Part shown: positions 1-64,000 of the stretch, piece after piece
Position numbering within the stretch: the stretch's first letter is position 1
Layout of the letters: the number at the start of each line of letters is the position of its first letter
Assembly: GCF_000316605.1 (NCBI RefSeq)
Contig: NC_019683.1
Coordinates: 1,348,036-1,412,035 of the forward strand
Source: [Leptolyngbya] sp. PCC 7376
GTDB taxonomy: Bacteria; Cyanobacteriota; Cyanobacteriia; Cyanobacteriales; MRBY01
Direction: 5' to 3'
Length of the DNA stretch: 64,000 nt
Translations under genes and position numbers: made by a program
Notes under the pieces: generated by a model
What the model saw: only the letters and a program-made list of their open reading frames with translations
What the model was told of the DNA's origin: nothing
The model's database searches: none

Positions 1-3000
1 ACACTACGACGATTTTCTTGTTCTAGATTCTGCTTTAGTTCTTTTGCTGTAGAGACTTCTAACTGAATATCAGCCAAGCTTTTCTCTGCTGCTTCTCGCT
101 TAGCAACCTCCGCCTGAAACAAGACCTCAAAATCTTGCTCTTCGATCGCCCGCACATATTCCACTAGATAATCATGTACGAGCTGATATTTTGTCGTTTC
201 ACCGTCGCGATCCTGCACCTCTGAAACCAGATCCGACAACACCAAAATCTGCAATATCATCTCGACATTCTCTGTTCCTTGCCCAAGTTGCTGTATCCCA
301 GTTTCGAGTTCATCAAAACTTTTAATCGGTCGTCTACCCTGCTTATCCGTCAGCAGAAACATGAGTTGATATGCCAACTTCTGATTGTCTGTTGCGCCAC
401 AATCCCTGACCACCGCATCCAGATAGCTCCGCACCAAAACCGCCTTCGGTGACTGTTTTTCCTTGACCCCTTTGATGGAAGCTTGCTGCTGATATTCTGC
501 GAGAGTTGTGATGCCGCCTGCCGTTTCCTCTAGTTGTCGTCCGATAATCTGTAGCTCAATAGGTCTTACTCGTTCCGTCGTTGGATCAAGAAGGTCATCC
601 ACCACCACTGCAATAAGACCTTGATCTGGCTGAAAACTTGTTCGTTCCGTTAGCCTTTGGAAAACTTGGATTGCCTCATCCCGCGAGAAATTTTTTAGTT
701 CGTAGCCATTGTCTCGACTGAGTAGATCAATGATTTGATTACCTCGTTTCAGTTGGTCGCGCCCCAACAAGAAATGCATATAGTCCCGCCGCAGCGAAAA
801 GACGAGATTCACATGGGTAGTTTCGTTGGTTAGACGTCCCAGTAGCTCAAAAAATTGTTGGCGTTCTGTTTCCTGCTCATAGGTAAAAAAGAACTCCTCA
901 AACTGATCAAAAATCAGCACCACTAATTGAGACTTTTGGTCACAGCTTTTCAGCACCTCAAAAATTTGTTCTTCTATATTCTCCCCCCTTCCAAAGGAGG
1001 ACTGGGGGGGATCCTCATTAAGTCCCAAGCCTTGCCGATCCGTTTGTACCGAATTTTGTGGGTTAGATCCCCCTAAATCCCCCTTATCAAGGGGGACTTC
1101 TGTATTTGCTCCCTCCTTTAGTAAGGGGGGCTGGGGGGGATCCCTAAGAGGCTGTGCAGCACTCTGGACAATCCCTCCCTTTGACAGGGAGGCCTCTACC
1201 TTTTCCCCCCTTTCCAAAGCAGGGGGGCTGGGGGGATCTTCAGAAAGTCTAATATTCTCAGAGTTCGTTTGTTGCGACGACTGCGGATTGGATCCCCCTA
1301 AATCCCCCTTAGTCAAGGGGGGCTGGGGGGGATCCTCAATAGGTTGCGAAATATTAGATCCCCCTAAATCCCCCTTATCAAGGGGGACTTTGTTAAGTAA
1401 TTCCGACAGTAAATTGTCCTGCCAATCCCCATAACTCCGAAACGTTACCTGCACATATCCATTCGGCGCTGACCGCTGACTCTTCGCCAACTCAGGAATC
1501 AAACCCGCATTCACCAAAGAACTTTTCCCGACACCCGAGTAGCCATAAATCACCGTTACCGCATGTTCGATACCTGTAATCCAGCCCACCAACTTTTCGA
1601 CATCCTCACCCCGACCCGATGCCCGAATCGCCACCGACATGCCATCCTCATCCCGCCGCTGCTGAATCCGAGTTGCCCCGATAAACGATTTGAAACTGTA
1701 CTCGTATTCCGCTAACTGCTTCTGTTCTTTTGCTCTGTAAGCTTCGAGATAGCGACCCAGCTCAAACAATATTTGTCGCTTCAGTTCGAGTAGACGGACA
1801 TGGGCGCGGGACAAACTTTCACTATCGAGGCTTTCCTCTGCTTCCTCTAATAACGCTAAAGCACCCTCTAGTTTCTGCTCTTCGTAATAAATCTGAGCCA
1901 AACTCTGTCGCGCTAGGGCATAGGTGAAATTTTCATCCTCAAGCTCTCGGACAACAGGATCTAAATATTGCTTGGCTTGCTGATTTTTTCCTTGGAAGAG
2001 CAGCGCATCCCCTAACCAAAATTGAGTTTTTAGATATAGCTTGCGCGATGATTTAGATTGTTGATTTTCTAGGAGCGCAAGGGATCGCCGAGCGTAGGTT
2101 TCTAGCTCATCCCATTTCTCTAGATAGCTCAGAATGCGCTGCCATCTCGGAAATGCCCACGTGATTGCGTCGTCTCTGCCGCAACTCTGCCATGCCTCTA
2201 TCGATTGATTGATATAGCCGTAGCTCTGCTGCCAAAACGAATGTGGTTGCTGCTGCTCTTCGATGAGGCGCTTTAGTCTATCCGGTGAAATATAGGAGAC
2301 ATATTCTTGATCTGAAAACGCTCGTGAATAATAAATGCGTGACAGAAAATAATAAACACAGCCAATGGAAAAGCGATCGCCCAGCTCTTGATACAGCTCA
2401 ATTGCTTTTTGGTAATGTTCAATGGCTAGCTCAGGCTGATAGATGCGCTGGCAAGTAATCCCGAAAAGCGTATAAAAACAAGCGATGGTTTTCTGCTCAA
2501 ACTGCGCTAAAAGATTTTCTTGAATTAGCGATAATTCTGGCTTGAGGAGCGTTGCGAGTTCAACCGTAAATGACTGTTTTTTTGGAATACGACCTTCGAG
2601 ATTATTGAGATAGATTTCGTAGGTAGAGTTGACGAAACGATTTAACTCTTGGGCATTAGCCACAAAGCCTACACCCACTGACCAACTTTCCAGATCGGGC
2701 GCAGAGTTCATCACTTCCCGGAATGCATCCTGAGTGAGCCAACAGACCATCGGCATCGGATAATCCCGCTTTAAAGATTCCCTCACCTGATTAATCGCAG
2801 TTAACAATTCTGGTAACTTTTCGATCCGCTCAAACCCTCGAATTAAGAGCCCATCAATATCATTGCGATGCGAGAGATTGCCCTGTTGCGCCAAAGCATC
2901 CAGCAAAGAGATTGTGTCGGGCTGAAGCTCAATCACTTCGAGATTTAGATCCGGTGTTTCAAGGAGAGCGTTGATGAGGCGATCGCGCAGAAACCGATAA

Positions 3001-3110
3001 TTACAATGGGCAAAAATCAGCGCAAACTCACCCTGATAAATGGCGATCGTATCGCGCAGCTGCTCCAGGGAATTGTATTGCTCTACCGTGAAATGGATAT
3101 CCTCTGCCAT
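1..3110 (-). CDS. nSTAND NTPase with TPR region, partial (C-terminus outside window)
   Basis: This reading frame is open from an ATG at 3110 to the left edge without a stop, so the C-terminus lies outside the window. The first ~180 residues resemble a degenerate NTPase-like region. TPR-like helices follow (about 200-480, for example QPELAIEHYQKAIELYQELG). The STAND core has Walker A GYSGVGKSS at residues 523-531 and Walker B LVVLIFDQFEEFF around D735. About 135 residues between the two motifs are encoded by in-frame palindromic repeats. STAND ATPases act as signalling or defence switches in which repeats sense a ligand and NTP drives oligomerisation; that role here is inferred. The gene lies 17 nt downstream of another P-loop ATPase, so the two probably form an operon. 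Confidence 0.85.
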   Translation of the reverse strand, partial: MAEDIHFTVEQYNSLEQLRDTIAIYQGEFALIFAHCNYRFLRDRLINALLETPDLNLEVIELQPDTISLLDALAQQGNLSHRNDIDGLLIRGFERIEKLPELLTAINQVRESLKRDYPMPMVCWLTQDAFREVMNSAPDLESWSVGVGFVANAQELNRFVNSTYEIYLNNLEGRIPKKQSFTVELATLLKPELSLIQENLLAQFEQKTIACFYTLFGITCQRIYQPELAIEHYQKAIELYQELGDRFSIGCVYYFLSRIYYSRAFSDQEYVSYISPDRLKRLIEEQQQPHSFWQQSYGYINQSIEAWQSCGRDDAITWAFPRWQRILSYLEKWDELETYARRSLALLENQQSKSSRKLYLKTQFWLGDALLFQGKNQQAKQYLDPVVRELEDENFTYALARQSLAQIYYEEQKLEGALALLEEAEESLDSESLSRAHVRLLELKRQILFELGRYLEAYRAKEQKQLAEYEYSFKSFIGATRIQQRRDEDGMSVAIRASGRGEDVEKLVGWITGIEHAVTVIYGYSGVGKSSLVNAGLIPELAKSQRSAPNGYVQVTFRSYGDWQDNLLSELLNKVPLDKGDLGGSNISQPIEDPPQPPLTKGDLGGSNPQSSQQTNSENIRLSEDPPSPPALERGEKVEASLSKGGIVQSAAQPLRDPPQPPLLKEGANTEVPLDKGDLGGSNPQNSVQTDRQGLGLNEDPPQSSFGRGENIEEQIFEVLKSCDQKSQLVVLIFDQFEEFFFTYEQETERQQFFELLGRLTNETTHVNLVFSLRRDYMHFLLGRDQLKRGNQIIDLLSRDNGYELKNFSRDEAIQVFQRLTERTSFQPDQGLIAVVVDDLLDPTTERVRPIELQIIGRQLEETAGGITTLAEYQQQASIKGVKEKQSPKAVLVRSYLDAVVRDCGATDNQKLAYQLMFLLTDKQGRRPIKSFDELETGIQQLGQGTENVEMILQILVLSDLVSEVQDRDGETTKYQLVHDYLVEYVRAIEEQDFEVLFQAEVAKREAAEKSLADIQLEVSTAKELKQNLEQENRRS
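984..1388. repeat. Cluster of palindromic GGGGGATC/CCCCTTA repeats inside the nSTAND gene
   Basis: About six related modules built from ATCCCCCTAAATCCCCCTT and its partner AAGGGGGGCTGGGGGGATC lie between 984 and 1388. I read the minus-strand frame codon by codon across the whole stretch and found no stop. It translates as alternating VPLDKGDLGGSN and DPPQPPLTKG units with diverged variants (DPPSPPALERG, EASLSKGG). Repeats of this type are known as dispersed elements in many cyanobacterial genomes. Here they form a Pro/Gly-rich linker between Walker A and Walker B. Confidence 0.85.
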
Positions 3111-3127
3111 CGTGCCCTGTTCCTAAT

Positions 3128-4480
3128 CTAGGCTTGCAGATCCTGTAATTTTTCTGCTCCCATGATAATCGGGTTTAAATCGAACCAAGAGGTTTGTGCC
3201 TCCTGATATTCAAACACCAACCGACTCGCAATCAATTTGTTGTAGTCGCGATCGCCCCCAATCTTTTTTGTTTGATAGACTTCCCGCAACATCTCATATT
3301 CCCCGTCATCCATGCTGAGAATCATGTTGTTAGAGCGCTGACGGATTTTCTCTTCGAGGGTCGCTTGGGTGAGTTTATCCTTACGCCAATCCTTTAAAGC
3401 CCAGTCCGACAATAGTTGCAATAAATTGCGCACGTGGCCACCACTAACCCGACACAAATGATTTAGGCTCTCTGGATCTTCAAAAACCTCTGTAATGTGA
3501 GCGTCCCATTCTTCTGGCTTTAAATCAGGAAATGCCCGCACTAAAACCATTTCGCGCATTTTCGCTAAACCTGCCGGATTATCCTCACCCGTCTTCGTTT
3601 TAATCCGCACCATCGGTAATGTTTTCGGCTGGGGGTTGTAGCGCGTCTCAATCAAACCGAAGCGATCGCCAAACCGGAGGGCTAGCGGCATCGTATAAAC
3701 CATGTGACAGGGAAAAGACTGCAACACTTCTGCCTGTCCGATAAATAAATCCTCATGCTGATTGCGATTGTCGCCGCGTTCTACCCGATCGAGGTTATCG
3801 ACGATCACCACCAATCCTTTCTTGTCCTGCTCCCGCACCAAATTCACCAACGGCTCAACCAATTCCTCATTGATATCCCGCAGCAACTCCGTTTTAATCG
3901 ACCCCAAATAACGATTTAACTTTTCCCGCAATGCACTATCAATTTTGGCTTTTGCCGTAATTTTCGCGAATCCAGTCCCCACCGAAAAACTGCCATCACC
4001 CTGCACCGACGCGCCAATGCCACCCGCCTCGACTGCAAACTCATTCACCTCAATCGGAATATTTAAAACCTCTTTTGTCTTCTCGAAAATTCCTTTTAAG
4101 CCTCGCGCTGGTGGCAGCTTTGCTTCCGTAAAACTTCGATCAATACAAATGGCGATCGCTAACAGGACATCCACGATGCTGACATCTGCCTTTTCGAGGT
4201 AATCGGTCGATTCAAAATAAACTGTGAAATAGCCCTCTTGGTTGAGCTTGTGACGGAGAGCAAGAAGTTCCGTGGATTTGCCGCAACCAATATGCCCCGT
4301 AAATAAATGGCAGGTGTGATCCTCTGGAAAAATATCGATGCCATCAAAAATTTCATCCACCACCTGATCGCCGCGCACTTCAGAGAAATCCACATAAAAA
4401 CGCTTATCCTCTGGGTCTCCAATATTCAAGGTTCCGTCTGGCTTCAAACGACGAATAAACCCTCTGAAATCAAATGACAT
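3128..4480 (-). CDS. P-loop (AAA/KAP-like) ATPase, partner of the nSTAND gene
   Basis: This 450-residue soluble protein has Walker A GHIGCGKST at residues 62-70 and Walker B GLVVIVDNLD around residues 222-231. A Gly-rich stretch with an AEAGGIGASV-like segment lies between them. The C-terminal half contains VSGGHVRNLLQLLSDWAL, which resembles the sensor-2/lid helices of Orc/Cdc6- and KAP-type ATPases. The fold is clear but the substrate is not. Its stop is 17 nt before the start of the nSTAND gene, which suggests the two ATPases are made together. A TspO-like gene ends 83 nt upstream on the same strand. Confidence 0.8.
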   Translation of the reverse strand: MSFDFRGFIRRLKPDGTLNIGDPEDKRFYVDFSEVRGDQVVDEIFDGIDIFPEDHTCHLFTGHIGCGKSTELLALRHKLNQEGYFTVYFESTDYLEKADVSIVDVLLAIAICIDRSFTEAKLPPARGLKGIFEKTKEVLNIPIEVNEFAVEAGGIGASVQGDGSFSVGTGFAKITAKAKIDSALREKLNRYLGSIKTELLRDINEELVEPLVNLVREQDKKGLVVIVDNLDRVERGDNRNQHEDLFIGQAEVLQSFPCHMVYTMPLALRFGDRFGLIETRYNPQPKTLPMVRIKTKTGEDNPAGLAKMREMVLVRAFPDLKPEEWDAHITEVFEDPESLNHLCRVSGGHVRNLLQLLSDWALKDWRKDKLTQATLEEKIRQRSNNMILSMDDGEYEMLREVYQTKKIGGDRDYNKLIASRLVFEYQEAQTSWFDLNPIIMGAEKLQDLQA

Positions 4481-4563
4481 CGCGACTGACCTAGGCTGAA
4501 TAACGGCGGTTGCCTTAATAATAGGTCGAGATTCCGGCGGTAAAAATAATCAGTGACAGGACA

Positions 4564-5304
4564 TTACTCTGCGCTCTGAGCCACAAGGGGATAAAGAGGT
4601 TCTTGCCCATTCAGTTGCCAAATACTAATCACCAAAACCGTTGCCACTGTTAGCCAGAGACAAGATGGCAAAATGATCCAGGCCGCTAAAGGAAGTACCT
4701 GCCAGTAGGCGATCGCCACTGCGAAAGAAGACAACAGAGGCCCCATAATTACCACTGGAACGGCAGCACCTAAACGACCTTCGACTGTGAAAATTGTGTT
4801 CCAAGTGTCACCGAGGGCGAGGTGAATCGCGTAGATAATCAAAGGCAAACTGAGAAAATTTTCGCTAGTGGCCAACCAAATATAGTAAGCAGACACAACT
4901 CGTAAAACCGCGATACTCATCCACACAATCGGAAATGCCAAAGGTGGTGGTGACCAAGTAGGGCGTTGGACAGAATCATAGCGTCTACCCGAGCGAGTAT
5001 TGTCTAGGGGCGAAAAGAGGCGCGATCGCAACGTAAAAAACGCAAAAAATCCGCAAACCGCTGTGACCGTCATCCATGGTTGCGAAAAATATTGAGTCAC
5101 CTGTGGCAGAAGAAAATTCATCCCCCAGAGCAGCGCCACTAATAATCCAATTTGGAGCGCTGTACCGAGAATATAGTTGACGGTCGCTTTCCCATCGAAC
5201 TGTGGATTCTCTAGATCTGTCGCAATTTTTTTATCGTCATTGGCTTTTTCCTCGACGCCCATGACCGTTTGGACGCCGGATTTAACAATATTTTTTGAGT
5301 CCAT
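4564..5304 (-). CDS. TspO/MBR-family tryptophan-rich membrane protein
   Basis: TspO/MBR proteins are small helical membrane proteins that bind tetrapyrroles or other hydrophobic ligands. This one has a short polar N-terminus (MDSKNIVKSG) and about six hydrophobic helices. The motif RPTWSPPPLAFPIVW matches the WxPPxxxFPxVW signature of the family, and LGDTWNTIF takes the place of the usual LNxxWSxxFF. The frame stays open to 5457, but that extension runs into the inverted repeat at 5402-5495. I therefore chose the internal ATG at 5304; neither start has a strong ribosome binding site. It may be co-transcribed with the two ATPase genes downstream. Confidence 0.7.
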   Translation of the reverse strand: MDSKNIVKSGVQTVMGVEEKANDDKKIATDLENPQFDGKATVNYILGTALQIGLLVALLWGMNFLLPQVTQYFSQPWMTVTAVCGFFAFFTLRSRLFSPLDNTRSGRRYDSVQRPTWSPPPLAFPIVWMSIAVLRVVSAYYIWLATSENFLSLPLIIYAIHLALGDTWNTIFTVEGRLGAAVPVVIMGPLLSSFAVAIAYWQVLPLAAWIILPSCLWLTVATVLVISIWQLNGQEPLYPLVAQSAE

Positions 5305-5401
5305 CGTAGTGGTCTTGCCTAATCGCAGTATTAAAAAAGTGGTGTTTAAAAAGTATTGATGATCGTAAACGATTCCATGCGACGGCTCTAGATTTTTGGT
5401 A

Positions 5402-5495
5402 TTGGTGACATAGGAGAGGATACTTGCAGTAACAGATCCACAAGAAGCTGAATGCATAGATATCTACTTTTTTACAGTCTGCTCATTCATCCCTC
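5402..5495. repeat. Left arm of a ~94-bp imperfect inverted repeat
   Basis: The reverse complement of 5402-5495 matches 6571-6665 with about 12 mismatches by my hand alignment (roughly 87%). The shared core includes GCAGACTGTAAAA, ATGCATTCAGCTT and GGATCTGTTACTGCAAGTAT. The arm overlaps the extended 5' part of the tspO frame and lies just upstream of the divergent lipoprotein gene. Confidence 0.85.
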
Positions 5496-5578
5496 AGGCG
5501 AATGAAATTAAGAGAGGTGACGTTTTGATATTGTTGTAGCAACGCCATAGCTCTACTGTTTAACTTAGAGAAATCTCA

Positions 5579-6376
5579 ATGAAAAAATTAACGTTCATAT
5601 TGTTCACATTGCTGATGCTTACAGCTTGCGGCGAGGCTGATCAGCAGGGACTCGAACGTAATGAAACTGCTACTCCAGAATCGTCCAACAGTTCAGAGTC
5701 GTTCCGTGCCGATGCTCCACCACCACCCAAGAAAAAAGGGACAGAGGAAATAAATTTCACAACCAATACTGTGAGCAATGGAACAGTTTCCTTCCGCATG
5801 GATGTCTGGGCGGACAACTGGTTCGCAGCGTATCTTGGCGAGACTTTGATTGTTGAAGACAGCGTTCCGATTACAACAGAGCGGTCTTTTAATGCTGAAT
5901 CAGTGACTTTTAAAGCCGACTATCCACTAAATATCAATTTTATCTTGAGAGATTTCAAGGAAAATAATACAGGGCTAGAGTATATCGGAGAAAATAAGCA
6001 GCAGATGGGTGATGGTGGTTTCATCATGCAGCTTATAAAAACCAGCACAGGCGCTGTTGTTGCTGTCACCAATAGTTCGCTGAACTGTTTGGTTATTCAC
6101 GAAGCACCCCTCGATAAATCTTGCGAAAATGAATCGAATCCTGTGGCCGGTACAGCGCCCTGTGATTTTGTAGAAACACCTGAGCCTGATAGGTGGATGT
6201 CGGCTAGCTATGATGACAGTGAATGGACGGCAACCACGGTTCATTCGGCGAGCGATGTTGATCCTAAACGAGGGTATGACCAAATTTTATGGGATGATTC
6301 GGCCGAATTTATTTGGGGGCCTGACCTTGAAACAGACAATACGTTACTTTGTCGCGTAACGATTCTGAGTCCATAG
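5579..6376 (+). CDS. Putative lipoprotein of unknown function
   Basis: This 265-residue protein begins with a signal sequence and lipobox (MKKLTFILFTLLMLTAC, then GEADQQG), so the Cys at residue 17 is probably lipidated. The mature protein starts with a low-complexity acidic and Pro-rich linker. It continues with a beta-rich region containing WADNWFAAYLGE, WMSASYDDSEW and LWDDSAEFIWGPD, which resembles carbohydrate-binding jelly-roll repeats that recur around WxASYDDSxW. That likeness is inferred. It is the only gene between the two inverted-repeat arms at 5402-5495 and 6571-6665. Confidence 0.75.
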   Translation: MKKLTFILFTLLMLTACGEADQQGLERNETATPESSNSSESFRADAPPPPKKKGTEEINFTTNTVSNGTVSFRMDVWADNWFAAYLGETLIVEDSVPITTERSFNAESVTFKADYPLNINFILRDFKENNTGLEYIGENKQQMGDGGFIMQLIKTSTGAVVAVTNSSLNCLVIHEAPLDKSCENESNPVAGTAPCDFVETPEPDRWMSASYDDSEWTATTVHSASDVDPKRGYDQILWDDSAEFIWGPDLETDNTLLCRVTILSP

Positions 6377-6570
6377 ATTCTCAGTTTGTAAGATAGAAAA
6401 GTCGCTGTCCTATGATGCTATGTTCGCCGCGCTTCGAGCCGTTTGGGCTCTAATCTCTATCGCCATGTTGAGCAAAGGCAAGCCAGAGCTAGATTATCTC
6501 AATTGTCGGTTTCCCCTAGAGATTGAGGAATAAGATGATCCGCTGAATTGTTTTTTTTCGTTGGTGAATT

Positions 6571-6665
6571 GAGGGATAAATAAGCAGACTGTAAAACAAT
6601 AGATATCCATGCATTCAGCTTTTTATGGATCTGTTACTGCAAGTATTCTCCCCTATTTGACCAAC
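6571..6665. repeat. Right arm of the ~94-bp imperfect inverted repeat
   Basis: Partner of 5402-5495 in opposite orientation, ending 14 nt from the mscS stop. Read on the plus strand it encodes MHSAFYGSVTASILPYLTN; the left arm read on minus encodes MHSASCGSVTASILSYVTN. The remaining part of the 6377-6679 gap shows no gene. Confidence 0.85.
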
Positions 6666-6679
6666 GCCAGATTTTTTGC

Positions 6680-7564
6680 TTACCTGAGTAACTCGCCACC
6701 CATTCCTTCTTCATTAACTATTCTCATAAATTCTGGATAAGGCAATTTGTGCCGTTGAAAAGCCTGTTTAGCACGACGAATTAAATCGGTTTTATAAACA
6801 AATTCATCCCGTGCATCCATCGGGTAACAGCGGAGCTTAAACTGTGTCCCCCAATAATGCTCCTCCATCACCACTACGATTGGGAGTTTGAGCTGAGTGT
6901 ATTTACTGCTATAGGCAGCTTGGTAGAGGATGGATACAATTTTCTCGGCATCGGCATGGTGCGCAAAATAAAAACTTGTCGCCACCTGCGCTTCAAGCTG
7001 TCCGGTATTGGCATTAGAAATTGGCTCTGTCCAAGTGGTGTTGTGGGGAATAGTCACAACATTATCGTCGGGCGTTTGGATTTTGATACCCCGTAAACCA
7101 TAGCCCACCACTTCGCCATAATGGTCGGCAATTTGGATGCGATCGCCCATCCGATAGGGGGCTTCAAATAACGCGAGCAAACCCGCAATCACAGAGCTCG
7201 CATAATCCTTAAACGCGAAACCGAGGGCAACGGCAATGGTTCCAGTGAGGGCAAGGAGATTTGCTTCGGATAAATTTAGAAAAAGATTGAGCAGATAGGA
7301 TAGCGTGACAATGAGGATGGATGCTTTCCAAAAGGGCAGTGCTTGTTTAATGGTTAGCCGAAACCGCCGGGGTACTCGCTCTGATAACCATTCCGTCGCC
7401 ACCTGAATCATCCAGAAACTACCGTAGGCGATCGCCACTGTAGTTGCAGCTTGTGCCACTTTGCCGAAGGTGATATCCGTGAGGAGATTGTCAGATAAAG
7501 GCTGCTCAACTTCACTCGTTTGCGCTAAAAACACAAGTTGATTCAGCAAGGATAAACTCGACAT
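6680..7564 (-). CDS. MscS-family small-conductance mechanosensitive channel
   Basis: This inner-membrane channel should release solutes on osmotic downshock. Hydrophobic helices in the first ~110 residues are followed by a pore-lining segment (ALGFAFKDYASSVIAGLLALFEAPYR) and the MscS beta domain (MGDRIQIADHYGEVV, TPDDNVVTIPHN). An alpha/beta cytoplasmic domain ends the protein. TTG (7582) and ATG (7573) starts exist upstream, but ATG 7564 has a G-rich ribosome binding site at 7574-7578 and lies 1 nt beyond the upstream stop codon. That junction implies translational coupling to the gene at 7566-8783. Confidence 0.88.
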   Translation of the reverse strand: MSSLSLLNQLVFLAQTSEVEQPLSDNLLTDITFGKVAQAATTVAIAYGSFWMIQVATEWLSERVPRRFRLTIKQALPFWKASILIVTLSYLLNLFLNLSEANLLALTGTIAVALGFAFKDYASSVIAGLLALFEAPYRMGDRIQIADHYGEVVGYGLRGIKIQTPDDNVVTIPHNTTWTEPISNANTGQLEAQVATSFYFAHHADAEKIVSILYQAAYSSKYTQLKLPIVVVMEEHYWGTQFKLRCYPMDARDEFVYKTDLIRRAKQAFQRHKLPYPEFMRIVNEEGMGGELLR

Positions 7565-7565
7565 T

Positions 7566-8783
7566 TTAGTCATCCCCCACAAAGAAATTGTTATTGCTCA
7601 ATTCCATTTTGAGCTTGGCGTAATGGGTTGCCTCCACCCGTAAACCTCCATTAGCCCGTTCGAGTAAACCCTTTCGCAATAATGCTTGAATGGCTGATTG
7701 GATTTGTCCTTCTTGTTGTCCCAAACTAAAGGCCAGATGAGCACGAGTCATGTGCCCGTGGATCAGGAGCGAGTGCAATAAATATCGATCATTGCCACTG
7801 AGTGTGGGCAAATTCGGTAAAGTGGGACGCACTTCGAGTAGATTCAGTTCTTCTTTCTGGTCGGTATCTTGCCCCAGCAATTTCAAATCTCGTAAATCCT
7901 CTGTCTCCTCAATAATCTCTGCCTCGATCCGTAAGCTTTGCAACCATAAGCTTTTCGCAACGCTGCTTACCCCTAAAGATTTACGAGCGAGAACATCCCA
8001 ATATTCAGGGCGATCGCCCTCCTCCTCTTCAGATACTTTTTCTTTCTCCGGCGTGGCAATAATTGTCTTGACAACTGGATCTAGCCAATCTTTGAGCATC
8101 TCACCATCCAGTTCAGGTAAAGCTTTCACCTCACTGAAATAGGCACTCACTTGGCACACAAAATCCAAAAAATTCCAAGCCCAATGGTTGCAGCCCATTA
8201 CCCAAAAACAATTGCGATGGTGAATGGCGATATCCCGCAGATATTCAATGCTTTCCCAGCCACCGATACAGCGCAGAAAACATTGTTCTAAACAAGGGAC
8301 TAAGATTAGCGTTTTGCGATTGTCAAGAGAATTTGGTTCAGGTTGTTGATCTGTGTCTTTTGTCTCAGGCGGTTCAATCTGAGCGTAGGGCATTAATGCA
8401 CCTTCGACCTTTCGTTTTAGTTGCCATGGATCCAACGGACGTTCAACACAACGCAGGGGCGTAATAATCGAGGCGGGTGGATCAACCCATTGCCGCAGAC
8501 TGTCATTCAAAATGTTGGCGATCGGTTCGACGGGATTCCCCAATAAAACTAAGCTATTGGGCGCATCAAGATTTTGTTGCCAGGCCTCGATGGCGGCGCT
8601 AATTTCAGTTTTGACAGTCTCTTGGTAGGGCGTTGGACTGGGTAAGGCTTGTAATTTTTTTGCGATTTGATTTTCGAGGACATCCGGCAGCATCACGAGC
8701 CCATCATTTGCTTCAGCGACGGTCGTATCTTTCTGAAAGCGTGACTGGAGATATTGTTTGAGGGATTGAGCTGCGGAATGCAT
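7566..8783 (-). CDS. Unknown protein with possible degenerate NTPase fold and C-terminal winged helix
   Basis: This 405-residue soluble protein is not one I recognise. LVLLGNPVEPIANIL sits where a P-loop could be but lacks GKS/T. KTLILVPCLEQCFLRCIGG followed by RDIAIHHRNCFWVMGCNHWAW resembles a decayed Walker B and sensor region. The last ~80 residues (LSGNDRYLLHSLLIHGHMTRAHLAFSLG and on) look like a winged-helix module. It overlaps or abuts the mscS start, so it may be a cytoplasmic partner or regulator of that channel. The function is not assigned. Confidence 0.7.
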   Translation of the reverse strand: MHSAAQSLKQYLQSRFQKDTTVAEANDGLVMLPDVLENQIAKKLQALPSPTPYQETVKTEISAAIEAWQQNLDAPNSLVLLGNPVEPIANILNDSLRQWVDPPASIITPLRCVERPLDPWQLKRKVEGALMPYAQIEPPETKDTDQQPEPNSLDNRKTLILVPCLEQCFLRCIGGWESIEYLRDIAIHHRNCFWVMGCNHWAWNFLDFVCQVSAYFSEVKALPELDGEMLKDWLDPVVKTIIATPEKEKVSEEEEGDRPEYWDVLARKSLGVSSVAKSLWLQSLRIEAEIIEETEDLRDLKLLGQDTDQKEELNLLEVRPTLPNLPTLSGNDRYLLHSLLIHGHMTRAHLAFSLGQQEGQIQSAIQALLRKGLLERANGGLRVEATHYAKLKMELSNNNFFVGDD

Positions 8784-8896
8784 AGTAAACGCCTAGAGAT
8801 AGTCGTGCCCTCTGTCTACCATACGGCGATCGCCCACTCCTCACGCTTTATGTCATAGATATTTGCAACTTGGAGCGGGTTTTGAAACTAACTCAA

Positions 8897-9772
8897 CTAT
8901 TGCCGTATGAGCAATAACCCGATGCCCATTAACGCAAGCATTACTCCGCCGAGCGATCGCCAAGTCACTTTTTCGCGGAGATAGAGACTGATACCGACGG
9001 CAAATAGAGGTGATGTGCCTAAGAGTGTTGCGGCAATACCGACAGGTGCAAATTGAAAGGCTGTTTGATGTAACCATAGACCTACAAATGATCCACCAAA
9101 TGACGCGCTAGCAATACCTTGCCATTGCCGTGCGGATAGCAAATTAAACGTCATTGACCCTTTGTAAATCAGCCAAATACCAAGAATGATTGTGCCCAGC
9201 GCCATCCGAAAAGTACTGCTCCATAGGGGACTAATATCGCCGTTATCAAGCATTTCTCGCACAAAAATTGCCCCGAGACCTTGAGAACTTGTGGAAATTA
9301 AACCCCATATAATTCCTCGCCATAAATGTGGCGATCGCCCTGCTGCTGCCCTCTCACTAATGACCCAAACAATGCCGAGCAATGTTAATGGGATGCCCAT
9401 CAAGCCATAGGCAGATAGAGATTCATTGAGAAATATCCAGGCGAAAAATGCGCCAAATAGAGGCGTGAGCGTTTGGAGTAATAACGCTTTGCGGACACCG
9501 ACATCCTGGAATGACAGAAAGAGAGCTGTATCGCCTATCGTAATCCCAAGGATTGCGCTCAGACTCAGGTACCACCATTGCAAAGAACTGAGCTGTGGCA
9601 AAGTTGGCTCTAGGATTAGAAGACTCACCACAAAAAACGGCAAACTAAAAAAGCCGCGATAGAAACTAATCAAAGTCGCAGAGGCTTTTGTTTTGGCAAT
9701 GATTTTGTCGTAAACAATCGACGAAACGGACCAGATAAATGCTGCAGTAAGGGCTGAAATTTCCCCGACCAT
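8897..9772 (-). CDS. EamA/DMT-family transporter
   Basis: This 291-residue protein has ten hydrophobic helices arranged as two EamA repeats, the drug/metabolite-transporter layout. The first repeat starts with EISALTAAFIWSVSSIVYDK and the second with WGLISTSSQGLGAIFVREML. Family hallmarks such as PLFGAFFAWIFLNE and a matching SPLFAVGISLYLREKV end each repeat. The substrate cannot be read from sequence; family members export amino acids, purines or other metabolites. It is a single gene on the minus strand, 75 nt from the VOC gene start side. Confidence 0.85.
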   Translation of the reverse strand: MVGEISALTAAFIWSVSSIVYDKIIAKTKASATLISFYRGFFSLPFFVVSLLILEPTLPQLSSLQWWYLSLSAILGITIGDTALFLSFQDVGVRKALLLQTLTPLFGAFFAWIFLNESLSAYGLMGIPLTLLGIVWVISERAAAGRSPHLWRGIIWGLISTSSQGLGAIFVREMLDNGDISPLWSSTFRMALGTIILGIWLIYKGSMTFNLLSARQWQGIASASFGGSFVGLWLHQTAFQFAPVGIAATLLGTSPLFAVGISLYLREKVTWRSLGGVMLALMGIGLLLIRQ

Positions 9773-9847
9773 AATGACCCCAACGAAATCGCAAGGTTAG
9801 ATTGTGGCATATTTCCCACAGCAGGGCGATCGCCGACGGCTCGTTAT

Positions 9848-10639
9848 CTAATCATCTACAACTTTCAATTCGATTAGAGTCACCATTGCACCCTGCGGAT
9901 CGCGGATAGTTGTGAATCGACCCACATCCAACACAATCGGCTCCATCAAAGGCGCACCACCCAACTCTGTCACCGTGGCGATCGCCGTATCGAGATTTTC
10001 GACATTAAAATAAGTCGCCCAAGTAGCAGGAATTGTGCGAGGCAACTCCGTCTTACTCATATCAAAAAAGCCGCAATTCATATGGCCATCAACTTTTGCG
10101 GTCACATAATGGGGAGGCTTCTCGTCCATCTCGATTTCCCAGCCGAATACCTCTTCATAAAAATCTGTTGCTGTTGGCCCATCCCAAGTTTGCAGCTCGG
10201 CCCAAGAGAAAGTATTCGGCTCATTGACTACACCAGCACCAATGTGTTCCTTTGCTTGCCATAGGTTAACCACAGCCCCGGTGGGATCTTGCACCACTGC
10301 CATTCGTCCCGCCGACATCACATCAAAAGGAGGCGCCAAAACCTTGCCACCTTTTGCCTCCCAAGTCACTACCGTTTCATCCAAATCCGGCGTATTAATA
10401 TAGCTCTGCCAATGGGGAGGAATGCCCTGCTCTTTTTTATCTTCTGGTAACCCAAAGATTGCGGTTACATCCCGGCCATTTTTCTGGGCGATCGCATAGT
10501 AGTCACCATTCGGCATAGGTCGGTGGTCAAATTCCCAACCAAAAAGTTTGCCATAAAATTCTTCCGCAGCAGCTGGGTCTGCCGTCATCAAATCAACCCA
10601 ATTAAAAATGCCGCGAGCGTAACTTTCTCGAATCCCCAT
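9848..10639 (-). CDS. Two-domain VOC (glyoxalase/bleomycin-resistance-like) protein
   Basis: This 263-residue protein is a tandem duplication of the VOC beta-alpha-beta module. The first copy begins GIFNWVDLMTADPAAAEEFYGKLFGWE and the second NTFSWAELQTWDGPTATDFYEEVFGWE. Each ends with a strand of the type AVVQDPTGAVVNLWQ or TTIRDPQGAMVTLIE. This is the CFP32-like subgroup, whose enzymatic role is generally unclear. It is a cytosolic monocistronic gene on the minus strand. Confidence 0.85.
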   Translation of the reverse strand: MGIRESYARGIFNWVDLMTADPAAAEEFYGKLFGWEFDHRPMPNGDYYAIAQKNGRDVTAIFGLPEDKKEQGIPPHWQSYINTPDLDETVVTWEAKGGKVLAPPFDVMSAGRMAVVQDPTGAVVNLWQAKEHIGAGVVNEPNTFSWAELQTWDGPTATDFYEEVFGWEIEMDEKPPHYVTAKVDGHMNCGFFDMSKTELPRTIPATWATYFNVENLDTAIATVTELGGAPLMEPIVLDVGRFTTIRDPQGAMVTLIELKVVDD

Positions 10640-10893
10640 AGCCTGACTCCGTCGTATTTGATTTATTGAGTGAGCGCAATAAGTTTTGCCTCACAATCCT
10701 AAAAGTCAATTTTTGTTTTGAGTGATAAATGTTGTCCTTATTTACAAGGTTAAAGAAAGGTTGTTAATACACCTCAAATCTTAAAAAAAAGATTAAGCGC
10801 CCTACATCGGAAAATTCGATATTTTCATAGCCTACTTTAGTGTCTAGCTTGTGAATTCTTTACTCTATAGATATTTGAGAGCTGGAGATTCTG

Positions 10894-11019
10894 ATGCTAA
10901 CACCTTTGAAATCAGAAGAAAAGGTGATTTCATCGAACCTAGGTAAAACCAGAAAAATAGATTGTTTAAAATATTTATCGAAGCTTTTTAGTGTAAAAAA
11001 TGGAGAGCCGAAAAAATAG
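10894..11019 (+). CDS. Candidate 41-residue small protein
   Basis: A short frame starting MLTPLKSEEKVISS and ending FSVKNGEPKK is preceded by a good Shine-Dalgarno, GGAG at 10884-10887, 6 nt before the ATG. A weak hairpin followed by TTTT (about 11005-11033) overlaps its stop and could terminate it. It sits in the ~530-nt gap before hspA. I know no homologue. The rest of that gap shows no gene. Confidence 0.45.
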   Translation: MLTPLKSEEKVISSNLGKTRKIDCLKYLSKLFSVKNGEPKK

Positions 11020-11144
11020 ATTCGGTTTTCAACACCAATCCAAAATATATTTCAAAATGATGGGGAGAACCCAACAATAAATGTGAGGTTATTTCACTGC
11101 TTTTACTAATAATTAATTGCCATAATGAAACCGTGAACAAAAAC

Positions 11145-11161
11145 GATTCTCTCTGGAGGTC
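11145..11161 (+). promoter_or_regulatory. Probable RNA thermometer hairpin masking the hspA ribosome binding site
   Basis: GATTCTC (11145-11151) can pair with GAGGTC (11156-11161) across a TCTG loop, with one bulged U, and includes the Shine-Dalgarno GGAGG at 11155-11159. The hspA ATG is at 11167. A very short 5'UTR hairpin of this design is established as the thermosensor of Synechocystis hsp17. The structure here is my hand fold. Confidence 0.65.
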
Positions 11162-11166
11162 AACCA

Positions 11167-11667
11167 ATGTCTTTAGTACGCTTTTCTCCTTTCTCTGAAC
11201 TTGAAACTGTACACACTCAAATGAACCGTATCCTCGATGAACTTGCTGGGTGGCAAGGTGATGGAAAAGTAGCTTGGCGTCCTTCGGTAGAGCTACTTGA
11301 TGGCGATACTGAGCTAACTCTAAAGGCGTCACTGCCTGGCCTAGAAAAAGATGGTATTGACATCAGCCTGACTCGCGAAAGTGTTCGTATCAGCGGCGAA
11401 TATAACTATCACAAAGAAGACCATGACAAAGGGGTCTACCATTCTGAGTTCAGCTACGGTAAGTTTGATCGCTCTATTGTTCTACCCGTTGCCATCGACC
11501 ATGAAAATGCGTCTGCGACGTTTGCTGATGGGATCTTGACACTTACTTTGCCTAAAGTTGTCCCAACTTCCAAAAAAGTGGTGAAGCTCAATCTTGGTGA
11601 AGGTACAGTGTCTGCTGAAGCACCAGCCATTGCAGACAGCGAAAATGAGAGCGACGTCAATAGCTAA
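11167..11667 (+). CDS. hspA: Small heat-shock protein, Hsp20/alpha-crystallin family
   Basis: This 166-residue chaperone binds unfolding proteins and, in cyanobacteria, also membranes. The N-terminus (MSLVRFSPFSELETVHTQMN) is typical of cyanobacterial HspA. The alpha-crystallin domain covers about residues 40-140, with WRPSVELLDGD, LKASLPGLEKDGIDI and FADGILTLTLPK. A Ser/Glu-rich tail follows. The ATG has a strong ribosome binding site (GGAGG) within a hairpin that probably melts on heating. A terminator follows at 11745-11775. Confidence 0.93.
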   Translation: MSLVRFSPFSELETVHTQMNRILDELAGWQGDGKVAWRPSVELLDGDTELTLKASLPGLEKDGIDISLTRESVRISGEYNYHKEDHDKGVYHSEFSYGKFDRSIVLPVAIDHENASATFADGILTLTLPKVVPTSKKVVKLNLGEGTVSAEAPAIADSENESDVNS

Positions 11668-11744
11668 TTTATTGACATCGGGAAGGGTGGCGATCGCCGC
11701 AAATCCTAGCCTAAAAAAACGAAAAAACTCGAGACAATCTCGGT

Positions 11745-11775
11745 CTCCTGCATGCTAATGTGGGGGATTTTTTTT
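11745..11775 (+). terminator. Rho-independent terminator after hspA
   Basis: A 9-bp stem containing G-U pairs (11745-11753 with 11758-11766, loop GCTA) is followed by eight T residues at 11768-11775. It lies about 80 nt after the hspA stop. The rest of 11668-11987 shows no gene. Confidence 0.65.
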
Positions 11776-11987
11776 GTTACTTTTCTTTTTAAGGAATTAG
11801 TAAAGACGGCACTTATTCGGCTTGTTTTATAAAGATTCTGTGATCAATTACTTGGTCTTAGCTTTATAAAAAAATGCTTTCTAAGTGATTTCAATGAACA
11901 TCTCAGAAAATACTTTTTTTCTTTCAAAGATCATTGTAAAAAAGAAATGCCAGCATCTCAGTTACATCATCCAGGGAATAGTCAGTT

Positions 11988-13340
11988 ATGTTTGCTCCTA
12001 CTTTTCGGAAGAACAAGACACAGCGGTCCATTTTTTCACCAGAGCGCTCTCTTGGTTGGCGTCGTCGTCAAGAGCAAACATCTGCCCAGCAATTTACCGA
12101 TATGCAGATTGGCTTCCCGAAGACTGCTGGAAGAGTTGTTCCTGTTGAAGAAGAGGAGCTTCCAGATGAAGTCGCTGAAGCAATCCGCGATATCTTGAAT
12201 TTCTTCGTGAAACTGAGTAAGACTAGCTCCATTTCATCTCTGCTAGAAAATTTTGAGCTTTTCTTTATTGACCATGACCCCAATAGCATTCCTCAAAATC
12301 TGAATCATTCTATTTACCAGTTATTGGTTTATAACTGCACCTCAGATTTTATTTATCTACTCAATCGTTGCTCCTTTTTGATTGTTAATAGCTGTCTAAA
12401 ACAAAAGAAAACGAAGCACATTGAAAAATTAATTGATTTATTTCAAAATCCTTCTACTCTCCCCTCGAATGCGTCTTTAGCAACTCGCAAGTTTCGGGAT
12501 TGGGTCGATAGTTATAAGAGTAGTCGCCAGTACAAAATTCTGGAATTGTTCTCGCCTGCGGCTAAGGTCGGAAATAAAACATGGCATGACCGTTATATTC
12601 GGTTGACGCTTCTCGCTCAAACGTTTGATGTGGAGACACCCATTGAGCAGCGACAGGCTTGTCAATTCCTCTACCAATTTCTGAAAAATCGCTACAAATT
12701 CCAGCTGGTGATGTACTTGACGAAGGGTTGTGATGAAGCACCAGCAAAGGCGAAGGTTTCTAATCCAACCTTGATTCATCCTTCTACGCTGAAACTAATT
12801 CAAAAAATTGTGGTGAAGCGCGGTCAAGGTTATCCGCAGATGGCGGAAGAGTTTATGGAGCAGCATGAGCAGGGTATTTATGCTGATTTCAAAAAAGCAT
12901 TGGTTGAGCATCTGTTGACTTCGATTGGAGGCGATCGCCGCCTGAAGTGGTTGCCGAAAAAAATGGAGCAGCATCTCGATACGATTTATCCTGAGAAAAG
13001 TTCTGTAACGGTTGGCCATCACTTGATCACGAAAACCTGCGATGAAACTATTTGTTACCTGCTGAATCCTGAAAGCTTTGTAGATCCGACTCATCCTTTC
13101 ACTTTGATGATGATCCAACGGGAATTTTTATCGTTGAGTATTATCTTGCTGAAACTGGTGCTTATTTCACCTCGTAGTTATGGTCAGTTGATTCAGTCTT
13201 TAAATGATTTGATGCAGCATTATCGCCATAAGTCCCAAGATGAATGTGAGTGGTTAACAGGTCTTTTAGAGACGGTGCAAGTGATTTTGACGCTCGGTGT
13301 GAATGAAGCTCAATATTATTCTTTTGCGAATGCTGCCTAG
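11988..13340 (+). CDS. Uncharacterised 450-residue protein
   Basis: I do not recognise a domain. The N-terminus is basic and polar (MFAPTFRKNKTQRS, with RRRQEQ). From about residue 55 the protein is predicted to be mostly helical, with repeated Leu-rich segments such as HSIYQLLVYNCTSDFIYLLN and LSLSIILLKLVLISP, but no clear transmembrane signature. It lacks a signal peptide. It has a coding pattern and HIP1 content like its neighbours, so it appears to be a long-standing cyanobacterial gene. It stands alone between hspA and ilvD. Confidence 0.75.
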   Translation: MFAPTFRKNKTQRSIFSPERSLGWRRRQEQTSAQQFTDMQIGFPKTAGRVVPVEEEELPDEVAEAIRDILNFFVKLSKTSSISSLLENFELFFIDHDPNSIPQNLNHSIYQLLVYNCTSDFIYLLNRCSFLIVNSCLKQKKTKHIEKLIDLFQNPSTLPSNASLATRKFRDWVDSYKSSRQYKILELFSPAAKVGNKTWHDRYIRLTLLAQTFDVETPIEQRQACQFLYQFLKNRYKFQLVMYLTKGCDEAPAKAKVSNPTLIHPSTLKLIQKIVVKRGQGYPQMAEEFMEQHEQGIYADFKKALVEHLLTSIGGDRRLKWLPKKMEQHLDTIYPEKSSVTVGHHLITKTCDETICYLLNPESFVDPTHPFTLMMIQREFLSLSIILLKLVLISPRSYGQLIQSLNDLMQHYRHKSQDECEWLTGLLETVQVILTLGVNEAQYYSFANAA

Positions 13341-13440
13341 AGAGTTGATTTAATTTAGTCAACTACCCAAAAGCTCAAAAAATAGCGGACAATGGAAAGG
13401 TTATTCTGATGTAATTTCATCTATTTATCCGATCCCTGTT

Positions 13441-15132
13441 ATGAGTGAGAATCAAAACCGACGTAGCCGTGTTGTAACCGAAGGCCATCAGCGGAGTCCG
13501 AACCGGGCAATGCTCCGTGCTGTGGGCTTTGGGGATGATGATTTTAAGAAGCCTATTGTGGGCCTCGCTAACGGCTATAGCACCATTACACCCTGCAATA
13601 TGGGTATTAATGATTTGGCGTTGCGGGCGGAGTCTGCGCTGCGTGATGCTGGCGCGATGCCCCAAATGTTCGGGACGATCACGATTAGTGACGGGATTTC
13701 GATGGGTACTGAAGGGATGAAATATTCTCTCGTCTCCCGTGATGTAATTGCGGATTCCATCGAGACGGCCTGTAACGGCCAAAGTATGGATGCAGTCCTC
13801 GCGATCGGTGGTTGCGATAAGAATATGCCTGGTGCGGTTTTGGCGATCGCCCGGATGAATATCCCTGCAATTTTTGTTTATGGTGGCACCATTAAGCCGG
13901 GTCACCTCGACGGCGAAGATTTGACGGTTGTCAGTTCCTTTGAGGCTGTTGGTCAGTTTAGTGCTGGCAAGATTTCTGAAGAGAAATTAATGGCGATCGA
14001 GAAGAATGCTTGTCCTGGCGCGGGTTCCTGTGGCGGTATGTTCACGGCGAATACGATGTCCTCTGCATTTGAGGCGATGGGCATCAGTTTGCCTTACTCT
14101 TCCACTATGGCGGCGGAAGATGAGGAGAAAGCTATCAGCACTGAAGAGTCTGCAAAAGCTTTGGTGAATGCGGTTAAGAACCAAATTTTGCCGATGGACA
14201 TTCTCACTCGCAAGGCGTTTGAAAATGCGATTTCCGTCATCATGGCTGTTGGTGGCTCCACAAACTCTGTTCTTCATTTGTTGGCGATCGCCAATACCAT
14301 CGGCGTAGAACTCACCCTCGATGACTTCGAAGAAATTCGTCAGCGTGTCCCAGTATTCTGTGACCTCAAGCCTTCTGGGAAATACGTCACCACAAACCTC
14401 CACAAAGCAGGTGGTATTCCCCAAGTGATGAAGATGCTCTTGGATCAAGGCTTACTCCATGGCGACTGCATGACTATCACTGGCAAAACTGTTGCAGAAA
14501 ACCTTGCAGACATTCCTAGTGAACCTCCTGCGGATCAAGATGTCATCCGCAAGTTCGACAATCCCCTTTATAAAGTTGGTCACCTGGCGATTCTCAAAGG
14601 TAATCTGGCTCAAGAAGGCTCTGTCGCGAAAATCAGTGGCGTTAAAAAGCCTGCAATCACTGGCCCCGCCCGCGTATTCGAATCTGAAGAAGAATGTCTC
14701 GATGCAATCCTCGCTGGCAAAATTAGTGCAGGCGATGTGATTATCGTTCGCTATGAAGGCCCCAAAGGTGGCCCCGGAATGCGTGAAATGTTGGCTCCCA
14801 CCTCCGCAATTATTGGTGCAGGTCTCGGCGATTCCGTTGGTTTGATTACTGATGGCCGTTTCTCTGGCGGCACCTATGGTCTTGTGGTTGGACACGTTGC
14901 ACCGGAAGCCTATGTTGGCGGCAATATTGGTCTCGTGAAAGAAGGCGACAGCATCACCATCGATGCCAACCAACTTCTCCTACAAATCAACGTATCCGAT
15001 GAAGAGTTAGCAAAACGCCGTGAAGCATGGACTCCTCGTCCTCCTCGTTACAAGCGTGGTGTTCTCGGTAAGTATGCAAAGATCGTTTCTTCCAGCAGTA
15101 AAGGTGCTGTGACAGATATCGATCTATTCTAA
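13441..15132 (+). CDS. ilvD: Dihydroxy-acid dehydratase
   Basis: This enzyme dehydrates 2,3-dihydroxy-isovalerate and dihydroxy-methylvalerate to the 2-oxo acids in valine and isoleucine synthesis. The 563 residues match the usual length. The iron-sulfur ligand regions are present: [19 protein letters not shown] and [18 protein letters not shown]. The C-terminal active-site loop [20 protein letters not shown] is intact. The three-Cys pattern fits the [2Fe-2S] type. The start ATG at 13441 aligns with the family N-terminus ([19 protein letters not shown]). Confidence 0.97.
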
Positions 15133-15207
15133 GTGAATTTACTAATTGAACGCTTGGACTTTTAGTCGTAATAATAGAAGTCTAAGCTTTTAATTAGGTC
15201 TATAAAT

Positions 15208-16017
15208 ATGACTTTTATGATTTCAGAATATATTTTCAAGAATGAAGTTGATGGACATTTAAGTCATCAAGAATATCTCAATTCTCCAGGAGATGCATTT
15301 TGTAAATTTTGTTGTGAATCAGCAGATACAATCGAATTTTGTAAACAGTATTTTCCAAGTAAGAATAATAGTAATCAACCAGCTCGAGAATCTCTGCCGA
15401 AAATACAGAACCTCTTAAATGCAATGATTGCATTACTAATGGGACACTTTGAAACATATCAAAAGTATTTATTTGCTGGCTGTTTTGAGAGGAGTATCTT
15501 GTTCGAAGAATTCGATGCCTCAATTTTTTTTAAGGATATTGGTTTTAAGAAAGATGTAAATATTAAAAGTAATCATCTACTTGCATATAGAGGCGATAGT
15601 TTATCTGTAGGTATTTTATTAGCTGATAATTTAACTGACTGGCATAATCCTGTATCCGTTAACTCTTACTTTAATGCTTTTGGTTTAAAAGTACAGGTAT
15701 TTACAAATCACGAGATAGAACTTCTCAGGAATTTATGGCAAATCAGACATTCCATTGTTCATACTGCCGCAACAATAACGAAAGCGGATGCTCAGAAAAA
15801 ACAATGCAAGCAACTTAATGATTATGCTGGGAAAAATATAGTTTTTAAAGCTAGTACAATGTTTGAGCTTAAAAAAAATCTTCTAACACTAGTGAATGGT
15901 GTGAACAAAAGATTAGAAGATGCCTTTCTAGAAAAGATTTCTCCTGATGCTAGTGATCAAGATAAAAATGAATTTAAACAGTTTTTTCAGTGCGGAACTT
16001 CAGTTGATTTGAGATAG
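15208..16017 (+). CDS. HEPN-like protein with RX4H motif
   Basis: This 269-residue helical protein is AT-rich compared with ilvD. It contains R180-HSIV-H185, the RX4H motif that is the RNase active site of many HEPN proteins, on a helix (LLRNLWQIRHSIVHTAAT). The earlier helical region (LLNAMIALLMGHFETYQKYLF) is compatible with a HEPN four-helix bundle of the RiboL-PSP type. HEPN RNases serve in toxin-antitoxin and abortive-infection systems, but no obvious antitoxin is adjacent. Assignment to HEPN rests on the motif and helical character only. Confidence 0.55.
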   Translation: MTFMISEYIFKNEVDGHLSHQEYLNSPGDAFCKFCCESADTIEFCKQYFPSKNNSNQPARESLPKIQNLLNAMIALLMGHFETYQKYLFAGCFERSILFEEFDASIFFKDIGFKKDVNIKSNHLLAYRGDSLSVGILLADNLTDWHNPVSVNSYFNAFGLKVQVFTNHEIELLRNLWQIRHSIVHTAATITKADAQKKQCKQLNDYAGKNIVFKASTMFELKKNLLTLVNGVNKRLEDAFLEKISPDASDQDKNEFKQFFQCGTSVDLR

Positions 16018-16077
16018 TGCTCAAGAATGAAAAAATTCAATGTTAAACTAGAGTTCTCTTTGAGAGTGACATGAGCT

Positions 16078-16641
16078 ATGACAGCTTTAACCTCACCGCA
16101 GATATCACTACAAGACTTTCTAGTATGTCCTGAAACTAAACCTGTTAGTGAATATATCAATGGCAAAATTATTCAAAAGCCAATACCCAAAGGAAAACAT
16201 AGCCGTCTGCAACTAAAGCTATGTAATCGCATTAATGCTGTTACCGAAGATAGTCAGATTGCCTATGCTCTTCCAGAATTGCGCTGTAGTTTTGGCGATC
16301 GCTCCATTGTTCCGGATGTTGCTGTATTTGATTGGTCGCGTATTCCCTTTGAAGCAGATGGCGAAGTGCCGGATAATTTTCTGCTTTATCCCGACTGGAC
16401 AATCGAAATTCTCTCACCAGAGCAAAGTCCCAATCGAGTCACTGGAAATATTTTGTACTGTTTAGAACATGGCTGTCAGTTGGGATGGCTTATCGATCCG
16501 GGTGATCGCTCAATCCTTATTTTTCAACCCAATCAACAACCTCAACTTTTGAGGGAAAATAATCAACTCATTGTTTTACCTAATATTTCTCTGAAACTTA
16601 CTGTCAATGAAGTTTTTTGCTGGCTGAAGATGATGCCATAA
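16078..16641 (+). CDS. Uma2-family (DUF820) putative endonuclease
   Basis: Uma2 proteins have a PD-(D/E)XK nuclease-like fold and are greatly expanded in cyanobacteria; their biological role is not settled. This 187-residue copy has VSEYINGKIIQKP, SIVPDVAVFDW, PDWTIEILSPEQS and GWLIDPGDRSI, the standard blocks in order. It lies 61 nt after the HEPN-like gene and 100 nt before a second Uma2 gene, all on the plus strand. Confidence 0.85.
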   Translation: MTALTSPQISLQDFLVCPETKPVSEYINGKIIQKPIPKGKHSRLQLKLCNRINAVTEDSQIAYALPELRCSFGDRSIVPDVAVFDWSRIPFEADGEVPDNFLLYPDWTIEILSPEQSPNRVTGNILYCLEHGCQLGWLIDPGDRSILIFQPNQQPQLLRENNQLIVLPNISLKLTVNEVFCWLKMMP

Positions 16642-16744
16642 ATGGATCGATACATGGAGATAAAAAAGTGGCGATCGCCTCATTAGCTTTTGACGCATAA
16701 TTGAATCATCAGAGCTTTGCCTCCATTACAAAACAAAGGTTGTG

Positions 16745-17329
16745 ATGAATATGCCAACAGCAGTTCAGACCTATTACTCGCCCGAAGAATATTTAGAATT
16801 AGAACTTAATTCTGAAGAGCGACATGAATATATCGATGGAGAAATAATTCCCATGACTGGCGCAATGCCAAACCACAACCGTATTGTGGGAAATTTCTAT
16901 GCAACTTTGAACTTTGCTTTAAAACGAAAGCCTTTCGATTCGTTTGTGAATGATCAAAGGCTATGGATCCCAGCAAAAAATATTTATACCTATCCCGACA
17001 TCATGGTCGTCAAGGGGGATTTGGTTTTTCAGATGGGACGCAAAGATACCATCACAAATCCGATCATGATTGTAGAAGTCCTTTCCAAATCAACTGAGTC
17101 TTATGATCGTGGCGCTAAGTTTCAAGCCTATCGCTCCATTCCTACTTTCCAAGAGTATGTTTTGATTGAACAATATTCGATGCAGGTAGAGCGGTATTAC
17201 AAAACTGATAACGACGAATGGTTGTTTACGGCTTATGAGACAGCCGAAGATTTACTAGTGCTGAAAACTGTACCCTGTGAAATTTTGCTCGAAGATCTCT
17301 ATGAAAAAGTTGATTTCACAGAAGACTGA
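16745..17329 (+). CDS. Uma2-family (DUF820) putative endonuclease, second copy
   Basis: This protein of about 194 residues has EEYLELELNSEERHEYIDGEI, YPDIMVVKG, IMIVEVLSKSTESYDRGAKF and YVLIEQ, the complete set of Uma2 motifs including the ExK-type Glu and Lys. Three starts are possible: GTG 16742, ATG 16745 and ATG 16751. I chose 16745, which is 5 nt after an AAAGG ribosome binding site. It is quite different from the Uma2 gene just upstream, so this is not a recent tandem duplication. Confidence 0.87.
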   Translation: MNMPTAVQTYYSPEEYLELELNSEERHEYIDGEIIPMTGAMPNHNRIVGNFYATLNFALKRKPFDSFVNDQRLWIPAKNIYTYPDIMVVKGDLVFQMGRKDTITNPIMIVEVLSKSTESYDRGAKFQAYRSIPTFQEYVLIEQYSMQVERYYKTDNDEWLFTAYETAEDLLVLKTVPCEILLEDLYEKVDFTED

Positions 17330-17446
17330 TAACGACTAATGTTTGTTGAGGGGTAGGGAAAGGTGATCGCCCAAAAACTCGCTATATTCTGAAATTAACC
17401 TTTTCAATCTGGGCATAATAAACATGCCTCCCGTTTGTTGAAAGCT

Positions 17447-18904
17447 ATGAACCTTCAGGCTCTTAGAGAGATTTCTGATCCTAACTTGCGCAATACTATC
17501 CATGGTTATGCCCAGGCCCTGGAGCAATTTAGTGCATTAGCGAAGGAGCCATCTATACATAATATTTTTCAGCTATTGTTGCGGCGTGATGCGGTGGATC
17601 GGAGTTTACATCAAACCACAAAAATTTCCTTAGCAGAGCAATCAACTTGTCTTGCCTTTATTAATCATCTCGATAATCGTCTCAAACAACAGGCCGATAA
17701 CATTACTGAGAATGGCAAATTAGAAGAATGTCGCCAAAGCCGGAGACCCTCAGAAACGGATTGGTGGTGGTGGTTAGAGCCATATATTTCAGAAGCGACG
17801 ATTCATAAATATGACCGCTTTGATTGGGTGTGGAATGTTGGCAGTTGTCTATGTTTGATTATTGCGACGTCGTTTCTCACCGCAACCATCCAAGCATTTT
17901 CGATTGTGGGTGGGTTTGATATTTTGCAACTATTTAGCACCCTGTCCCAAGCAACGGGATTGGTGTTGATTGCTGGCGGAACACTCACCGATAAAGGTCA
18001 CCGCATTGTGAAACAAACTCTGCGGCGGTTTAATATCCCGAGTTATTTCCATGCGGAGGTGATTTTGGGTGGAGCAGTTCTGATGCTCATCATCTCGTTC
18101 GCGGTGAATCAATCTTTGCCAATTTTCGCGCAGCACTATTATCGGCAAGGGTTAGCGGCACAGGAGAACGGTAATCTATATGTCGCGATTCAGCATTATA
18201 AAGAGGCGATCGCCTTTAATTCTGGTAGTACAGCTCCGCATACTCGTCTGGCGCAGGTCTACCAAAATCTCGAACGGTTTGCAGAGGCAGAGAAAGAATA
18301 TAAAGATGGCGTCCTAAAAGGCGATGTGGAATCCATCAATGGCCTTGGCACATTGATTTTGGCGGTATTGGCAGAGGGCGATGAAGCGTCTGAACAGGGA
18401 TTATTTAGTGAGCTGCTGGATGCGGAAGTTTTATTTCGGATTGGTCTCAATAAAGTGGATCCCAACAATAAACAGTTGGAATCCCAGCTTCACACCAACC
18501 TCGGGATTACGCTCCTAAAACGAGCCGTTGCCGAGCGTGATCCAGAAAAAACGCAGGATGAACTAATTTTGGACTCTGACGCTGACCATGAAATCCTATT
18601 TGCCGATGCCCGCCACCATCTCACCAAAGCCATTGATCTAGAGAAAAACTTGATTGCAACTCAAGCAGAAAGCTTTCCCGGTCAAGGCATGGCATTTTGT
18701 TTTTTAGCTGCATTAGACGTAGCGGAAGGGCGGCCTAACGAAGGCGCACAATCGTGGCAATATTGTCAGGAAAGTGCCTATCCAGCCTCCATTGAGCAAT
18801 ATGAGGATGTGATGCGCCTGGGTGGTAAAGGCGTCAATATGCACCTCAATACCGAGCATCTTTTGGAGAGTGGTTTTAAACCTGACCACCACGGCTCCCA
18901 TTAA
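17447..18904 (+). CDS. Membrane-anchored TPR protein
   Basis: The cytosolic N-terminal ~120 residues end in an unusual run of Trp (ETDWWWWLEPY). Two hydrophobic helices follow around residues 135-185 and a third near 210-225. Then come TPR repeats, for example HYYRQGLAAQENGNLYVAIQHYKEAIAFN and ARHHLTKAIDLEKN. The TTG start at 17435 is less likely than ATG 17447. The architecture (helical N-domain, aromatic stretch, membrane helices, TPR) is shared with the gene at 21494-23773. The function is unknown. Confidence 0.7.
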   Translation: MNLQALREISDPNLRNTIHGYAQALEQFSALAKEPSIHNIFQLLLRRDAVDRSLHQTTKISLAEQSTCLAFINHLDNRLKQQADNITENGKLEECRQSRRPSETDWWWWLEPYISEATIHKYDRFDWVWNVGSCLCLIIATSFLTATIQAFSIVGGFDILQLFSTLSQATGLVLIAGGTLTDKGHRIVKQTLRRFNIPSYFHAEVILGGAVLMLIISFAVNQSLPIFAQHYYRQGLAAQENGNLYVAIQHYKEAIAFNSGSTAPHTRLAQVYQNLERFAEAEKEYKDGVLKGDVESINGLGTLILAVLAEGDEASEQGLFSELLDAEVLFRIGLNKVDPNNKQLESQLHTNLGITLLKRAVAERDPEKTQDELILDSDADHEILFADARHHLTKAIDLEKNLIATQAESFPGQGMAFCFLAALDVAEGRPNEGAQSWQYCQESAYPASIEQYEDVMRLGGKGVNMHLNTEHLLESGFKPDHHGSH

Positions 18905-18916
18905 TTTTGGGTTGAG

Positions 18917-21382
18917 TTAATCGAGGGTGCCACGGGTAACACCGAGCTGATTTTGGAGTTTGAGGGCTTTCCAAAGTTTTGCACCAGAAATCTCGCCAGC
19001 CAAGAGTTTTTGATATTGGTCAATGGTTTGCAACACTTGTTTGGGCGACTCATCCACAAATTCGAGGCGGAAATGACGCACTCCCAAATCAATAAAATGC
19101 TGCACATATTCAGCGCCGGTTTGGGCTGTGCCATTAAATACGGTATTACGACATTCCGCATCCGCAACTAAGACATGCTCTGCGCCGGTGCGATCCCGGA
19201 GTTTCACCTCATGTTTTTCGCAGGGGCGGCCACAATCGCGGAAATCTTTGCCTTCAGAGAGGAATGTACAAAATACGCAGTGCTCCATGTGGAACATTGG
19301 CATGTGCTGGTGAATGGTGATTTCAAACCATTCTGGTGGCGCATTTTTGAGGAGTGCGTCGAGCTGCTGCACATTCAGATCGTAGGATGCCGTGAGTCTT
19401 TCGAGGGGATAGTTGCGTTTGAAAAAGTTGGCGGTCAGGGGATTCGCAATATTCAACGAAAAGTCAGCGGTAAGGCGATCGCCTTCAAAGAATTTCAGAT
19501 GATCATAGTTGCGAGCGAGATAACCATCGGCGTTGCTCTTACGAACTTTTTCAAGCACATAATTTTCGAGTGGTTTTGTAATGCGAGGCGGTGCAACCCA
19601 AATCTCCGGAGCATGGGCAGCTTGCTTGGTGATTTCTACCGCTTGGCGATAAATATTGGAATCTTCAAATTCGCAGTAGATGGTTGCAATGTCAGTTTTG
19701 AGCACTGCTTCCAGCTGATTCATATGCCGCACAAGGGCGATCGCCTGAGGTTTTTGAGCTTGGGAAGACTTAGCTTCTGGCAATAATTCCCGGTGGGATG
19801 CAGTCGCATGGAGTTGCCAACGTTTTGGTTTTGCACGCAATTCATCAAGCTGACTGACTAATTCCCGACGCACCCGATTAATTTCACTGACAGGCAACAT
19901 CACTTCGCCTTGCAAGTGGTTGTGCAACTCTCCCAACTCAAATGGTGTGTTGCCTAATCGCCCAAATTGTTTTTGTAAAAATGCCGTGGTGAGGGGCTTT
20001 TTCTCTGCGGTTTCGAGTGCGATGTCAGAGTCAACTTGCACAACATTGCCCTGACCATCACAGGCGATCGCCGTCAGTTTTTCACCGACTAACCCATGAA
20101 TTTCAAAATCTAACGGCCGATGATATTGAATCTTTTCTCCCGCAAAACTCTGACGCAATTTTTTGTCGAGCTCTGGATCGTTTGTTTTCCAGAGGCGATC
20201 GCCGACCCGCACCCGTCGCAACTCAATATCCCGTCTCCCAAACGTAATTAGTGTGTCGTGACCCTTACGATCCACTGCATAAACTCGCCCACCTTCCTCT
20301 CTGCCACCGGGTCTGCCCGCATCGAAAACAACACCATCACCCGCTTTTAGAGGCGCTTGCAATCGCACTAAAACTTGTTTGTCGCGCTTATCCCGAATTT
20401 GTGCCACTTCGCCGAGATAGACACCCCGCTTCTTACCAAATCTTGCGTGCACCAACGCCTGATTATCGATACCGTCTAGCCACCCGGTATACAGACCCCG
20501 CGAAAATGCCATCTCTAATTGATAGCGATCGCCCCTCTGCACTTCCTGCTCCAAACCGCGCGTAATATTATCAATCGCCTGTCGATAAACCTGCGTCACA
20601 CTCGCCACATATTCTGGGGTTTTGAGACGGCCTTCAATTTTTAGAGAAACAACTCCCGACTTAATCAGCTCCGGTAAAATAGGCAATCCCGCTAAATCCT
20701 GCGGACTAAGTAAATAGCGGCGATCGCCTAGTTCCATTTCCTTGCCATCGACAATGAGGTCATAGGGCATCCGACAAGCCTGCGCACATTCGCCGCGATT
20801 CGCAGAACGTCCCCCCAGCGATTCACTCGTGAGACATTGCCCCGAATAGGCCACACATAATGCGCCATGGACAAAAACCTCTAACGGCATTTCAACATGG
20901 CGATCGCCCAATTGCTGCTGAATTTTATTGATTTCCTTGATGGAGGTTTCCCGTGCAAGCACCACAAGATGGCAACCGACATCCTTTGCAAACTCGACGC
21001 CAACACTGCTCGCGACCGTCATCTGCGTAGAGCCATGAATCGGAAAATCAGGCGACAAATGCCGAATCAGTTTGCACAATCCCACATCCTGTACGATCGC
21101 CGCATCGACCCCCGCCGCAATAATTGATCGCAGATAATTTTCCACATCCGCTAATTCCGATGTGAAAACCAGCGTATTTAAAGTGACATAACCCTTTATG
21201 CCACGCCGATGCAGAAATGCCATTAACTCCGGCAAATCTGCTTCCGTAAAATTGTGGGCGCGCATCCTAGCATTAAAGCGATCTAAACCAAAGTAAATCG
21301 CATCTGCACCATTCTCCACTGCTGCCTTCGCACATTCCCATGTTCCCGCTGGTGCCAGCAATTCAGGATTTTTAGACATCAT
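18917..21382 (-). CDS. U32-family peptidase / RlhA-like protein
   Basis: U32 proteins were first named as collagenase-like peptidases; several are now known as RNA-hydroxylation or cofactor enzymes (RlhA, TrhP, UbiU/V) with an Fe-S cluster. This 821-residue copy starts ELLAPAGTWECAKAAVENGADAIYFG and carries the signature SESLGGRSANRGECAQACRMPY with clustered Cys. A DUF3656-like middle region and a C-terminal U32-like segment (HCVFCTFLSEGKDFRDCGRPC) follow. This arrangement fits the RlhA-type long form. It is convergent with the TPR gene at 17447-18904, with 12 nt between stops. Confidence 0.85.
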   Translation of the reverse strand: MMSKNPELLAPAGTWECAKAAVENGADAIYFGLDRFNARMRAHNFTEADLPELMAFLHRRGIKGYVTLNTLVFTSELADVENYLRSIIAAGVDAAIVQDVGLCKLIRHLSPDFPIHGSTQMTVASSVGVEFAKDVGCHLVVLARETSIKEINKIQQQLGDRHVEMPLEVFVHGALCVAYSGQCLTSESLGGRSANRGECAQACRMPYDLIVDGKEMELGDRRYLLSPQDLAGLPILPELIKSGVVSLKIEGRLKTPEYVASVTQVYRQAIDNITRGLEQEVQRGDRYQLEMAFSRGLYTGWLDGIDNQALVHARFGKKRGVYLGEVAQIRDKRDKQVLVRLQAPLKAGDGVVFDAGRPGGREEGGRVYAVDRKGHDTLITFGRRDIELRRVRVGDRLWKTNDPELDKKLRQSFAGEKIQYHRPLDFEIHGLVGEKLTAIACDGQGNVVQVDSDIALETAEKKPLTTAFLQKQFGRLGNTPFELGELHNHLQGEVMLPVSEINRVRRELVSQLDELRAKPKRWQLHATASHRELLPEAKSSQAQKPQAIALVRHMNQLEAVLKTDIATIYCEFEDSNIYRQAVEITKQAAHAPEIWVAPPRITKPLENYVLEKVRKSNADGYLARNYDHLKFFEGDRLTADFSLNIANPLTANFFKRNYPLERLTASYDLNVQQLDALLKNAPPEWFEITIHQHMPMFHMEHCVFCTFLSEGKDFRDCGRPCEKHEVKLRDRTGAEHVLVADAECRNTVFNGTAQTGAEYVQHFIDLGVRHFRLEFVDESPKQVLQTIDQYQKLLAGEISGAKLWKALKLQNQLGVTRGTLD

Positions 21383-21493
21383 TGGCCAATAAAAAAAGAT
21401 ACTGATATTGTAGTCACATGCTTTTGTGAAAATGTATATGGCTTAAACTATGCAGCTATTTAGACATTGTGAGAGTCCTAACTGAAGCATCAA

Positions 21494-23773
21494 CTAACTC
21501 GGATTTTTGGGGAAACCTGGCACTCTTCGAAGTTGATAAATAATATTAGCTTCGTAAGGTTCGAGGGATGAAATAGGACGATTATCATCGCCATAACATA
21601 CGCTACCAACAAGTTGTTCTTCTAATTTCGCGTATATCTTATCAAATAAGTTGTCAATGACTTTTCCTATCAAAGCTTCTTTCTCTTTCTCTATACTAAT
21701 ATCTTTTTGATCTCCCTCAGGCAAAGACTTATCTATGCCCAAAACTTGAGATATCTCCTGATTTAATGAGATATCTGGCTTTTGTATTAAAAATTTATCA
21801 GTCTTTTCTTCACCAAGAACCTCATAAACAAATTGGGAAAATCGATAAAAACAAAGAGAAGAAGAATTTGCAGAAAGTTCAAGACCTTTAGGGAGAGACC
21901 TTGCTCTTGTCTTATATGTGTCTCTTAAAGCCTTTAATATCTGTTCCCATCTTTCATCATTAAAGGGTAAAGAAACTTTTTGAAAAAACAAAGTGATTTC
22001 TCTTTTGATTGGGTCATCATCATCAAGTTTCAAACTTAAACTCTGAGTTGTATCTAGTGACTTTGCCAACTTCAAGTGCAGAAGCTTTTCCTGCAATATC
22101 TCGTTACCTCTAGTATTCCAAAACATAGACTCATTAACTAGTGCAATAAAAAAGTTTAATGGTCCTCCAGTGACTGTTTCTTTGAGGATTGTTCTGTTTT
22201 CTGTGGTAGGATTATGCTCAGATTTTATATCTTTAATTTTAGTGTTTTTCTGCAATCCAAGAAGTGAGTAGAGACCAGTAGTAAAACGTTGATTTATTAA
22301 TGTATTTCTGTACTTTAAAAATAGATCTAAATATTCTATAATTGTTGATAGGTTCTTGATATCTTGACAACTTTGTAGATTAGCAAGATCCTTGAAGTCT
22401 TCTTCATTAGACAAGAGTGACTGTTCATATATATATAGTCTGTAATCATCTAATTTACTCAGTCTATCTGCCTGCTGTGTTTTATTAGAATGATTTGTCT
22501 GGGTTTCATCTAAGTAGTTAACTACACAGATTGATTGCTCACTACTATATTTACCCATCGGCGAAAAAATTCTTGCAAAGCTACTATAATTTCCTGCGGC
22601 AGTATCTAATAAATATTTTGCTGATGTCAAATTATTATTTATTTCTTCTTGCTTGAGATAAGAAATTTTTCCTTCAGCTGAGATCGAGGGAACTCCATAA
22701 CCATCTATGATATAAATTTTTGCCAAAGAAGTTAGATAATCTGTATAAAACAAGCCAGATTTATTACTTTCTAATGCAATTGCTTTTTGGAAATATTCTT
22801 GAGCCTTATTTAGATTCAGCATTTTGTAATAAGTTTTACCAAGCTTAAATAAGATTAATGGATGTTGTTTTGTCTCAAATGAAAAATCGAAGTATTGAGG
22901 AATAGTTTTAAATATATTTTGGCCTGCAAAATTATCTTTATTTAAGTAGGTTGCTGCTTTCTGATATTGTTGTTCTGCTTTTTTGTATTGACCATTAGTA
23001 TATAAACTATCACCTACCCTTAATGCATTTCTTCCCCAGAGAGGTATAAGTAAGATAAATCCCAATAAAAATAAAAGTAGTAAAAAAGAAAAAACAGCGA
23101 TGATCTGCTCGTGATATTCAGCTTTAAGAAATGGAAATTCACGAATGATATTTTTTAGGAAGTCGCTCGTAACTTTGAAAAAGCTTGCAGTGATTGAAAG
23201 AGTGGCAAGCCCAGAAAAAGATAGTGTGAGAATGTCGGTAATTCCGAACCCAAAGCTTTCAATAACAGATATGTTTCTATAAATTATTAAAACTGTAAAA
23301 AAAAGACATATTAGTGTTATGGTTTTGCTTGGTAAATTCAAGAAAATATACCAAGGTTTATCATAAAAAAACTTCCACCAATGTTTTTCTAAACAAGGAT
23401 TAAATTTTATTCTTCTAGAATAAAATTTAACTTTGTCTATTGTTTTTTTGTTGGCTTTATGATCTATTTTGACTTCTGCAATTAGCCTTTGTAAGGCCTG
23501 GTCATTCCTCTCTAATAAGTCAATATTGTGAGGTGACAGATAACTATAAGAACTTAGAGCGTCTTCGACTTTATCTCTATGTCTCAGAACTTGGTAAATG
23601 AGATGCGAAAATTCAACTATATGTTCTTCTAACTCTTTCTTTGATGATGAATTTTGGAGAGGATGATCCTTGTTGTATTTTGATTTAAAAATAGTACTTA
23701 ATCGTGAATTTTCCTCTAAGTAATAACTATATTCATTTAGGAGTTTTGTTAACTCAAGATCATTTTTGTCCAT
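21494..23773 (-). CDS. Large membrane-anchored TPR protein, distant relative of 17447-18904
   Basis: This protein has a cytosolic helical N-domain of ~140 residues and an aromatic stretch (CLEKHWWKFFYDKPWY). Two or more membrane helices follow (LICLFFTVLIIYRN and VFSFLLLLFLLGFILLIPLWG), then TPR-like units (GDSLYTNGQYKKAEQQYQKAATYL, KLGKTYYKMLNLNKAQEYFQKAIAL). The last ~400 residues match nothing I know. ATG 23773 is preferred to the GTG at 23791. The gene is strongly AT-rich and has no HIP1 site in over 2 kb, unlike neighbouring housekeeping genes, which may point to transfer. Confidence 0.72.
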   Translation of the reverse strand: MDKNDLELTKLLNEYSYYLEENSRLSTIFKSKYNKDHPLQNSSSKKELEEHIVEFSHLIYQVLRHRDKVEDALSSYSYLSPHNIDLLERNDQALQRLIAEVKIDHKANKKTIDKVKFYSRRIKFNPCLEKHWWKFFYDKPWYIFLNLPSKTITLICLFFTVLIIYRNISVIESFGFGITDILTLSFSGLATLSITASFFKVTSDFLKNIIREFPFLKAEYHEQIIAVFSFLLLLFLLGFILLIPLWGRNALRVGDSLYTNGQYKKAEQQYQKAATYLNKDNFAGQNIFKTIPQYFDFSFETKQHPLILFKLGKTYYKMLNLNKAQEYFQKAIALESNKSGLFYTDYLTSLAKIYIIDGYGVPSISAEGKISYLKQEEINNNLTSAKYLLDTAAGNYSSFARIFSPMGKYSSEQSICVVNYLDETQTNHSNKTQQADRLSKLDDYRLYIYEQSLLSNEEDFKDLANLQSCQDIKNLSTIIEYLDLFLKYRNTLINQRFTTGLYSLLGLQKNTKIKDIKSEHNPTTENRTILKETVTGGPLNFFIALVNESMFWNTRGNEILQEKLLHLKLAKSLDTTQSLSLKLDDDDPIKREITLFFQKVSLPFNDERWEQILKALRDTYKTRARSLPKGLELSANSSSLCFYRFSQFVYEVLGEEKTDKFLIQKPDISLNQEISQVLGIDKSLPEGDQKDISIEKEKEALIGKVIDNLFDKIYAKLEEQLVGSVCYGDDNRPISSLEPYEANIIYQLRRVPGFPKNPS

Positions 23774-24092
23774 TGTATTGAATGAAAACACTAAAAAAAC
23801 TAGCTAGCCTGTCATATGGATGTGCTTTATTAGATTTAGAAAACGATATTTCACTTAAGTGATGAGGAATTATATCAGATCGGGTAATTCATCTGCCTTT
23901 TTTTGAATTTTCTTTTGAGAGTGTAAGCTTTCTCAATATAAGGATTTGACTTGTTTCTTAAGTCTTCTTGATTAGTTTTATTCTCATCATATGACTTATA
24001 CTTCTGTTATGAAGTTCAGAGTTGACATTGTTTCCTGAAAATATTCTTGTTGTTTATTCTTGACTATGTCTAAATAGTCATCCTGTAACAGC
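23774..24092. other. AT-rich intergenic region
   Basis: About 320 nt between the TPR gene and the GST remnant. I see no ORF, RNA gene or convincing promoter; TTGACA at about 24022 lacks a good -10 at the right distance. Confidence 0.5.
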
Positions 24093-24504
24093 ATGTATGA
24101 AGTGTATGGAGACATTCTCTCCGGCAATTGCTACAAAATAAAACTTCTACTGCAATTTCTAGATATCAAACATCAGTGGATTCATATCAATATTCTCAAG
24201 CAAGAAACTCATACTGAAGCCTTCAAAAAAATGAATTCGAATACAAGGATTTCAGTTGTGAAATTGGACAATGAAAAATATCTCTGGGAATCTAATGCCA
24301 TTCTGAATTATTTTGCTGAGGGGACTTCTTTTCTGACACAAGATCGATCGCTGCATCAAAAAATATTTAGGTCTACCAAAAGAGAGGGAAGCTGAATATC
24401 ACGGGAAACAAGAAGGTGGCCATAAAGCTCTAGGAGTTATGGATAGCCACCTTGCTACCCATAAATTTTTTCTAGGCGATCACCGCAAAATTCCATGCCT
24501 GTAG
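24093..24504 (+). pseudogene. Broken glutathione S-transferase gene
   Basis: The first 90 codons encode a GST thioredoxin-like domain: MYEVYGDILSGNCYKIKLLL, then WESNAILNYFAE with the usual E-S pair. The frame then stops at 24395. In the +1 frame from about 24369 the GST C-domain continues as LGLPKEREAEYHGKQEGGHKALG and MDSHLATHKFFLGD until a stop at 24504. The helix normally joining the two halves (around QWLFFEQY) is absent and the end of the C-domain is missing, so there is a deletion with a frameshift and a premature stop. Confidence 0.8.
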
Positions 24505-24811
24505 ATATTTTTCTGGATGCCAAATACTCACGAATATTAGATAGTTCTAGCTTCTACCTAAAGTTTGGCACAGTATTTATCGATAAAAGATATTTGGGCT
24601 GTATAGAGATATCCCACAGAGAAAGATAGCTTTTCTTGCAAGTTTACAAATACTGCATAGCATTTTTTTACAATATTGAAGAAGTCGTAGTGCCAGAATA
24701 ATTAGTCTTACAAAGAAATTATGATGACTAATCTCTTCCCAGACAATAGAAAAAGATGCGATAGATTTATTTTCTATAGGCTCTTATGCTAGCTGAATTG
24801 AGATACAGAAT
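24505..24811. other. Intergenic region after the GST remnant
   Basis: About 310 AT-rich nt with no frame or structure I can support. It may contain further decayed sequence of the GST gene, but I could not recognise any. Confidence 0.45.
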
Positions 24812-25276
24812 ATGATTAAACTTGGATTGCTCTGGACAGGATATCTGATTCTTAGTTTCGTAATATTTTTGCTTGCTTCTTTTACGATTAATGGCTGGAT
24901 TGTCTATATTTTTGTATTGCTTCCTCTTTATGGACTCATCTTATTGTTTGGCTGGTTACGTCTCCTAAAACACCGAAATGAAAGGGCGCAGTTTAGTCAT
25001 GGTAGATGGCTCACTGTAATTGTCTTACAAATCGCTGTCTTGCTCACCTCTCCTGGAAACTGCTATATGGCGAATCAAGGCGCAAGATGTTATTCAAATT
25101 TCCAAATATTATTTGATAATGTACCTCAATCTGGCATGGTACTAAATGCACCTCATTGGATAATCGTAGAAGATTCTTTTTATGGGTTTGTTTTGGCCTA
25201 TTGTGTTGCCTTGATAATAGGTGTATGGAGTACTAAATTCAAAACTGATCGCGAAAATAATCTTGACCTAGAATAA
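24812..25276 (+). CDS. Small four-helix membrane protein of unknown function
   Basis: This 154-residue protein has hydrophobic helices at about 3-25, 30-50, 67-85 and 120-140, and a loop with two Cys (NCYMANQGARCYSN) that would face outside. The tail is charged (KFKTDRENNLDLE). I recognise no family. It follows the GST remnant in an AT-rich region. Confidence 0.6.
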   Translation: MIKLGLLWTGYLILSFVIFLLASFTINGWIVYIFVLLPLYGLILLFGWLRLLKHRNERAQFSHGRWLTVIVLQIAVLLTSPGNCYMANQGARCYSNFQILFDNVPQSGMVLNAPHWIIVEDSFYGFVLAYCVALIIGVWSTKFKTDRENNLDLE

Positions 25277-25425
25277 TCTTTGATTATTTAGGCTTGACTG
25301 TTGTCTGAATACAAGATTTTATTTGAAGTTATTTATTTGCTGACTTGAGAATTTCTAAATAATTAAATCAAGTGGTGATCGCTTAAATGAAGACTACTTT
25401 TTTTCGTTGATGTAGAGAGAAATGC

Positions 25426-25456
25426 AAAAAAGAGGACGCTTCTAGCAGAAGCATCC
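25426..25456 (-). terminator. Rho-independent terminator of the 49-residue gene
   Basis: On the minus strand GGATGCTTCT, loop GCT, AGAAGCGTCC (25434-25456) forms a 10-bp stem with one mismatch. TCTTTTTT follows at about 25426-25433. It lies ~80 nt past the stop at 25534. Confidence 0.75.
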
Positions 25457-25533
25457 CCAGGCGCAAGTAGAGAAATTGAAGTGATCGGAAAAATGAATTG
25501 AGATTGAAGTCGGCTAGAACCAAAAATTGCAGT

Positions 25534-25683
25534 TTAGTACTGCTTTAGATATTCTCTAGCCTCTTTGCAGTCAATACTATCGGCCTTCCCTTGTTCTAAG
25601 GCCTGTTGCTTGAGAACTTGTCTTGCCCATACTCGTTGCATCGCATTGAGTGTACCGTTCCGTTGTTTATCACGAATTGCCAT
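25534..25683 (-). CDS. 49-residue basic small protein
   Basis: This short gene begins MAIRDKQRNGTLNAMQRVW and ends KEAREYLKQY, and is rich in Lys, Arg and Gln. An AAGGAG ribosome binding site lies 10 nt before the ATG, and a good terminator lies downstream at 25426-25456. These signals together make it a convincing monocistronic gene despite its size. It is amphipathic and helical by composition. I do not recognise the family and assign no function. Confidence 0.75.
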   Translation of the reverse strand: MAIRDKQRNGTLNAMQRVWARQVLKQQALEQGKADSIDCKEAREYLKQY

Positions 25684-25858
25684 GGTTATTACGCTCCTTG
25701 TGTAAGTTCGAAATACAAAACTGTATCAATCGCTACATTATTTATAGCATTTTCATAACTTAAACCGCTACCTTCTCAACAGATCTCAATAAATCTGAGG
25801 TGAGTAATGCAATGCTTCTCTCTATGATTAAGGCGGATCAACGGGGATATATTAGACG

Positions 25859-26491
25859 ATGGGAAATATTCTGAAAGCTTATCTGGCCAAACAACTAGGA
25901 CATCCCTCTGGCTGGTTTGGTCAAATGATCTTACGTCTTCTAAATCGTAGTAATGAGACGATGAACAGATTGACCTTTCAACAACTTACTCTTGCAAAGA
26001 ATCAACATGTTTTAGAGATTGGTTTTGGTGGTGGTGAGCTCATCCAACGTTGTTTAATATCAGATTATTGGCCTGAAATTTCAGCCGTGGATCCAGCAAT
26101 CACCGCTATTAGTTTTGCAGAGAAGCGCTTTAGGAATGAATTAGACTCTGGACGATTGCAAATATCTCAAGCCTCTGGTGAAAATCTCCCATTTTCTGAT
26201 GAATTTTTTGATCGCATTGCAACAGTGAATACTTTGTATTTTTGGTCAGAACCAAAACAGGTATTAGCGTCCTGTTATCGAGTATTGAAACCAGCTGGAA
26301 AATTGGTGATTACCTATAACAACAAAACCTTTCTTGAAAAGACAGGTGCGACCAATTATGGCTTTCAAGCTTATGCTCCTGATGAAGTGCAAGTAATGTT
26401 AAAGGTTGCAGGATTTCAAGATATCCAAACGGTTGTGGAAGACAGCCCCTATGATGGCCAGTTTTTCTGTACCTCTGGCTCTAAAAACTGA
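25859..26491 (+). CDS. Class I SAM-dependent methyltransferase
   Basis: This 210-residue protein has motif I VLEIGFGGGE (residues ~51-60), an acidic motif II AVDPA, motif IV-like SDEFFDRIATVNTLYFW and post-motif RVLKPAGKLVITY, in the ubiE/type-11 methyltransferase order. The substrate is not readable from sequence; small-molecule methylation is likely. It converges with scpA, with 4 nt between stops. Confidence 0.87.
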   Translation: MGNILKAYLAKQLGHPSGWFGQMILRLLNRSNETMNRLTFQQLTLAKNQHVLEIGFGGGELIQRCLISDYWPEISAVDPAITAISFAEKRFRNELDSGRLQISQASGENLPFSDEFFDRIATVNTLYFWSEPKQVLASCYRVLKPAGKLVITYNNKTFLEKTGATNYGFQAYAPDEVQVMLKVAGFQDIQTVVEDSPYDGQFFCTSGSKN

Positions 26492-26495
26492 AATT

Positions 26496-27350
26496 TCAGG
26501 ACGCTATAGTTGTGGCGATCGCCTTGCCATTTGTTTCTGTTGCAGCTGGCAGTTCAGGATAAATCGGTCGCACCAGAACCGGTTTGTAAAAATCTTCCTG
26601 CAACAGTTCCACTTTGGATTGAGCGGAAAGCAATAGCAAGGCCCAAAAGATACCTACTTTTTCATGGCGGTGTTGTTGGCGCGTAATTTCTTCAGGAAAA
26701 AATTCGTTTGCTTCTTTGTATTCGAGCCATTGGGTCACCACGTCGTTGAGCTCAAAGACAGCTGTTGTTTCGTGAGCATTGGGTGATTTCGTATGGAAAA
26801 ACTGCTCAAGTTGTGCTGCCAGCTCCGTCAAATTCTCATCGTGGGCAAGCTGGGTAATCTGTTTGATCGCCGCCTTTGTCGACATTTTGCGAGGACGTTT
26901 AACCCGTTTTTTGGGGACATGATCCTCGATCTCATTAGCGATCTGCTGAATCTGAACGATAAATTCTTGGAGCGTGACCCGGCGGCGTTTTGGTGGAGGT
27001 GCGGAGGCACGGCGACGGATATGTTTTTCTAACTTGAGCGGTAAACGTCGACCATCGTTATCATCCCAATCGTCAAGGAATTCGTCCTCTTGTAGCTCTT
27101 CTTCAATAGCCGTCAAACTTTCTAAAGTATCGGCCTTCAGCAAAACTAATTTCGAAGCCCAGAGAAAGGTTTGGCCTGATTGCGGTAAGTCCAAATCGGC
27201 GGCGACAAGTTCATTTGGCTCGCCAGTTAAACCCAATTCACTCAAAAACTGATCGATGACATCAATCACCTGTACATCCCATGGATCAATCTCTCCATCT
27301 TGGGCAAGGTTAATCAGGGTGGCGATCGCCTCTTGAGCTTTATTGGCCAT
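26496..27350 (-). CDS. scpA: Segregation and condensation protein A
   Basis: ScpA is the kleisin that bridges the SMC dimer in chromosome condensation. This 284-residue protein has the N-terminal SMC-binding domain (IATLINLAQDGEIDPWDVQVIDVIDQFL). The central acidic linker (EEELQEDEFLDDWDDND) and helical part (KLVLLKADTLES, VTLQEFIVQIQQIANEIE) follow. The winged-helix end is EKVGIFWALLLLSAQSKVELLQEDFYKPVLVR. The partner scpB is not in the window. LapA lies 36 nt upstream on the same strand. Confidence 0.92.
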   Translation of the reverse strand: MANKAQEAIATLINLAQDGEIDPWDVQVIDVIDQFLSELGLTGEPNELVAADLDLPQSGQTFLWASKLVLLKADTLESLTAIEEELQEDEFLDDWDDNDGRRLPLKLEKHIRRRASAPPPKRRRVTLQEFIVQIQQIANEIEDHVPKKRVKRPRKMSTKAAIKQITQLAHDENLTELAAQLEQFFHTKSPNAHETTAVFELNDVVTQWLEYKEANEFFPEEITRQQHRHEKVGIFWALLLLSAQSKVELLQEDFYKPVLVRPIYPELPAATETNGKAIATTIAS

Positions 27351-27386
27351 AGACTTCTTTGAAACTTTTGATGATATTAGCTGATA

Positions 27387-27836
27387 TTACTGATCGTTGT
27401 GCTCATCTGCCGCAGTTTCTGACTTATCTTCTGGGTCAGATGGCTCATCATCATTTGTTGTATCCTCAGCCTGAACATCCACTTCTTCCGTTTCTGTTGA
27501 CTCTTCTGTGTCTGCTGATGTTTCCTCTGTCTCAAGATCTGGGTCTAACTTGAGATCTGCCAATGTTTGTTCTAATTCTTCAATTTTGCGACTTTGCTGC
27601 TTCAACTCCCGCTGCGCTTTCCAAGAATCAATTTGTCGCTGCAACTGATCCCACAAACTAAAAATCCAGGCCATCATTGCACCTGTGCCCACCGCCACCA
27701 ATAATTCAATAGAGAGAGGCGCTTCAATCTGCATACCAGGAATCAGATTAATGGCAGCTGTTTGCGTATTTTCGATACTAAAAAGTGCCAACCCTAGGCA
27801 CAACGCAAAAAATAATAAAAAATTTAACTGCCGCAT
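27387..27836 (-). CDS. LapA-domain (DUF1049) membrane protein
   Basis: This 149-residue protein has two hydrophobic helices (NFLLFFALCLGLALFS and SIELLVAVGTGAMMAWIFSLWDQ) separated by an NLIPGMQIEAPLS loop. That is the LapA signature, a family linked to lipopolysaccharide assembly. A coiled coil (about 70-95, KQQSRKIEELEQTLADLK) and a very acidic Asp/Glu/Thr-rich tail of ~50 residues follow. It is probably transcribed with scpA. Confidence 0.82.
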   Translation of the reverse strand: MRQLNFLLFFALCLGLALFSIENTQTAAINLIPGMQIEAPLSIELLVAVGTGAMMAWIFSLWDQLQRQIDSWKAQRELKQQSRKIEELEQTLADLKLDPDLETEETSADTEESTETEEVDVQAEDTTNDDEPSDPEDKSETAADEHNDQ

Positions 27837-28032
27837 AATGTCGCTTCAAACCTTGACCCGCTTCCGCTTAGAATAGCTCACTATTTTTCTGGTAAACCGC
27901 GATCGCCCACTAATCTTCGTAATCCGATAAACATCAGCGATCCTGTCGTTTCCTCCACCTAAAACTAGAATCCTCCCAGAGGCGATCGCCACCAGAGAGG
28001 ATTTTGATGATGTTTGTGGATTGTCCCTAAAC

Positions 28033-29823
28033 CTAGGAGAGTGCCGAATTTTTTACTGCATCACCAAGAGAGACATTGAGACCAGAACAAACCGTACCGC
28101 GACGGGCATCGATAGAAATAATGCCACCATCCCGAATTAACGTTGTTGCGTTATCGAAACCAACAATCACCGGAATACCGAGACGTAATCCAATCGTTGC
28201 GGCGTGACAATTTTGACTTAAATCTTCAATCACTACCCCACCGGCTTTGCGAATCATATCGATATGAGTGGCATCTGTCGCCGCCGCCACCAGAATATCC
28301 CCTGTATTAAAATCATTGATTTCCTGATTTCCTTGAACCACCCGTGCCCGACCATTTGCTGAACCTTGGCCGATGCCAGTCCCTGCACCGAGAACAGCCT
28401 GAACGACTTCAACTTTTACGAGGTCAGTGGAGCCAGAAACACCTTGTAATGTACCTGCTGTCATCACTACGAGATCACCTTCTTTTAGTAACCCCTTTTC
28501 CTGAGCAACATTAATCGCCGCTCTAAAGGTTTGCGTCGTCGAGGGAGAATCCATGACGAGGAGAGGCTGTGCCCCCCAAACTAATTGCAAACGACGAGCG
28601 ACATCCACATGGGGAGTAACTGCCAAAATTGGTGTGAAAGGACGGAATTTTGAAACATTACGTGCCGTTGCCCCAGACTTTGTGAGGGTCATAATCGCAG
28701 TAGCATCCAGTTGTTTAGAGATATGACTGACCGCAGAGGAGATGGCATTGGGGATTGATTTTTTGTCGGAAGGCTGACGACGAATCTCATCAGGCTCTTG
28801 CTCAATCCGTCGGGCGATCGTTGCCATGGTTGCAACCGATTCGACGGGATACTCGCCGACAGCGGTTTCATTGGAGAGCATCACGGCATCCGTACCATCA
28901 AGAATCGCGTTCGCTACGTCAGAGACTTCTGCACGGGTTGGACGAGGGTTGTTTGCCATACTATCGAGCATCTGTGTCGCAGTGATGACAGGAATACCAA
29001 GACGGTTAGCTGTGGCAATCAATTTTTTCTGGAGGAGTGGCACTTCTTCTGCTGGCAATTCAACACCTAAGTCACCCCGCGCAACCATTACGCCATCAGA
29101 GAGAGAGAGGATGGCATCCATCTGTTCGATCGCTTCGTGTTTTTCGATTTTGACGATGACAGGGACATTTTTCCCCGCTTCGGCAATGATGCCTTTAATT
29201 TCTAATACGTCTTCTGGGTTCCGTACAAAACTGAGAGCGACCCAATCAACACCTTGATCTAGACCAAACATAAGGTCTTCACGGTCTTTATCTGTTAAGG
29301 CTTTAACAGATAAGTAAACGCCGGGGAAATTAACACCTTTATTGTTCGAGAGGGTGCCACCAACGACAACGCGACAATGAAGATTTTGGGCTTCCACATC
29401 GATTTTCTCGACGCGCATTTCAACTTTTCCATCATCAAGCAGAATGGTTGCGCCCTCCGGTACTTCTGCTGCTAGTTTTTGATAACTGATATACCCGACT
29501 TCTTGGGTACAGGGCACTTGGCGACTTGTGAGGATATAAGGATCATTTTTCTTGAGACGGATTGATCCTGTTTCGTATTTACCTAGGCGAATTTTCGGGC
29601 CTTGTAAATCCTGAAGAATACCGACCGGACAATTGAGTTCAAAGGCTGTTTGACGAATAAGGCGAATATTTCGCTGGTGGTCGTCATGGGTACCGTGTGA
29701 GAAGTTTAGCCGTAGAGTAGTGGCTCCCGCTTCGATGAGTTCGCGCAGAACATCGGGCTTGCTTGTTGCTGGGCCGATTGTTGCAACGATTTTTGTGCGG
29801 CGGGGCATGTCTCTAAAGGCCAT
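28033..29823 (-). CDS. pyk: Pyruvate kinase with C-terminal PEP-utiliser-like domain
   Basis: This enzyme converts phosphoenolpyruvate and ADP to pyruvate and ATP. The 596 residues include RTKIVATIGPATS and NFSHGTHDDHQ at the N-terminus, VIVKIEKHEAIEQMD, VMVARGDLGVELP and ITATQMLDSM in the barrel. The C-domain ends near residue 475. About 110 extra residues (GDILVAAATDATHIDMIRKA, CHAATIGLRLGIPVIVG) form the PEP-utiliser mobile-domain-like extension that is common in cyanobacterial and Bacillus enzymes. ATG 29823 or the ATG five codons on could be the start. The 290-nt gap beyond it shows no gene. Confidence 0.95.
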   Translation of the reverse strand: MAFRDMPRRTKIVATIGPATSKPDVLRELIEAGATTLRLNFSHGTHDDHQRNIRLIRQTAFELNCPVGILQDLQGPKIRLGKYETGSIRLKKNDPYILTSRQVPCTQEVGYISYQKLAAEVPEGATILLDDGKVEMRVEKIDVEAQNLHCRVVVGGTLSNNKGVNFPGVYLSVKALTDKDREDLMFGLDQGVDWVALSFVRNPEDVLEIKGIIAEAGKNVPVIVKIEKHEAIEQMDAILSLSDGVMVARGDLGVELPAEEVPLLQKKLIATANRLGIPVITATQMLDSMANNPRPTRAEVSDVANAILDGTDAVMLSNETAVGEYPVESVATMATIARRIEQEPDEIRRQPSDKKSIPNAISSAVSHISKQLDATAIMTLTKSGATARNVSKFRPFTPILAVTPHVDVARRLQLVWGAQPLLVMDSPSTTQTFRAAINVAQEKGLLKEGDLVVMTAGTLQGVSGSTDLVKVEVVQAVLGAGTGIGQGSANGRARVVQGNQEINDFNTGDILVAAATDATHIDMIRKAGGVVIEDLSQNCHAATIGLRLGIPVIVGFDNATTLIRDGGIISIDARRGTVCSGLNVSLGDAVKNSALS

Positions 29824-30115
29824 GGTGTAAGTTTCTCTGGTCAGTTTGGGAAAATAAGCCCCATATTATCCCAAAATTTGACGTTTCTTACCAAGGCAGG
29901 ATCTAATTTCTAAATAAAATATTAAATTTTAGCTTTGATCTAATCCTGTTAAATTCCGCTGGCATTCAAGTATTTATTCTTGTTTTTTTCTCTGGAGATT
30001 AGTCAGTTATTATTCTTGTTTTTTATAGTTATTTGAGCCGTTAATTCTTGGATTTTACTGCCGATAAAATTATTGAGCTTGCGAGGGATGAGGTGATCGC
30101 CCCAATTTCAAAAAC

Positions 30116-31135
30116 TTAACTATTGGGTGTTGTTTGGAGCTCCTGTAATTTTTCCCGGAGACCACGCACAATACCGGCTTTTTCTTCAAGGGTAATCGAC
30201 TCATTTTGCTCGATATCGAGGATTTGTTTGCCGATGTTTAGCTCGCGGATCGGGTGCCAATCTGCGTCTGTGGCAGCATCAAATCCAGACCAATTTAAGG
30301 ACTGTAGAATAGCTTGATCGTCGTAACCATAGAAAAAGTTGCGGATTTTTTCTTTGAGGTCATCGGGTAATTTATCGTCGTAAGCGATGGGATCTGCCGG
30401 AATAAATGGAGATGTCCAGATGATGCGGATGGTTTTGTCTTCTTCTGGATATCGGTTAGCAAAGCGTTGTAGGGCTTCACTATTATTTGTCGCAACATCA
30501 ATTTTTTGTTCGGCGATCGCCAGGGCTGTTGCTTCGTGATTGCCTAAAAAAGATACTTCCTGAAAATGGGTGAGGGGATCGATGCCATTTTGGGAGAAGA
30601 GATAATACATCGGTACGAGATAGCCCGATGTCGAATTCACATCATTAAAGGCAAAGGTTAAATCCTTACCCTGTTCTAATAAATAGCTACTTGGAGATTC
30701 TCCCTGTGCTGCCTGTAGCCAGAGGCGATCGCCGCGAGCAATCAGATGCGCATAATACCCCCGACTGCCCTTATCCGAAACCGTGAGCGCAAAGGCCCGA
30801 GCATCTGCGACTGTCGCAGCTTCAATATAGGTTTTGCCGCCAAACCAGGCGATTTGGATTACCCCTGAGCGCATCGCTTCGATGAGACTAGAATATTGCA
30901 ACGCAAAAAAAGGCTTTACTGGTATACCCAGTGCTTCTGTTAAGTCGGCGAGAAAAGGTTGCCAGCGCGGCAATAATTCTTCCTCTGATTTAGTCGTTAA
31001 AATGCCAAATTTTAACTCTCTTTGGAGCTCTGGGTTATCTTGGGGTGAAAAGGTTTGTCTACATCCTTTAAGGAATTGGCTACTTGTCGCGGCAGTAAGC
31101 CCCAAGAGCAACTGAAGAAAGCGTTGCCTATTCAT
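30116..31135 (-). CDS. PhnD-like phosphate/phosphonate-type substrate-binding protein
   Basis: The protein begins MNRQRFLQLLLGLTAATSSQFLKGC, a Tat- or Sec-like signal followed by a possible lipobox Cys. The mature part has LKFGILTTKSEEELLPRWQPFLADL, IAWFGGKTYIEAA and NDVNSTSGYLVPMYYL, the PhnD/PstS-like binding fold for phosphate, phosphite or phosphonate. ATG 31135 is preferred to the ATG seven codons earlier because the signal sequence then starts correctly. No phnC or phnE is nearby. It is divergent from a sensor kinase 146 nt away, so it may act in sensing rather than uptake. Confidence 0.83.
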   Translation of the reverse strand: MNRQRFLQLLLGLTAATSSQFLKGCRQTFSPQDNPELQRELKFGILTTKSEEELLPRWQPFLADLTEALGIPVKPFFALQYSSLIEAMRSGVIQIAWFGGKTYIEAATVADARAFALTVSDKGSRGYYAHLIARGDRLWLQAAQGESPSSYLLEQGKDLTFAFNDVNSTSGYLVPMYYLFSQNGIDPLTHFQEVSFLGNHEATALAIAEQKIDVATNNSEALQRFANRYPEEDKTIRIIWTSPFIPADPIAYDDKLPDDLKEKIRNFFYGYDDQAILQSLNWSGFDAATDADWHPIRELNIGKQILDIEQNESITLEEKAGIVRGLREKLQELQTTPNS

Positions 31136-31281
31136 AAATTGCAGATCATCTTGCACGGAAGGACATGATTTTGTGAATATCTTTCTGCTCAGGCGTATTG
31201 ATCACCGTAACAATGAAGATGACATTCTGCTTACTATTTATACTTTAAAAATAGCGATTATTTTTTTGCTTTGTCCGTCCC

Positions 31282-33003
31282 ATGAAACCGATTTTTCGCC
31301 AGCTACTATTAGGATTTGGCTTTTCGCTGACCATTGTTGGTTTTGGGGCGACATGGATTAACTATCGTATTATCCAGCGTGATTTTGCACGGCAGATTAA
31401 TATTCGTGCCTCATCGATTACCCAATCCCTCAAATTATCCACTGAGGGGCTAATTGAACTGGGTTATTTTCCTCTGTTGGAGAGAGCTGTCACTAACCAT
31501 GCCACTCTACCAGAAGTGAAAGAAGTGGCCATTGTTGATCCGAATGGAAAAATTATTAGCCATAGCCTTGTTACGAATACGAATCAACCGTTTATTGAGA
31601 TCCATCCAACTTTAAATGGGCTAGTCGAAACCGCTTCTCTAACGGGTGATACCCAATCTCAGCGCGTCAAGCTAGATGGGAAACCTGTTTTTGTGGAGGT
31701 GTTGCCCTTCAGCAATATGATGTTTGGCACTGATATGCAGCGAGGAGTGGCGATCGCCATTCTCGACTTAGAGCCACTCGAAAAGGAAGCCCGAAAAGCC
31801 TTAATCGTATCAAGTCTGGCGATCGCCGCTAGTATCCTGTTGGTTTTGGTGATGTTGAGCTATCTTATTCACCGTATTATTCTGTCGCCCCTTTCGAGGC
31901 TAAACGATGCCGTATATGACAGTAAAACCAGTGGTGATTTTCACTTTAATGCTGGAGAGCTAAATAACGAAATCACGTTTCTCGCCCAGACTTTTGATGA
32001 GGTTTACCAACAACTTGCCACCTATGAAGAACTCGAAAAGGAAGTCCAGCAACGGAAAGAGGCGGAAGTTGCCCTCCGTGAAAGCGAGTCAGAGGAACGC
32101 AAAAAAGCAGAAGCCCTATCCTCTGCCATTGAGACCTTAAAAGAAACTCAAATCCAGCTGATTCAGACTGAAAAAATGTCTAGTCTTGGTCAAATGGTGG
32201 CAGGGCTCGCCCATGAGATTAATAATCCAGTCAACTTCATTCACAATAATCTTGTCTGTGCCAACCAATATCTCAATGACTTGATTGAACTGGCTACGTT
32301 ATATCAGCAGACTTATGAAGAAATCCCGCCTGAAATCCGCGCAAAATTAACTGATATTGATTTTGAATTTATCCAAGAAGATGCAGAAAGTTTATTTCGC
32401 TCTTTGCTCAATGGTTCCGGCAGGATTTGTGAACTCGTCGTTTCCTTGAAAAATTTCTCGCGTCTCGATCAAGCTGAACAAAAAGATGTTGATATCCATG
32501 AAGGGATTGAAAGTACGTTACTGATTCTCAAAAATCGTTTAGAGCGTTTGAAAAAGACCTCGCTTGGACCGATTAGGCTGGTTAAAAACTATGGTGAGTT
32601 GCCGTTGGTGAATTGCTATGCAAGCCAATTGAACCAAGTTTTAATGAATTTGTTGCTCAATGCCATTGATGCACTCAATGAAAAAGCTGCAGCAATAATT
32701 ATGATCACCACAGAGCATTTGGATAATGGCTATCTACGGATCACGATCGCCGACAATGGTTGTGGGATTCCGGGCGATATTATTGATACTTTGTTTGATC
32801 CATTTTTTACGACAAAACCCGTTGGGGAAGGCACAGGCCTAGGGTTATCGATTAGTTACAAAATTATTGTGGAACAGCATAAAGGTCAGCTGTATTGCAA
32901 CTCGGAAGTGGGTGTTGGCACAAACTTTATTCTAGAAATTCCTTGTCAAATGAATGACCAAAAGGCTTTGATCTCTGCAACTAACGCCGCTGAAAACAAT
33001 TAA
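31282..33003 (+). CDS. Membrane sensor histidine kinase
   Basis: This 573-residue kinase has transmembrane helices at about 5-27 and 172-196 enclosing a ~140-residue periplasmic sensor. HAMP-like sequence ([14 protein letters not shown]) and a coiled coil (residues ~245-300) follow. The phosphoacceptor motif is [12 protein letters not shown] with His near residue 311. ATP-binding boxes [24 protein letters not shown] and [11 protein letters not shown] are intact. No response regulator is adjacent. The divergent PhnD-like gene suggests that the binding protein presents its ligand to this sensor. Confidence 0.9.
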
Positions 33004-33235
33004 GGGGTGAGTCGTTCTCGCTGCCAATTGTCGTCGGCTGTAAGGTAAAGACCAATCGATCATGGAGACAGCCTGGACGACCTTGCCAAAATTCAATTTT
33101 GTCGGGAATCACGTGAAACTCTCCCCAATGATCCGGGCGAGGAATGGTTGTTGCTCCGGGATATTGTTCGGCAAGTTCAGCAAAATTATTTTCTAGGACT
33201 TCACGGTTGGCGATCGCCGACAATGCTCGCGGTAT
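33000..33235 (-). pseudogene. pdxH 3'-end remnant with frameshift
   Basis: IANREVLENNFAELAEQYPG, IPRPDHWGEFHVIPDKIEFW and LHDRLVF align with the C-terminal ~75 residues of the intact pdxH at 34820-35470. Near 33038-33040 one base appears to be missing. Restoring it gives [14 protein letters not shown] and a stop at 33000-33002, matching LQVDQTWQRERLAP of the intact copy. The start of the gene is absent. The DNA is well diverged from pdxH, so this is an old duplicate. It overlaps the end of the sensor kinase gene by a few bases. Confidence 0.85.
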
Positions 33236-33246
33236 TTCAGAAAATA

Positions 33247-34773
33247 TTACTGAGATTGTTGATCTGCTTCATACCAACTCTGGATGGCGCTAATTACAAA
33301 GCTTGCGGCTGGGGTGTCGAGATATGAGTCTAAGGCGGAGATTCCTCCTGCTTTTAATGCGGCAATAATTCTCTGGGCAAGGTTTTGGTTTTGTTCGATT
33401 TCTTTGATGACTTCTGTGGCAACAGTCATCTTTTCGCTCATGGTATCGCTACCATATTCGGTTTCGAGCTGTTTAAGTAATGCCTTGATTTCGACGACGG
33501 CTTGCTGGAGGGTCTGTTTTTCTGCTTCGTTGTACTGCCCTGCGACTACGGCATCATTGCTGACTTCACCGTTATTTGCACCTATACCAAAGTTGCCATA
33601 TTGGTTAATGATATTGCCTTGTTTTTCTGCCAGGGTTTCAATGATATTGGTGAGCTTGGTTGCGTTTTGTCTTTCTCGATCAATTTGCTCTTGGGAATAT
33701 TCAAGTTGTCCTTGTAATAATTTGATCTGTTGGTCTTTTGCTTCTAAGAGGGGCTGATAGCGACTCCAAAAGTTTTTTTCAATGGCGGCTTTGTCTGCAT
33801 CGGCAGGGACATCAACCTGAACAACAAAGGAGCCATCACGATTTTTCTTGATGCCTGCAATGTCGAGTTCACCGACTTCACTATCGAGTTGTAATCCTTG
33901 AAATGACCTTAAAAAAGCGTTCCAGTCAATGCCTTCACCAAAAATCAAGTCAACGGTGTCTAAGCTCTGGCAAATAAATCGTTCAAAGTCTCCAAGAGTA
34001 AAGTTACAAGTTGGAGTAGAGGGACGGCGTTCTATACCTTTTTGATTGTTTTCATCCCATCTGAGAAAAATATAATTACAAATTACTCCTTCAAAATCTG
34101 TCTCAGAATTAATATTCCAATCCTGAATACAAGCTCCCGTTAAATCCGCAGATTTGAGTGATGCGCCCACTAGAGTCGATAGTTTGCAGAGTGTGTGACA
34201 GAGTTTAGCTCCAGAGAGGTTGACTCCAGAGAGGTTGACTCCAGAGAGGTTGACTCCAGAAAGATTAACTCCAGAGAGATTGACTCCAGAGAGGTCGGCT
34301 TCAGAGAGACTGACTCCAGAGAGGTCAGCTTCAGAGAGGTCAGCTTCAGAGAGGTCGGCTTCAGAGAGGTCAGCTTCAGAGAGGTCGGCTTTAGAAAGGT
34401 TTGCTCCATAGAGGTTTGCTCCATAGAGGTATGCTCCATAGAGGTATGCTCCATAGAGGTTGGTTTTAGAGAGGTCTGCTTTAAAGAGAAAAGCTTCAGA
34501 AAGGTGGGTTCTACGAAGGTTTGTTCCATAGAGGTAGGCCTGACGGAGATGGACTTTAGAGAGTTTAGCTCCAGAGAGGTCGGCTCCAGAGAGGTCGGCT
34601 CCAGAGAGGTCGGCTCCAGAGAGATTGACTCCAGAGAGATTGACTCCAGAGAGGTGGGCACCAGAGAATTGAGCTCTTCGCAAATCGATTTTAAGTTTAG
34701 GATTGTCTTCACGCCATTGATTCCAATCTTTAGCACCACATCTCAAGATGGCAAGCTGCTCTTCGTCTGGCAT
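33247..34773 (-). CDS. Pentapeptide-repeat protein with unknown C-terminal domain
   Basis: This 508-residue protein starts EEQLAILRCGAKDWNQWRED, a leader common to cyanobacterial pentapeptide proteins. About 33 A(D/N)LSx pentapeptides follow (residues ~31-200), which should form a right-handed quadrilateral beta-helix. The C-terminal 280 residues contain a conserved region (FERFICQSLDTVDLIFGEGIDW), a coiled coil (KDQQIKLLQGQLEYSQEQID) and a helical tail. This resembles cyanobacterial proteins in which pentapeptides are joined to a helical signalling-type domain. The role is unknown. It lies between pdxH and a pdxH remnant. Confidence 0.85.
   Translation of the reverse strand: MPDEEQLAILRCGAKDWNQWREDNPKLKIDLRRAQFSGAHLSGVNLSGVNLSGADLSGADLSGADLSGAKLSKVHLRQAYLYGTNLRRTHLSEAFLFKADLSKTNLYGAYLYGAYLYGANLYGANLSKADLSEADLSEADLSEADLSEADLSGVSLSEADLSGVNLSGVNLSGVNLSGVNLSGVNLSGAKLCHTLCKLSTLVGASLKSADLTGACIQDWNINSETDFEGVICNYIFLRWDENNQKGIERRPSTPTCNFTLGDFERFICQSLDTVDLIFGEGIDWNAFLRSFQGLQLDSEVGELDIAGIKKNRDGSFVVQVDVPADADKAAIEKNFWSRYQPLLEAKDQQIKLLQGQLEYSQEQIDRERQNATKLTNIIETLAEKQGNIINQYGNFGIGANNGEVSNDAVVAGQYNEAEKQTLQQAVVEIKALLKQLETEYGSDTMSEKMTVATEVIKEIEQNQNLAQRIIAALKAGGISALDSYLDTPAASFVISAIQSWYEADQQSQ
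34205..34680. repeat. 15-bp tandem repeat array coding the pentapeptides
   Basis: Plus-strand units of the type GAGGTCGGCTCCAGA repeat about 31 times, many identical to a neighbour. The high identity between codons shows recent expansion. A 15-bp unit leaves several frames free of stops on both strands, which creates long spurious frames here. Confidence 0.9.
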
Positions 34774-34819
34774 AAGTCACCACTGGTCACGCAGAATTTC
34801 AGAATCAATTTCATTATAT

Positions 34820-35470
34820 TTAAGGAGCAAGACGTTCTCTTTGCCAAGTTTGATCTACTTGTAAGGAAAAAACTAGACGATCATGAAGACGACTGGGACG
34901 ACCCTGCCAAAACTCAATTTTATCTGGCACTACTTTGAACCCACCCCAATGATCTGGGCGAGGAATTTCAGTTCCTTCAGGATACTTTTTCTCTAGATCT
35001 ACAAAGTTCTGCTCTAGCGTTTCACGGTTGGCGATCGCCTTACTTTGGGGAGAAGCCCAGGCACCCAGTTGAGATTCGCGAGGGCGACTATGGAAATATT
35101 GATCTGATTCTGCGGCCGCAATTTTTTCTACTTTCCCTTCGATACGTACCTGTCTCTCTAGTGGCTCCCACCAAAATACAAGGCATGCAAAGCCGTTGTT
35201 GATTAGTTCTGTGCTTTTGCGGCTTGTGTAGTTCGTGAAAAACACGAAACCTTGATTGTCAAAATGCTTGAGCAGCACAACCCTTGCACTAGGGCGGCCA
35301 TCTGCTGAAACGCTACCCAAAACCATGGCATTTGGCTCAGGAATCTCTTCTATCTCTGAAGCTTCGGCAAACCAAGTGGCGAATTGCTGCATCGGATTAT
35401 CATTTACGTCGTCTTCGTGGAGACCATCACGAGTGTAATTTTGGCGGAGATGGGCGACGTGCATAATCAT
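34820..35470 (-). CDS. pdxH: Pyridoxamine 5'-phosphate oxidase
   Basis: This FMN enzyme makes pyridoxal 5'-phosphate from PNP or PMP. The sequence has HLRQNYTRDGLHEDD, NAMVLGSVSADGRPSARVVLLK, GFVFFTNYTSRKSTEL, RIEGKVEKI, SRPRESQLGAWAS and the C-terminal EFWQGRPSRLHDRLVF with WQRERLAP, which covers the family from end to end. The frame extends to 35542, but that would leave only 16 nt to the divergent MFS gene, so ATG 35470 (or 35464) is the likelier start. A truncated relative lies at 33000-33235. Confidence 0.93.
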   Translation of the reverse strand: MIMHVAHLRQNYTRDGLHEDDVNDNPMQQFATWFAEASEIEEIPEPNAMVLGSVSADGRPSARVVLLKHFDNQGFVFFTNYTSRKSTELINNGFACLVFWWEPLERQVRIEGKVEKIAAAESDQYFHSRPRESQLGAWASPQSKAIANRETLEQNFVDLEKKYPEGTEIPRPDHWGGFKVVPDKIEFWQGRPSRLHDRLVFSLQVDQTWQRERLAP

Positions 35471-35558
35471 GGGAAAATTCCGAGGGGCAAACGGGTCGTA
35501 TTTTAACGTATTTTTTCTGGCTGAATCAGACGGCCAAACCATAGGGTGACGGATATAT

Positions 35559-36740
35559 ATGGCACGAAATAAAGTTGCAGCAAATATCCGTAAACTTTGG
35601 CTCTTAAAAGGGTTGGAGTCAGCTTGGTTTCCTATCCCTATTTTAATGATTTTCTATGAATCCCATGGACTATCTTTAGAGCAAGGAGTTTTGCTAAAGG
35701 CGATTTTATCGGGAGCGATTTTTCTAGGGGAAATTCCCTCGGGCTATTTTGCGGATCGGTTTGGTCGTAAGACAAGTCTTGTGGGCGGCGCCTGTTTTTG
35801 GTTATTCGGCTGGCTGATTTATTGCACTCAAGGAAGCTTTAGTTGGTTTGCCGTGGCTGAAATTTTAGTAGGAGTGGGTGGTAGTTTGATGTCGGGGGCC
35901 GATAGTGCGATCGCCTATGACAGTCTCCTCGAATTAAGCCGGGCTGGAGAATATCGCGCTTGGGAAGGGAAGGCGAGCGCCATTACAGGGTTAACAGAAG
36001 CCTGTTGTGGGTTGGTGGGAGCTTGGATTGCGGAAACGAATTTGGTCTATCCGTTTTATCTCCAGACAGGCTGTATTTTTCTGTATGTATTGCTTGCCCT
36101 CACCCTCCGCGAACCCACAGCTCACCGCACGCAAGAAACCCCCCAGTGGCGATCACTTCTCCCTTCGATCCAAGCTATTTTTACAAAACGACCGTTTCTA
36201 CGCTGGCTGCTGCTATTTTCAGCAACCTTGTCCTGCGGTACGTTTCTGATTGTGTGGCTATCCCAAGAATATCTCGTCCAAAATGGCCTCGCCCTTGCAC
36301 AACTCGGTTGGGCTTGGTTGATTCTCCACTGTGCACTGGCGATCGCCTCCGGTAATGCCGCCAAAATTTCTCCTCGATATTACCCACTCGTCTTTGCTCT
36401 GCTACCAATATTGCTGGCGATCGCCTATATTGCCCTCGGCTTGATCCATAGCCTGTGGGGCATTCTATTTATCACAGCGATTTACGTTGTGCGTGGCCTG
36501 CTCTCCCCTCTCGTATTGAGCTATCTCAATGACCACATCCCCTCAAATCTTCGCGCCACCCTAATTTCGGTTAATAGCTTTCTTTTTCGCCTTATTTTCT
36601 TTGCCTTTGCGCCCTTGCTTGGACTTGTGAGCCATCTGAGTAACTTTGATCTGAGCCTGATGTTTTCCGGTATCGTATTGGGGGCGATCGCCTTCTACGC
36701 TTACTGGCAAATCAAACCAACCCTAAACGCTCGTCCATAA
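35559..36740 (+). CDS. MFS transporter
   Basis: This 393-residue protein has twelve predicted hydrophobic helices. The MFS loop 2-3 motif is GYFADRFGRKTS at residues ~66-77. The N-terminal MARNKVAANIRKLWLLKGLE and a long central loop after helix 6 fit the family. The substrate is unknown. It is divergent from pdxH and carries several HIP1 sites, so it looks native. Confidence 0.85.
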   Translation: MARNKVAANIRKLWLLKGLESAWFPIPILMIFYESHGLSLEQGVLLKAILSGAIFLGEIPSGYFADRFGRKTSLVGGACFWLFGWLIYCTQGSFSWFAVAEILVGVGGSLMSGADSAIAYDSLLELSRAGEYRAWEGKASAITGLTEACCGLVGAWIAETNLVYPFYLQTGCIFLYVLLALTLREPTAHRTQETPQWRSLLPSIQAIFTKRPFLRWLLLFSATLSCGTFLIVWLSQEYLVQNGLALAQLGWAWLILHCALAIASGNAAKISPRYYPLVFALLPILLAIAYIALGLIHSLWGILFITAIYVVRGLLSPLVLSYLNDHIPSNLRATLISVNSFLFRLIFFAFAPLLGLVSHLSNFDLSLMFSGIVLGAIAFYAYWQIKPTLNARP

Positions 36741-36963
36741 TCCTCAGCAAATTTTATCCTTAGCGTGATCGTGACCAACACCAAAACATCACAGGAACTT
36801 TCCTGAAGGCATCCCTCCCCAAGGAAAAAAGGATAGACTGGGATAAAAAATACGCTAAATATGTGTAAGCAGAGAAGCTCAAAAGCTTTGGCAAAGAGAG
36901 TCCCAACTCCGCTGAAAAGTTTACCCTAGTCACATTAGCGTTTACCCCTTGTACTCCCCCGCT

Positions 36964-39495
36964 ATGACTTTTTCGAACGCCGGTAGCATTCTGGCAACAT
37001 TAAGCCAGTTCACCCAATTCAACCGATCCAACGCGCTGACCGACCGAGTACAAGATATTTCGATTAACGAATTTGTCTGCCTCCTAGACTTCATTACCGC
37101 TGAATTCCAGCAATTCCTCCGCGCCCTCGACATGATCAATAACGAAGCATTAGAGACAATGCTCGATCAGATCATGGAAGCCTTTACGTTCAAGATCGGC
37201 CAAATTCTTCAGGCAGAACGCACCACCATTTTTCTCGTCGACGAAGAACAACAACAACTCTGGTCAAAAATTGATCGCGGCCGTAAAAATGGCCCCCGCA
37301 ACCTCCGTATCCCTCTCAAAATTGGTATTGCAGGCCATGTGGCTGCCACTTCCGAAACCCTAAATATCGACAACGCCTACGAACATCCCCTGTTCAAAAA
37401 AGATATCGATGAGCGGCCTGGTATCCAAACCAAAACACTGCTGTGTATGCCGATCTGTAGCAGCTCTGGCAAAGTCGTTGCTGTGGTTCAGCTCGTTAAT
37501 AAAAAAGGTGGTGATACCTGCTTCGATGACCAGGACGAAGAACGATTTTCTGAATTTGCCTCATCCATCGGCATTATTCTCGAAACGTGCCAATCTTTTT
37601 ATGTTGCTGCGAGAAATCAGCGTGGTGCCTCCGCTCTTCTGAAGGCAACTTCTAGTCTGGGTCAGAGCTTAGACCTAGAAGCAACCCTACAAGCCGTAAT
37701 GGAGCAAGCCCGCAAGCTAATGCAGGCAGATCGCAGTACCCTCTTTATGTTGAGCCGAGAAACCGGTGAGCTCTGGAGTAAAGTCGATAGCGCTGATCAC
37801 TCCCAAAAGATGGAAATTCGGATTCCGTCTAATCGCGGCATTGTCGGATTTGTTGCCTCTACAGGCCAAGTACTTAACATCTCCGATGCCTATTCCGATC
37901 CACGCTTTGATCCCTCCACCGATCGCCGCACTGGTTACAATACCCGCACCATTCTTTGTATGCCAGTGTTTAACTCCAGTAGTGAGTTGATTGCTGTTAC
38001 CCAACTAATCAACAAAGAACAAGGTAGCTTTAGTGCCTCTGACGAAGAATTTATGCAGGCGTTTAATATCCAAGCGGGTATTGCCCTAGAAAATGCCAAA
38101 TTATTTGAAAATGTTTTAACGGAAAAGCAATATCAAAAAGATATTCTCGAAAGTCTCTCTGATGCAGTAATCTCGACGGATTTACAAGGACGGATCGTCA
38201 CCATTAATGATGCGGCTTTAGAGCTTTTAGGGTTTCCGAAAGAAGAACACCATAATGAAACGCTACGGCAACTCTGGGAATGTAAATTAGTTGATCGCCA
38301 AGTATGGGAAGTCGTGCCCATTGAAAATTTACAAGCACGCCTAGAGGATAGTTTGCAATATGGTGCGAAATCCTATGTGCCAGAGCAGGAGCTACATCTA
38401 GGCTCTTACTGTCCACCGGATCGGAGTTGTCTCTTGGCTGTGCCACGTCTCTTTTCGCCGGGTGAATATTTCATTTGGAATGAGGATGAGCCAGCTGATC
38501 CAGAATTTTTACAACCGATTGATCGCAATATTAACCTTAGCGTTAATCCCCTTACGAATGGTGATGGGCAGGTGCGTGGTGGACTCGTTGTTATTGAGGA
38601 CATCAGCCAAGAGAAGCGGATGAAGTCGACGTTATATCGGTACATGACTCCCGGTGTGGCCGAACAAGTAATGGCCTTAGGTGATGAGAATTTGATGGTA
38701 GGAGAACGTCGGGATGTGACGATTCTCTTTTCTGATATTCGGGGCTATACGACGCTAACAGAAAACCTTGAAGCAACGGAAGTCGTCTCGCTGCTAAATC
38801 AGTATTTTGAAACGATGGTGGAGTCCGTTTTTGACTACCATGGCACCTTGGATAAATTTATTGGTGATGCGTTGATGGCGGTGTTTGGTGCGCCGTTACC
38901 GCTCGATGATCATGCCTGGATGTCCATTAAATCTGCATTGGATATGCGTCGCCGCTTAGATGAATTTAATCATCGCCGTGTGGTGGATAATCAGCCGCAA
39001 ATCCAATTTGGTATCGGAATTAGTTCGGGTGAGGTGGTTTCTGGAAATATTGGCTCCCAAAAACGGATGGATTATACAGTGATTGGGGATGGCATCAACG
39101 TTAGTGCGCGTTTAGAAAGTCTGACAAAGCAGTATCTCTGCGACATTATCATCAGCGAAAATACTCTCGCGCTCTGTGATGATCGCCTGTGGGTCCGGGA
39201 GCTGGATAAGATTCGAGTGAAAGGTAAGAGCAAGGCGACGAAAATTTATGAGGTTATTACCGAGAAGGAGCAGCAGCTAGAGGATAATCACCACGAATTT
39301 CTCGATTTGTATCATCGGGGTCGAGCCGCATATATGGATAAGGATTTCCAGCGGGCAATCACCGCATTCAAAAAGGCTCATAAAATTAGAAAGGATGACC
39401 AAGCAACGGTGATTCATCTGCGACGGGCACAGCGATTCTTTAGTAATCCTCCCGGTAAAAACTGGGATGGCATCTATACAATGCAAACGAAATAG
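36964..39495 (+). CDS. GAF-GAF-PAS class III adenylyl cyclase (CyaB type)
   Basis: Domain order over 843 residues is a short N-region, GAF-A (~55-210), GAF-B (~225-375), PAS (~385-530), cyclase domain (~585-770) and a short TPR-like tail. Both GAF domains end with the NKxnFx3DE motif (NKKGGDTCFDDQDE and NKEQGSFSASDE), which in Anabaena CyaB1/B2 marks cyclic-nucleotide-binding GAFs. The catalytic domain has metal Asp residues in FSDIRGYT and KFIGDALMAVFG, the adenine-selecting Lys, and DYTVIGDGINVSARLE with Thr in place of Asp (class IIIb). I prefer ATG 36964 to the upstream TTG. Confidence 0.92.
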   Translation: MTFSNAGSILATLSQFTQFNRSNALTDRVQDISINEFVCLLDFITAEFQQFLRALDMINNEALETMLDQIMEAFTFKIGQILQAERTTIFLVDEEQQQLWSKIDRGRKNGPRNLRIPLKIGIAGHVAATSETLNIDNAYEHPLFKKDIDERPGIQTKTLLCMPICSSSGKVVAVVQLVNKKGGDTCFDDQDEERFSEFASSIGIILETCQSFYVAARNQRGASALLKATSSLGQSLDLEATLQAVMEQARKLMQADRSTLFMLSRETGELWSKVDSADHSQKMEIRIPSNRGIVGFVASTGQVLNISDAYSDPRFDPSTDRRTGYNTRTILCMPVFNSSSELIAVTQLINKEQGSFSASDEEFMQAFNIQAGIALENAKLFENVLTEKQYQKDILESLSDAVISTDLQGRIVTINDAALELLGFPKEEHHNETLRQLWECKLVDRQVWEVVPIENLQARLEDSLQYGAKSYVPEQELHLGSYCPPDRSCLLAVPRLFSPGEYFIWNEDEPADPEFLQPIDRNINLSVNPLTNGDGQVRGGLVVIEDISQEKRMKSTLYRYMTPGVAEQVMALGDENLMVGERRDVTILFSDIRGYTTLTENLEATEVVSLLNQYFETMVESVFDYHGTLDKFIGDALMAVFGAPLPLDDHAWMSIKSALDMRRRLDEFNHRRVVDNQPQIQFGIGISSGEVVSGNIGSQKRMDYTVIGDGINVSARLESLTKQYLCDIIISENTLALCDDRLWVRELDKIRVKGKSKATKIYEVITEKEQQLEDNHHEFLDLYHRGRAAYMDKDFQRAITAFKKAHKIRKDDQATVIHLRRAQRFFSNPPGKNWDGIYTMQTK

Positions 39496-39533
39496 CCGGT
39501 GATTATCCTAACCAAAGACTTTAGTCGTTAAGT

Positions 39534-40739
39534 TTAGGCATTGAGGCTCAAAACTTCTTTGCGTGGTAGCTGAGATTTGAGGGTTGAGGTGAGAATATCT
39601 TGGGCAGCAACGTCGCAGGCTGTACCGTCTCCCATGGCTGCTCGCACTTCTGCATAGTCCGCAAACATTTGGTCGCGGCGATCGCCTGGCATGAGTAAGG
39701 CGAAAGCTTCCTTGGCGATCCCCTCTGCTGAAGCCTCATCCTGCCAAAGCTCTGGCACGATACGACGCATGAGCATTAAATTAACGGCTGACATAAAGGG
39801 GATTGAAAATCTAATGATCCACTTTGCAATCCAAGCTGTCAAAGGATGTATTTTGTACAGAACAACTTGAGGCACATCAAGTAAGGCGATTTCAAGGTTA
39901 ACGGTGCCAGACTTGGCAATCGCTAAATCCGCAGCGGCGATCGCCAATGATGTTTCATTTGGGTCATCGATCAGAATGGCATTAAGACCTGCTTCATTCA
40001 CTGCCCTTTCAATGGCCATACGATAGTTAGGCAAAGCAACGGGGACGAGAAATTTCAAGTTGGGAATCTGTTGCTGGAGGATTTTTGCCGCGCCGATGAT
40101 ATCGGGTAAGAGATATTTTAATTCTTGACGACGAGATGCTGGTAGGAGAGTCACAATGGTTTGCTCTCGATTTAACCCTAATTGATCGCGGGCAGTGAGT
40201 TTATTCGGGGAGCTTGCCATCTTTGCAACTAAGGGATGGCCCACATAATTGACATCGATGCCATAGTCGGCAAAATATCGCGCTTCCTCAGGGAAAATAG
40301 CGAGAATGCGATCTGTAATGCGGGCGATCGCCTTGGTATTGCGATCATTAAAAGACCACACCCAAGCTTGCGGGGCAATGTAATAGAAAATGGGGATATT
40401 TGGGAGATTACGGCGGACAAAATTGCCAATGCTAATGTTGGGGCCAACGTAATCGATCAAAATTATTTTGTCGGGGGGATTTTGCTTGAGATACTGTTTT
40501 GCTTGGTGCTGGACCTTTAGCGTGGGGATGATATAGGGCAATGATTCGACTAAACCGATAGAGCCAATACGAGTCGTATTCCCCAATAATGTTGCGCCAG
40601 CTGCTGCCATGCGATCGCCACCAAGGGCTGTAATTTTAAGATCAATATTGAGTCGGCGCGCTTGCCGAAAGAGAGCCTCTACTAAAAGACTTCCTTGTAA
40701 ATCACCGGATACTTCCCCAGTGCTAATAAAAATATGCAT
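39534..40739 (-). CDS. lpxB: Lipid-A-disaccharide synthase
   Basis: This enzyme joins UDP-2,3-diacylglucosamine and lipid X into the lipid A disaccharide at the inner membrane. The 401 residues begin MHIFISTGEVSGDLQGSLL, the family signature, and include IDYVGPNISIGNFVRR, PIFYYIAPQAWVW, LLPASRRQELKYLLP and AKSGTVNLEIALLDVPQVVLYK. Only 3 nt separate it from the lpxA stop, so the two genes are coupled. Confidence 0.95.
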   Translation of the reverse strand: MHIFISTGEVSGDLQGSLLVEALFRQARRLNIDLKITALGGDRMAAAGATLLGNTTRIGSIGLVESLPYIIPTLKVQHQAKQYLKQNPPDKIILIDYVGPNISIGNFVRRNLPNIPIFYYIAPQAWVWSFNDRNTKAIARITDRILAIFPEEARYFADYGIDVNYVGHPLVAKMASSPNKLTARDQLGLNREQTIVTLLPASRRQELKYLLPDIIGAAKILQQQIPNLKFLVPVALPNYRMAIERAVNEAGLNAILIDDPNETSLAIAAADLAIAKSGTVNLEIALLDVPQVVLYKIHPLTAWIAKWIIRFSIPFMSAVNLMLMRRIVPELWQDEASAEGIAKEAFALLMPGDRRDQMFADYAEVRAAMGDGTACDVAAQDILTSTLKSQLPRKEVLSLNA

Positions 40740-40742
40740 GAC

Positions 40743-41540
40743 TTAGCTCCGTTTGACTGGTGTTAGACCACGCCGTTGTGGACTAAGCGCTTGTTCAAGA
40801 AAGGTGTGTAAGTGGTGAAGATGCTCATGCTCACCCAGTTCTGGGAGTTTACTGACAGCCTCAGCCGTTTTGAGATCCGAGCGGTAGAGTGTCCGAAATG
40901 CCTTTTTTAGCAGTTTCATTTCGTCTAGATTTAAACCACTACGCTTTAAGCCAACTAAATTTAGCGATCGCACCTTGGAAGGATTTCCCTCAACGAGCAT
41001 AAAGGGTGGCACATCCCGATCAATGCGACTCATGCCGCCCAACATGGCCATTTTGCCAATATGGACAAATTGATGGATGCCCAGCATCCCACCAATTACT
41101 GCCCGGGATTCAATTTCCACATGGCCGGCGATCGCCACACTATTGGCAATAATGATGTTGTCTGCCAAAACACAATTGTGAGCGACATGGACATAAGCCA
41201 TCAAGAGATTGTTTGACCCAATGCTTGTTTTGTCTCCCTCACTTGTCGCCCGATTGACCGTCACATATTCCCGGAATGTATTGTGATTACCGATTTCAAC
41301 TAAACTTGCAGCGCCAGTGTATTTCAGATCTTGGGGGGCTAGACCAATTGCCGCTCCTGGATAAAAATGATTACCTTCACCAATGCTGGTATGACCGTCG
41401 ATCACCACATGGGCGTCAACAATACTATCTGCGCCAATATTGACGTGCTCACCAATGACTGCATAGGGACCAATCTTGACGGACGGATGAATCTCGGCTT
41501 TTGGATGTACCACTGCCGTGGGATGAATCAGAGTACTCAA
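40743..41540 (-). CDS. lpxA: UDP-N-acetylglucosamine acyltransferase
   Basis: LpxA adds the first acyl chain of lipid A to UDP-GlcNAc. The 265 residues are mostly hexapeptide repeats that form a left-handed beta-helix (IHPTAVVHPKAEIHPSVKIGPYAVIGEHVNIG). The catalytic His is in VHVAHNCVLADN, followed by IGGMLGIHQFVHIG. The helical C-domain contains NLVGLKRSGL. It lies 50 nt downstream of fabZ and directly before lpxB. Confidence 0.96.
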   Translation of the reverse strand: MSTLIHPTAVVHPKAEIHPSVKIGPYAVIGEHVNIGADSIVDAHVVIDGHTSIGEGNHFYPGAAIGLAPQDLKYTGAASLVEIGNHNTFREYVTVNRATSEGDKTSIGSNNLLMAYVHVAHNCVLADNIIIANSVAIAGHVEIESRAVIGGMLGIHQFVHIGKMAMLGGMSRIDRDVPPFMLVEGNPSKVRSLNLVGLKRSGLNLDEMKLLKKAFRTLYRSDLKTAEAVSKLPELGEHEHLHHLHTFLEQALSPQRRGLTPVKRS

Positions 41541-41590
41541 CGGAATTCTCCAGCTTGCTCCATAGTAGTTTAGTGAGATTTATAGCCTAT

Positions 41591-42058
41591 TTATTCAAAA
41601 TCAAGGCGGGAAAAGAGCATTTCGCCGGACACAGCAAGCTTGCCATCCACCGTGCCTTTACCCTTCATTTTGGCGATACGTTGGGCTTTCACTGTAATCA
41701 GTTCAACGGTCATAATGAGTTGATCACCCGGCACTACAGGGCGACGAAACCGCACACCATCAATCCCTGCAAAACCAAAAAAAGTATTGTCCATACCAGG
41801 CATTTGAGTCAAAATAAATCCGCCAACCTGGGCCATCGCTTCCACCATCAATACACCAGGCATAATCGGGTGATTAGGGATATGGCCTTGGAAATGAGGC
41901 TCATTAAACGTGATATTTTTGAGACCAACTGCCTTTTCACCAGGAACATACTCCAGGATGCGATCTACAAGGGAAAAAGGATAGCGGTGCGGTAATAGCT
42001 TCTGAATTTCTTCGACGGGAATGGGCTGGGATAAAGTTCCGGTATTTTCTGTGGTCAT
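41591..42058 (-). CDS. fabZ: 3-hydroxyacyl-ACP dehydratase
   Basis: FabZ dehydrates beta-hydroxyacyl-ACP in fatty acid synthesis. The 155-residue hot-dog protein has the catalytic His in [15 protein letters not shown] and Glu in [14 protein letters not shown], and [19 protein letters not shown] after it. It is first in a fabZ-lpxA-lpxB block. The lpxC gene that often precedes fabZ is not here; upstream are DUF928 genes. Confidence 0.96.
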
Positions 42059-42204
42059 AGCAGCCGAGCGTAAACGTCAGCCCCAAAGGGCTAATTTAGA
42101 TTACTACAGATTGTTAACAATTCATGCTCTATCCTTTGATTTGCGTTAGATTCCAGAGTCATTATGGGGCGATCAGCCTTGATAGTCGCAATAAGTAAGC
42201 TGAG

Positions 42205-43290
42205 TTAGTGATTGTTTGTAGCACTCGGATAATTTGATGCCTCACTAAACACGGCCACAATTTTCTCAATCGTTTCCGGTTGATTGGTCTCCGCAGTTAA
42301 CTCATGGTCACGAAAAATTTTTTCTAGGGACATTTCCCATAGTTCTGGATATGCTTCGCGGTTAAGTGCTGCAAAATTCATGGTGTCTCCCCAAATGTTG
42401 AAGAAAGCTGATAACTGGGCTAACTCCAACATTCTTTGGCGTTGAACAATATCGATAAATGGAAAGCCAATAGAGGAAAAATCAGAGGCATTTGATGACG
42501 CTGAGACCAGTGCATTGAGCTGCTCATATTCATCATGGATTTGCGTAAAATGCTGGCGTAATTCTTTTTCAACTTTGGCGATCGCCTTTGGTTTAGGGTT
42601 GTTTTTGAGGACTGTGGCCAATTTTAAGGCACGTTCTTGATCCAAAGATAAATATGAACCTTCACCTTCCAATGCTTCGGTTAAACTCTCTAGGGTTTTT
42701 ACGTCTTTGGATAATGAAATTTGATCCATTGTTTGTAAACGCAACATGCCATAGATATAGGAATCTCCACTGCGATCAAAGGGATCGATTTGTACGGTAA
42801 TATCCCACCAATAATCTTCCTCTTCTTTTAAGAGATTTTGAGGAAGCTGAACCTGAAGTAGGCCACTTGAATCTGATGGGGTTGGAATAGTTTGAGAATA
42901 AACAAGTTCAGAATCTTCAGTCTCTTCTATGTTACGAAAAATACTCAATTCGACTTTTTCATACAAAGGATTTTTCACAGGTGTAGGAAGGTAAAACCAT
43001 AAGCTTGGCTCTGAAATTAAGGTTTCAACGATCTCACCTGTGGGCAGCAAAACCCGAAATAAGTCCCAATCCATTTTTTTGCCACATCGTTTTCCGCCCC
43101 CTCGGTGTCCAGTGCCAAAGGTTGGTTCACTAGTGGTACTCGGTGGAATGGGAAGTGTGACGAGAAGATTATTATTAGTGGAGGATAAAGATTGATATTG
43201 AGGAGGGGTTGTGGCGATCGCCGCCGATGGTATTGTGCCCAATCCTAAGAAGAATGCTGTTGCGCCCACGAAAAATAGATATTTGTTCAT
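42205..43290 (-). CDS. DUF928 secreted protein
   Basis: A signal peptide (FFVGATAFFLGLGTIPSAAIA) leads into a DUF928 domain. Its blocks are CGKKMDWDLFRVLLPTGEIVETLISEPSLWFYLP, then LLKEEEDYWWDITVQIDPFDRSGD and VYSQTIPTPSDS-type strands. The final ~150 residues are helical (LVSASSNASDF, MLELAQLSAFFNIWGDTMNFAAL). DUF928 is a cyanobacterial family of unknown function that is often near CHAT or filamentous-haemagglutinin genes; neither is visible here. It lies 45 nt downstream of a related gene, so this is a tandem paralogue pair. Confidence 0.85.
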   Translation of the reverse strand: MNKYLFFVGATAFFLGLGTIPSAAIATTPPQYQSLSSTNNNLLVTLPIPPSTTSEPTFGTGHRGGGKRCGKKMDWDLFRVLLPTGEIVETLISEPSLWFYLPTPVKNPLYEKVELSIFRNIEETEDSELVYSQTIPTPSDSSGLLQVQLPQNLLKEEEDYWWDITVQIDPFDRSGDSYIYGMLRLQTMDQISLSKDVKTLESLTEALEGEGSYLSLDQERALKLATVLKNNPKPKAIAKVEKELRQHFTQIHDEYEQLNALVSASSNASDFSSIGFPFIDIVQRQRMLELAQLSAFFNIWGDTMNFAALNREAYPELWEMSLEKIFRDHELTAETNQPETIEKIVAVFSEASNYPSATNNH

Positions 43291-43335
43291 CTGTTTATTT
43301 TGCTCCGTGTCAAGGGAGAGGCGATCGCCCCTAGC

Positions 43336-44367
43336 CTAGAAATCTTGTGCCGTTGTCAATACACTAATCATTCCCTCTGCATCTGCGCCCTGCTTCTCTA
43401 GAAATAACACTTCAAGTAAGGATTGCCATTCCTCTGGATGTGTTGCACGAGCCATCGCTAAATAATTTGCTGTATCGCCCCAGAGTTCAAAAAAGGCGGA
43501 TACCTGAGCCAACTCTAAGAGCATTTGACTGTGCTTCTGTTCAAACTCTTCGAGTTCTGCTGCATTAGTCCGAGAGTCTTGGGCGAGTTCCGCAATAACT
43601 TGGGTTAGCTGTCCATAGTCATCGTGGCGCGAGATGAAATATTCACGCAATTGGCTTTCGGCCATGCTGATAGTTTCTGAATCTAGGCTTGTTTGGAGTG
43701 CTGTTGCTAGCGCTTGAGCTTTAGATTCATCTAAGGAAAGAATGGATGTTGGGTTGCTTAATACATCCGTCAAGAGCGCTAATGCCGCTGGACTTTTATC
43801 TAAAGAAACCTGTTCAAGACTCTGCTGATTAATGGAACCAAACATATAGACATCTGCACTACGGTCTACATCATCCAGAACTAAGGCTAAATCCCACCAA
43901 TAGGATGTATTGGGACGAATTGTATTTGGAGGTATGGTGATTTTCAGTAAACCGTTTTTTCCATCGACATTATTGAGTTCTTGGAAATGCATTATTGCGC
44001 CACTCGCATCATCATTTGCGCCCAAGCTGAATTCTGCTTTTGCCATGCGGTTTTCTGGAATATAAAACCAGAGGTTTGTTGCGCCTGTCGAGGCTGTTTC
44101 CGCAACGTAATCTGCCGGTAGGAGAGCACTAAAATAGTTTTGGGATGCTCTGTTTAGAAAAATCTTGCCTTTGCATCTGGACATCCCTTCACCAAAGTTT
44201 GCGATACTCTCAATGCTTGGACTGGGTAGGGCGATACTTCTTTTGATCTCCGATACGGAAGAGGTTGCGACAGCAGCGGGTAATGGTTCGGCGATCGCCA
44301 CAGTGGAGATAGAGCAGAGACTGACCAATATCGCTACAGATTGAAATAAGAAATGCTGTCTGTTCAT
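43336..44367 (-). CDS. DUF928 secreted protein, paralogue
   Basis: This ~343-residue protein begins MNRQHFLFQSVAILVSLCSISTVAIA, a signal peptide. The blocks match those of the next gene: SRCKGKIFLNRASQNYFSALLPAD, NLWFYIPENRMAKAEF, SYWWDLALVLDDVDRSADVYMFG and LLELAQVSAFFELWGDTANYLAMA. ATG 44367 is preferred to the TTG at 44379. The two copies are well diverged, so the duplication is old. Confidence 0.85.
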   Translation of the reverse strand: MNRQHFLFQSVAILVSLCSISTVAIAEPLPAAVATSSVSEIKRSIALPSPSIESIANFGEGMSRCKGKIFLNRASQNYFSALLPADYVAETASTGATNLWFYIPENRMAKAEFSLGANDDASGAIMHFQELNNVDGKNGLLKITIPPNTIRPNTSYWWDLALVLDDVDRSADVYMFGSINQQSLEQVSLDKSPAALALLTDVLSNPTSILSLDESKAQALATALQTSLDSETISMAESQLREYFISRHDDYGQLTQVIAELAQDSRTNAAELEEFEQKHSQMLLELAQVSAFFELWGDTANYLAMARATHPEEWQSLLEVLFLEKQGADAEGMISVLTTAQDF

Positions 44368-44379
44368 TGTGGGTCTCAA

Positions 44380-44717
44380 AGCTTAATTTTGGGGAGGGCA
44401 GGCGATCGCATATTTATAATTCTGCGTAAATCCATCGTAAATCTCCACTCTGCTTTTTTTATATTGTCCTTGCAAGTGTTGCTTAAAGATCCTAACAAGA
44501 TCGTCGAGAGACCCCTAAGTATTTTGTGAACTGACATCCGCCTAAAAGCGTACAAAAATAGCTTATAAATTACGGCGATCACCTTCCGGTGCTTGAAATT
44601 CAGTAACAGTACTGTGAGTTGGGAATCTGATGCGTTACTCAGTGCGGCGATCGCTTTTTTGAATTATGCATGATCGTCTACAGGAATTTGTGAGAAACCG
44701 CATTCTATTCGTTTCGC
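44380..44717. other. Intergenic region between DUF928 and hlyD
   Basis: About 340 nt. It includes a GCGATCGC palindrome followed by TTTTTT (44646-44659) that could act as a weak plus-strand terminator. A 68-codon minus frame at 44376-44582 has no ribosome binding site or recognisable protein, and I leave it out. Confidence 0.45.
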
Positions 44718-44777
44718 AAAGCACGATTAGCTACAGATTTTTAAACACACTCAAAAATCTGTAGCTAATCGTGCTTT
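44718..44777. repeat. 25-bp perfect inverted repeat at the 3' end of hlyD
   Basis: Positions 44718-44742 are the exact reverse complement of 44753-44777, with a 10-nt loop (AAACACACTC). The inner arm includes the last eight codons of hlyD (RKARLATDF, stop at 44751). No T-run follows on either strand, so it is not a standard terminator, although it could protect the mRNA end. Confidence 0.92.
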
Positions 44778-46184
44778 CCGTAACAGAAATGCTAAAAAAG
44801 TCTCTTCTTTCGTCACAATAGAAACATTCCCCTCCATCCCAGCTTGTAAAGTGCAGGAAGAGTAGATATCACCAAAAGTATTACTTTGTGGTGTGATGAT
44901 AGCTTTATAAAAAGATTGGTTATTACTGATAAAAGTATCTGTCGATATTTCTTTCAGCACCCCCGAAAGAGTCCCATAATCAGGATAAGGACACGCTGAA
45001 ATTCTAATTTGTGCTGTTTGTCCTATTTCAAGATTATGAATATCAGCAGCCGAAATTAGAGCATTAATAGTTAAAGGAGCATTCTGGGGTGAAATTTGAG
45101 CAATTTCTGTACCGGGTTGCACCCTTTGACTTGAGTTACGCAATAAAAGTTTAAGAACAGTACCACTAGTGGGAGCAGTAATAACCCCTCGTTGTATCTG
45201 CTTCTCAACTTGTTTTAATGCTATTTCTTCGCGATCACCTTGTTTTTGCAGCTCAATACTTTGGCCGAGCAATAAATTCTTTTCCCTTTTAAGATCAGCT
45301 TGTATAGCCATAAAGGCAGCTTTTTCTCTTGCAATAGCTTGTTGTGTAATTTTTACTTCAGAGTCGCTAGGATTTAAAGCAATTTTAGCTTTTTCCCATC
45401 TTCCTTGGGCAATTTGAAGCGTTTGTTTACCAGTTTCAATCTCTTGAATTTGTACCAAAACATTCTGCTTTTTTTGTTCCACACCAAGCTGAATTTCCTT
45501 TAATAGTTCTTGAGAGATTGCTCCTGTTTCGGTGAGGGGAGCATATCGTTTGAATTTTTCTTGTTCAGCTTCTAACTCAGCTTTTGCCGCATCTAAATGA
45601 GCAAAGGATATCTTTAATTCTGCTTCTTCTCGTTTTATATCAGCTTGGGTTTCTTCTAGATCTTTTTCTGTGGTAGATTGACGATCCTGATATTCTCGTT
45701 TCTGACCAGCTAATTGAGCTTCTAGGGAAAGAATAATACGATTATATCTCTCTGTTTCTGCTATCAACTGACGATCTAAAGCAATCATTTGTTGATTAAT
45801 CTGTCGTTGTTGTTGGGCTAACTTTTCCAAAGAACCCTGTAACTGTATTTGTTCAAGCTGTAATTGAGAATCATCAAGAAGAGCTATTGTTTCTCCAGCT
45901 TGAACAAATTGATTTTCTTTAACCTTAATGGTTTTAACAGTTCCTTCTTCGGTAGATTCTACAATTTGTATTTCTCCTTCAGGACGAATCGTAGTGCTCG
46001 CCTCAACTGTCACCTTATATTTAGTCACAGCTGCCAAAATAAAAGCTGAAACCATTGTCGTCGCTAAGGCTAGTCCTCCCAAACTTAGCCAAGGACTAAT
46101 TGGGGGTAAAAATTCTTGCTCAGAAATAGTTGGTAAAACAGCTTCTTCATTGGAATGGACCATTGATAAATCTAGGCTCACCAT
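44751..46184 (-). CDS. HlyD-family membrane-fusion protein for peptide export
   Basis: HlyD-type adaptors link an inner-membrane exporter to the outer membrane. The 477 residues have one membrane helix (LSLGGLALATTMVSAFILAAV, ~33-53) and a biotinyl-lipoyl half (EEGTVKTIKVKENQFVQAGETIALLDD). A long coiled coil (~105-310) is followed by the closing half (ITAPTSGTVLKLLLRNSSQRVQPGTEIAQI) and a beta-barrel domain. It lies downstream of lanA and should serve LanT, since a Gram-negative cell needs a periplasmic bridge. It ends within the 25-bp inverted repeat at 44718-44777. Confidence 0.9.
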   Translation of the reverse strand: MVSLDLSMVHSNEEAVLPTISEQEFLPPISPWLSLGGLALATTMVSAFILAAVTKYKVTVEASTTIRPEGEIQIVESTEEGTVKTIKVKENQFVQAGETIALLDDSQLQLEQIQLQGSLEKLAQQQRQINQQMIALDRQLIAETERYNRIILSLEAQLAGQKREYQDRQSTTEKDLEETQADIKREEAELKISFAHLDAAKAELEAEQEKFKRYAPLTETGAISQELLKEIQLGVEQKKQNVLVQIQEIETGKQTLQIAQGRWEKAKIALNPSDSEVKITQQAIAREKAAFMAIQADLKREKNLLLGQSIELQKQGDREEIALKQVEKQIQRGVITAPTSGTVLKLLLRNSSQRVQPGTEIAQISPQNAPLTINALISAADIHNLEIGQTAQIRISACPYPDYGTLSGVLKEISTDTFISNNQSFYKAIITPQSNTFGDIYSSCTLQAGMEGNVSIVTKEETFLAFLLRKARLATDF

Positions 46185-46210
46185 AATTATATTTAGGGTA
46201 AAGACCCAGA

Positions 46211-46285
46211 GATAAACTCTAGGTCTCCTGAGATTTATCTAGGGAAAGTAATTAAATTCGACCAATCCTCTTATTTTCCCTAGAT
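46211..46285 (-). other. Paired hairpins between lanA and hlyD
   Basis: An 11-bp perfect stem (46237-46247 with 46275-46285) and a second stem (about 46210-46220 with 46229-46240, one bulge) lie in the 111-nt gap. They share one segment, so they could be mutually exclusive. Neither has a T-run. Hairpins after lanA genes commonly stabilise the precursor mRNA and limit read-through, which is the likely role here. Confidence 0.6.
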
Positions 46286-46295
46286 GAATTTTTCC

Positions 46296-46538
46296 TTAGG
46301 CAATGGTCAACTCTTCACTAGCTTCAAGCGAGCCAGATTTGCAAGACCAGTTACAGGTATGGGTAAATCCAGTTCCACCAGTACAGGTAGTACAACCTCC
46401 CGAAAGTGAAGACATGTCTTCATCATTCAATTCGATTAAACCTGCGGGATTTTCTGGTAACAGGCTTAACTGTTCTTGACTTAAACTGGCTCGGTAATCT
46501 TCATCTTTCCAAGCACGAACGATATCAAAATTAGACAT
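46296..46538 (-). CDS. lanA: Class II lanthipeptide precursor (mersacidin/lichenicidin-type leader)
   Basis: This 80-residue peptide has a leader of the mersacidin/lichenicidin family (SNFDIVRAWKDEDYRASLS, then LLPENPAGLIEL). The leader ends in the double-glycine site MSSLSGG for C39-peptidase cleavage. The predicted core is 32 residues, starting CTTCTGGTGFTHTCNWSC and ending EASEELTIA, with four Cys, one His, six Thr and four Ser. The start has an AGAGG ribosome binding site 5 nt away. A Fur-like box lies 66-84 nt upstream, separate from the lanM promoter. Confidence 0.9.
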   Translation of the reverse strand: MSNFDIVRAWKDEDYRASLSQEQLSLLPENPAGLIELNDEDMSSLSGGCTTCTGGTGFTHTCNWSCKSGSLEASEELTIA

Positions 46539-46603
46539 TTTGACCTCTGTATTTTTTAGTTAGGACGACTTATTCAGTCTGCAAAATATCATACCGCTTT
46601 TTT

Positions 46604-46622
46604 GAGAATGATTATCATTTTC
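46604..46622. promoter_or_regulatory. Fur box upstream of lanA
   Basis: GAGAATGATTATCATTTTC matches the 19-bp Fur consensus GATAATGATAATCATTATC at 16 positions. It contains the perfect palindrome AATGATTATCATT. A TATGAT -10 element lies just downstream on the minus strand (about 46588-46593), so a bound repressor would cover the -35 region. Confidence 0.8.
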
Positions 46623-46666
46623 AAGTTTTCTGTAACAAAATGGCGTGAAATTCCCTATCCAGTGGG

Positions 46667-48811
46667 TTACGGAGTCAAAAAATGAAGATGAGAACCGGTT
46701 TGGGCAAAGAGTTCCTGTGGTGTTCCTTGTCGTTTGACTGTTCCCCTTTCCAAGAAAACGATCCAATCTGCACGGGTAATAACTTGAGGACGATGACTAA
46801 TCAAAATTGTCGTTTTACCTTGACGATGGTTAAGAAGACGAGTGATCACTTCAGTTTCACAAACTGGATCGAGATTAGCTGTAGATTCGTCAAGGATCAA
46901 AATTGGCGAGTTGCTAACAATGCCTAATGCTAGGGCAAGTCGTTGTCTTTGCCCCCCAGAAAGATTGGCTCCAAATTCTCCTAAGATAGTTTGATATTGA
47001 TTGGGAAGTTTACTAATAAATTCATCTGCTTGGGCAATTTTACAAGCTTGAACTATTGTCGAAAAATCGATAGCTGAGTTGCCTAGGCTAAGATTTTCAA
47101 TAATGGAGCGACTCCAAAAGTGAGTCTCTTGGGGTATTAAAACAATTTGCTCTCGAATGGAATCAATGGCTAAATCATTGAGGTTATAATCACCGATGCG
47201 GATTTGTCCTGTTTGAGGAAAATATAAACCTGCGATTAATTTAGCGAGGGTACTTTTACCACAACCGGATTCCCCGATTAAGGCGATCGCTTTCCCTCCA
47301 GAAAGAGAGAGATTAAAATTATGAAGTAGTTCTACTCTACCGGGATGATGAAAGGTCAAATCATGGCAAATCAGATCACTGTCAGGCAATAATTTAACCT
47401 TAGGTTTGATTTGATTTGGTTGAACTTCAGGGGTAGCATCAATAACATCACTAAGACGTTCTAAGGCTGATTGGACAAAAACCAACTGATTAACAAAATC
47501 AATAGTTAAAGTGATAAAACTCAAGGCGTTTTTGCTCATGATATTACAGGCAACTAATTGACCGATAGTTAAATTGCCTTGAAAAACGAGTCGACTACCG
47601 AACCAAAGTAGAATTGCTTCCCCAGTCCGTAAAATAAAGCCTGAGAAAGTGGAATTAAAAATAGCAATCTGTGATCGTTGAAAGTTAACTTTGGCTTGCC
47701 GACCAAATCTCGCTTGAAATTCATCTAAAAATTGGGAGGTAGCATTTTTAGTTTTCATGATTAGTGCCCCCTTGAAAGTTTCTACCAAAACCCCTTGATT
47801 TTCGGCTGTTAACGCTAAAAGTTTTTGTGTTTTCCTTTTGATTTGAGTCCAAAAAATCAAAGTGGACAAACACATAACTATGCCAATAATAAAGGTGATA
47901 AAAAGAAGGTTATAGCTATATAAAAAAATTAAAATTAGAGAAATCAAAGCAATAAATAATTGACTAGGTAACAGAATTAAAGCTTGAGAAACAAGTTGAT
48001 TGACTGCTTGAATATCTCGTAAACGGCTAGCTACTTCCCCACTACGGTGGGATTCATAATAGGCTAAGGGCAAGGATAAAATTGAACGACAGAACTCTAT
48101 CACTAAACTAAGTTCTAAGCCTTGCGAAAAATGGGTTACTAAATAAGACTGGATAAATCTAAAACTACTTCTAAATAGGTTGGAGATGAAAACAGCAATA
48201 ATTACGCCATTAAGGAGTGTTATATCTTGAGTAACCAAGACTTCATCTGTGAGAATTTGCAATAGAAATGGTGAAGTTAAAGCTAAAATCCCAATCATCA
48301 AATTAAGTAACAGAACTTGCCCTAAAAGGCGCTTTTTTTTTGAAAAATAAGCTAAAAAACGTTGGTAATTATTGATCTTACGGCGATCGTCAAGTTGGTG
48401 ATGAAATTCAGGACGAGGTTCGAGTAATAACATCGCCCCATTAGTCCAACCTTTCAATAATTCTGCTTTGGATAAATAACGTAAACCTACAGCTGGATCT
48501 GCGACGATGTATTTATGTCCTTTTTTGCCGTATAAAACAACCCAGTGGACACCTTGCCAGTGAATAATACCGGGTAATGGAATGACGTCTTGATCGATTA
48601 ACTCTAGGGGAACTTTCACTCCCTTAGCATCAAATAAAAGGGTTTTTGCTCCCTGTTTAAGATTTAATAAAGTAGTGCCTAACGCTCCTGTTCCTGCTAC
48701 TTCCCGAACTCGATGGAGGGAAAAAAATTGACCGTAATATTTGGCACAAGTGGCTAAACAAGCAGCACCACAGTCTTCTTCATTATGTTGAAGGATAACC
48801 TGGTATTTCAT
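46667..48811 (-). CDS. lanT: Peptidase-containing ABC exporter (LanT)
   Basis: This 714-residue protein cuts the leader after GG and exports the peptide. The C39 peptidase has catalytic Cys14 in EEDCGAACLA, His in GVHWVVLYG and Asp in IVADPAVG. Six membrane helices cover ~160-440 (for example LLGQVLLLNLMIGILALTSPF). The ATPase has Walker A IGESGCGKST, signature LSGGQRQRLALA and Walker B ILILDESTANLD. The gene overlaps the lanM stop by 4 nt, a coupled junction. Confidence 0.95.
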   Translation of the reverse strand: MKYQVILQHNEEDCGAACLATCAKYYGQFFSLHRVREVAGTGALGTTLLNLKQGAKTLLFDAKGVKVPLELIDQDVIPLPGIIHWQGVHWVVLYGKKGHKYIVADPAVGLRYLSKAELLKGWTNGAMLLLEPRPEFHHQLDDRRKINNYQRFLAYFSKKKRLLGQVLLLNLMIGILALTSPFLLQILTDEVLVTQDITLLNGVIIAVFISNLFRSSFRFIQSYLVTHFSQGLELSLVIEFCRSILSLPLAYYESHRSGEVASRLRDIQAVNQLVSQALILLPSQLFIALISLILIFLYSYNLLFITFIIGIVMCLSTLIFWTQIKRKTQKLLALTAENQGVLVETFKGALIMKTKNATSQFLDEFQARFGRQAKVNFQRSQIAIFNSTFSGFILRTGEAILLWFGSRLVFQGNLTIGQLVACNIMSKNALSFITLTIDFVNQLVFVQSALERLSDVIDATPEVQPNQIKPKVKLLPDSDLICHDLTFHHPGRVELLHNFNLSLSGGKAIALIGESGCGKSTLAKLIAGLYFPQTGQIRIGDYNLNDLAIDSIREQIVLIPQETHFWSRSIIENLSLGNSAIDFSTIVQACKIAQADEFISKLPNQYQTILGEFGANLSGGQRQRLALALGIVSNSPILILDESTANLDPVCETEVITRLLNHRQGKTTILISHRPQVITRADWIVFLERGTVKRQGTPQELFAQTGSHLHFLTP

Positions 48812-51800
48812 ATTTTAATATTGACAGGAGATTCAAGTAACAATACAGAAGGAATACGATCGCAAAAAGCTAAACGAATTAATTCATAACCCATACCAGC
48901 TAAGCCTGTCATTAATCCTAAAGTTTCTACTCCTAAGGGGACACCACAGTCGTAACCTTGTCTTTCAATGCTATTAAGTACTTGGCTGATTTTTTGATAA
49001 TAAGTGTTGGTAAGTTCTTTGTGAGATAAGGTATTTATTCCTTGTAGGAGTAGTTCTAAACTACCTAAATCACCACTACATATGGAATGGTTATTACCAA
49101 AACCTAGTGCCATGGTGGTTTCCATTGCTATATTAATTTCCGAGTTGATTTGTGCGGTTTTTAGCTGAGAAAGACTACTTAAACGAGCTAAACCAATTCC
49201 TGTTGCACCATAACTCCAAGTAACTGCCAAGTTTTCTTGGTCTTTTTCACTATTGTGCCAATTTTTTTTGGTAGCAGAAAAAAGACTTCGTTCATATTTC
49301 CATCCTTCCAAAGCTATTTCTTGATAACGTTGATCTCCTGTAAAAGCAGCTAGTTTTAATAAGGCTAGGGAAATTCCTGCAGCTCCATGGGAAAAACCAC
49401 TTAAGGGTCTTTGACTGGGAATTGTTGACCATCCAATGCCTTCTTTCATGGAAATGGCTTTTTCTAAAAGGCGATCGCCACACTGTATTGCCACAGTCTT
49501 AATATTTTCATCTTGAACCCAATCATAGAGATTAATGAGGGCTAAAATGCAGCCACTAGAACCAGCGACAATATCTAATTGTTCATCTTTTGCAATGAGA
49601 GGAGGCAATTTTTTGAGCCATTCTAAAGCACGATTATCTAATTCTGGTTGTTGCCATAAAGTCCCTAAATGAGTGATTGTATGAATAATTCCACCCCAAC
49701 CATCAAAACCACCGACAGAAGCGATTAAGTCTTGATCGAAGTCAATTTGAATTAAGATAGTTTCTAAAGTATCTTTAGCCAGTTTTGTATATTTTTGTTT
49801 TTGAGTGATTTCTCCTAAATAGGCAAAAAATAGAGCGATTCCGGGAAGTCCTCCAAATAAATCCCAAGCTAAAGGTTTAACTGTCCAATGTCTTTCTCCT
49901 GCTGAATTTAAACCAATCCAACTTGCTTGATTTTTATCTCGAATGGCTAATGATTCTAGGCGAGAGGCAATCTTCTCGGCTGTTTCTAATAATCGATCTT
50001 GAAGTTGTTTCCAATTCTCAATTTTTTCAAATTCTTGCTCCTTATCTATCGCTTTTGTTTGTTTAGTTTCCACTGACATGGCTAAACTGCTTAGGGATGT
50101 TCTGATAAACCAGAGCTGTTCTTCTAAATCATTTTCGCTTAAACGTTTAAATCGTTGTTTTACTCGGTCTAATCCTGATGTGTCAAAAAAATCACTGAGT
50201 TTTTCCTCTTCTCCGCAAATATCTCTACAATTTATCTGAGTATAAAAGAAAGGTATATCACCTTGCCAAAGGGCTTTTTTTTCTAACCGAATTACATGTT
50301 TTAAACTGGGGTGATTAGGAACATCAATCCAAAGGCGATCAAAAAGGTGATCGCGGTCGAGAGCATTTCTTAAAGCATCTGGGTGAAAGCTTTCTTGTAA
50401 CAATAATCCATATAATCTAGTATCTCTCAAAACAACCCTGATTTCATCATTAGCAAATTTAGGTAGCCAAAGGTTTAGGAATAAATCTCGATGCTTAAGT
50501 AATAAACGATAAGTTTCAATAAATCCTTTTTCAATATTTTCTTTATGAGTCCAAACTTCTGGTTCTTTTCCCTGTAAATAAGGAACATTTTTACTTCCAG
50601 AAAGAGTCGCAAATTTCCGCTCTACTTGCATTTTATCTGTTCCTTTCCCGGCTAATTCAGGAGTACGGGTAGGTAAAACTTGACTCCCTACTGCACCTAA
50701 CCCGCTCGAATCAAAACCTCCTGAGTGATCTCTGTCCGCTATTCTTTGTGGTAATAATCCTACTCCCATAACAGATTGACCCATTTTGCGATTTGCTATT
50801 AAACGAGACTCTGGAGAATTAGGATCGAGACATTCAGGACGAAATAAAGTTTCTAGGTCAATGAGAATAGGATTTTCTCCATTGGCAATAATATTTTCGA
50901 GGTGAAAATCCGTTGCTTCTAAAGCTGACATCAAGGCTAAATAACTGCCCATGCGTTGATAAAATCGCTCAACTTCAGCTGCACAGCTACAACCTTTGGC
51001 TTCTACAAATTCTACCCAGCCATATTCACCTCGATTGAGTATCTTTAAGAGCGGCAATGGTAACTCTAATTCTTGCTGATTTAACCAGAGCAACAATTCT
51101 TGTAAATGTTCATCTATTCCTAAAGACCTTGGTTTATAAACCAGTTTTAATCCAGAACTAAATTCTAAAATAAAAACTGATCGTCCTTTTCTATGAGTAT
51201 CTCCTGCGCCTGTTTGTATTTTTACTAACGTACCGGGAGAGGAGTGATGATTAAAATGCTCGCAAATGACATCCCAATCCTGATAAAGACGTTGTAAAAA
51301 TTCTAAACTTATGTCTACCCATTGTTTGAGATAAATTATTACTTGTCGCGCTAAGACCGGATATTCTTGAAGTATCTCTAGAGCATCATCTTTGTTCTCT
51401 AAATTGTGTAGAAAACTGATTAAACGCTCCCTCGGAGTTTTTCCTAATAGTCTTTCTTCTAATCTTGCTACATTCAACTCTAAGACCATCGTTTGACTCA
51501 GTATTGCTAGCAATTGCTCTGGAACTTTCGCTGATAAAATTCCCTTAATATTTTCTGTTCCAAAGAGAATATTGTTGCCTAATTTTTCTATGCCTATCTC
51601 TAAACGAATTAAGGCCTGATCTAATAATGGTTTCACTAAATGCAAAAAACCTATACTGAGTCGCTCATCGGTTAGGGTTTCAACTGGTGCAATCTTCACC
51701 TTAGAAATTTCTTCAACTTCAAAGTCTTTAATTAAGGTTTCTAACCAATCCGGATCGGTACAGCGTTGCGCTAAAGAGTCATCTGATTCGCCCAAAATCT

Positions 51801-51996
51801 TCAGAAATTCATTTTCTGTTAATCCTTCTTGGGATAATTTCTGAGCATAACAATGCTCATTTACTAAAGGTTTTTGCGATCGCCAACGTTGGAGACGACG
51901 ATCCGCTAAGTCGGGATTGGTTGTACGGATTTTTTCCAGTCGAGTCAATCTTTCCTGTAAAGGAAGTCCTCTATACCATTGAGCGAATTTAATCAT
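48808..51996 (-). CDS. lanM: Class II lanthipeptide synthetase LanM with altered zinc site
   Basis: LanM phosphorylates and eliminates Ser/Thr of the precursor and then forms thioether rings. I start at ATG 51996 (MIKFAQWYRGLPLQERL); the frame reaches 52086 but that part overlaps the promoter. The dehydratase keeps KLVYKPRSLG, ATDFHLENII, PILIDLETLF and RDTRLYGLLLQES. In the cyclase H870 (GFSHGAAG, NisC His212) and C973 (NisC Cys330) are kept. W927-S928-Y929-G930 has Ser for the first zinc Cys, and C973-S974-G975 has Ser for the zinc His. Dehydration therefore looks intact while zinc-dependent cyclisation is doubtful. Confidence 0.93.
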   Translation of the reverse strand: MIKFAQWYRGLPLQERLTRLEKIRTTNPDLADRRLQRWRSQKPLVNEHCYAQKLSQEGLTENEFLKILGESDDSLAQRCTDPDWLETLIKDFEVEEISKVKIAPVETLTDERLSIGFLHLVKPLLDQALIRLEIGIEKLGNNILFGTENIKGILSAKVPEQLLAILSQTMVLELNVARLEERLLGKTPRERLISFLHNLENKDDALEILQEYPVLARQVIIYLKQWVDISLEFLQRLYQDWDVICEHFNHHSSPGTLVKIQTGAGDTHRKGRSVFILEFSSGLKLVYKPRSLGIDEHLQELLLWLNQQELELPLPLLKILNRGEYGWVEFVEAKGCSCAAEVERFYQRMGSYLALMSALEATDFHLENIIANGENPILIDLETLFRPECLDPNSPESRLIANRKMGQSVMGVGLLPQRIADRDHSGGFDSSGLGAVGSQVLPTRTPELAGKGTDKMQVERKFATLSGSKNVPYLQGKEPEVWTHKENIEKGFIETYRLLLKHRDLFLNLWLPKFANDEIRVVLRDTRLYGLLLQESFHPDALRNALDRDHLFDRLWIDVPNHPSLKHVIRLEKKALWQGDIPFFYTQINCRDICGEEEKLSDFFDTSGLDRVKQRFKRLSENDLEEQLWFIRTSLSSLAMSVETKQTKAIDKEQEFEKIENWKQLQDRLLETAEKIASRLESLAIRDKNQASWIGLNSAGERHWTVKPLAWDLFGGLPGIALFFAYLGEITQKQKYTKLAKDTLETILIQIDFDQDLIASVGGFDGWGGIIHTITHLGTLWQQPELDNRALEWLKKLPPLIAKDEQLDIVAGSSGCILALINLYDWVQDENIKTVAIQCGDRLLEKAISMKEGIGWSTIPSQRPLSGFSHGAAGISLALLKLAAFTGDQRYQEIALEGWKYERSLFSATKKNWHNSEKDQENLAVTWSYGATGIGLARLSSLSQLKTAQINSEINIAMETTMALGFGNNHSICSGDLGSLELLLQGINTLSHKELTNTYYQKISQVLNSIERQGYDCGVPLGVETLGLMTGLAGMGYELIRLAFCDRIPSVLLLESPVNIKI

Positions 51997-52013
51997 TGGT
52001 TTAAAAAATATAT

Positions 52014-52032
52014 GAGAATGATTGTCGTAATC
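52014..52032. promoter_or_regulatory. Fur-like box upstream of lanM
   Basis: GAGAATGATTGTCGTAATC matches 14 of 19 positions of the Fur consensus. The half-sites AATGATT and AATCATT (52017-52034 region) form an inverted pair. It lies 18 nt before the lanM ATG, close enough to block transcription or the leader region. It is weaker than the other two boxes. Confidence 0.55.
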
Positions 52033-52294
52033 ATTATTGGTTAGCAAAAAAATTATGTGGCATCCCAGAATCAAAGTGATTTTCAAGGGCGCTCTCAGGC
52101 CTTGATTTCCCTGGATTGTGGAAGGAAAATCGCCTGTGTTGTCAAATAGTTTTTAAAACCAAAATCTTTGTGCATTTCTACGATCATTTAGTTTAGATAC
52201 CTTTCAGAGTTAAGTGCTGAAAGAGAGCTGCACCACGATACAGAGGGTCTAGTCGCCTTAGCCAAACATAGTCAGTTAAGCTTTCTCCAGGAAT

Positions 52295-52313
52295 GATAAT
52301 GATTATCATTTTA
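52295..52313. promoter_or_regulatory. Fur box in the iron-porin promoter
   Basis: GATAATGATTATCATTTTA matches 16 of 19 Fur consensus positions, and 52294-52308 (TGATAATGATTATCA) is a perfect 7-1-7 Fur palindrome. A TATAGA -10-like sequence follows at about 52316-52321, 37 nt before the porin ATG. Confidence 0.88.
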
Positions 52314-52357
52314 ACTATAGAATGACTAGACTGACTTTAAGGTGTAAGGAAATCTTC

Positions 52358-54166
52358 ATGACCGAAATGTTTAATAAAGTTATTGCAACATCAGTGACTG
52401 TATCAATCCTAGGGATTTTGCCCTACGCAGAGGCGAGCGCCGCACCGACCAATTTTCTAGAAATGCAGGACAGTCTACTCTCCCAACAAAACTCCCTTGG
52501 CCAAGTAAACAGCGTCTTCCAACTGCGTGATATCGCCCCTTCCGACTGGGCCTTCGACGCACTCCGCAACCTTGTCGAAAAATATAACTGCATTGCTGGT
52601 TACCCTGACAGCACATTCCGAGGTGATCGCCCCCTCAGCCGTTACGAATTTGCAGCTGGTCTGAACGCTTGTGTACAACAGATTGAACGCTTAATTGTTG
52701 GCGGTGGTTCTGATGTTGATACCGCAGATATCACTCGTTTACAGGCACTAGTGCAAGAATTTGAAGCAGAATTGGGCACCCTCAGTGCACGCGTTGACGA
52801 CGTTGGAGGTCGCGTTGAATTCCTCGAAGACAACCAGTTTTCCATTACAACCAAGCTGAAAGGAGAAGTTGTTTTTGCTTTAACAGACGTTTTAACAGGA
52901 GATAGCACAACCTCAACTTTTCCCTCGATTTTTAGCCCTACTGGCAATATTGATATAGAAAATCCCAGTCAACAAACAGTTTTTGCCAATCGAGTTCGTT
53001 TAGATTTTCTTACCAGTTTCACCGGTCAGGATTTACTTAAAGCTCGTCTCACCAGCGGTAATTTTCCCCATCCCAATCGTCCCGGAGGATTTCAATATGC
53101 ACCTAATCCTTTACGGGGGTATCAAGGAGGTTTAGCTTTTTCCTCTGAAGGTCAACAAACCTTTAACGATATTGCAGATTTACCTGGTGATAATTCAGTC
53201 GGAATAACCGAATTAAGCTATGAATTTCCTATCGGTGACAAAGCTGAAGTAACAATTATGGCTACAGGAGGAGAACACCACGACTATGTACCCAGCACAT
53301 TTAGTAGTTGGGATGATGATAATGGAGGTACAGGTTCTCTTTCCGTTTTCGGACAACGTAGTGCAATTTATAACTTTGCAGGATCAGGTATCGGGTTAAA
53401 CTATGACTTCAACGACAGCATTAACATTAGTGCGGGTTATCTAGCTACTTATGCCAGTAATCCTAGCAGTCCAGATATAGGTAATCCTTTTGCCGGAGGG
53501 TTATTTGATGGTAGATACTCAGCTCTAGCACAATTAACTATTAAACCGACCGATAATTTTTCCTTTGGTTTAACCTACAGCCATAGTTTCCATCCCGTAG
53601 AAACTCCATTTAATAGCTTACCTATTTTCTTCAATGATCAAGGGACAAATTTAGCAAATTTCCCTGTTGTTCCGACTCAAGAAGTTTCAGTTAATTCCTA
53701 TGGTTTGCAGACTTTATGGGAATTAAGTCCTAAGTTTGCTGTAAATGCTTGGTTTGCCTACAATCAGATTAATACTTCAAGTGGTACAGCACCCTTTGGT
53801 TTGGGTGACTATAGTAGTAGTACTGCAGACGTCTTAACTTACGGAATTTCTTTGGCCTTTCCTGACTTGCTCAAAGAAGGTAACTTAGGCGGTGTTGTAG
53901 TGGGGGCATCTCCCTACGCAACTGAAGCAAGAGTTCCTGAACCTTTTCGCACTGGCGGTAATTGGTTTGGGTCAGATTTGGGAGATGATTATACTGATTT
54001 AATTGCCGGAAATTCTATTCCTTGGCATATTGAGGCATTTTATCGCCACCAAATGACAGACAATATTTCTTTAACTCCTGGTGTTATTTGGTTAACTGCA
54101 CCTAATCAGTCTTCTCAAAATCCTGATGTAGTAGTTGGCACACTTAGACTAACTTTCTCTTTCTAG
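52358..54166 (+). CDS. Iron-uptake porin with SLH domain (OprB-type)
   Basis: This ~602-residue outer-membrane protein has a signal peptide (VIATSVTVSILGILPYAEASA). One SLH domain follows (DIAPSDWAFDALRNLVEKYN, then GYPDSTFRGDRPLSRYEFAAG), then a short coiled coil (ARVDDVGGRVEFLEDNQ). A beta-barrel of the OprB type ends in Phe (GTLRLTFSF). Members of this family are induced by iron limitation and help inorganic iron uptake in cyanobacteria. The ATG at 52358 has AAGGA 8 nt upstream; the frame opens at 52322, inside the promoter. A strong Fur box supports the iron assignment. Confidence 0.9.
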   Translation: MTEMFNKVIATSVTVSILGILPYAEASAAPTNFLEMQDSLLSQQNSLGQVNSVFQLRDIAPSDWAFDALRNLVEKYNCIAGYPDSTFRGDRPLSRYEFAAGLNACVQQIERLIVGGGSDVDTADITRLQALVQEFEAELGTLSARVDDVGGRVEFLEDNQFSITTKLKGEVVFALTDVLTGDSTTSTFPSIFSPTGNIDIENPSQQTVFANRVRLDFLTSFTGQDLLKARLTSGNFPHPNRPGGFQYAPNPLRGYQGGLAFSSEGQQTFNDIADLPGDNSVGITELSYEFPIGDKAEVTIMATGGEHHDYVPSTFSSWDDDNGGTGSLSVFGQRSAIYNFAGSGIGLNYDFNDSINISAGYLATYASNPSSPDIGNPFAGGLFDGRYSALAQLTIKPTDNFSFGLTYSHSFHPVETPFNSLPIFFNDQGTNLANFPVVPTQEVSVNSYGLQTLWELSPKFAVNAWFAYNQINTSSGTAPFGLGDYSSSTADVLTYGISLAFPDLLKEGNLGGVVVGASPYATEARVPEPFRTGGNWFGSDLGDDYTDLIAGNSIPWHIEAFYRHQMTDNISLTPGVIWLTAPNQSSQNPDVVVGTLRLTFSF

Positions 54167-54346
54167 GTAACTCAAGTTGCTAGTTCTTGATTTATCGACC
54201 CAAACATTACCTGATTTTCCAAGAAAGCGATCAGAAAATAAGCAGTTTTAAACGATTCAAATACCAATTAATAGCAACTATTTTTGAACTGTCTTAGAAG
54301 TTGATTTTGATCCAGTTAAGGGAACTAAATGGAACTTTAGAGGACC

Positions 54347-54379
54347 ACAACGTACTGCAAAAACTTTGCAGTACGTTGT
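54347..54379. terminator. 15-bp perfect hairpin between convergent genes
   Basis: ACAACGTACTGCAAA (54347-54361) pairs exactly with 54365-54379 across an AAC loop. It sits ~180 nt after the porin stop and before the convergent DUF2805 gene, so a two-way terminator role is plausible. There is no T-run, so this is uncertain. The rest of 54167-54440 shows no gene. Confidence 0.5.
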
Positions 54380-54440
54380 ATTCATTCATTGGTTTGTCCT
54401 CAAGATTGAACCAGTTTTGCGAGGCTATTTGATTATTTCT

Positions 54441-54698
54441 CTAAGAACCCTTCTGCTCTGGGCAACGAAAACGACCTTTCACAAAATCACGTTTTTTCGC
54501 ATGTTTTGTTTTGCGACCGGTGACTCGTTTGCGCCACATTTTAAAACTAGAGCGCTTCATATAACGCCGCATGATTTCAATTGTTTCTTGTTCTTTAAAG
54601 CCAAACTGCATTTCAATCGCATCGAAAGTTGTCCGATCTTCCCATGCCATTTCGAGCACACGATTAATAGTGGCACTATCTAAAGTCTTCAAATCCAT
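54441..54698 (-). CDS. DUF2805/TIGR03643 small protein
   Basis: This 85-residue protein matches the DUF2805 family: a helical start (DSATINRVLEMAWEDRTTFDAIEMQFG), then EQETIEIMRRYMKRSSFKMWRKRVTGR. The C-terminus is strongly basic (KTKHAKKRDFVKGRF). The first half looks like a helix-turn-helix, which suggests nucleic-acid binding, but the family role is not known. It is a monocistronic gene on the minus strand. Confidence 0.85.
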   Translation of the reverse strand: MDLKTLDSATINRVLEMAWEDRTTFDAIEMQFGFKEQETIEIMRRYMKRSSFKMWRKRVTGRKTKHAKKRDFVKGRFRCPEQKGS

Positions 54699-54765
54699 TG
54701 TTGCTAAAACTAATCACTACTTCTGATTTCATAATGGTTAACCTAACGCAAAATCTTTTCTGAGG

Positions 54766-55602
54766 TTAGGTGGGCAATTCTAAAGGTAGTAGACCAAGGT
54801 TTCCCTTACGAAAATCATTGAGTAAAGCCACAGCTGCCCGTTCTTTGTCATTTTGAAAGCGATGTTCACCCAGGGCAATAATGTAATCTTCGCCGGACAT
54901 TTCACCTGTTTCTAGTTCGTAGCGATCGCCTAAAACTTGATTTAGATTTAAATCTACTAGGAGTTTCACAAGGGCTTGGGCAACTAATTCATTGTCATAG
55001 GATGCTGCGCCGATATCTTCGCAAATGGCGAGTTTTATTGCATTTTCCTGATTGTCTAATTTCCACGGAATGACACCGGGGGCATCGAGCATTTCGATCT
55101 GATCGGAAATTCTGACCCACCGTAATTGTTTAGTGATACCTGCTTTCCTCGCACTAGCCACTACTTTTTTGCCGACGAGACGATTAATCAGTGCAGACTT
55201 GCCCACATTCGGTAAACCCATGACCACTGCCCGAACTGGACGCGGTTTCATGCCACGGGAAATGCGGCGATCGTTCATTGCTTTGCCTGCAATCTGAGCC
55301 GCTTTAATCACACCTTTTACGCCTTTTCCTTTCTGCGCATCGGTAAAAACAGGCTGTAATTTTTGCGATTGATACCAATCTCGCCATTGGGTGAGGGTCT
55401 CACTAGGAATCATGTCCCGTCGATTGACAACAATTACACGAGGTTTATCCTGTACCCATTCATCAAACTGAGGGTGGTGAGACGCGTAGGGAATACGAGC
55501 ATCGAGTACTTCTAAGACCACATCCACGCGATTGAGCTGTTCTTTAAGTTGGCGTTCGGCTTTGGCAATATGTCCGGGATACCACTGGATCGGCTGGGGC
55601 AT
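54766..55602 (-). CDS. ylqF: Ribosome biogenesis GTPase YlqF/RbgA
   Basis: This circularly permuted GTPase acts in late 50S subunit assembly. The 278 residues begin IQWYPGHIAKAERQLKEQL. G-motifs come in permuted order: G4 VVNRRDMI (~57-64), G1 GLPNVGKSALINRL (~129-142), G3 DAPGVIPW (~173-180). The C-terminal helical domain is LNDFRKGNLGLLPLELP. The Lys of the usual NKxD motif is Arg here, as in some homologues. Confidence 0.93.
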   Translation of the reverse strand: MPQPIQWYPGHIAKAERQLKEQLNRVDVVLEVLDARIPYASHHPQFDEWVQDKPRVIVVNRRDMIPSETLTQWRDWYQSQKLQPVFTDAQKGKGVKGVIKAAQIAGKAMNDRRISRGMKPRPVRAVVMGLPNVGKSALINRLVGKKVVASARKAGITKQLRWVRISDQIEMLDAPGVIPWKLDNQENAIKLAICEDIGAASYDNELVAQALVKLLVDLNLNQVLGDRYELETGEMSGEDYIIALGEHRFQNDKERAAVALLNDFRKGNLGLLPLELPT

Positions 55603-55905
55603 GGGTCTAGAAAATTACGGCACTCTACAGTCTAACCTGTCAGTTGATGCAATATTTTCGAGGGATACATTGTTCTACTGAGAGTCTGGAGGTGATCGCC
55701 GCAAAGTCTTGTCATTGAGAGAAAAAATAGTTCTCTAGAAGAGCAATTACTTAAGTAATAAATTTGAATCGAATCTGAAATGCCGAAAAAATCTGCGTAT
55801 ATTTCCGGAATGTAGTTGAAGTAAGGGTGAAGTAAACAATACGTTCGATAACACTATGATTACCGAACAATATGGACAACTTTCTTTCTAACGAGGCTAC
55901 ATTTC
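55603..55905. other. Upstream region of the haloperoxidase gene
   Basis: About 300 nt without a gene. It contains the palindrome ATTACTTAAGTAAT (55746-55759) and a direct repeat GAAGTAA at about 55818 and 55829, possible operator sites for the divergent ylqF and haloperoxidase promoters. Neither matches a regulator motif I know. Confidence 0.4.
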
Positions 55906-57708
55906 GTGAATTCATATAGAAGACAAGACGCAGAAAACGTTCGTGTGACGGCTGCAAAATTGGCGGCAGCTCGTCCTCATCCGCGCCACATCGCTAACGA
56001 CGATGAACAGAAATTTCGAGTACAGGTTTCAGAAGACAGTAATAAACCCAGCTATCTTGCCAGCTATACCAAAGGCTTGCCCCATGACAACACAACAGGA
56101 CTCATTCGTAATCCTGATGATTTCCAGCAATTTGTAAAGGCGATCGATAGTGGCGACCCACGTGACTTCCAAGACACACCACTAGGCCCTAAAGGCTATA
56201 CCGAAGAAAATGGTCAAGGCTGTGGCTGGCGCTCAGTCAGTGCAGCTAATGCCAAAGTCCGTGCATGGGAAAGCCAAGGTGCAGGTAATACCTTCGATTT
56301 AGAAGGGCCAGATGCCCAGGCTGTTACGATGCCTCCCGCTCCAGCTGTGGGGAGTGCTGAGCTGACCGCAGAAATGGCCGAAGTTTATGCCCAAGCTTTA
56401 TTACGCGATGTCCCTTTCACAAAAATTGTGGATGAAAGTGGCACCGTCGATCTTGACCACAATGATTGTTCTGGTGATCAAGGCGTTGACACTTCCGTGA
56501 AAAGAATTCTGAGAACGCTCAATAAACTAGAGTGGTTCAAATCGCAGGATTGTGAATGTTTAACCGATGCTGAAAAGAGTCGCAAACGCGGTTCTTTCAC
56601 TGGTCAAACAGTCTTCCGTGGTATCACTCCTGGTGACAATGTCGGCCCTTACATTTCCCAGTTTTTACTTGCAGGAAATTCTGGTATTAACGGTAATGAC
56701 AACGAGCGCGAACCAGCAAAAGGTTTAATCACTTATGGAGCAGTGAATATCGACCAACGAGTACGATTTGCAACTCCTAATAAGGATTTCATGACTACAT
56801 GGTATGAGTGGCTTGATGTTCAAGAAGGCGCTGATCTCCGTGGCCAAGAATCTTATGTGGAAGGCCCTGCCCGTCGTTTCATTACGACCCCCCGCGATTT
56901 GGCAACCTATGTTCATTACGATGCTCTGTATGAGGCCTATCTAAATGCATGCCTAATTTTGTTGGCAGATGGGATTCCGTTTGACCCCGGCATTCCTTTC
57001 CAACGCAGTGACTTTATTGATCATCAGCAAGGCTTTGCTCATTTTGGCGGCCCTCACATTCTGTCGTTGGTAACTGAAGTCGCAACTCGCGCTCTGAAAG
57101 CGGTTCGCTTCCAGAAGTTTAATGTGCACCGTCGTTTACGTCCCGAGGCTTTGGCTGCCCGTTTAGCACGTTGTGAACAGTTGAATGTTGCTGAAGTTAA
57201 GGAAATGGCTCAAGATCCTGCTCTCGCTAAAATCCTGGGCTGGGTTGCTGAAAAGAATGGCACTGTTGATCCTGTGCTTGGGGATAGAAACTATCTCCTA
57301 CCTATGGCATTTGCTGAAGGATCTCCAATGCACCCATCCTATGGTGCAGGTCATGCCACTGTTGCTGGCGCTTGTGTCACGATTCTCAAAGCTTTCTTTG
57401 ATCACAAGCATCCTTTGACGATCGCCGGTAATGATCACACTGCTTTTGTTCCGACGGAAGATGGTTCTTGTTTGACCAAGGTTTCTGTTGATGGGCAGTT
57501 AACAGTGGAGGGTGAACTCAACAAACTTGCGTCGAATATTTCGATTGGTCGTGATTGGGCTGGTGTTCACTACTTCTCTGATTACATCGAGTCGATTCGC
57601 ATGGGCGAGCAGATTGCGATCGGAATTCTTGAGGAGCAAAAGTTGACCTATGGTGAAAACTTCTCGATGACTGTGCCGCTTTTTGATGGTGGTTCGATTC
57701 GCATCTAG
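55906..57708 (+). CDS. Vanadium-dependent haloperoxidase
   Basis: These enzymes use vanadate and hydrogen peroxide to oxidise bromide or chloride. The 600 residues carry all vanadate-site blocks: KFNVHRRLRPE (Lys and Arg), PMHPSYGAGHATVAGA (Ser, Gly, His) and SIGRDWAGVHYFSD (Arg and the vanadium-linked His). The length and N-region match the bromoperoxidase type found in marine algae and some cyanobacteria, not the acid phosphatases of the same superfamily. No signal peptide is evident. The start is GTG, with an ACGAGG ribosome binding site 9 nt away. A terminator follows at 57764-57809. Confidence 0.93.
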   Translation: MNSYRRQDAENVRVTAAKLAAARPHPRHIANDDEQKFRVQVSEDSNKPSYLASYTKGLPHDNTTGLIRNPDDFQQFVKAIDSGDPRDFQDTPLGPKGYTEENGQGCGWRSVSAANAKVRAWESQGAGNTFDLEGPDAQAVTMPPAPAVGSAELTAEMAEVYAQALLRDVPFTKIVDESGTVDLDHNDCSGDQGVDTSVKRILRTLNKLEWFKSQDCECLTDAEKSRKRGSFTGQTVFRGITPGDNVGPYISQFLLAGNSGINGNDNEREPAKGLITYGAVNIDQRVRFATPNKDFMTTWYEWLDVQEGADLRGQESYVEGPARRFITTPRDLATYVHYDALYEAYLNACLILLADGIPFDPGIPFQRSDFIDHQQGFAHFGGPHILSLVTEVATRALKAVRFQKFNVHRRLRPEALAARLARCEQLNVAEVKEMAQDPALAKILGWVAEKNGTVDPVLGDRNYLLPMAFAEGSPMHPSYGAGHATVAGACVTILKAFFDHKHPLTIAGNDHTAFVPTEDGSCLTKVSVDGQLTVEGELNKLASNISIGRDWAGVHYFSDYIESIRMGEQIAIGILEEQKLTYGENFSMTVPLFDGGSIRI

Positions 57709-57763
57709 TTTTCATCACTAGGCGATCGCCAAATCATTGTCTGAAAAACTAAACTGAACTGAA

Positions 57764-57809
57764 ACCGCTATTTTCTCTCTATTTACTTAGGAGAGATAGC
57801 GGTTTTTTA
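57764..57809 (+). terminator. Rho-independent terminator after the haloperoxidase gene
   Basis: ACCGCTA and TCTCTC (separated by a TTT bulge) pair with GAGAGA and TAGCGGT, followed by TTTTTTATT. A-rich sequence on the other side means it could also serve the convergent minus-strand gene. Confidence 0.85.
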
Positions 57810-58727
57810 TTGGGTGGGTTCCGCGAAAATCATCAGGTAGCCTGCCAGGGGACGTCGATTTCGGATGCCGGTATGGGGCGCAATATTTTTTGCGTTTTTG
57901 CCGATGAGCAGGTGGGTTGCATCGCCGCTATCAACCATTGCGCCATCTTGCACACCCGCGGCGATCGCCATTTCGACCATGCCAGCATCAGTAATTTCTT
58001 CAAAAGCAATCAAATAAAGCTCTTTTTTTTCGTTATCAATCCCCATAAAAGTACGGGGAATGGGATCTGCAAAACCACTCATGGCACCTGGTCGTGCTCG
58101 TCCCCCATAAATTGAAACACCTTGCACGCCAATGCCTAAAACCGCCGACTGGAGGATTCCGGGTGTTGGCGGTTTACTCATTTCCATGTGGGCATTGCCA
58201 GACTGATCCCACCACAGTAAATAACTATGTTGATGTTGGTGACTCGCTTGTCCATCAATCACGAGACTTTCAAGGGTCGTAACGCTATTACCGGGAAAAG
58301 ATCGCCAAATTTGATGCGGGGTATACCGAGTCGTATTGACGAAAATTGACGGATTATGACGCCGTAATGCCCAGTCTGCGATTTCGAGTTTAAAGAGGCG
58401 ATCGCCCGATGATTTTTCCCAAGCATTGTCAGGTAAAGGAAAATCTGGCGTGCGGTGTTTCATCTCCAGACCCGGCGTGTCCCATTTGATACGCACTGCC
58501 ATCATTTTTCCTTTGCCGAAATTTGTTGGGATTTTCGTCACCAACAAATCCACACCTTCATAAATTGGCTGCCAATCTTCGGTTAATGTAGGCTGTAAAC
58601 TTTTTAAGCCAATGATCGCCCCAACGCCTAACATAATTGAGCCAGCGCCAAGACCGATCAACCATCTTTGCCAACGACGTTTCTGCTCGGGTTGTGATGA
58701 TGAGCTGGTTTTGCGTGAGAGCACCAT
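57807..58727 (-). CDS. NAGPA-like (phosphodiester glycosidase family) protein
   Basis: This 306-residue protein has an N-terminal membrane anchor (WLIGLGAGSIMLGVGAIIGL, ~22-41), so it faces the periplasm. The C-terminal half has the NAGPA blocks: PRTFMGIDNEKKELYLIAF, a helix, GVQDGAMVDSGDATHLLIG and RRPLAGYLMIF. In other family members the middle block reads DGGxSS; here it is DSGDAT. The role in cyanobacteria is not known; the human namesake uncovers mannose-6-phosphate on glycoproteins. Confidence 0.82.
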   Translation of the reverse strand: MVLSRKTSSSSQPEQKRRWQRWLIGLGAGSIMLGVGAIIGLKSLQPTLTEDWQPIYEGVDLLVTKIPTNFGKGKMMAVRIKWDTPGLEMKHRTPDFPLPDNAWEKSSGDRLFKLEIADWALRRHNPSIFVNTTRYTPHQIWRSFPGNSVTTLESLVIDGQASHQHQHSYLLWWDQSGNAHMEMSKPPTPGILQSAVLGIGVQGVSIYGGRARPGAMSGFADPIPRTFMGIDNEKKELYLIAFEEITDAGMVEMAIAAGVQDGAMVDSGDATHLLIGKNAKNIAPHTGIRNRRPLAGYLMIFAEPTQ

Positions 58728-58925
58728 AAAATGTTCTGCCTGAAAGGTTTAGTTAGTGGTCTACAGTGAGAAGTTGTGTCAAAAAATTTTGAGAAGTGGG
58801 GCGATCGCCACCCTGAGGGTGAAACATCCTCCCTTCATTTTCTATCATCCCTATAAGAGAATAAAGTCAATAAACTTGCGATCTCACCACGCAAACACAA
58901 GTACCCAGTCAAAACATTAAAGTGC

Positions 58926-59948
58926 ATGGTCAAAGCAATCGAGCAAATTCGTCGAGATCTCAATATCCTGACTGACAAAGTCACCATCGTGCGGCAAAAG
59001 CTCGATGGCGTTTATGCAGACTACCTTGAAACCCTTGGCACGAGCATCGAACAACAGCTTGTGTTGGCGAGTTTTCAGCTCTGTACCCATGTTTATCCCG
59101 ACAATTTGCTTACCCTGTCCTATGACCAACGGCAGCAAATGCAACAGGATTTGAGGCTGATTGCGAAACAGACTCACGAAGATCTATGTCGCATCCTCAC
59201 CGAACCAGAACAGCTAGAGGACGAAGAACCAGAAGAAGATATTCTCATCAGCGAAACAATTATCGCCACTGATGGAGAGAATGTTGAACAGGAATTATTA
59301 GAAGTCTTTGAAAGTATTGATGAGGCGATCGCCGACACTGATACAGATGTTGCCAACCAAAACGACCCTCAGGCTAAATCCGAATCAACGGAAGATGATT
59401 CTCAACGCCGCGCTGAATTGTCTCAATTAGCAGAACGTATTGCCGCGAGTATTTCAGAGATGATGCAGAGCGAACCCGAAGCAGAGCCCATCGATGAAAA
59501 TAGTCCTGAAGCTCTCCTTGAGGAATATCATCAGTTCGAAAATCGTGTGCGCAAGACATTACGCCGCAACTCTAAAAAAGCAAATTCCCTCTTTCAAGAA
59601 ACAGGCGTTTTGCCCAAACATATTCCTCAAAAAGTCTTTGATATGGCGTTACAAAATGAGCGTCCATCCAATAGCAATGCCAAAATAAATAACCTCGTAA
59701 ATTTGATTATCGAAGCGGATATTGGTGAGAAGAAAAAGCGCCGTATCAAAGTTACTGCAATTGATCTAAAACTTGCTGAACTTGAATTCGGAGATCCGCA
59801 AGTGATCGCCCAGCGTAGCCGGATTCGAGAACAGTTGGCTAAGGTGAAACAGCTAAAAAAATATTATAAAAAGACGAAAAAAGATTTGACGATTGCCGAG
59901 GCAGAAGCAGCATGGCGTTCCAGTTGGCATGAAGGAGAACTAGCCTGA
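58926..59948 (+). CDS. Uncharacterised acidic, coiled-coil-rich protein
   Basis: This 340-residue protein has a helical N-domain (IEQIRRDLNILTDKVTIVRQKLDG, residues 1-90) and a long acidic low-complexity linker (~95-200, EPEQLEDEEPEEDILI-like). The C-domain is basic and helical (KKKRRIKVTAIDLKLAEL, KVKQLKKYYKKTKKDLTIAEAE). No enzyme motif is visible. HIP1 sites in the coding region suggest a resident gene. The charge layout might suit a scaffold or nucleic-acid contact, but this is inference only. Confidence 0.72.
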   Translation: MVKAIEQIRRDLNILTDKVTIVRQKLDGVYADYLETLGTSIEQQLVLASFQLCTHVYPDNLLTLSYDQRQQMQQDLRLIAKQTHEDLCRILTEPEQLEDEEPEEDILISETIIATDGENVEQELLEVFESIDEAIADTDTDVANQNDPQAKSESTEDDSQRRAELSQLAERIAASISEMMQSEPEAEPIDENSPEALLEEYHQFENRVRKTLRRNSKKANSLFQETGVLPKHIPQKVFDMALQNERPSNSNAKINNLVNLIIEADIGEKKKRRIKVTAIDLKLAELEFGDPQVIAQRSRIREQLAKVKQLKKYYKKTKKDLTIAEAEAAWRSSWHEGELA

Positions 59949-60159
59949 AAATCTCTATTTCAGCTATTTAAAGCTAGTTTAAATAAAAACAAAAGATACA
60001 GGAACAAATATTCTTTTTTCGTTATCTTAGAGGCTAACTAATTGCTAACTCTCTAGGGTGTAAATCTCGCATGAATACCAAAAAAGAACCCCGCTGATCC
60101 CGGAATAGAAACGGATATTTTGCTGAGCGAAACTTGCTTTTGATTTTATTAAATTAGAG

Positions 60160-60233
60160 GGCGAACGAGGGGACTTGAACCCCCGAATGGCGGTACCACA
60201 AACCGCTGCCTTAACCACTTGGCTACGCTCGCC
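60160..60233 (-). tRNA. tRNA-His(GUG)
   Basis: The minus strand folds into a cloverleaf with anticodon stem GCGGT/ACCGC around loop TTGTGGT, so the anticodon is GTG. The T arm is GGGGGTTCAAGTCCCC. The sequence encodes the extra 5' G (G-1, position 60233) opposite discriminator C73 (60160), which is the His identity pair. CCA is not encoded. Confidence 0.97.
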
Positions 60234-60290
60234 ATGTCCTTGACACAGTTATCTATGTTAACCACAGATTTTATTTTTGTCTAGTAATCC

Positions 60291-60695
60291 ATGAAAATTT
60301 CACAAATTCTGGGGATGGTCAGCGGTGCCTCTGTTATCGGTTTGGGGGCGATCGCCTTTTTTAGTAATCCTTCACCGACCCGCTATGAAACCTATTCAGG
60401 TGAACAAATTGCAGAGTATCTGAAAGATAATGTCTGCCAAAATTCCAGTGAAAATTTACCGATTGACTTGGGGCGCTTTAGTAGCCAAGCTCTAAAAAAT
60501 TATTGCAAAACTCTCGTTGATGCGAGTCAGCCCCAACTCGGAGAACTGATCGGCAAACAAACAAGCTACCAAAATTATTTTTTCTTCGGAATTTATCAAA
60601 CTGAAATTGATTTACCAGAGCCGTTTCCCCATTACTCTTTTGAGACAATTGGGGTATTTAATCATTTTTTGACCTACCGCGCCGAAAAAAGCTAA
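60291..60695 (+). CDS. DUF4359-like membrane-anchored protein
   Basis: This 134-residue protein has an N-terminal hydrophobic helix (ILGMVSGASVIGLGAIAFF) that would be an anchor or uncleaved signal. A small domain follows with two Cys (DNVCQNSS and KNYCKTLV) and the strand-rich NYFFFGIYQTEIDLPEPFPHYSFETIGVFNHFLTY spread over residues ~95-130. This layout fits DUF4359, a short cyanobacterial family without known function. Its last codons overlap the stop of the convergent LOG-family gene by 4 nt. Confidence 0.75.
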   Translation: MKISQILGMVSGASVIGLGAIAFFSNPSPTRYETYSGEQIAEYLKDNVCQNSSENLPIDLGRFSSQALKNYCKTLVDASQPQLGELIGKQTSYQNYFFFGIYQTEIDLPEPFPHYSFETIGVFNHFLTYRAEKS

Positions 60696-61456
60696 GTCCC
60701 TCTTTCTGTTTTGATTGCAGCATTATTGCCATTGTGATTATTGCTTTGCCAAGTATGATGGGCATTTTTCAAGAGGGCGATCGCCTCATCCACTGTCGGG
60801 ACACAAACCGGAATATTGATATCTTCAGCATCAACCATATGGGGCACCATTGAATGCTCCGCCCAACTAATGAGCTCTTGCCACATCTCCCCGACCATAA
60901 TGAAGGGCACAGAATGAATTGAACGAACTTGGAGCAGTTGCCAAATCATAAATGCTTCAAGGGTTGTACCAATGCCACCGGGTACTACTACAAACGCATC
61001 AGAGACCAAGGCGAAATGATGCAGTCGCGAGAAAAAAGTACGGTGCCGAAACACTTCTTCCACAAAAGGATTGATGTCTTGTTCAAACTCTAAATCGATA
61101 TGAATTCCGATTGATTGCGTTTGATTATTTTCATCAGCGACCACACTTCCTTCATTGGCCGCTTCCATTAAGCCAGGGCCACCTCCCGTAACAATGTCAC
61201 AACCGAGGTCGGTCAGTTCACTCGCAAGACGTTTGACATCCTGATAAATTGCTTCGTCTTTTGTCAGTCTCGCAGAGCCAAAAATTGTGACGCGGTAACG
61301 GTCTCGTTGCGGTGGCTGAATACTACTTAGACCATTAACAACTTGCCAGAGGGAGAGCACTGCTTCTTGAACGATTTCGTAGCTCATCTGCTGTTGGTTG
61401 AGGTTTGCAGATGGATTAACAGCATTATTACGGAAATTATTTTGCATGTTCGCCAA
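60692..61456 (-). CDS. LOG-family (TIGR00730) Rossmann-fold protein
   Basis: This 254-residue protein has the LOG motif pair: GGGPGLMEAANEG and PGGIGTTLEAFMIWQL. The family includes cytokinin-activating phosphoribohydrolases and is often mislabelled lysine decarboxylase. A related start, YRVTIFGSARLTKDEAIY, precedes the nucleotide-binding region. Activity on nucleoside monophosphates is likely from the motif but the substrate is unproven. Confidence 0.88.
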   Translation of the reverse strand: MANMQNNFRNNAVNPSANLNQQQMSYEIVQEAVLSLWQVVNGLSSIQPPQRDRYRVTIFGSARLTKDEAIYQDVKRLASELTDLGCDIVTGGGPGLMEAANEGSVVADENNQTQSIGIHIDLEFEQDINPFVEEVFRHRTFFSRLHHFALVSDAFVVVPGGIGTTLEAFMIWQLLQVRSIHSVPFIMVGEMWQELISWAEHSMVPHMVDAEDINIPVCVPTVDEAIALLKNAHHTWQSNNHNGNNAAIKTERGT

Positions 61457-61960
61457 ATAAGTCAGGCTTATCGCTTGACTAGATAAAAATTAGCCAAACT
61501 TTGACTTGTTGCTAAATCATAACATTTGAGTTTATTGATTTGTGATTATGTTGGCTTGTTAGAGAGTGATAAAAAAACGAAAGAGGCGATCGCCTCTATT
61601 TGACTTCTCTATCGTTAGAAAATAGGTCTAAAATCTGTTTTTTGATGACTGATTTTTGGGATTTTTTTGAATCTACCGTTATCTTGATTTTTGATATCAA
61701 AAATGATGAAAAGCACAGAAAAGTATTGATGTTTTTTTTGTGTGAAAATAATATTGACTATCGATTAAAATTTCTTGATTACAATGAAAAATATTTAAAT
61801 AATGCGTCCATAACATAGCTCTATTACTTTCGTATTCTCTGATACTTCAATGTATTGGTTGGATACTTTAAAATCATTTGATGATTGATGTTGTTCTTTT
61901 GATAGACAAGCCAGTTTTTGTATCTACCTTTACAAAATGTCTGCCCTATAAAATACGTCC
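61457..61960. other. AT-rich intergenic region
   Basis: About 500 nt. It holds a 16-bp palindrome AGAGGCGATCGCCTCT (61582-61597) centred on HIP1. A possible 57-codon frame from ATG 61645 to 61818 (MTDFWDFFESTVILIF) has no ribosome binding site, and I do not call it a gene. Confidence 0.45.
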
Positions 61961-63457
61961 ATGTTTGCTCTATCTCAGCTAAAAATACCGCTGTTATATC
62001 CTTTGCATGATCCGCGTGCTGACATGCTGAAACCTCGCCTCTCTCTCCTCGTTAATTTGGCTGTGGCATCGATTTACCACGCCTATAGTGGTGAATTGGA
62101 GCAAATGCGGGAAACTAATGCTGCGGTTATTAATATCAGTGGTCGTCAACGGATGCTGTCGCAAAAGGTTGCTTTGTACAGTATGCGATTAGTCGTTGCG
62201 CCGCCAGAATTGCAGGAGGAATTACGTCAGCAATTGTCAGAAATTTTGGATTTGATGGCAAAGTCCCATCAAGGTCTATTGCATGGGGATACTCACCTTA
62301 AATTGGCGTGTTCTCAATCTGCTGAAATTTCTAAGATTTACTACCAGTCGCCGTACCAACTTGATCAACAGGTTTGTGATTATATCGAAGCCGGGCGAAT
62401 GTTATTAGCTTGTTCGACATCAGAATTAACGACAGAAAATGTTTATCTTCAACGTATTCTCAATGCAGCGTCTGAACCTTTATTAAGTGCTTTAGATGCG
62501 GCGGTTAGTCAGTATCAAAAAGAAAAAGAAAATGCTGATTTTGCAATTGATATTTATCAAGCTCAGCTCTATCAATCTAGTCTCGATGCCCAGGCGATCG
62601 CCGAAGAACGAGCGCAAGAACTGAAACGTACTGTGAAAAAGCTGAAGAGCACCCAAAAACAATTAGTCCAGTCTGAAAAACTTTCAACCCTTGGTTATCT
62701 CAGTGCTGGTCTTGCCCATGAAATTAATAATCCTCTTAACTTTATCTATGGGAATATTGCCCATGCCAAAGAACATGTCGAAGATTTAATGGCCTTTCTC
62801 GATGTCTTAAAAACAATCGAGCTAGATCCAAAAATTACTGCTGTAAGCGAAACCCTCGAACTGGACTATCTTCGTCAAGACTTGCCGCAAGTGATGGAAT
62901 CGATGTTGCATGGTTCTGAGCGGATCCGTGATCTTGTAATCGACTTGCAGAAGTTGGCACGCCAGGATCCAGACAAAAAAGTTTTCTCTGATCTCCACGC
63001 AACTTTAGATAGCAGTCTTGTTATTTTGCAACATCGATTGCATGAGCAACAGCCCATTCAAGTGATTAAGCGCTATGATGCTGCACTCCAAAAAATTCCT
63101 TGCCATACTAGCCAAATTAATCAGGTTTTTCTAAATATTTTAAATAACGCGATCGATGCCATTCACAAAACTGAGCGGACTGGCCAAATTACCATTAGCA
63201 CCCAACTCATCGCTTCTCAATCCCGTCCAGCGTTTGTTCGAGTAACCGTTGGGGATAATGGTATGGGGATCACCCAAGAGACGATGCAACATATGTTTGA
63301 GCCTTTTTTCACAACAAAGATGCCGGGAGATGGTACAGGTTTAGGATTGTCGATTAGTCGTCAAATTATTGTGGATAGTCATCAAGGCGATTTGCGATGT
63401 CTGTCTCAACCGAATGAAGGGGCTCATATTATTGTGGATCTACCAGTTAATGTGTAG
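61961..63457 (+). CDS. Sensor histidine kinase with PilJ-type N-domain
   Basis: The N-terminal part (~45-190) has INISGRQRMLSQKVALYSMRL, the signature of the PilJ/type IV pilus sensor domain, but no strong membrane helix beyond LSLLVNLAVASIYHA. A coiled coil (~215-245) leads to the phosphoacceptor [12 protein letters not shown] (His near residue 253). ATPase boxes NQVFLNILNNAIDAI, VGDNGMGIT and [11 protein letters not shown] follow. The catalytic half is closely like the kinase at 31282-33003. No response regulator is adjacent. Confidence 0.87.
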   Translation: MFALSQLKIPLLYPLHDPRADMLKPRLSLLVNLAVASIYHAYSGELEQMRETNAAVINISGRQRMLSQKVALYSMRLVVAPPELQEELRQQLSEILDLMAKSHQGLLHGDTHLKLACSQSAEISKIYYQSPYQLDQQVCDYIEAGRMLLACSTSELTTENVYLQRILNAASEPLLSALDAAVSQYQKEKENADFAIDIYQAQLYQSSLDAQAIAEERAQELKRTVKKLKSTQKQLVQSEKLSTLGYLSAGLAHEINNPLNFIYGNIAHAKEHVEDLMAFLDVLKTIELDPKITAVSETLELDYLRQDLPQVMESMLHGSERIRDLVIDLQKLARQDPDKKVFSDLHATLDSSLVILQHRLHEQQPIQVIKRYDAALQKIPCHTSQINQVFLNILNNAIDAIHKTERTGQITISTQLIASQSRPAFVRVTVGDNGMGITQETMQHMFEPFFTTKMPGDGTGLGLSISRQIIVDSHQGDLRCLSQPNEGAHIIVDLPVNV

Positions 63458-63584
63458 GTTGTTGGCATGAAAAATTTGACGCTGCATAGCCACAAATAAA
63501 AAACGATTCAGATAAATTCAAAAGATTGTCGTCCTCGAATTTATCTGAACCAATAAAGTTTATGCCAAGGGTTTTGGCTAGGTT

Positions 63585-64000
63585 TTATTTTTCACTGAGT
63601 TTGGTGAGGACTTGGTTAGAGCGCTCAACAAAGGATTTCATGCCATCTGCATCGAAACCTTTTTGTGCAATCAATGCGAGGTCGTAAACATGCTGACAGA
63701 GCATATCGACGGTGGCTTGATTGGAAGATGTGCCATCAGCTTGAATGATTGAGCCTTGGCTGAGGTTATAGATATTTTCGATAAGTGGGTGAGCGGTGTT
63801 GATCATCAAAACATGCTCTTCTGGGAACTGCATGATACTTTGTTGCATCATCGCGGTCATTTCCTGTAAACGACGCATCGCTTCGGGGAGAAGAATCATT
63901 GCGGGCGGTGTCGCTTGACTCTCAGCTCCTTTGAGAGATTGGGTTTTGATGTTAACTTTTTCTTTGGCGATCGCCTTCTCAAATACCTCTTTAATCACAT
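63585..64000 (-). CDS. htpG: Chaperone HtpG (Hsp90), C-terminal fragment
   Basis: The visible 138 codons run off the right edge. They include VIKEVFEKAIAKEKVNI, TPPAMILLPEAMRRLQEM, HVLMINTAHPLIENIY and VDMLCQHVYDLALIAQKG, the C-terminal dimerisation domain of HtpG. The protein ends NQVLTKLSEK, without the MEEVD tail of eukaryotic Hsp90. The ATPase and middle domains lie outside the window. Confidence 0.9.
   Translation of the reverse strand, partial: VIKEVFEKAIAKEKVNIKTQSLKGAESQATPPAMILLPEAMRRLQEMTAMMQQSIMQFPEEHVLMINTAHPLIENIYNLSQGSIIQADGTSSNQATVDMLCQHVYDLALIAQKGFDADGMKSFVERSNQVLTKLSEK

Follow-up and report, generated by a model that had tools for sequence, protein, structure and literature searches.

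Within a window of 64,000 nucleotides from the [Leptolyngbya] sp. PCC 7376 genome (NC_019683.1, positions 1,348,036 to 1,412,035), a four-gene lanthipeptide set lies on the minus strand, beside a porin gene on the plus strand:

44751–46184, minus strand: hlyD, HlyD-type periplasmic adaptor of a peptide exporter (PF13437, 60 bits; TIGR01843 and TIGR01000 below cut-off)
46296–46538, minus strand: lanA, 80-aa precursor with a mersacidin-type leader (TIGR03898, 71.5 bits against a cut-off of 23.5, E 3.9e-20)
46667–48811, minus strand: lanT, C39 peptidase/ABC exporter of 714 aa (PF03412, PF00664, PF00005)
48808–51996, minus strand: lanM, bifunctional class II synthetase, 1062 aa from ATG
52358–54166, plus strand: porin gene, outer-membrane porin with SLH and OprB domains (PF00395, PF04966); the reading frame opens at 52322

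These profile matches confirm the original prediction of a complete class II set (lanM, lanT, lanA and hlyD) beside an OprB-type porin. LanM combines a DUF4135 dehydratase domain (PF13575, 428 bits) with a LANC cyclase domain (PF05147, LANC_like, 227 bits) and scores 987 bits against TIGR03897, where the cut-off is 304; its reading frame comprises 1092 aa if opened at a TTG at 52086. The LanA leader (residues 1–48) ends in SGG and, assuming cleavage after GG, is followed by the core CTTCTGGTGFTHTCNWSCKSGSLEASEELTIA (46299–46394). A double-glycine leader, a core with Cys and Ser/Thr and a C39 exporter are thus all present, as in other class II lanthipeptide systems, and lanT and hlyD supply the predicted export route that a metallophore demands. 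The porin scores 455 bits against NF033921 (cut-off 100). The claim that immunity genes are missing holds in a narrower form: neither the reading frames inspected nor the nine window proteins that were scanned, with a model set lacking LanFEG, included a recognisable one. Elsewhere in the genome there is no LanC-domain gene besides lanM, and no match to YcaO.

Three candidate operators and a predicted promoter accompany these genes:

46603–46623, no strand: Zur box before lanA, TGAGAATGATTATCATTTTCA, a match to the published consensus without mismatch, lying 64 bp before the start codon
46611–46638, minus strand: sigma-70-like promoter TTGTTA-16-GATAAT, its predicted -10 inside the lanA Zur box
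52013–52033, no strand: degenerate Zur box before lanM, three mismatches
52294–52314, no strand: Zur box before the porin gene, TGATAATGATTATCATTTTAA, no mismatches to the published consensus

The cyanobacterial Zur box has the consensus NTNANAATGATNATCATTNTNAN (PMC9337993). Exact matches are found at only three places in the 5.13 Mb genome, namely lanA, the porin gene and znuA of the znu-zur operon, and TGANAATNATTNTCA occurs four times in the 5,125,950 bases, twice at the lan locus, compared with none for the reversed pattern. The two strong boxes, at lanA and the porin gene, are not due to chance. Sites with up to three mismatches number 78 genome-wide against 34 for the reversed pattern; hence the lanM box is weak when taken alone. 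The lanA promoter is also weak evidence, because its single match compares with a mean of 0.4 (sd 0.6) in shuffled sequence, and no such promoter is predicted in the lanM/porin region (51950–52400). Weaker Zur sites in the same genome precede cobW, folE and a gene with a CobW_C domain, from which an FAD oxidoreductase gene diverges, and relatives also have boxes before znu and cobW-like genes. The gene behind znuB is of the Fur family; the two PDB entries that it matches best are 7ne9 (‘Ferric uptake regulator family’), which we take to be the Zur of WH8102, and 2o03 (‘probable Zinc uptake regulation protein FurB’). What would be expected of a Zur regulon is therefore present in the sequence: a box in the promoter, a Fur-family gene in the znu operon, and boxes at znuA, cobW and folE.

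It had been proposed from the same DNA that Fur controls the locus and that iron starvation is the trigger. The underlying agreement with the E. coli-type Fur 19-mer holds on re-examination (16/19 at 46604, 16/19 at 52295, and 14/19 at both 52014 and 52020), and a metal-starvation operator at the lanthipeptide and porin genes is upheld; iron as the metal is not, since the boxes fit Zur without mismatch. The Anabaena FurA consensus, AAATAAATTCTCAATAAAT (PMC4005646), is matched inside the lan and porin boxes at 9–11 of 19 positions, and at 13 in one stretch overlapping the lanA box, whereas the window holds 65 places with at least 13/19; the promoters thus contain this consensus at background level only. 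Among promoters compared from the genome, all of which belong to zinc genes (znuA, cobW, folE, CobW_C), the identical box type recurs; FeoB, sought in the genome as an iron control, gave no match over cut-off. Control by Fur and iron can draw on the 16/19 agreement with the E. coli 19-mer and on the name ‘iron uptake porin’ borne by the model that the porin matches, but with a different FurA consensus in Anabaena and the same boxes before zinc genes, here and in relatives, it is scarcely credible. Because lanA and the porin gene carry the exact Zur consensus, FurA is at background and zinc genes share the boxes, these are most likely cyanobacterial Zur boxes that were misread as iron boxes, and control of the gene set by Zur, in response to zinc shortage, appears strongly supported at the level of sequence.

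Conservation of the boxes was examined in related loci. A scan of genome contigs with LanM only gave four pattern matches and no relative, and was repeated with seven aligned LanAs of Zur-type loci as the query. Five genomes of the same genus yielded no LanA. Zur-type boxes are present in 28 of the 111 related lan loci fetched, a fraction that is not a prevalence because of the Zur-type origin of those seven queries. Two loci on the same contigs as others (L074 and L082, with L108 and L115) were dropped before counting. Boxes with up to two mismatches number 78 in the 28 loci (475 kb) against none for the reversed pattern, while 40 permuted palindromes gave a mean of 1.1 and a maximum of 11; the other 83 loci (1.45 Mb) contain four, against three for the reversed pattern. 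The absence of boxes from close homologous loci had been named as grounds for abandoning the original prediction; they are in fact kept, although as Zur boxes. The 24 full-length LanMs of Zur-box loci form one clade with no unboxed member (FastTree support 0.988; LanM frames of 900 aa or less excluded). Strains of the clade include Fischerella thermalis PCC 7521, Calothrix PCC 7103 and Spirulina subsalsa FACHB-351. One locus, L076, was kept in the clade with three mismatches in its lanA box and a two-mismatch box before the gene heading the operon. A box of up to two mismatches lies near the lanM start in 19 of the other 23 clade members, in a search from -160 to +300 bases that also counts boxes of shared divergent promoters.

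Neighbouring genes were compared between the boxed and the other loci. Relatives of HlyD are found in 25/28 Zur-box loci against 15/83 others, porin relatives in 14/28 (the window's included) against 0/83, and a zinc gene within the fetched stretch in 9/28 against 1/83. As most neighbour queries came from box-positive loci, these counts favour such loci; the counts and their P-values also overstate the contrast, since the box-positive set is a single clade and the other 83 include 18 non-cyanobacterial loci. In L115 and L076, znuABC directly adjoins the lan genes. Importers are less frequent, with TonB-dependent receptors (TBDT) in 2/28 (against 1/83, not significant), FecCD in 3/28 and substrate-binding proteins in 3/28, none of these importer types being found in more than one of the other 83; in L119, genes for TBDT, DUF7676, Peripla_BP_2, TonB and FecCD lie downstream of hlyD. 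Adjacent tfuA and ycaO occur in four loci of one group, tfuA alone in a fifth, and both in one unboxed locus, L084. A HAF-repeat exoprotein is encoded between lanA and lanM in six of the 28. Six loci have no zinc gene, porin or importer, and four of these are on short contigs. Among neighbour families common to at least two loci, no kinase-regulator pair was recognised and no immunity gene either, in the latter case with some ABC-type matches left unclassified and no LanFEG or LanI model in the set. By eye, a GAF-like sensor is common to L134 and L136 only. Midpoint rooting of a porin tree grouped the window's porin with paralogues from its own genome, a rooting that is unsafe.

The core peptides share composition rather than sequence. 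Both His and Cys are present in all 27 readable cores of Zur-box loci against 14/62 elsewhere, or 24/88 if the 18 loci judged non-cyanobacterial are included; the count leaves out L142, whose core is unreadable, and those unboxed LanAs that lack a GG/GA end or have cores outside 8–70 aa. As an indication of zinc binding this is only suggestive. The cores differ widely among three groups, with no one conserved ligand set. Many of them end, by eye, in a similar short C-terminal tail, ..S/T-I/L-A/S.

A further peculiarity concerns the LanM cyclase, in which a zinc site of Cys-Cys-His or three-Cys type is typical but not strictly defining, as class III enzymes lack one. The window's LanM does not have such a site:

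49075–49215, minus strand: altered cyclase zinc site, with Ser for Cys (49213–49215), Cys kept (49078–49080) and Ser for His (49075–49077)

This Ser-Cys-Ser assignment comes from alignment with LicM2 (6st5), which carries WCHG and LCHG at these sites; the altered residues are numbers 958 and 1004 when counted along the 1092-aa frame. In 12 of the 24 clade LanMs, the window's among them, two or three of the three ligands are replaced, and the other 12 keep all. Across the 103 LanMs compared, again with frames longer than 900 aa, loss is seen in 8 of the 79 outside the clade, all eight below 32% identity, and in none of the 53 unboxed LanMs with 36% identity or more. Despite the lost ligands, the cyclase domain is conserved at the identity level of the dehydratase, the unboxed set in this comparison being 20 LanMs hand-picked from the 53.

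The reading that we favour, if by a small margin over even chances, is that a zinc-binding lanthipeptide, a ribosomal factor akin to a zincophore, is made at low zinc and exported. Because of the apparent zinc-shortage switch and the frequent metal-uptake neighbours, the gene set is probably a new kind of zinc-scavenging tool. We infer derepression at low zinc, the chemistry of the peptide, zinc binding and re-uptake in the following form. As cellular zinc falls, Zur would come off the lanA, lanM and porin boxes; LanA would be modified by LanM, its leader removed and its core exported by the C39 ABC protein LanT with HlyD. Outside the cell the short His/Cys core would capture zinc, and an outer-membrane protein under the same switch, here the porin, may aid uptake; in a few relatives a TonB receptor and a FecBCD-type importer could serve this purpose together. 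In the window's sub-clade, a LanM cyclase without zinc ligands may work without the scarce metal, leave Cys thiols free as ligands, or both. More tentatively, and with chances falling just short of even, these loci may represent a family of ribosomal zincophores: Zur-induced cyanobacterial lanthipeptides whose zinc ligands are His and Cys, the latter free or modified. In one branch the LanM cyclase would be rebuilt to dispense with zinc, part of that branch gaining thioamide or azole ligands from YcaO-TfuA, and another branch would use TonB/FecBCD re-uptake.

Several points weigh against a zincophore. If LanM closes all rings, the Cys sulphurs become thioethers, which are weak zinc ligands; specific passage of a 3-kDa complex through a porin is unlikely; importer genes adjoin few of the 28 loci, and FecBCD importers often serve iron. 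The lanM box in the window is weak, and no promoter is predicted at lanM or the porin gene.

Killing of Gram-positive bacteria is common among class II lanthipeptides, and the LanA leader is of the mersacidin type, so that the product could instead be a Zur-controlled lantibiotic, killing competitors at zinc shortage and thereby freeing or monopolising zinc, its metal ligands being incidental. The presence of His in 27/27 readable cores and the linkage to uptake genes speak against this, as does the failure to recognise an immunity gene in the window or the shared neighbour families with a set lacking LanFEG; we regard it as unlikely, if the strongest of the rivals. Less probable again is a signal of zinc status sensed by kin, or a surface or biofilm factor that retains zinc on the outside of the cell instead of carrying it inside. 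The similar C-terminal tails and the HAF-repeat exoprotein of six loci would suit such a role, but shared neighbour families include no recognised kinase-regulator pair and the GAF-like sensor is limited to two loci. Finally, Zur might merely switch an otherwise ordinary lanthipeptide to a synthetase needing less zinc, as ligand loss in half of the clade and the zinc-enzyme paralogues hemB2 and folE2 of Zur regulons (PMC4628125, PMC6103462) could suggest. A zinc-sparing duplicate of this kind is highly improbable: the genome has no other LanC-domain gene to replace, the exact box is found at lanA itself, whose core is of a distinct type, and the other 12/24 LanMs keep all ligands.

Compared with class II lanthipeptides that have mersacidin/lichenicidin-type leaders (TIGR03898, TIGR03897), the Zur-box clade is alike in LanA leader, LanM dehydratase and cyclase, and C39 LanT, and differs in its Zur boxes, metal-uptake neighbours, invariable His in readable cores, ligand loss in half of its LanMs and lack of a recognised immunity gene. 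Its operator is that of the Zur regulons of Anabaena, Synechococcus 7002 and WH8102, with their znuABC, folE-type and COG0523 targets; the text examined of these four reports names no lanthipeptide target (PMC6103462, PMC4628125, PMC9337993, PMC10957091), and ‘lanthi’ and ‘lanti’ do not occur in the main text of the last. The peptide would resemble the opine- and nicotianamine-like zincophores (PMC10957091) in being secreted under Zur control to scavenge zinc, and a few loci have TonB-dependent uptake genes close by; those zincophores are small molecules assembled by enzymes, however, whereas this would be a LanM-made ribosomal peptide, its zinc binding being our conjecture. ZepA of Anabaena, which is likewise Zur-controlled and secreted and would have extracellular zinc handling in common, is a Sec/PEP-CTERM protein of about 27 kDa rather than an exported modified peptide (PMC10957091). 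The adjacent tfuA and ycaO of four Zur-box loci, absent from the window's genome, recall the YcaO-TfuA thioamidated RiPPs of PMC8120280, in whose main text ‘zinc’ does not appear. No link between lanthipeptides and Zur was seen among the open-access titles and abstract openings listed.

Lanthipeptides have mostly been studied as antibiotics and, to our knowledge, the role of most cyanobacterial ones is unknown. For this clade the DNA itself predicts when the peptide is made, namely at zinc shortage. This suggests a part in zinc nutrition and offers an immediate culture condition in which to detect the peptides. A LanM cyclase without zinc ligands provides a direct test of the need for zinc in lanthionine cyclisation. 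Methanobactin is a ribosomal copper metallophore; if the peptides described here bind zinc, ribosomal peptides would join the known zincophores.

The biosynthetic locus is a variant of the class II lanthipeptide type, and its lanM holds the single LanC-domain match in the genome (5,125,950 bases, one contig). The relevant features are:

44751-46184, minus strand, hlyD
46296-46538, minus strand, lanA, with a mersacidin-type leader
46603-46623, Zur box at lanA, 0 mismatches to the consensus NTNANAATGATNATCATTNTNAN
46667-48811, minus strand, lanT, with a C39 peptidase domain
48808-51996, minus strand, lanM, with dehydratase and cyclase domains
52013-52033, degenerate Zur-like site at lanM
52294-52314, Zur box at the porin gene, 0 mismatches to NTNANAATGATNATCATTNTNAN
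52358-54166, plus strand, SLH and OprB porin, divergent from lanM

At the 3' end, the last codons of hlyD run into a 32-nt inverted repeat (44711-44784; 94% complementarity across a 10-nt spacer), which may be a terminator or a mobile repeat. The 600-aa protein encoded at 55906-57708 has a below-cut-off match to the PAP2 superfamily and by eye resembles vanadium haloperoxidases.

The original prediction placed the locus and porin under iron control by Fur. The underlying matches to the E. coli Fur 19-mer (16/19, 16/19 and 14/19) are reproducible, but they do not carry that reading: the lanA and porin boxes match the published cyanobacterial Zur box (PMC9337993) exactly, whereas the boxes match the Anabaena FurA consensus AAATAAATTCTCAATAAAT (PMC4005646) at only 9-11 of 19 positions. 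One stretch overlapping the lanA box reaches 13/19, a score attained at 65 places in the window. Across the genome, the exact Zur consensus occurs in three places: at lanA, at the porin gene and at znuA. Seven further sites have two mismatches, one preceding cobW, one between a CobW_C-domain gene and a FAD oxidoreductase gene, one intergenic near an adenylate cyclase-like gene (a likeness judged by eye) and four within coding sequence; folE is preceded by a three-mismatch site with its 13-base core intact. Allowing up to three mismatches yields 78 sites, and the reversed pattern still yields 34, which makes the lanM site weak by itself. One of the three Fur-family genes in the genome lies 3' of znuB, its best PDB matches being 7ne9 and a zinc uptake regulator. 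The lanA box covers a predicted -10 element, although a single such promoter barely exceeds chance; no promoter was predicted at lanM or the porin gene. Taken together, the exact boxes, the sites at zinc genes and the poor FurA match argue strongly that lanA and the porin are controlled by Zur. A porin paralogue elsewhere in the genome (about 2,788,800; L025 4788-6551) has a long His/Asp/Glu-rich loop and a three-mismatch Zur-like box upstream.

LanM matches at E 1e-60 or better are found in 49 of 388 genomes of the class, and among the matches listed identity is either 45-59% or 35% or less, one 38% fragment excepted. Of the stretches fetched first, 14 surround LanA hits or the closer LanM matches and 20 surround LanMs that are more distant; none of these 20 contains a Zur box of up to two mismatches. 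A search with a LanA alignment confirmed 103 places, the best of which supplied 78 named loci. A box with up to two mismatches lies 51-163 bp upstream of lanA in 27 of 111 loci, the window included, and L076, with a weaker lanA box, is the 28th. These loci occur in Spirulina, Coleofasciculus, Nodularia, Anabaena, Trichormus, Fischerella, Calothrix, Nostoc, Microcoleus, Tychonema, Oscillatoria, Okeania, Richelia, Gomphosphaeria and others. Together (475 kb) they hold 78 boxes; the reversed pattern occurs nowhere in them, and 40 permuted palindromes average 1.1 occurrences (maximum 11). The other 83 loci (1.45 Mb; 18 judged non-cyanobacterial by title) hold four, against three reversed. In a midpoint-rooted FastTree phylogeny of 103 LanMs, all 24 full-length LanMs from the 28 loci form one clade, free of unboxed members (local support 0.988). 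A boxed lanA is present in at least 23 of 388 genomes of the order, our strain included, though in one of these the box has three mismatches. The distribution of the cluster is patchy, as five genomes of the same genus yielded no LanA. Richelia sp. SL_2_1 (L125) keeps znuABC, a TonB receptor gene and a Zur-boxed lanA alongside a lanT fragment, and no lanM was found; this is possibly a decaying or rearranged locus.

Neighbouring genes were counted within the fetched stretches of the 28 boxed and 83 unboxed loci. The 16 queries include nine from other boxed loci as well as the window's own porin and HlyD, so the counts, uncorrected for multiple tests, are tilted towards boxed loci. A porin lies nearby in 14/28 against 0/83, and any of ZnuA, ZnuB, CobW/COG0523, FolE or Zur in 9/28 against 1/83 (L150). 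The corresponding counts are 6 and 0 for a HAF-repeat exoprotein, 5 and 1 (L084) for TfuA, 4 and 1 (L084) for YcaO, 4 and 0 for a FAD oxidoreductase, 3 and 0 for both FecCD and Peripla_BP_2, and 2 and 1, not significant, for TonB-dependent receptors. In L115 and L076, znuA and znuCB immediately adjoin the lan genes. L119 has a single box between divergent lanA and hlyD, with genes for a TonB-dependent receptor, DUF7676, a binding protein, TonB and FecCD 3' of hlyD on the same strand. L075 has five boxes and combines cobW-like genes, hlyD, lanA, lanT, lanM, a porin gene, tfuA and ycaO. Six of the 28 stretches (L108, L109, L113, L124, L133, L140) contain no zinc gene, porin or importer, the first four being contigs of only 8-11 kb. 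The unboxed lanA of L150 (Nostoc linckia z4) has, about 4 kb away, a cobW-like gene with an exact Zur box upstream (14146). The recurring genes, by fetched stretch, are:

L075 16342-18942, L079 2364-4909, L120 11191-13918, L121 11484-14117: tfuA and ycaO (Pfam check on the L075 pair)
L134 105-1544: tfuA only
L118 4411-5508, L119 10448-11545, L123 4020-5081, L124 1683-2702, L130 10353-11357, L133 7457-9181: secreted-looking HAF-repeat proteins
L022 3381-4649 (own genome, box at 3399667), L075 7504-8718, L125 3776-5014, L135, L136: FAD/NAD(P) oxidoreductases with Zur boxes

The HAF-repeat gene sits between lanA and lanM and is transcribed away from the latter, the two sharing an intergenic region that holds a Zur box; four of the six proteins have a VPEP tail and that of L133 has RTX repeats. 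The oxidoreductase weakly matches lysine/ornithine monooxygenases. TfuA and YcaO relatives also adjoin the unboxed locus L084 (G413).

By eye, the boxed cores fall into three groups, a few variants aside: CTTC..HT.. (the window locus), C[TSC]C..C..HH and ..HTKTCKHCC-like. The five loci with tfuA or ycaO have C[TSC]C..C..HH cores, which suggests thioamide or azole ligands on their peptides. Retrieval relied on conserved leader stretches rather than the core, and His and Cys occur together in 27/27 readable boxed cores against 14/62 unboxed cyanobacterial ones (24/88 with non-cyanobacterial cores included); the Fisher value of 7e-13 overstates the evidence, as the clade is a single lineage.

The cyclase zinc site is also altered. 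On alignment, the window LanM reads WSYG and ICSG where LicM2 (6st5) has WCHG and LCHG, residues which we take to be zinc ligands. Ligands are lost in 12 of the 24 clade LanMs (two in 11, all three in one), which form one subclade (support 1.0), whereas Cys-Cys-His is kept in 53/53 unboxed LanMs of at least 36% identity. An incomplete site is also seen in eight more distant LanMs (<32% identity), and ligand loss alone is thus not unique to the clade. Mean identities for dehydratase and cyclase are 0.596 and 0.595 in the ligand-lost group, 0.609 and 0.571 in the ligand-kept group, and 0.625 and 0.659 in 20 unboxed LanMs. Thus, the ligand-lost cyclase has diverged no further than its dehydratase, although cyclase conservation relative to the dehydratase is higher in the unboxed LanMs. 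Seven cyclase positions that are almost invariant elsewhere, including two zinc ligands, change as a block. These findings favour a rebuilt domain over a dead one. In class III enzymes cyclisation needs no zinc.

Among the titles and abstract openings listed in open-access searches that paired lanthipeptides or RiPPs with zinc, Zur, zincophores or metallophores, or that covered cyanobacterial zincophores, none links lanthipeptides to Zur, subscription literature lying mostly outside. The main text of an Anabaena zur exoproteome study contains neither 'lanthi' nor 'lanti' (PMC10957091), and that of a paper describing 18 TfuA-related clusters in cyanobacteria lacks the word zinc (PMC8120280).

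Operator, gene set, neighbourhood, His/Cys cores and ligand loss, all read from sequence, are best explained by a Zur-induced, exported, zinc-binding peptide. Low zinc would induce the lanthipeptide genes through Zur, the exported peptide, with its predicted chemical structure, would bind zinc, and the peptide-zinc complex may return to the cell through the porin or a receptor. As a whole, this zinc-scavenging account is somewhat favoured.

Follow-up and report, generated by a model that had tools for sequence, protein, structure and literature searches.

LanC-type cyclases hold zinc with two cysteines and a histidine, and the zinc activates the substrate cysteine. The window analyzed here, a 64,000-nucleotide stretch of the [Leptolyngbya] sp. 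PCC 7376 genome, encodes a lanthipeptide synthetase whose cyclase domain lacks two of these three ligands. Is this domain still a working cyclase, and in what setting were the ligands lost?

A class II synthetase lacking two of three zinc ligands

The synthetase gene and the positions that bear on its cyclase chemistry are as follows (window coordinates):

48808-51996, minus strand: lanM, class II lanthipeptide synthetase variant, DUF4135 dehydratase plus LANC_like cyclase, 1,062 amino acids from M at 51996
48811-50034, minus strand: cyclase (LanC-like) domain, alpha/alpha toroid by AlphaFold2 model and structural match to LicM2
49573-49575, minus strand: D808, equivalent to NisC Asp141 by alignment
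49387-49389, minus strand: H870 in GFSH870G, equivalent to NisC His212 by alignment
49213-49215, minus strand: S928 (AGT) in place of the first zinc Cys by alignment (NisC Cys284; ThurKC Ser726)
49078-49080, minus strand: C973, second ligand position, retained (NisC Cys330)
49075-49077, minus strand: S974 (AGT) in place of the zinc His (NisC His331); Asn in 9/11 and Ser in 2/11 clade members

The product scores 987 bits against the LanM model TIGR03897 (cut-off, 304), the match extends across the cyclase domain, and the DUF4135 dehydratase and LanC-like domains are those of a class II LanM. The residues for phosphorylation and elimination are all present (K288, D363-x-H365-x-x-N368, D380-x-E382, and R520...T526), as the first-pass annotation of this DNA had noted. 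The motif changes that it described are also borne out: the AGT codons, read directly at 49215-49213 and 49077-49075, turn WCxG into W927-S928-Y929-G930 and CHG into C973-S974-G975, and H870 is intact. Aligned with the characterized enzyme LicM2 (6st5), a comparison that the same annotation had proposed, WSYG and CSG of the window protein stand opposite WCHGAPG and NHSLCHG. Where class II enzymes have Cys, Cys, and His or Cys, this protein has S928, C973, and S974; two of three ligands are lost, and the canonical zinc site cannot form, because no substitute Cys or His is conserved in the clade described below.

The further suggestion that the cyclase might use another metal site found no support. 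No Cys or His is gained throughout the 11-member clade alignment. C862 was considered as a replacement ligand and dropped, being present in 7/11 clade members only and missing from the window LanM. A search of the 5.1-Mb genome for a LanC-type cyclase acting in trans returned a single DUF4135 hit and a single LANC_like hit, both of them lanM, so no other LanC-type domain could close rings in trans.

Ligand loss as a clade trait

We gathered 99 LanM sequences from same-order relatives and genome contigs, 84 of which have canonical motifs. Two ligands, the first Cys and the His, are missing from 11/11 LanMs of one cyanobacterial clade (here, the zinc-less LanMs) and kept in 68/68 compared relatives. 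In all 11, the first position holds Ser or Asn and the His position holds Asn or Ser; D808 and H870 are invariant (11/11), and C973 is present in 10/11. The window protein reads WSYG/CSG, that of Spirulina CS-785/01 reads WNYG/CSG, and L037 reads WSHG/GNG, while the other eight, including a Coleofasciculus MAG, Iningainema, Microcoleus, and Tychonema, read WSHG/CNG. L037 has thus lost C973 as well, yet it lies within the clade with synteny intact. A change of P1026 to Leu is an additional clade-wide difference.

With the zinc-motif columns excluded, a branch with an SH-aLRT of 100 separates the zinc-less LanMs from all others in a quick LG+G4 tree without bootstrap. A search of a 386-genome sample of the phylum found no further members beyond those already known. 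By these comparisons, the ligand loss is a trait of a clade, neither a one-off nor decay. None of five genomes from the same genus (G001-G005) matches the window LanM, and the cluster is therefore read as sporadic in the genus, whether through gain by transfer or through repeated loss.

Constraint and fold of the cyclase domain

Among five close members, the cyclase domain has dN/dS values of 0.125-0.217, comparable to those of the dehydratase and of canonical pairs; measured against the dehydratase, the cyclase of the zinc-less LanMs has also diverged by a ratio similar to that in canonical LanMs. These rates mark the cyclase domain as strongly constrained by purifying selection. An AlphaFold2 model built from a 70-row alignment (pLDDT 96, pTM 0.95) finds its best solved match in LicM2 6st5 (Z 43.4, rmsd 2.3 Å over 373 residues, 27% identity) and also matches NisC and the metal-independent ThurKC. 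As modeled, the toroid fold is intact without the canonical zinc site, and a LanC fold without zinc ligands is a feature that the window cyclase shares with class III LanKC-type enzymes. The first-pass annotation had considered that ring closure might be absent or nonenzymatic; this may still prove right, but the invariance of D808 and H870 in a constrained domain argues against a dead one.

Organization of the gene cluster

The genes around lanM are as follows:

46667-48811, minus strand: lanT, C39 peptidase-ABC exporter (Peptidase_C39, ABC_membrane, ABC_tran); 4-bp overlap with lanM
46296-46538, minus strand: lanA, precursor with mersacidin-type leader ending in GG (TIGR03898, E 3.9e-20) and core CTTCTGGTGFTHTCNWSCKSGSLEASEELTIA
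44751-46184, minus strand: HlyD-type membrane-fusion protein of the export system (HlyD_3, E 4e-16), found in 10/11 zinc-less clusters
52322-54166, plus strand: SLH-OprB outer-membrane porin, divergent from lanM (Pfam OprB, 1e-37; NF033921 "iron uptake porin," 2e-136)

The genes lanM, lanT, lanA, and hlyD run in the same direction, and their order is kept in the zinc-less relatives wherever the contig reaches. Precursors homologous to the window lanA product occur in related clusters. The porin gene is divergent from lanM at 10/10 zinc-less loci where it is visible, and the same porin flanks the four loci of one canonical sister group (L053, L054, L059, and L076). No immunity gene was recognized in the window cluster.

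Beyond the porin gene, 7/11 zinc-less clusters carry TfuA and YcaO genes (Pfam E values 6e-42 and 2e-66). Adjacent TfuA and YcaO genes occur in none of the sister groups and at one of the other LanM loci; both YcaO and TfuA, sought in the window genome as a thiol sink, were absent. Clusters with this pair possibly make thioamidated or azoline-bearing relatives of the window peptide. TfuA and YcaO were located at L034:13342-15942, L037, L050, L052, L067, L113, and L122. Farther along the window, a plus-strand gene at 55906-57708 is a candidate vanadium haloperoxidase gene from the look of its sequence, and in L075 the cluster has a VCPO-domain gene nearby (5168-6649).

Predicted Zur boxes and probable zinc control

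Two palindromic sites lie upstream of the cluster genes:

52294-52308, no strand: Zur-type box TGATAATGATTATCA, 15 bp, perfect 7-1-7, between lanM and the porin gene; the only perfect copy in the 5.1-Mb genome
46603-46617, no strand: Zur-type box TGAGAATGATTATCA, one mismatch, about 65 bp upstream of lanA

The lanA box overlaps both a partial second box (46609-46623) and a promoter-like site, in the latter at the -10 element (GATAAT). A search of the 5.1-Mb genome allowing up to one mismatch found only seven copies of the palindrome; the reversed pattern occurs once. Two of the seven are those of the window cluster, in the lanM-porin spacer and upstream of lanA. One precedes the gene pair znuA-znuC, which encodes a His-rich ZnuA and an ABC ATPase, and lies about 3 kb from a Fur-family regulator; one precedes a CobW GTPase gene, one lies between genes for an FAD protein and a CobW-like protein, and two have no clear target. 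Homologues of ZnuA, the CobW GTPase, or the FAD protein are encoded beside several related lanthipeptide clusters.

Allowing the same single mismatch, the box lies upstream of lanM or lanA in 18/21 regions of the zinc-less group, 6/8 of sister group C1, and 9/12 of sister group C2, making 33/41 regions, versus 0/182 for the other LanM loci. Because the co-regulated znuA and CobW-type genes carry the same sites, we read the palindrome as a Zur box rather than a Fur box; it presumably also agrees with the published Anabaena Zur consensus. Sharing its box with znuA in the same genome, the cluster appears to be a predicted member of the Zur regulon.

Canonical sisters carry the box too, so the link to Zur is probably older than the ligand loss. 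These box-bearing sisters keep all zinc ligands, and zinc-starvation control alone therefore does not force the loss; as far as the predicted boxes go, they show it to be possible under Zur-type control, not obligatory. One canonical sister group (L038, L062, L074, L077, and L083) has Zur-type boxes together with lanA cores such as DPTHTKTCKHCCP, and znuA-type genes adjoin the L038 and L074 clusters.

Composition of the peptide cores

All 19 cores of the box-bearing family contain at least one His and at least two Cys, compared with 23/78 elsewhere. His is enriched in the box-bearing cores, with a P value of about 8e-10 that is not corrected for kinship, and Cys is not. In the sister groups, some cores follow the pattern C-x2-C-x4-H-x5-C, which resembles a zinc knuckle. 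His- and Cys-containing cores under Zur-type control point to metal binding, and the Cys/His-rich peptide probably binds a metal.

Relation to known systems

The window LanM has in common with the class II enzymes LicM2, CylM, and ProcM the two-domain architecture, the dehydratase residues, and the LanC toroid; it differs from them in lacking two of the three zinc ligands and in the apparent Zur control of its cluster, which is unreported for the other three. The class III enzyme ThurKC cyclizes without metal and has Ser726, Phe770, and Asp771 at the ligand positions, the Asp that replaces His331 being thought to act as the base (PMC10604976). Cyclization without metal is thus within reach of a LanC fold whose first ligand position is Ser, and the window LanM resembles ThurKC in lacking the zinc site and in having Ser for the first ligand Cys at the same position. 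ThurKC differs at the other two positions, which are Phe and Asp, and lacks the Asp141/His212 pair that the window LanM keeps; class III LanKC enzymes also have lyase and kinase domains, whereas the window LanM has a DUF4135 dehydratase.

The LanMbC/CcaM enzymes of the dehydrazoles (PMC10676384) likewise join a DUF4135 dehydratase to a cyclase without zinc ligands, and CcaM is encoded beside YcaO, as are 7/11 of the zinc-less LanMs. In CcaM, however, the cyclase is of class III type, and the substrates are azole peptides, which it modifies together with YcaO and a dehydrogenase (PMC10676384); the window cyclase is of class II, its relatives have TfuA as the YcaO partner, and the window genome has neither, so the features that define LanMbC are absent. 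CA_C0082 and its clostridial homologues (PMC10301443) are LanM-like and, like the window LanM, have no zinc motif; in this group the dehydratase residues are gone as well, and beyond CA_C0082 C. acetobutylicum has no genes for making lanthipeptides (PMC10301443), whereas the window dehydratase and precursor are intact, the latter with its TIGR03898 leader and GG. Zinc-less LanC-like domains are thus already known from class III, LanMbC, and CA_C0082, each differing in a defining feature.

The closest regulatory parallels are HemB2 and FolE2, which are paralogues of zinc enzymes under Zur control, and cyanobacterial zinc acquisition by ZepA (PMC6103462, PMC4628125, and PMC10957091), in which, as here, a zinc-starvation regulon includes a protein apparently freed from zinc. 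We found no description of a lanthipeptide synthetase or precursor in a regulon of this type, and a literature search that covered few subscription journals returned no paper linking lanthipeptides to Zur, zincophores, or zinc acquisition. The window enzyme is a class II LanM variant and belongs to a lanthipeptide family whose apparent regulatory setting is new to the literature searched.

Proposed function and alternatives

We lean toward the view that this is a Zur-repressed zinc-starvation lanthipeptide cluster with a zinc-free LanM and a secreted peptide that probably binds zinc. Under zinc shortage, Zur would leave the boxes at 52294 and 46603, and its release would derepress lanM-lanT, lanA-hlyD, and the porin gene. 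The dehydratase domain would phosphorylate core Ser and Thr and carry out elimination. The cyclase would be a zinc-independent variant, with the first Cys changed to Ser and the His to Asn or Ser and with the D808/H870 acid/base pair, C973, and the toroid kept; ring closure, where it occurs, would need no bound zinc, which is also the case in class III LanKC. Retention of the pair suggests that addition and protonation still occur. LanT would cleave the leader after GG, and the exported Cys/His-rich peptide (C-x2-C...H...C) would bind a metal, zinc or some other; the porin would be its likely partner in the outer membrane. This LanM may have been freed from zinc because it is needed when zinc is scarce. 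Tentatively, we go one step further and picture a zinc-sparing class II synthetase that makes a peptide zincophore, having shed its catalytic zinc and building a thiol/imidazole-rich scavenger when zinc is absent. It counts against zinc-free cyclization here that ThurKC has Asp in place of His331, where the zinc-less LanMs have Ser or Asn.

The chief rival, which we consider a possibility to be taken seriously, though an unlikely one, is a dehydratase-only enzyme: the cyclase would close no rings and stay as a scaffold or substrate binder, leaving a dehydrated core whose free thiols bind metal or, where YcaO-TfuA is present, whose thiols or backbone go to YcaO instead. Zinc-ligand mutants of LctM are reported to keep dehydration and to be impaired in cyclization (Paul 2007), the YcaO-associated CcaM also acts as a dehydratase without zinc ligands, TfuA and YcaO adjoin most zinc-less clusters, and free thiols would suit a metal-binding core. 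But D808 and H870, with a known role in cyclization, are invariant in the clade, whereas other LanMs without the zinc motif, L016 and L021, have lost one of the two equivalents, and YcaO and TfuA are both missing from the window genome. It is doubtful that the cluster makes just another antimicrobial lantibiotic, produced in step with zinc status but binding no metal, with the ligands lost by neutral drift to zinc-free cyclization. The mersacidin-type leader and the exporter would fit, as would the similar leaders at many box-less cyanobacterial LanM loci; the box, porin, and His-rich Cys cores, however, co-occur across distant families, and no immunity gene is recognized in the window cluster.

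Continued use of zinc is improbable: C973, kept in all but one member, and the Asn or Ser residues as possible weak ligands could, with substrate Cys or water, keep a metal in the pocket weakly or transiently, but L037 lacks C973 and still sits in the clade with intact synteny, and the clade has gained no Cys or His. Iron control through a Fur box was our first idea, from the palindrome and the name of the porin model NF033921, which also speaks against the zinc reading; TGATAATnATTATCA presumably resembles Fur boxes as well. We dropped it and now hold it very unlikely, because the same sites genome-wide precede znuA and CobW-type genes and no recognizable iron genes. That the cyclase is degenerating and functionless is scarcely credible: the motifs do differ among members, but dN/dS and synteny led us to reject decay, and strong purifying selection, 11 intact frames, and a conserved operon, porin, and box already largely contradict it.

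If the favored account of a zinc-free LanM under Zur control is true, a naturally occurring class II lanthipeptide synthetase does its work without zinc, the metal considered essential for its cyclase; a physiological reason is at hand, and the lanthipeptide family serves metal nutrition, not killing. The close canonical sisters share the regulation of the clade and have cores similar to its own, so that the effect of losing the zinc site can be gauged by direct comparison.

Other LanMs with altered zinc motifs

L040 (G045) and L041 (G029) form a second set, distinct from the clade and likewise devoid of the zinc motif; they read WTNG/CWG and WANG/CWG. One of the two also lacks the GFSHG His and one the Asp, and look-alike neighbor genes lie at both loci. 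L143, a LanM of the canonical group, has WCQSTPG instead of WCxGxxG and so departs from the first zinc motif in another way.
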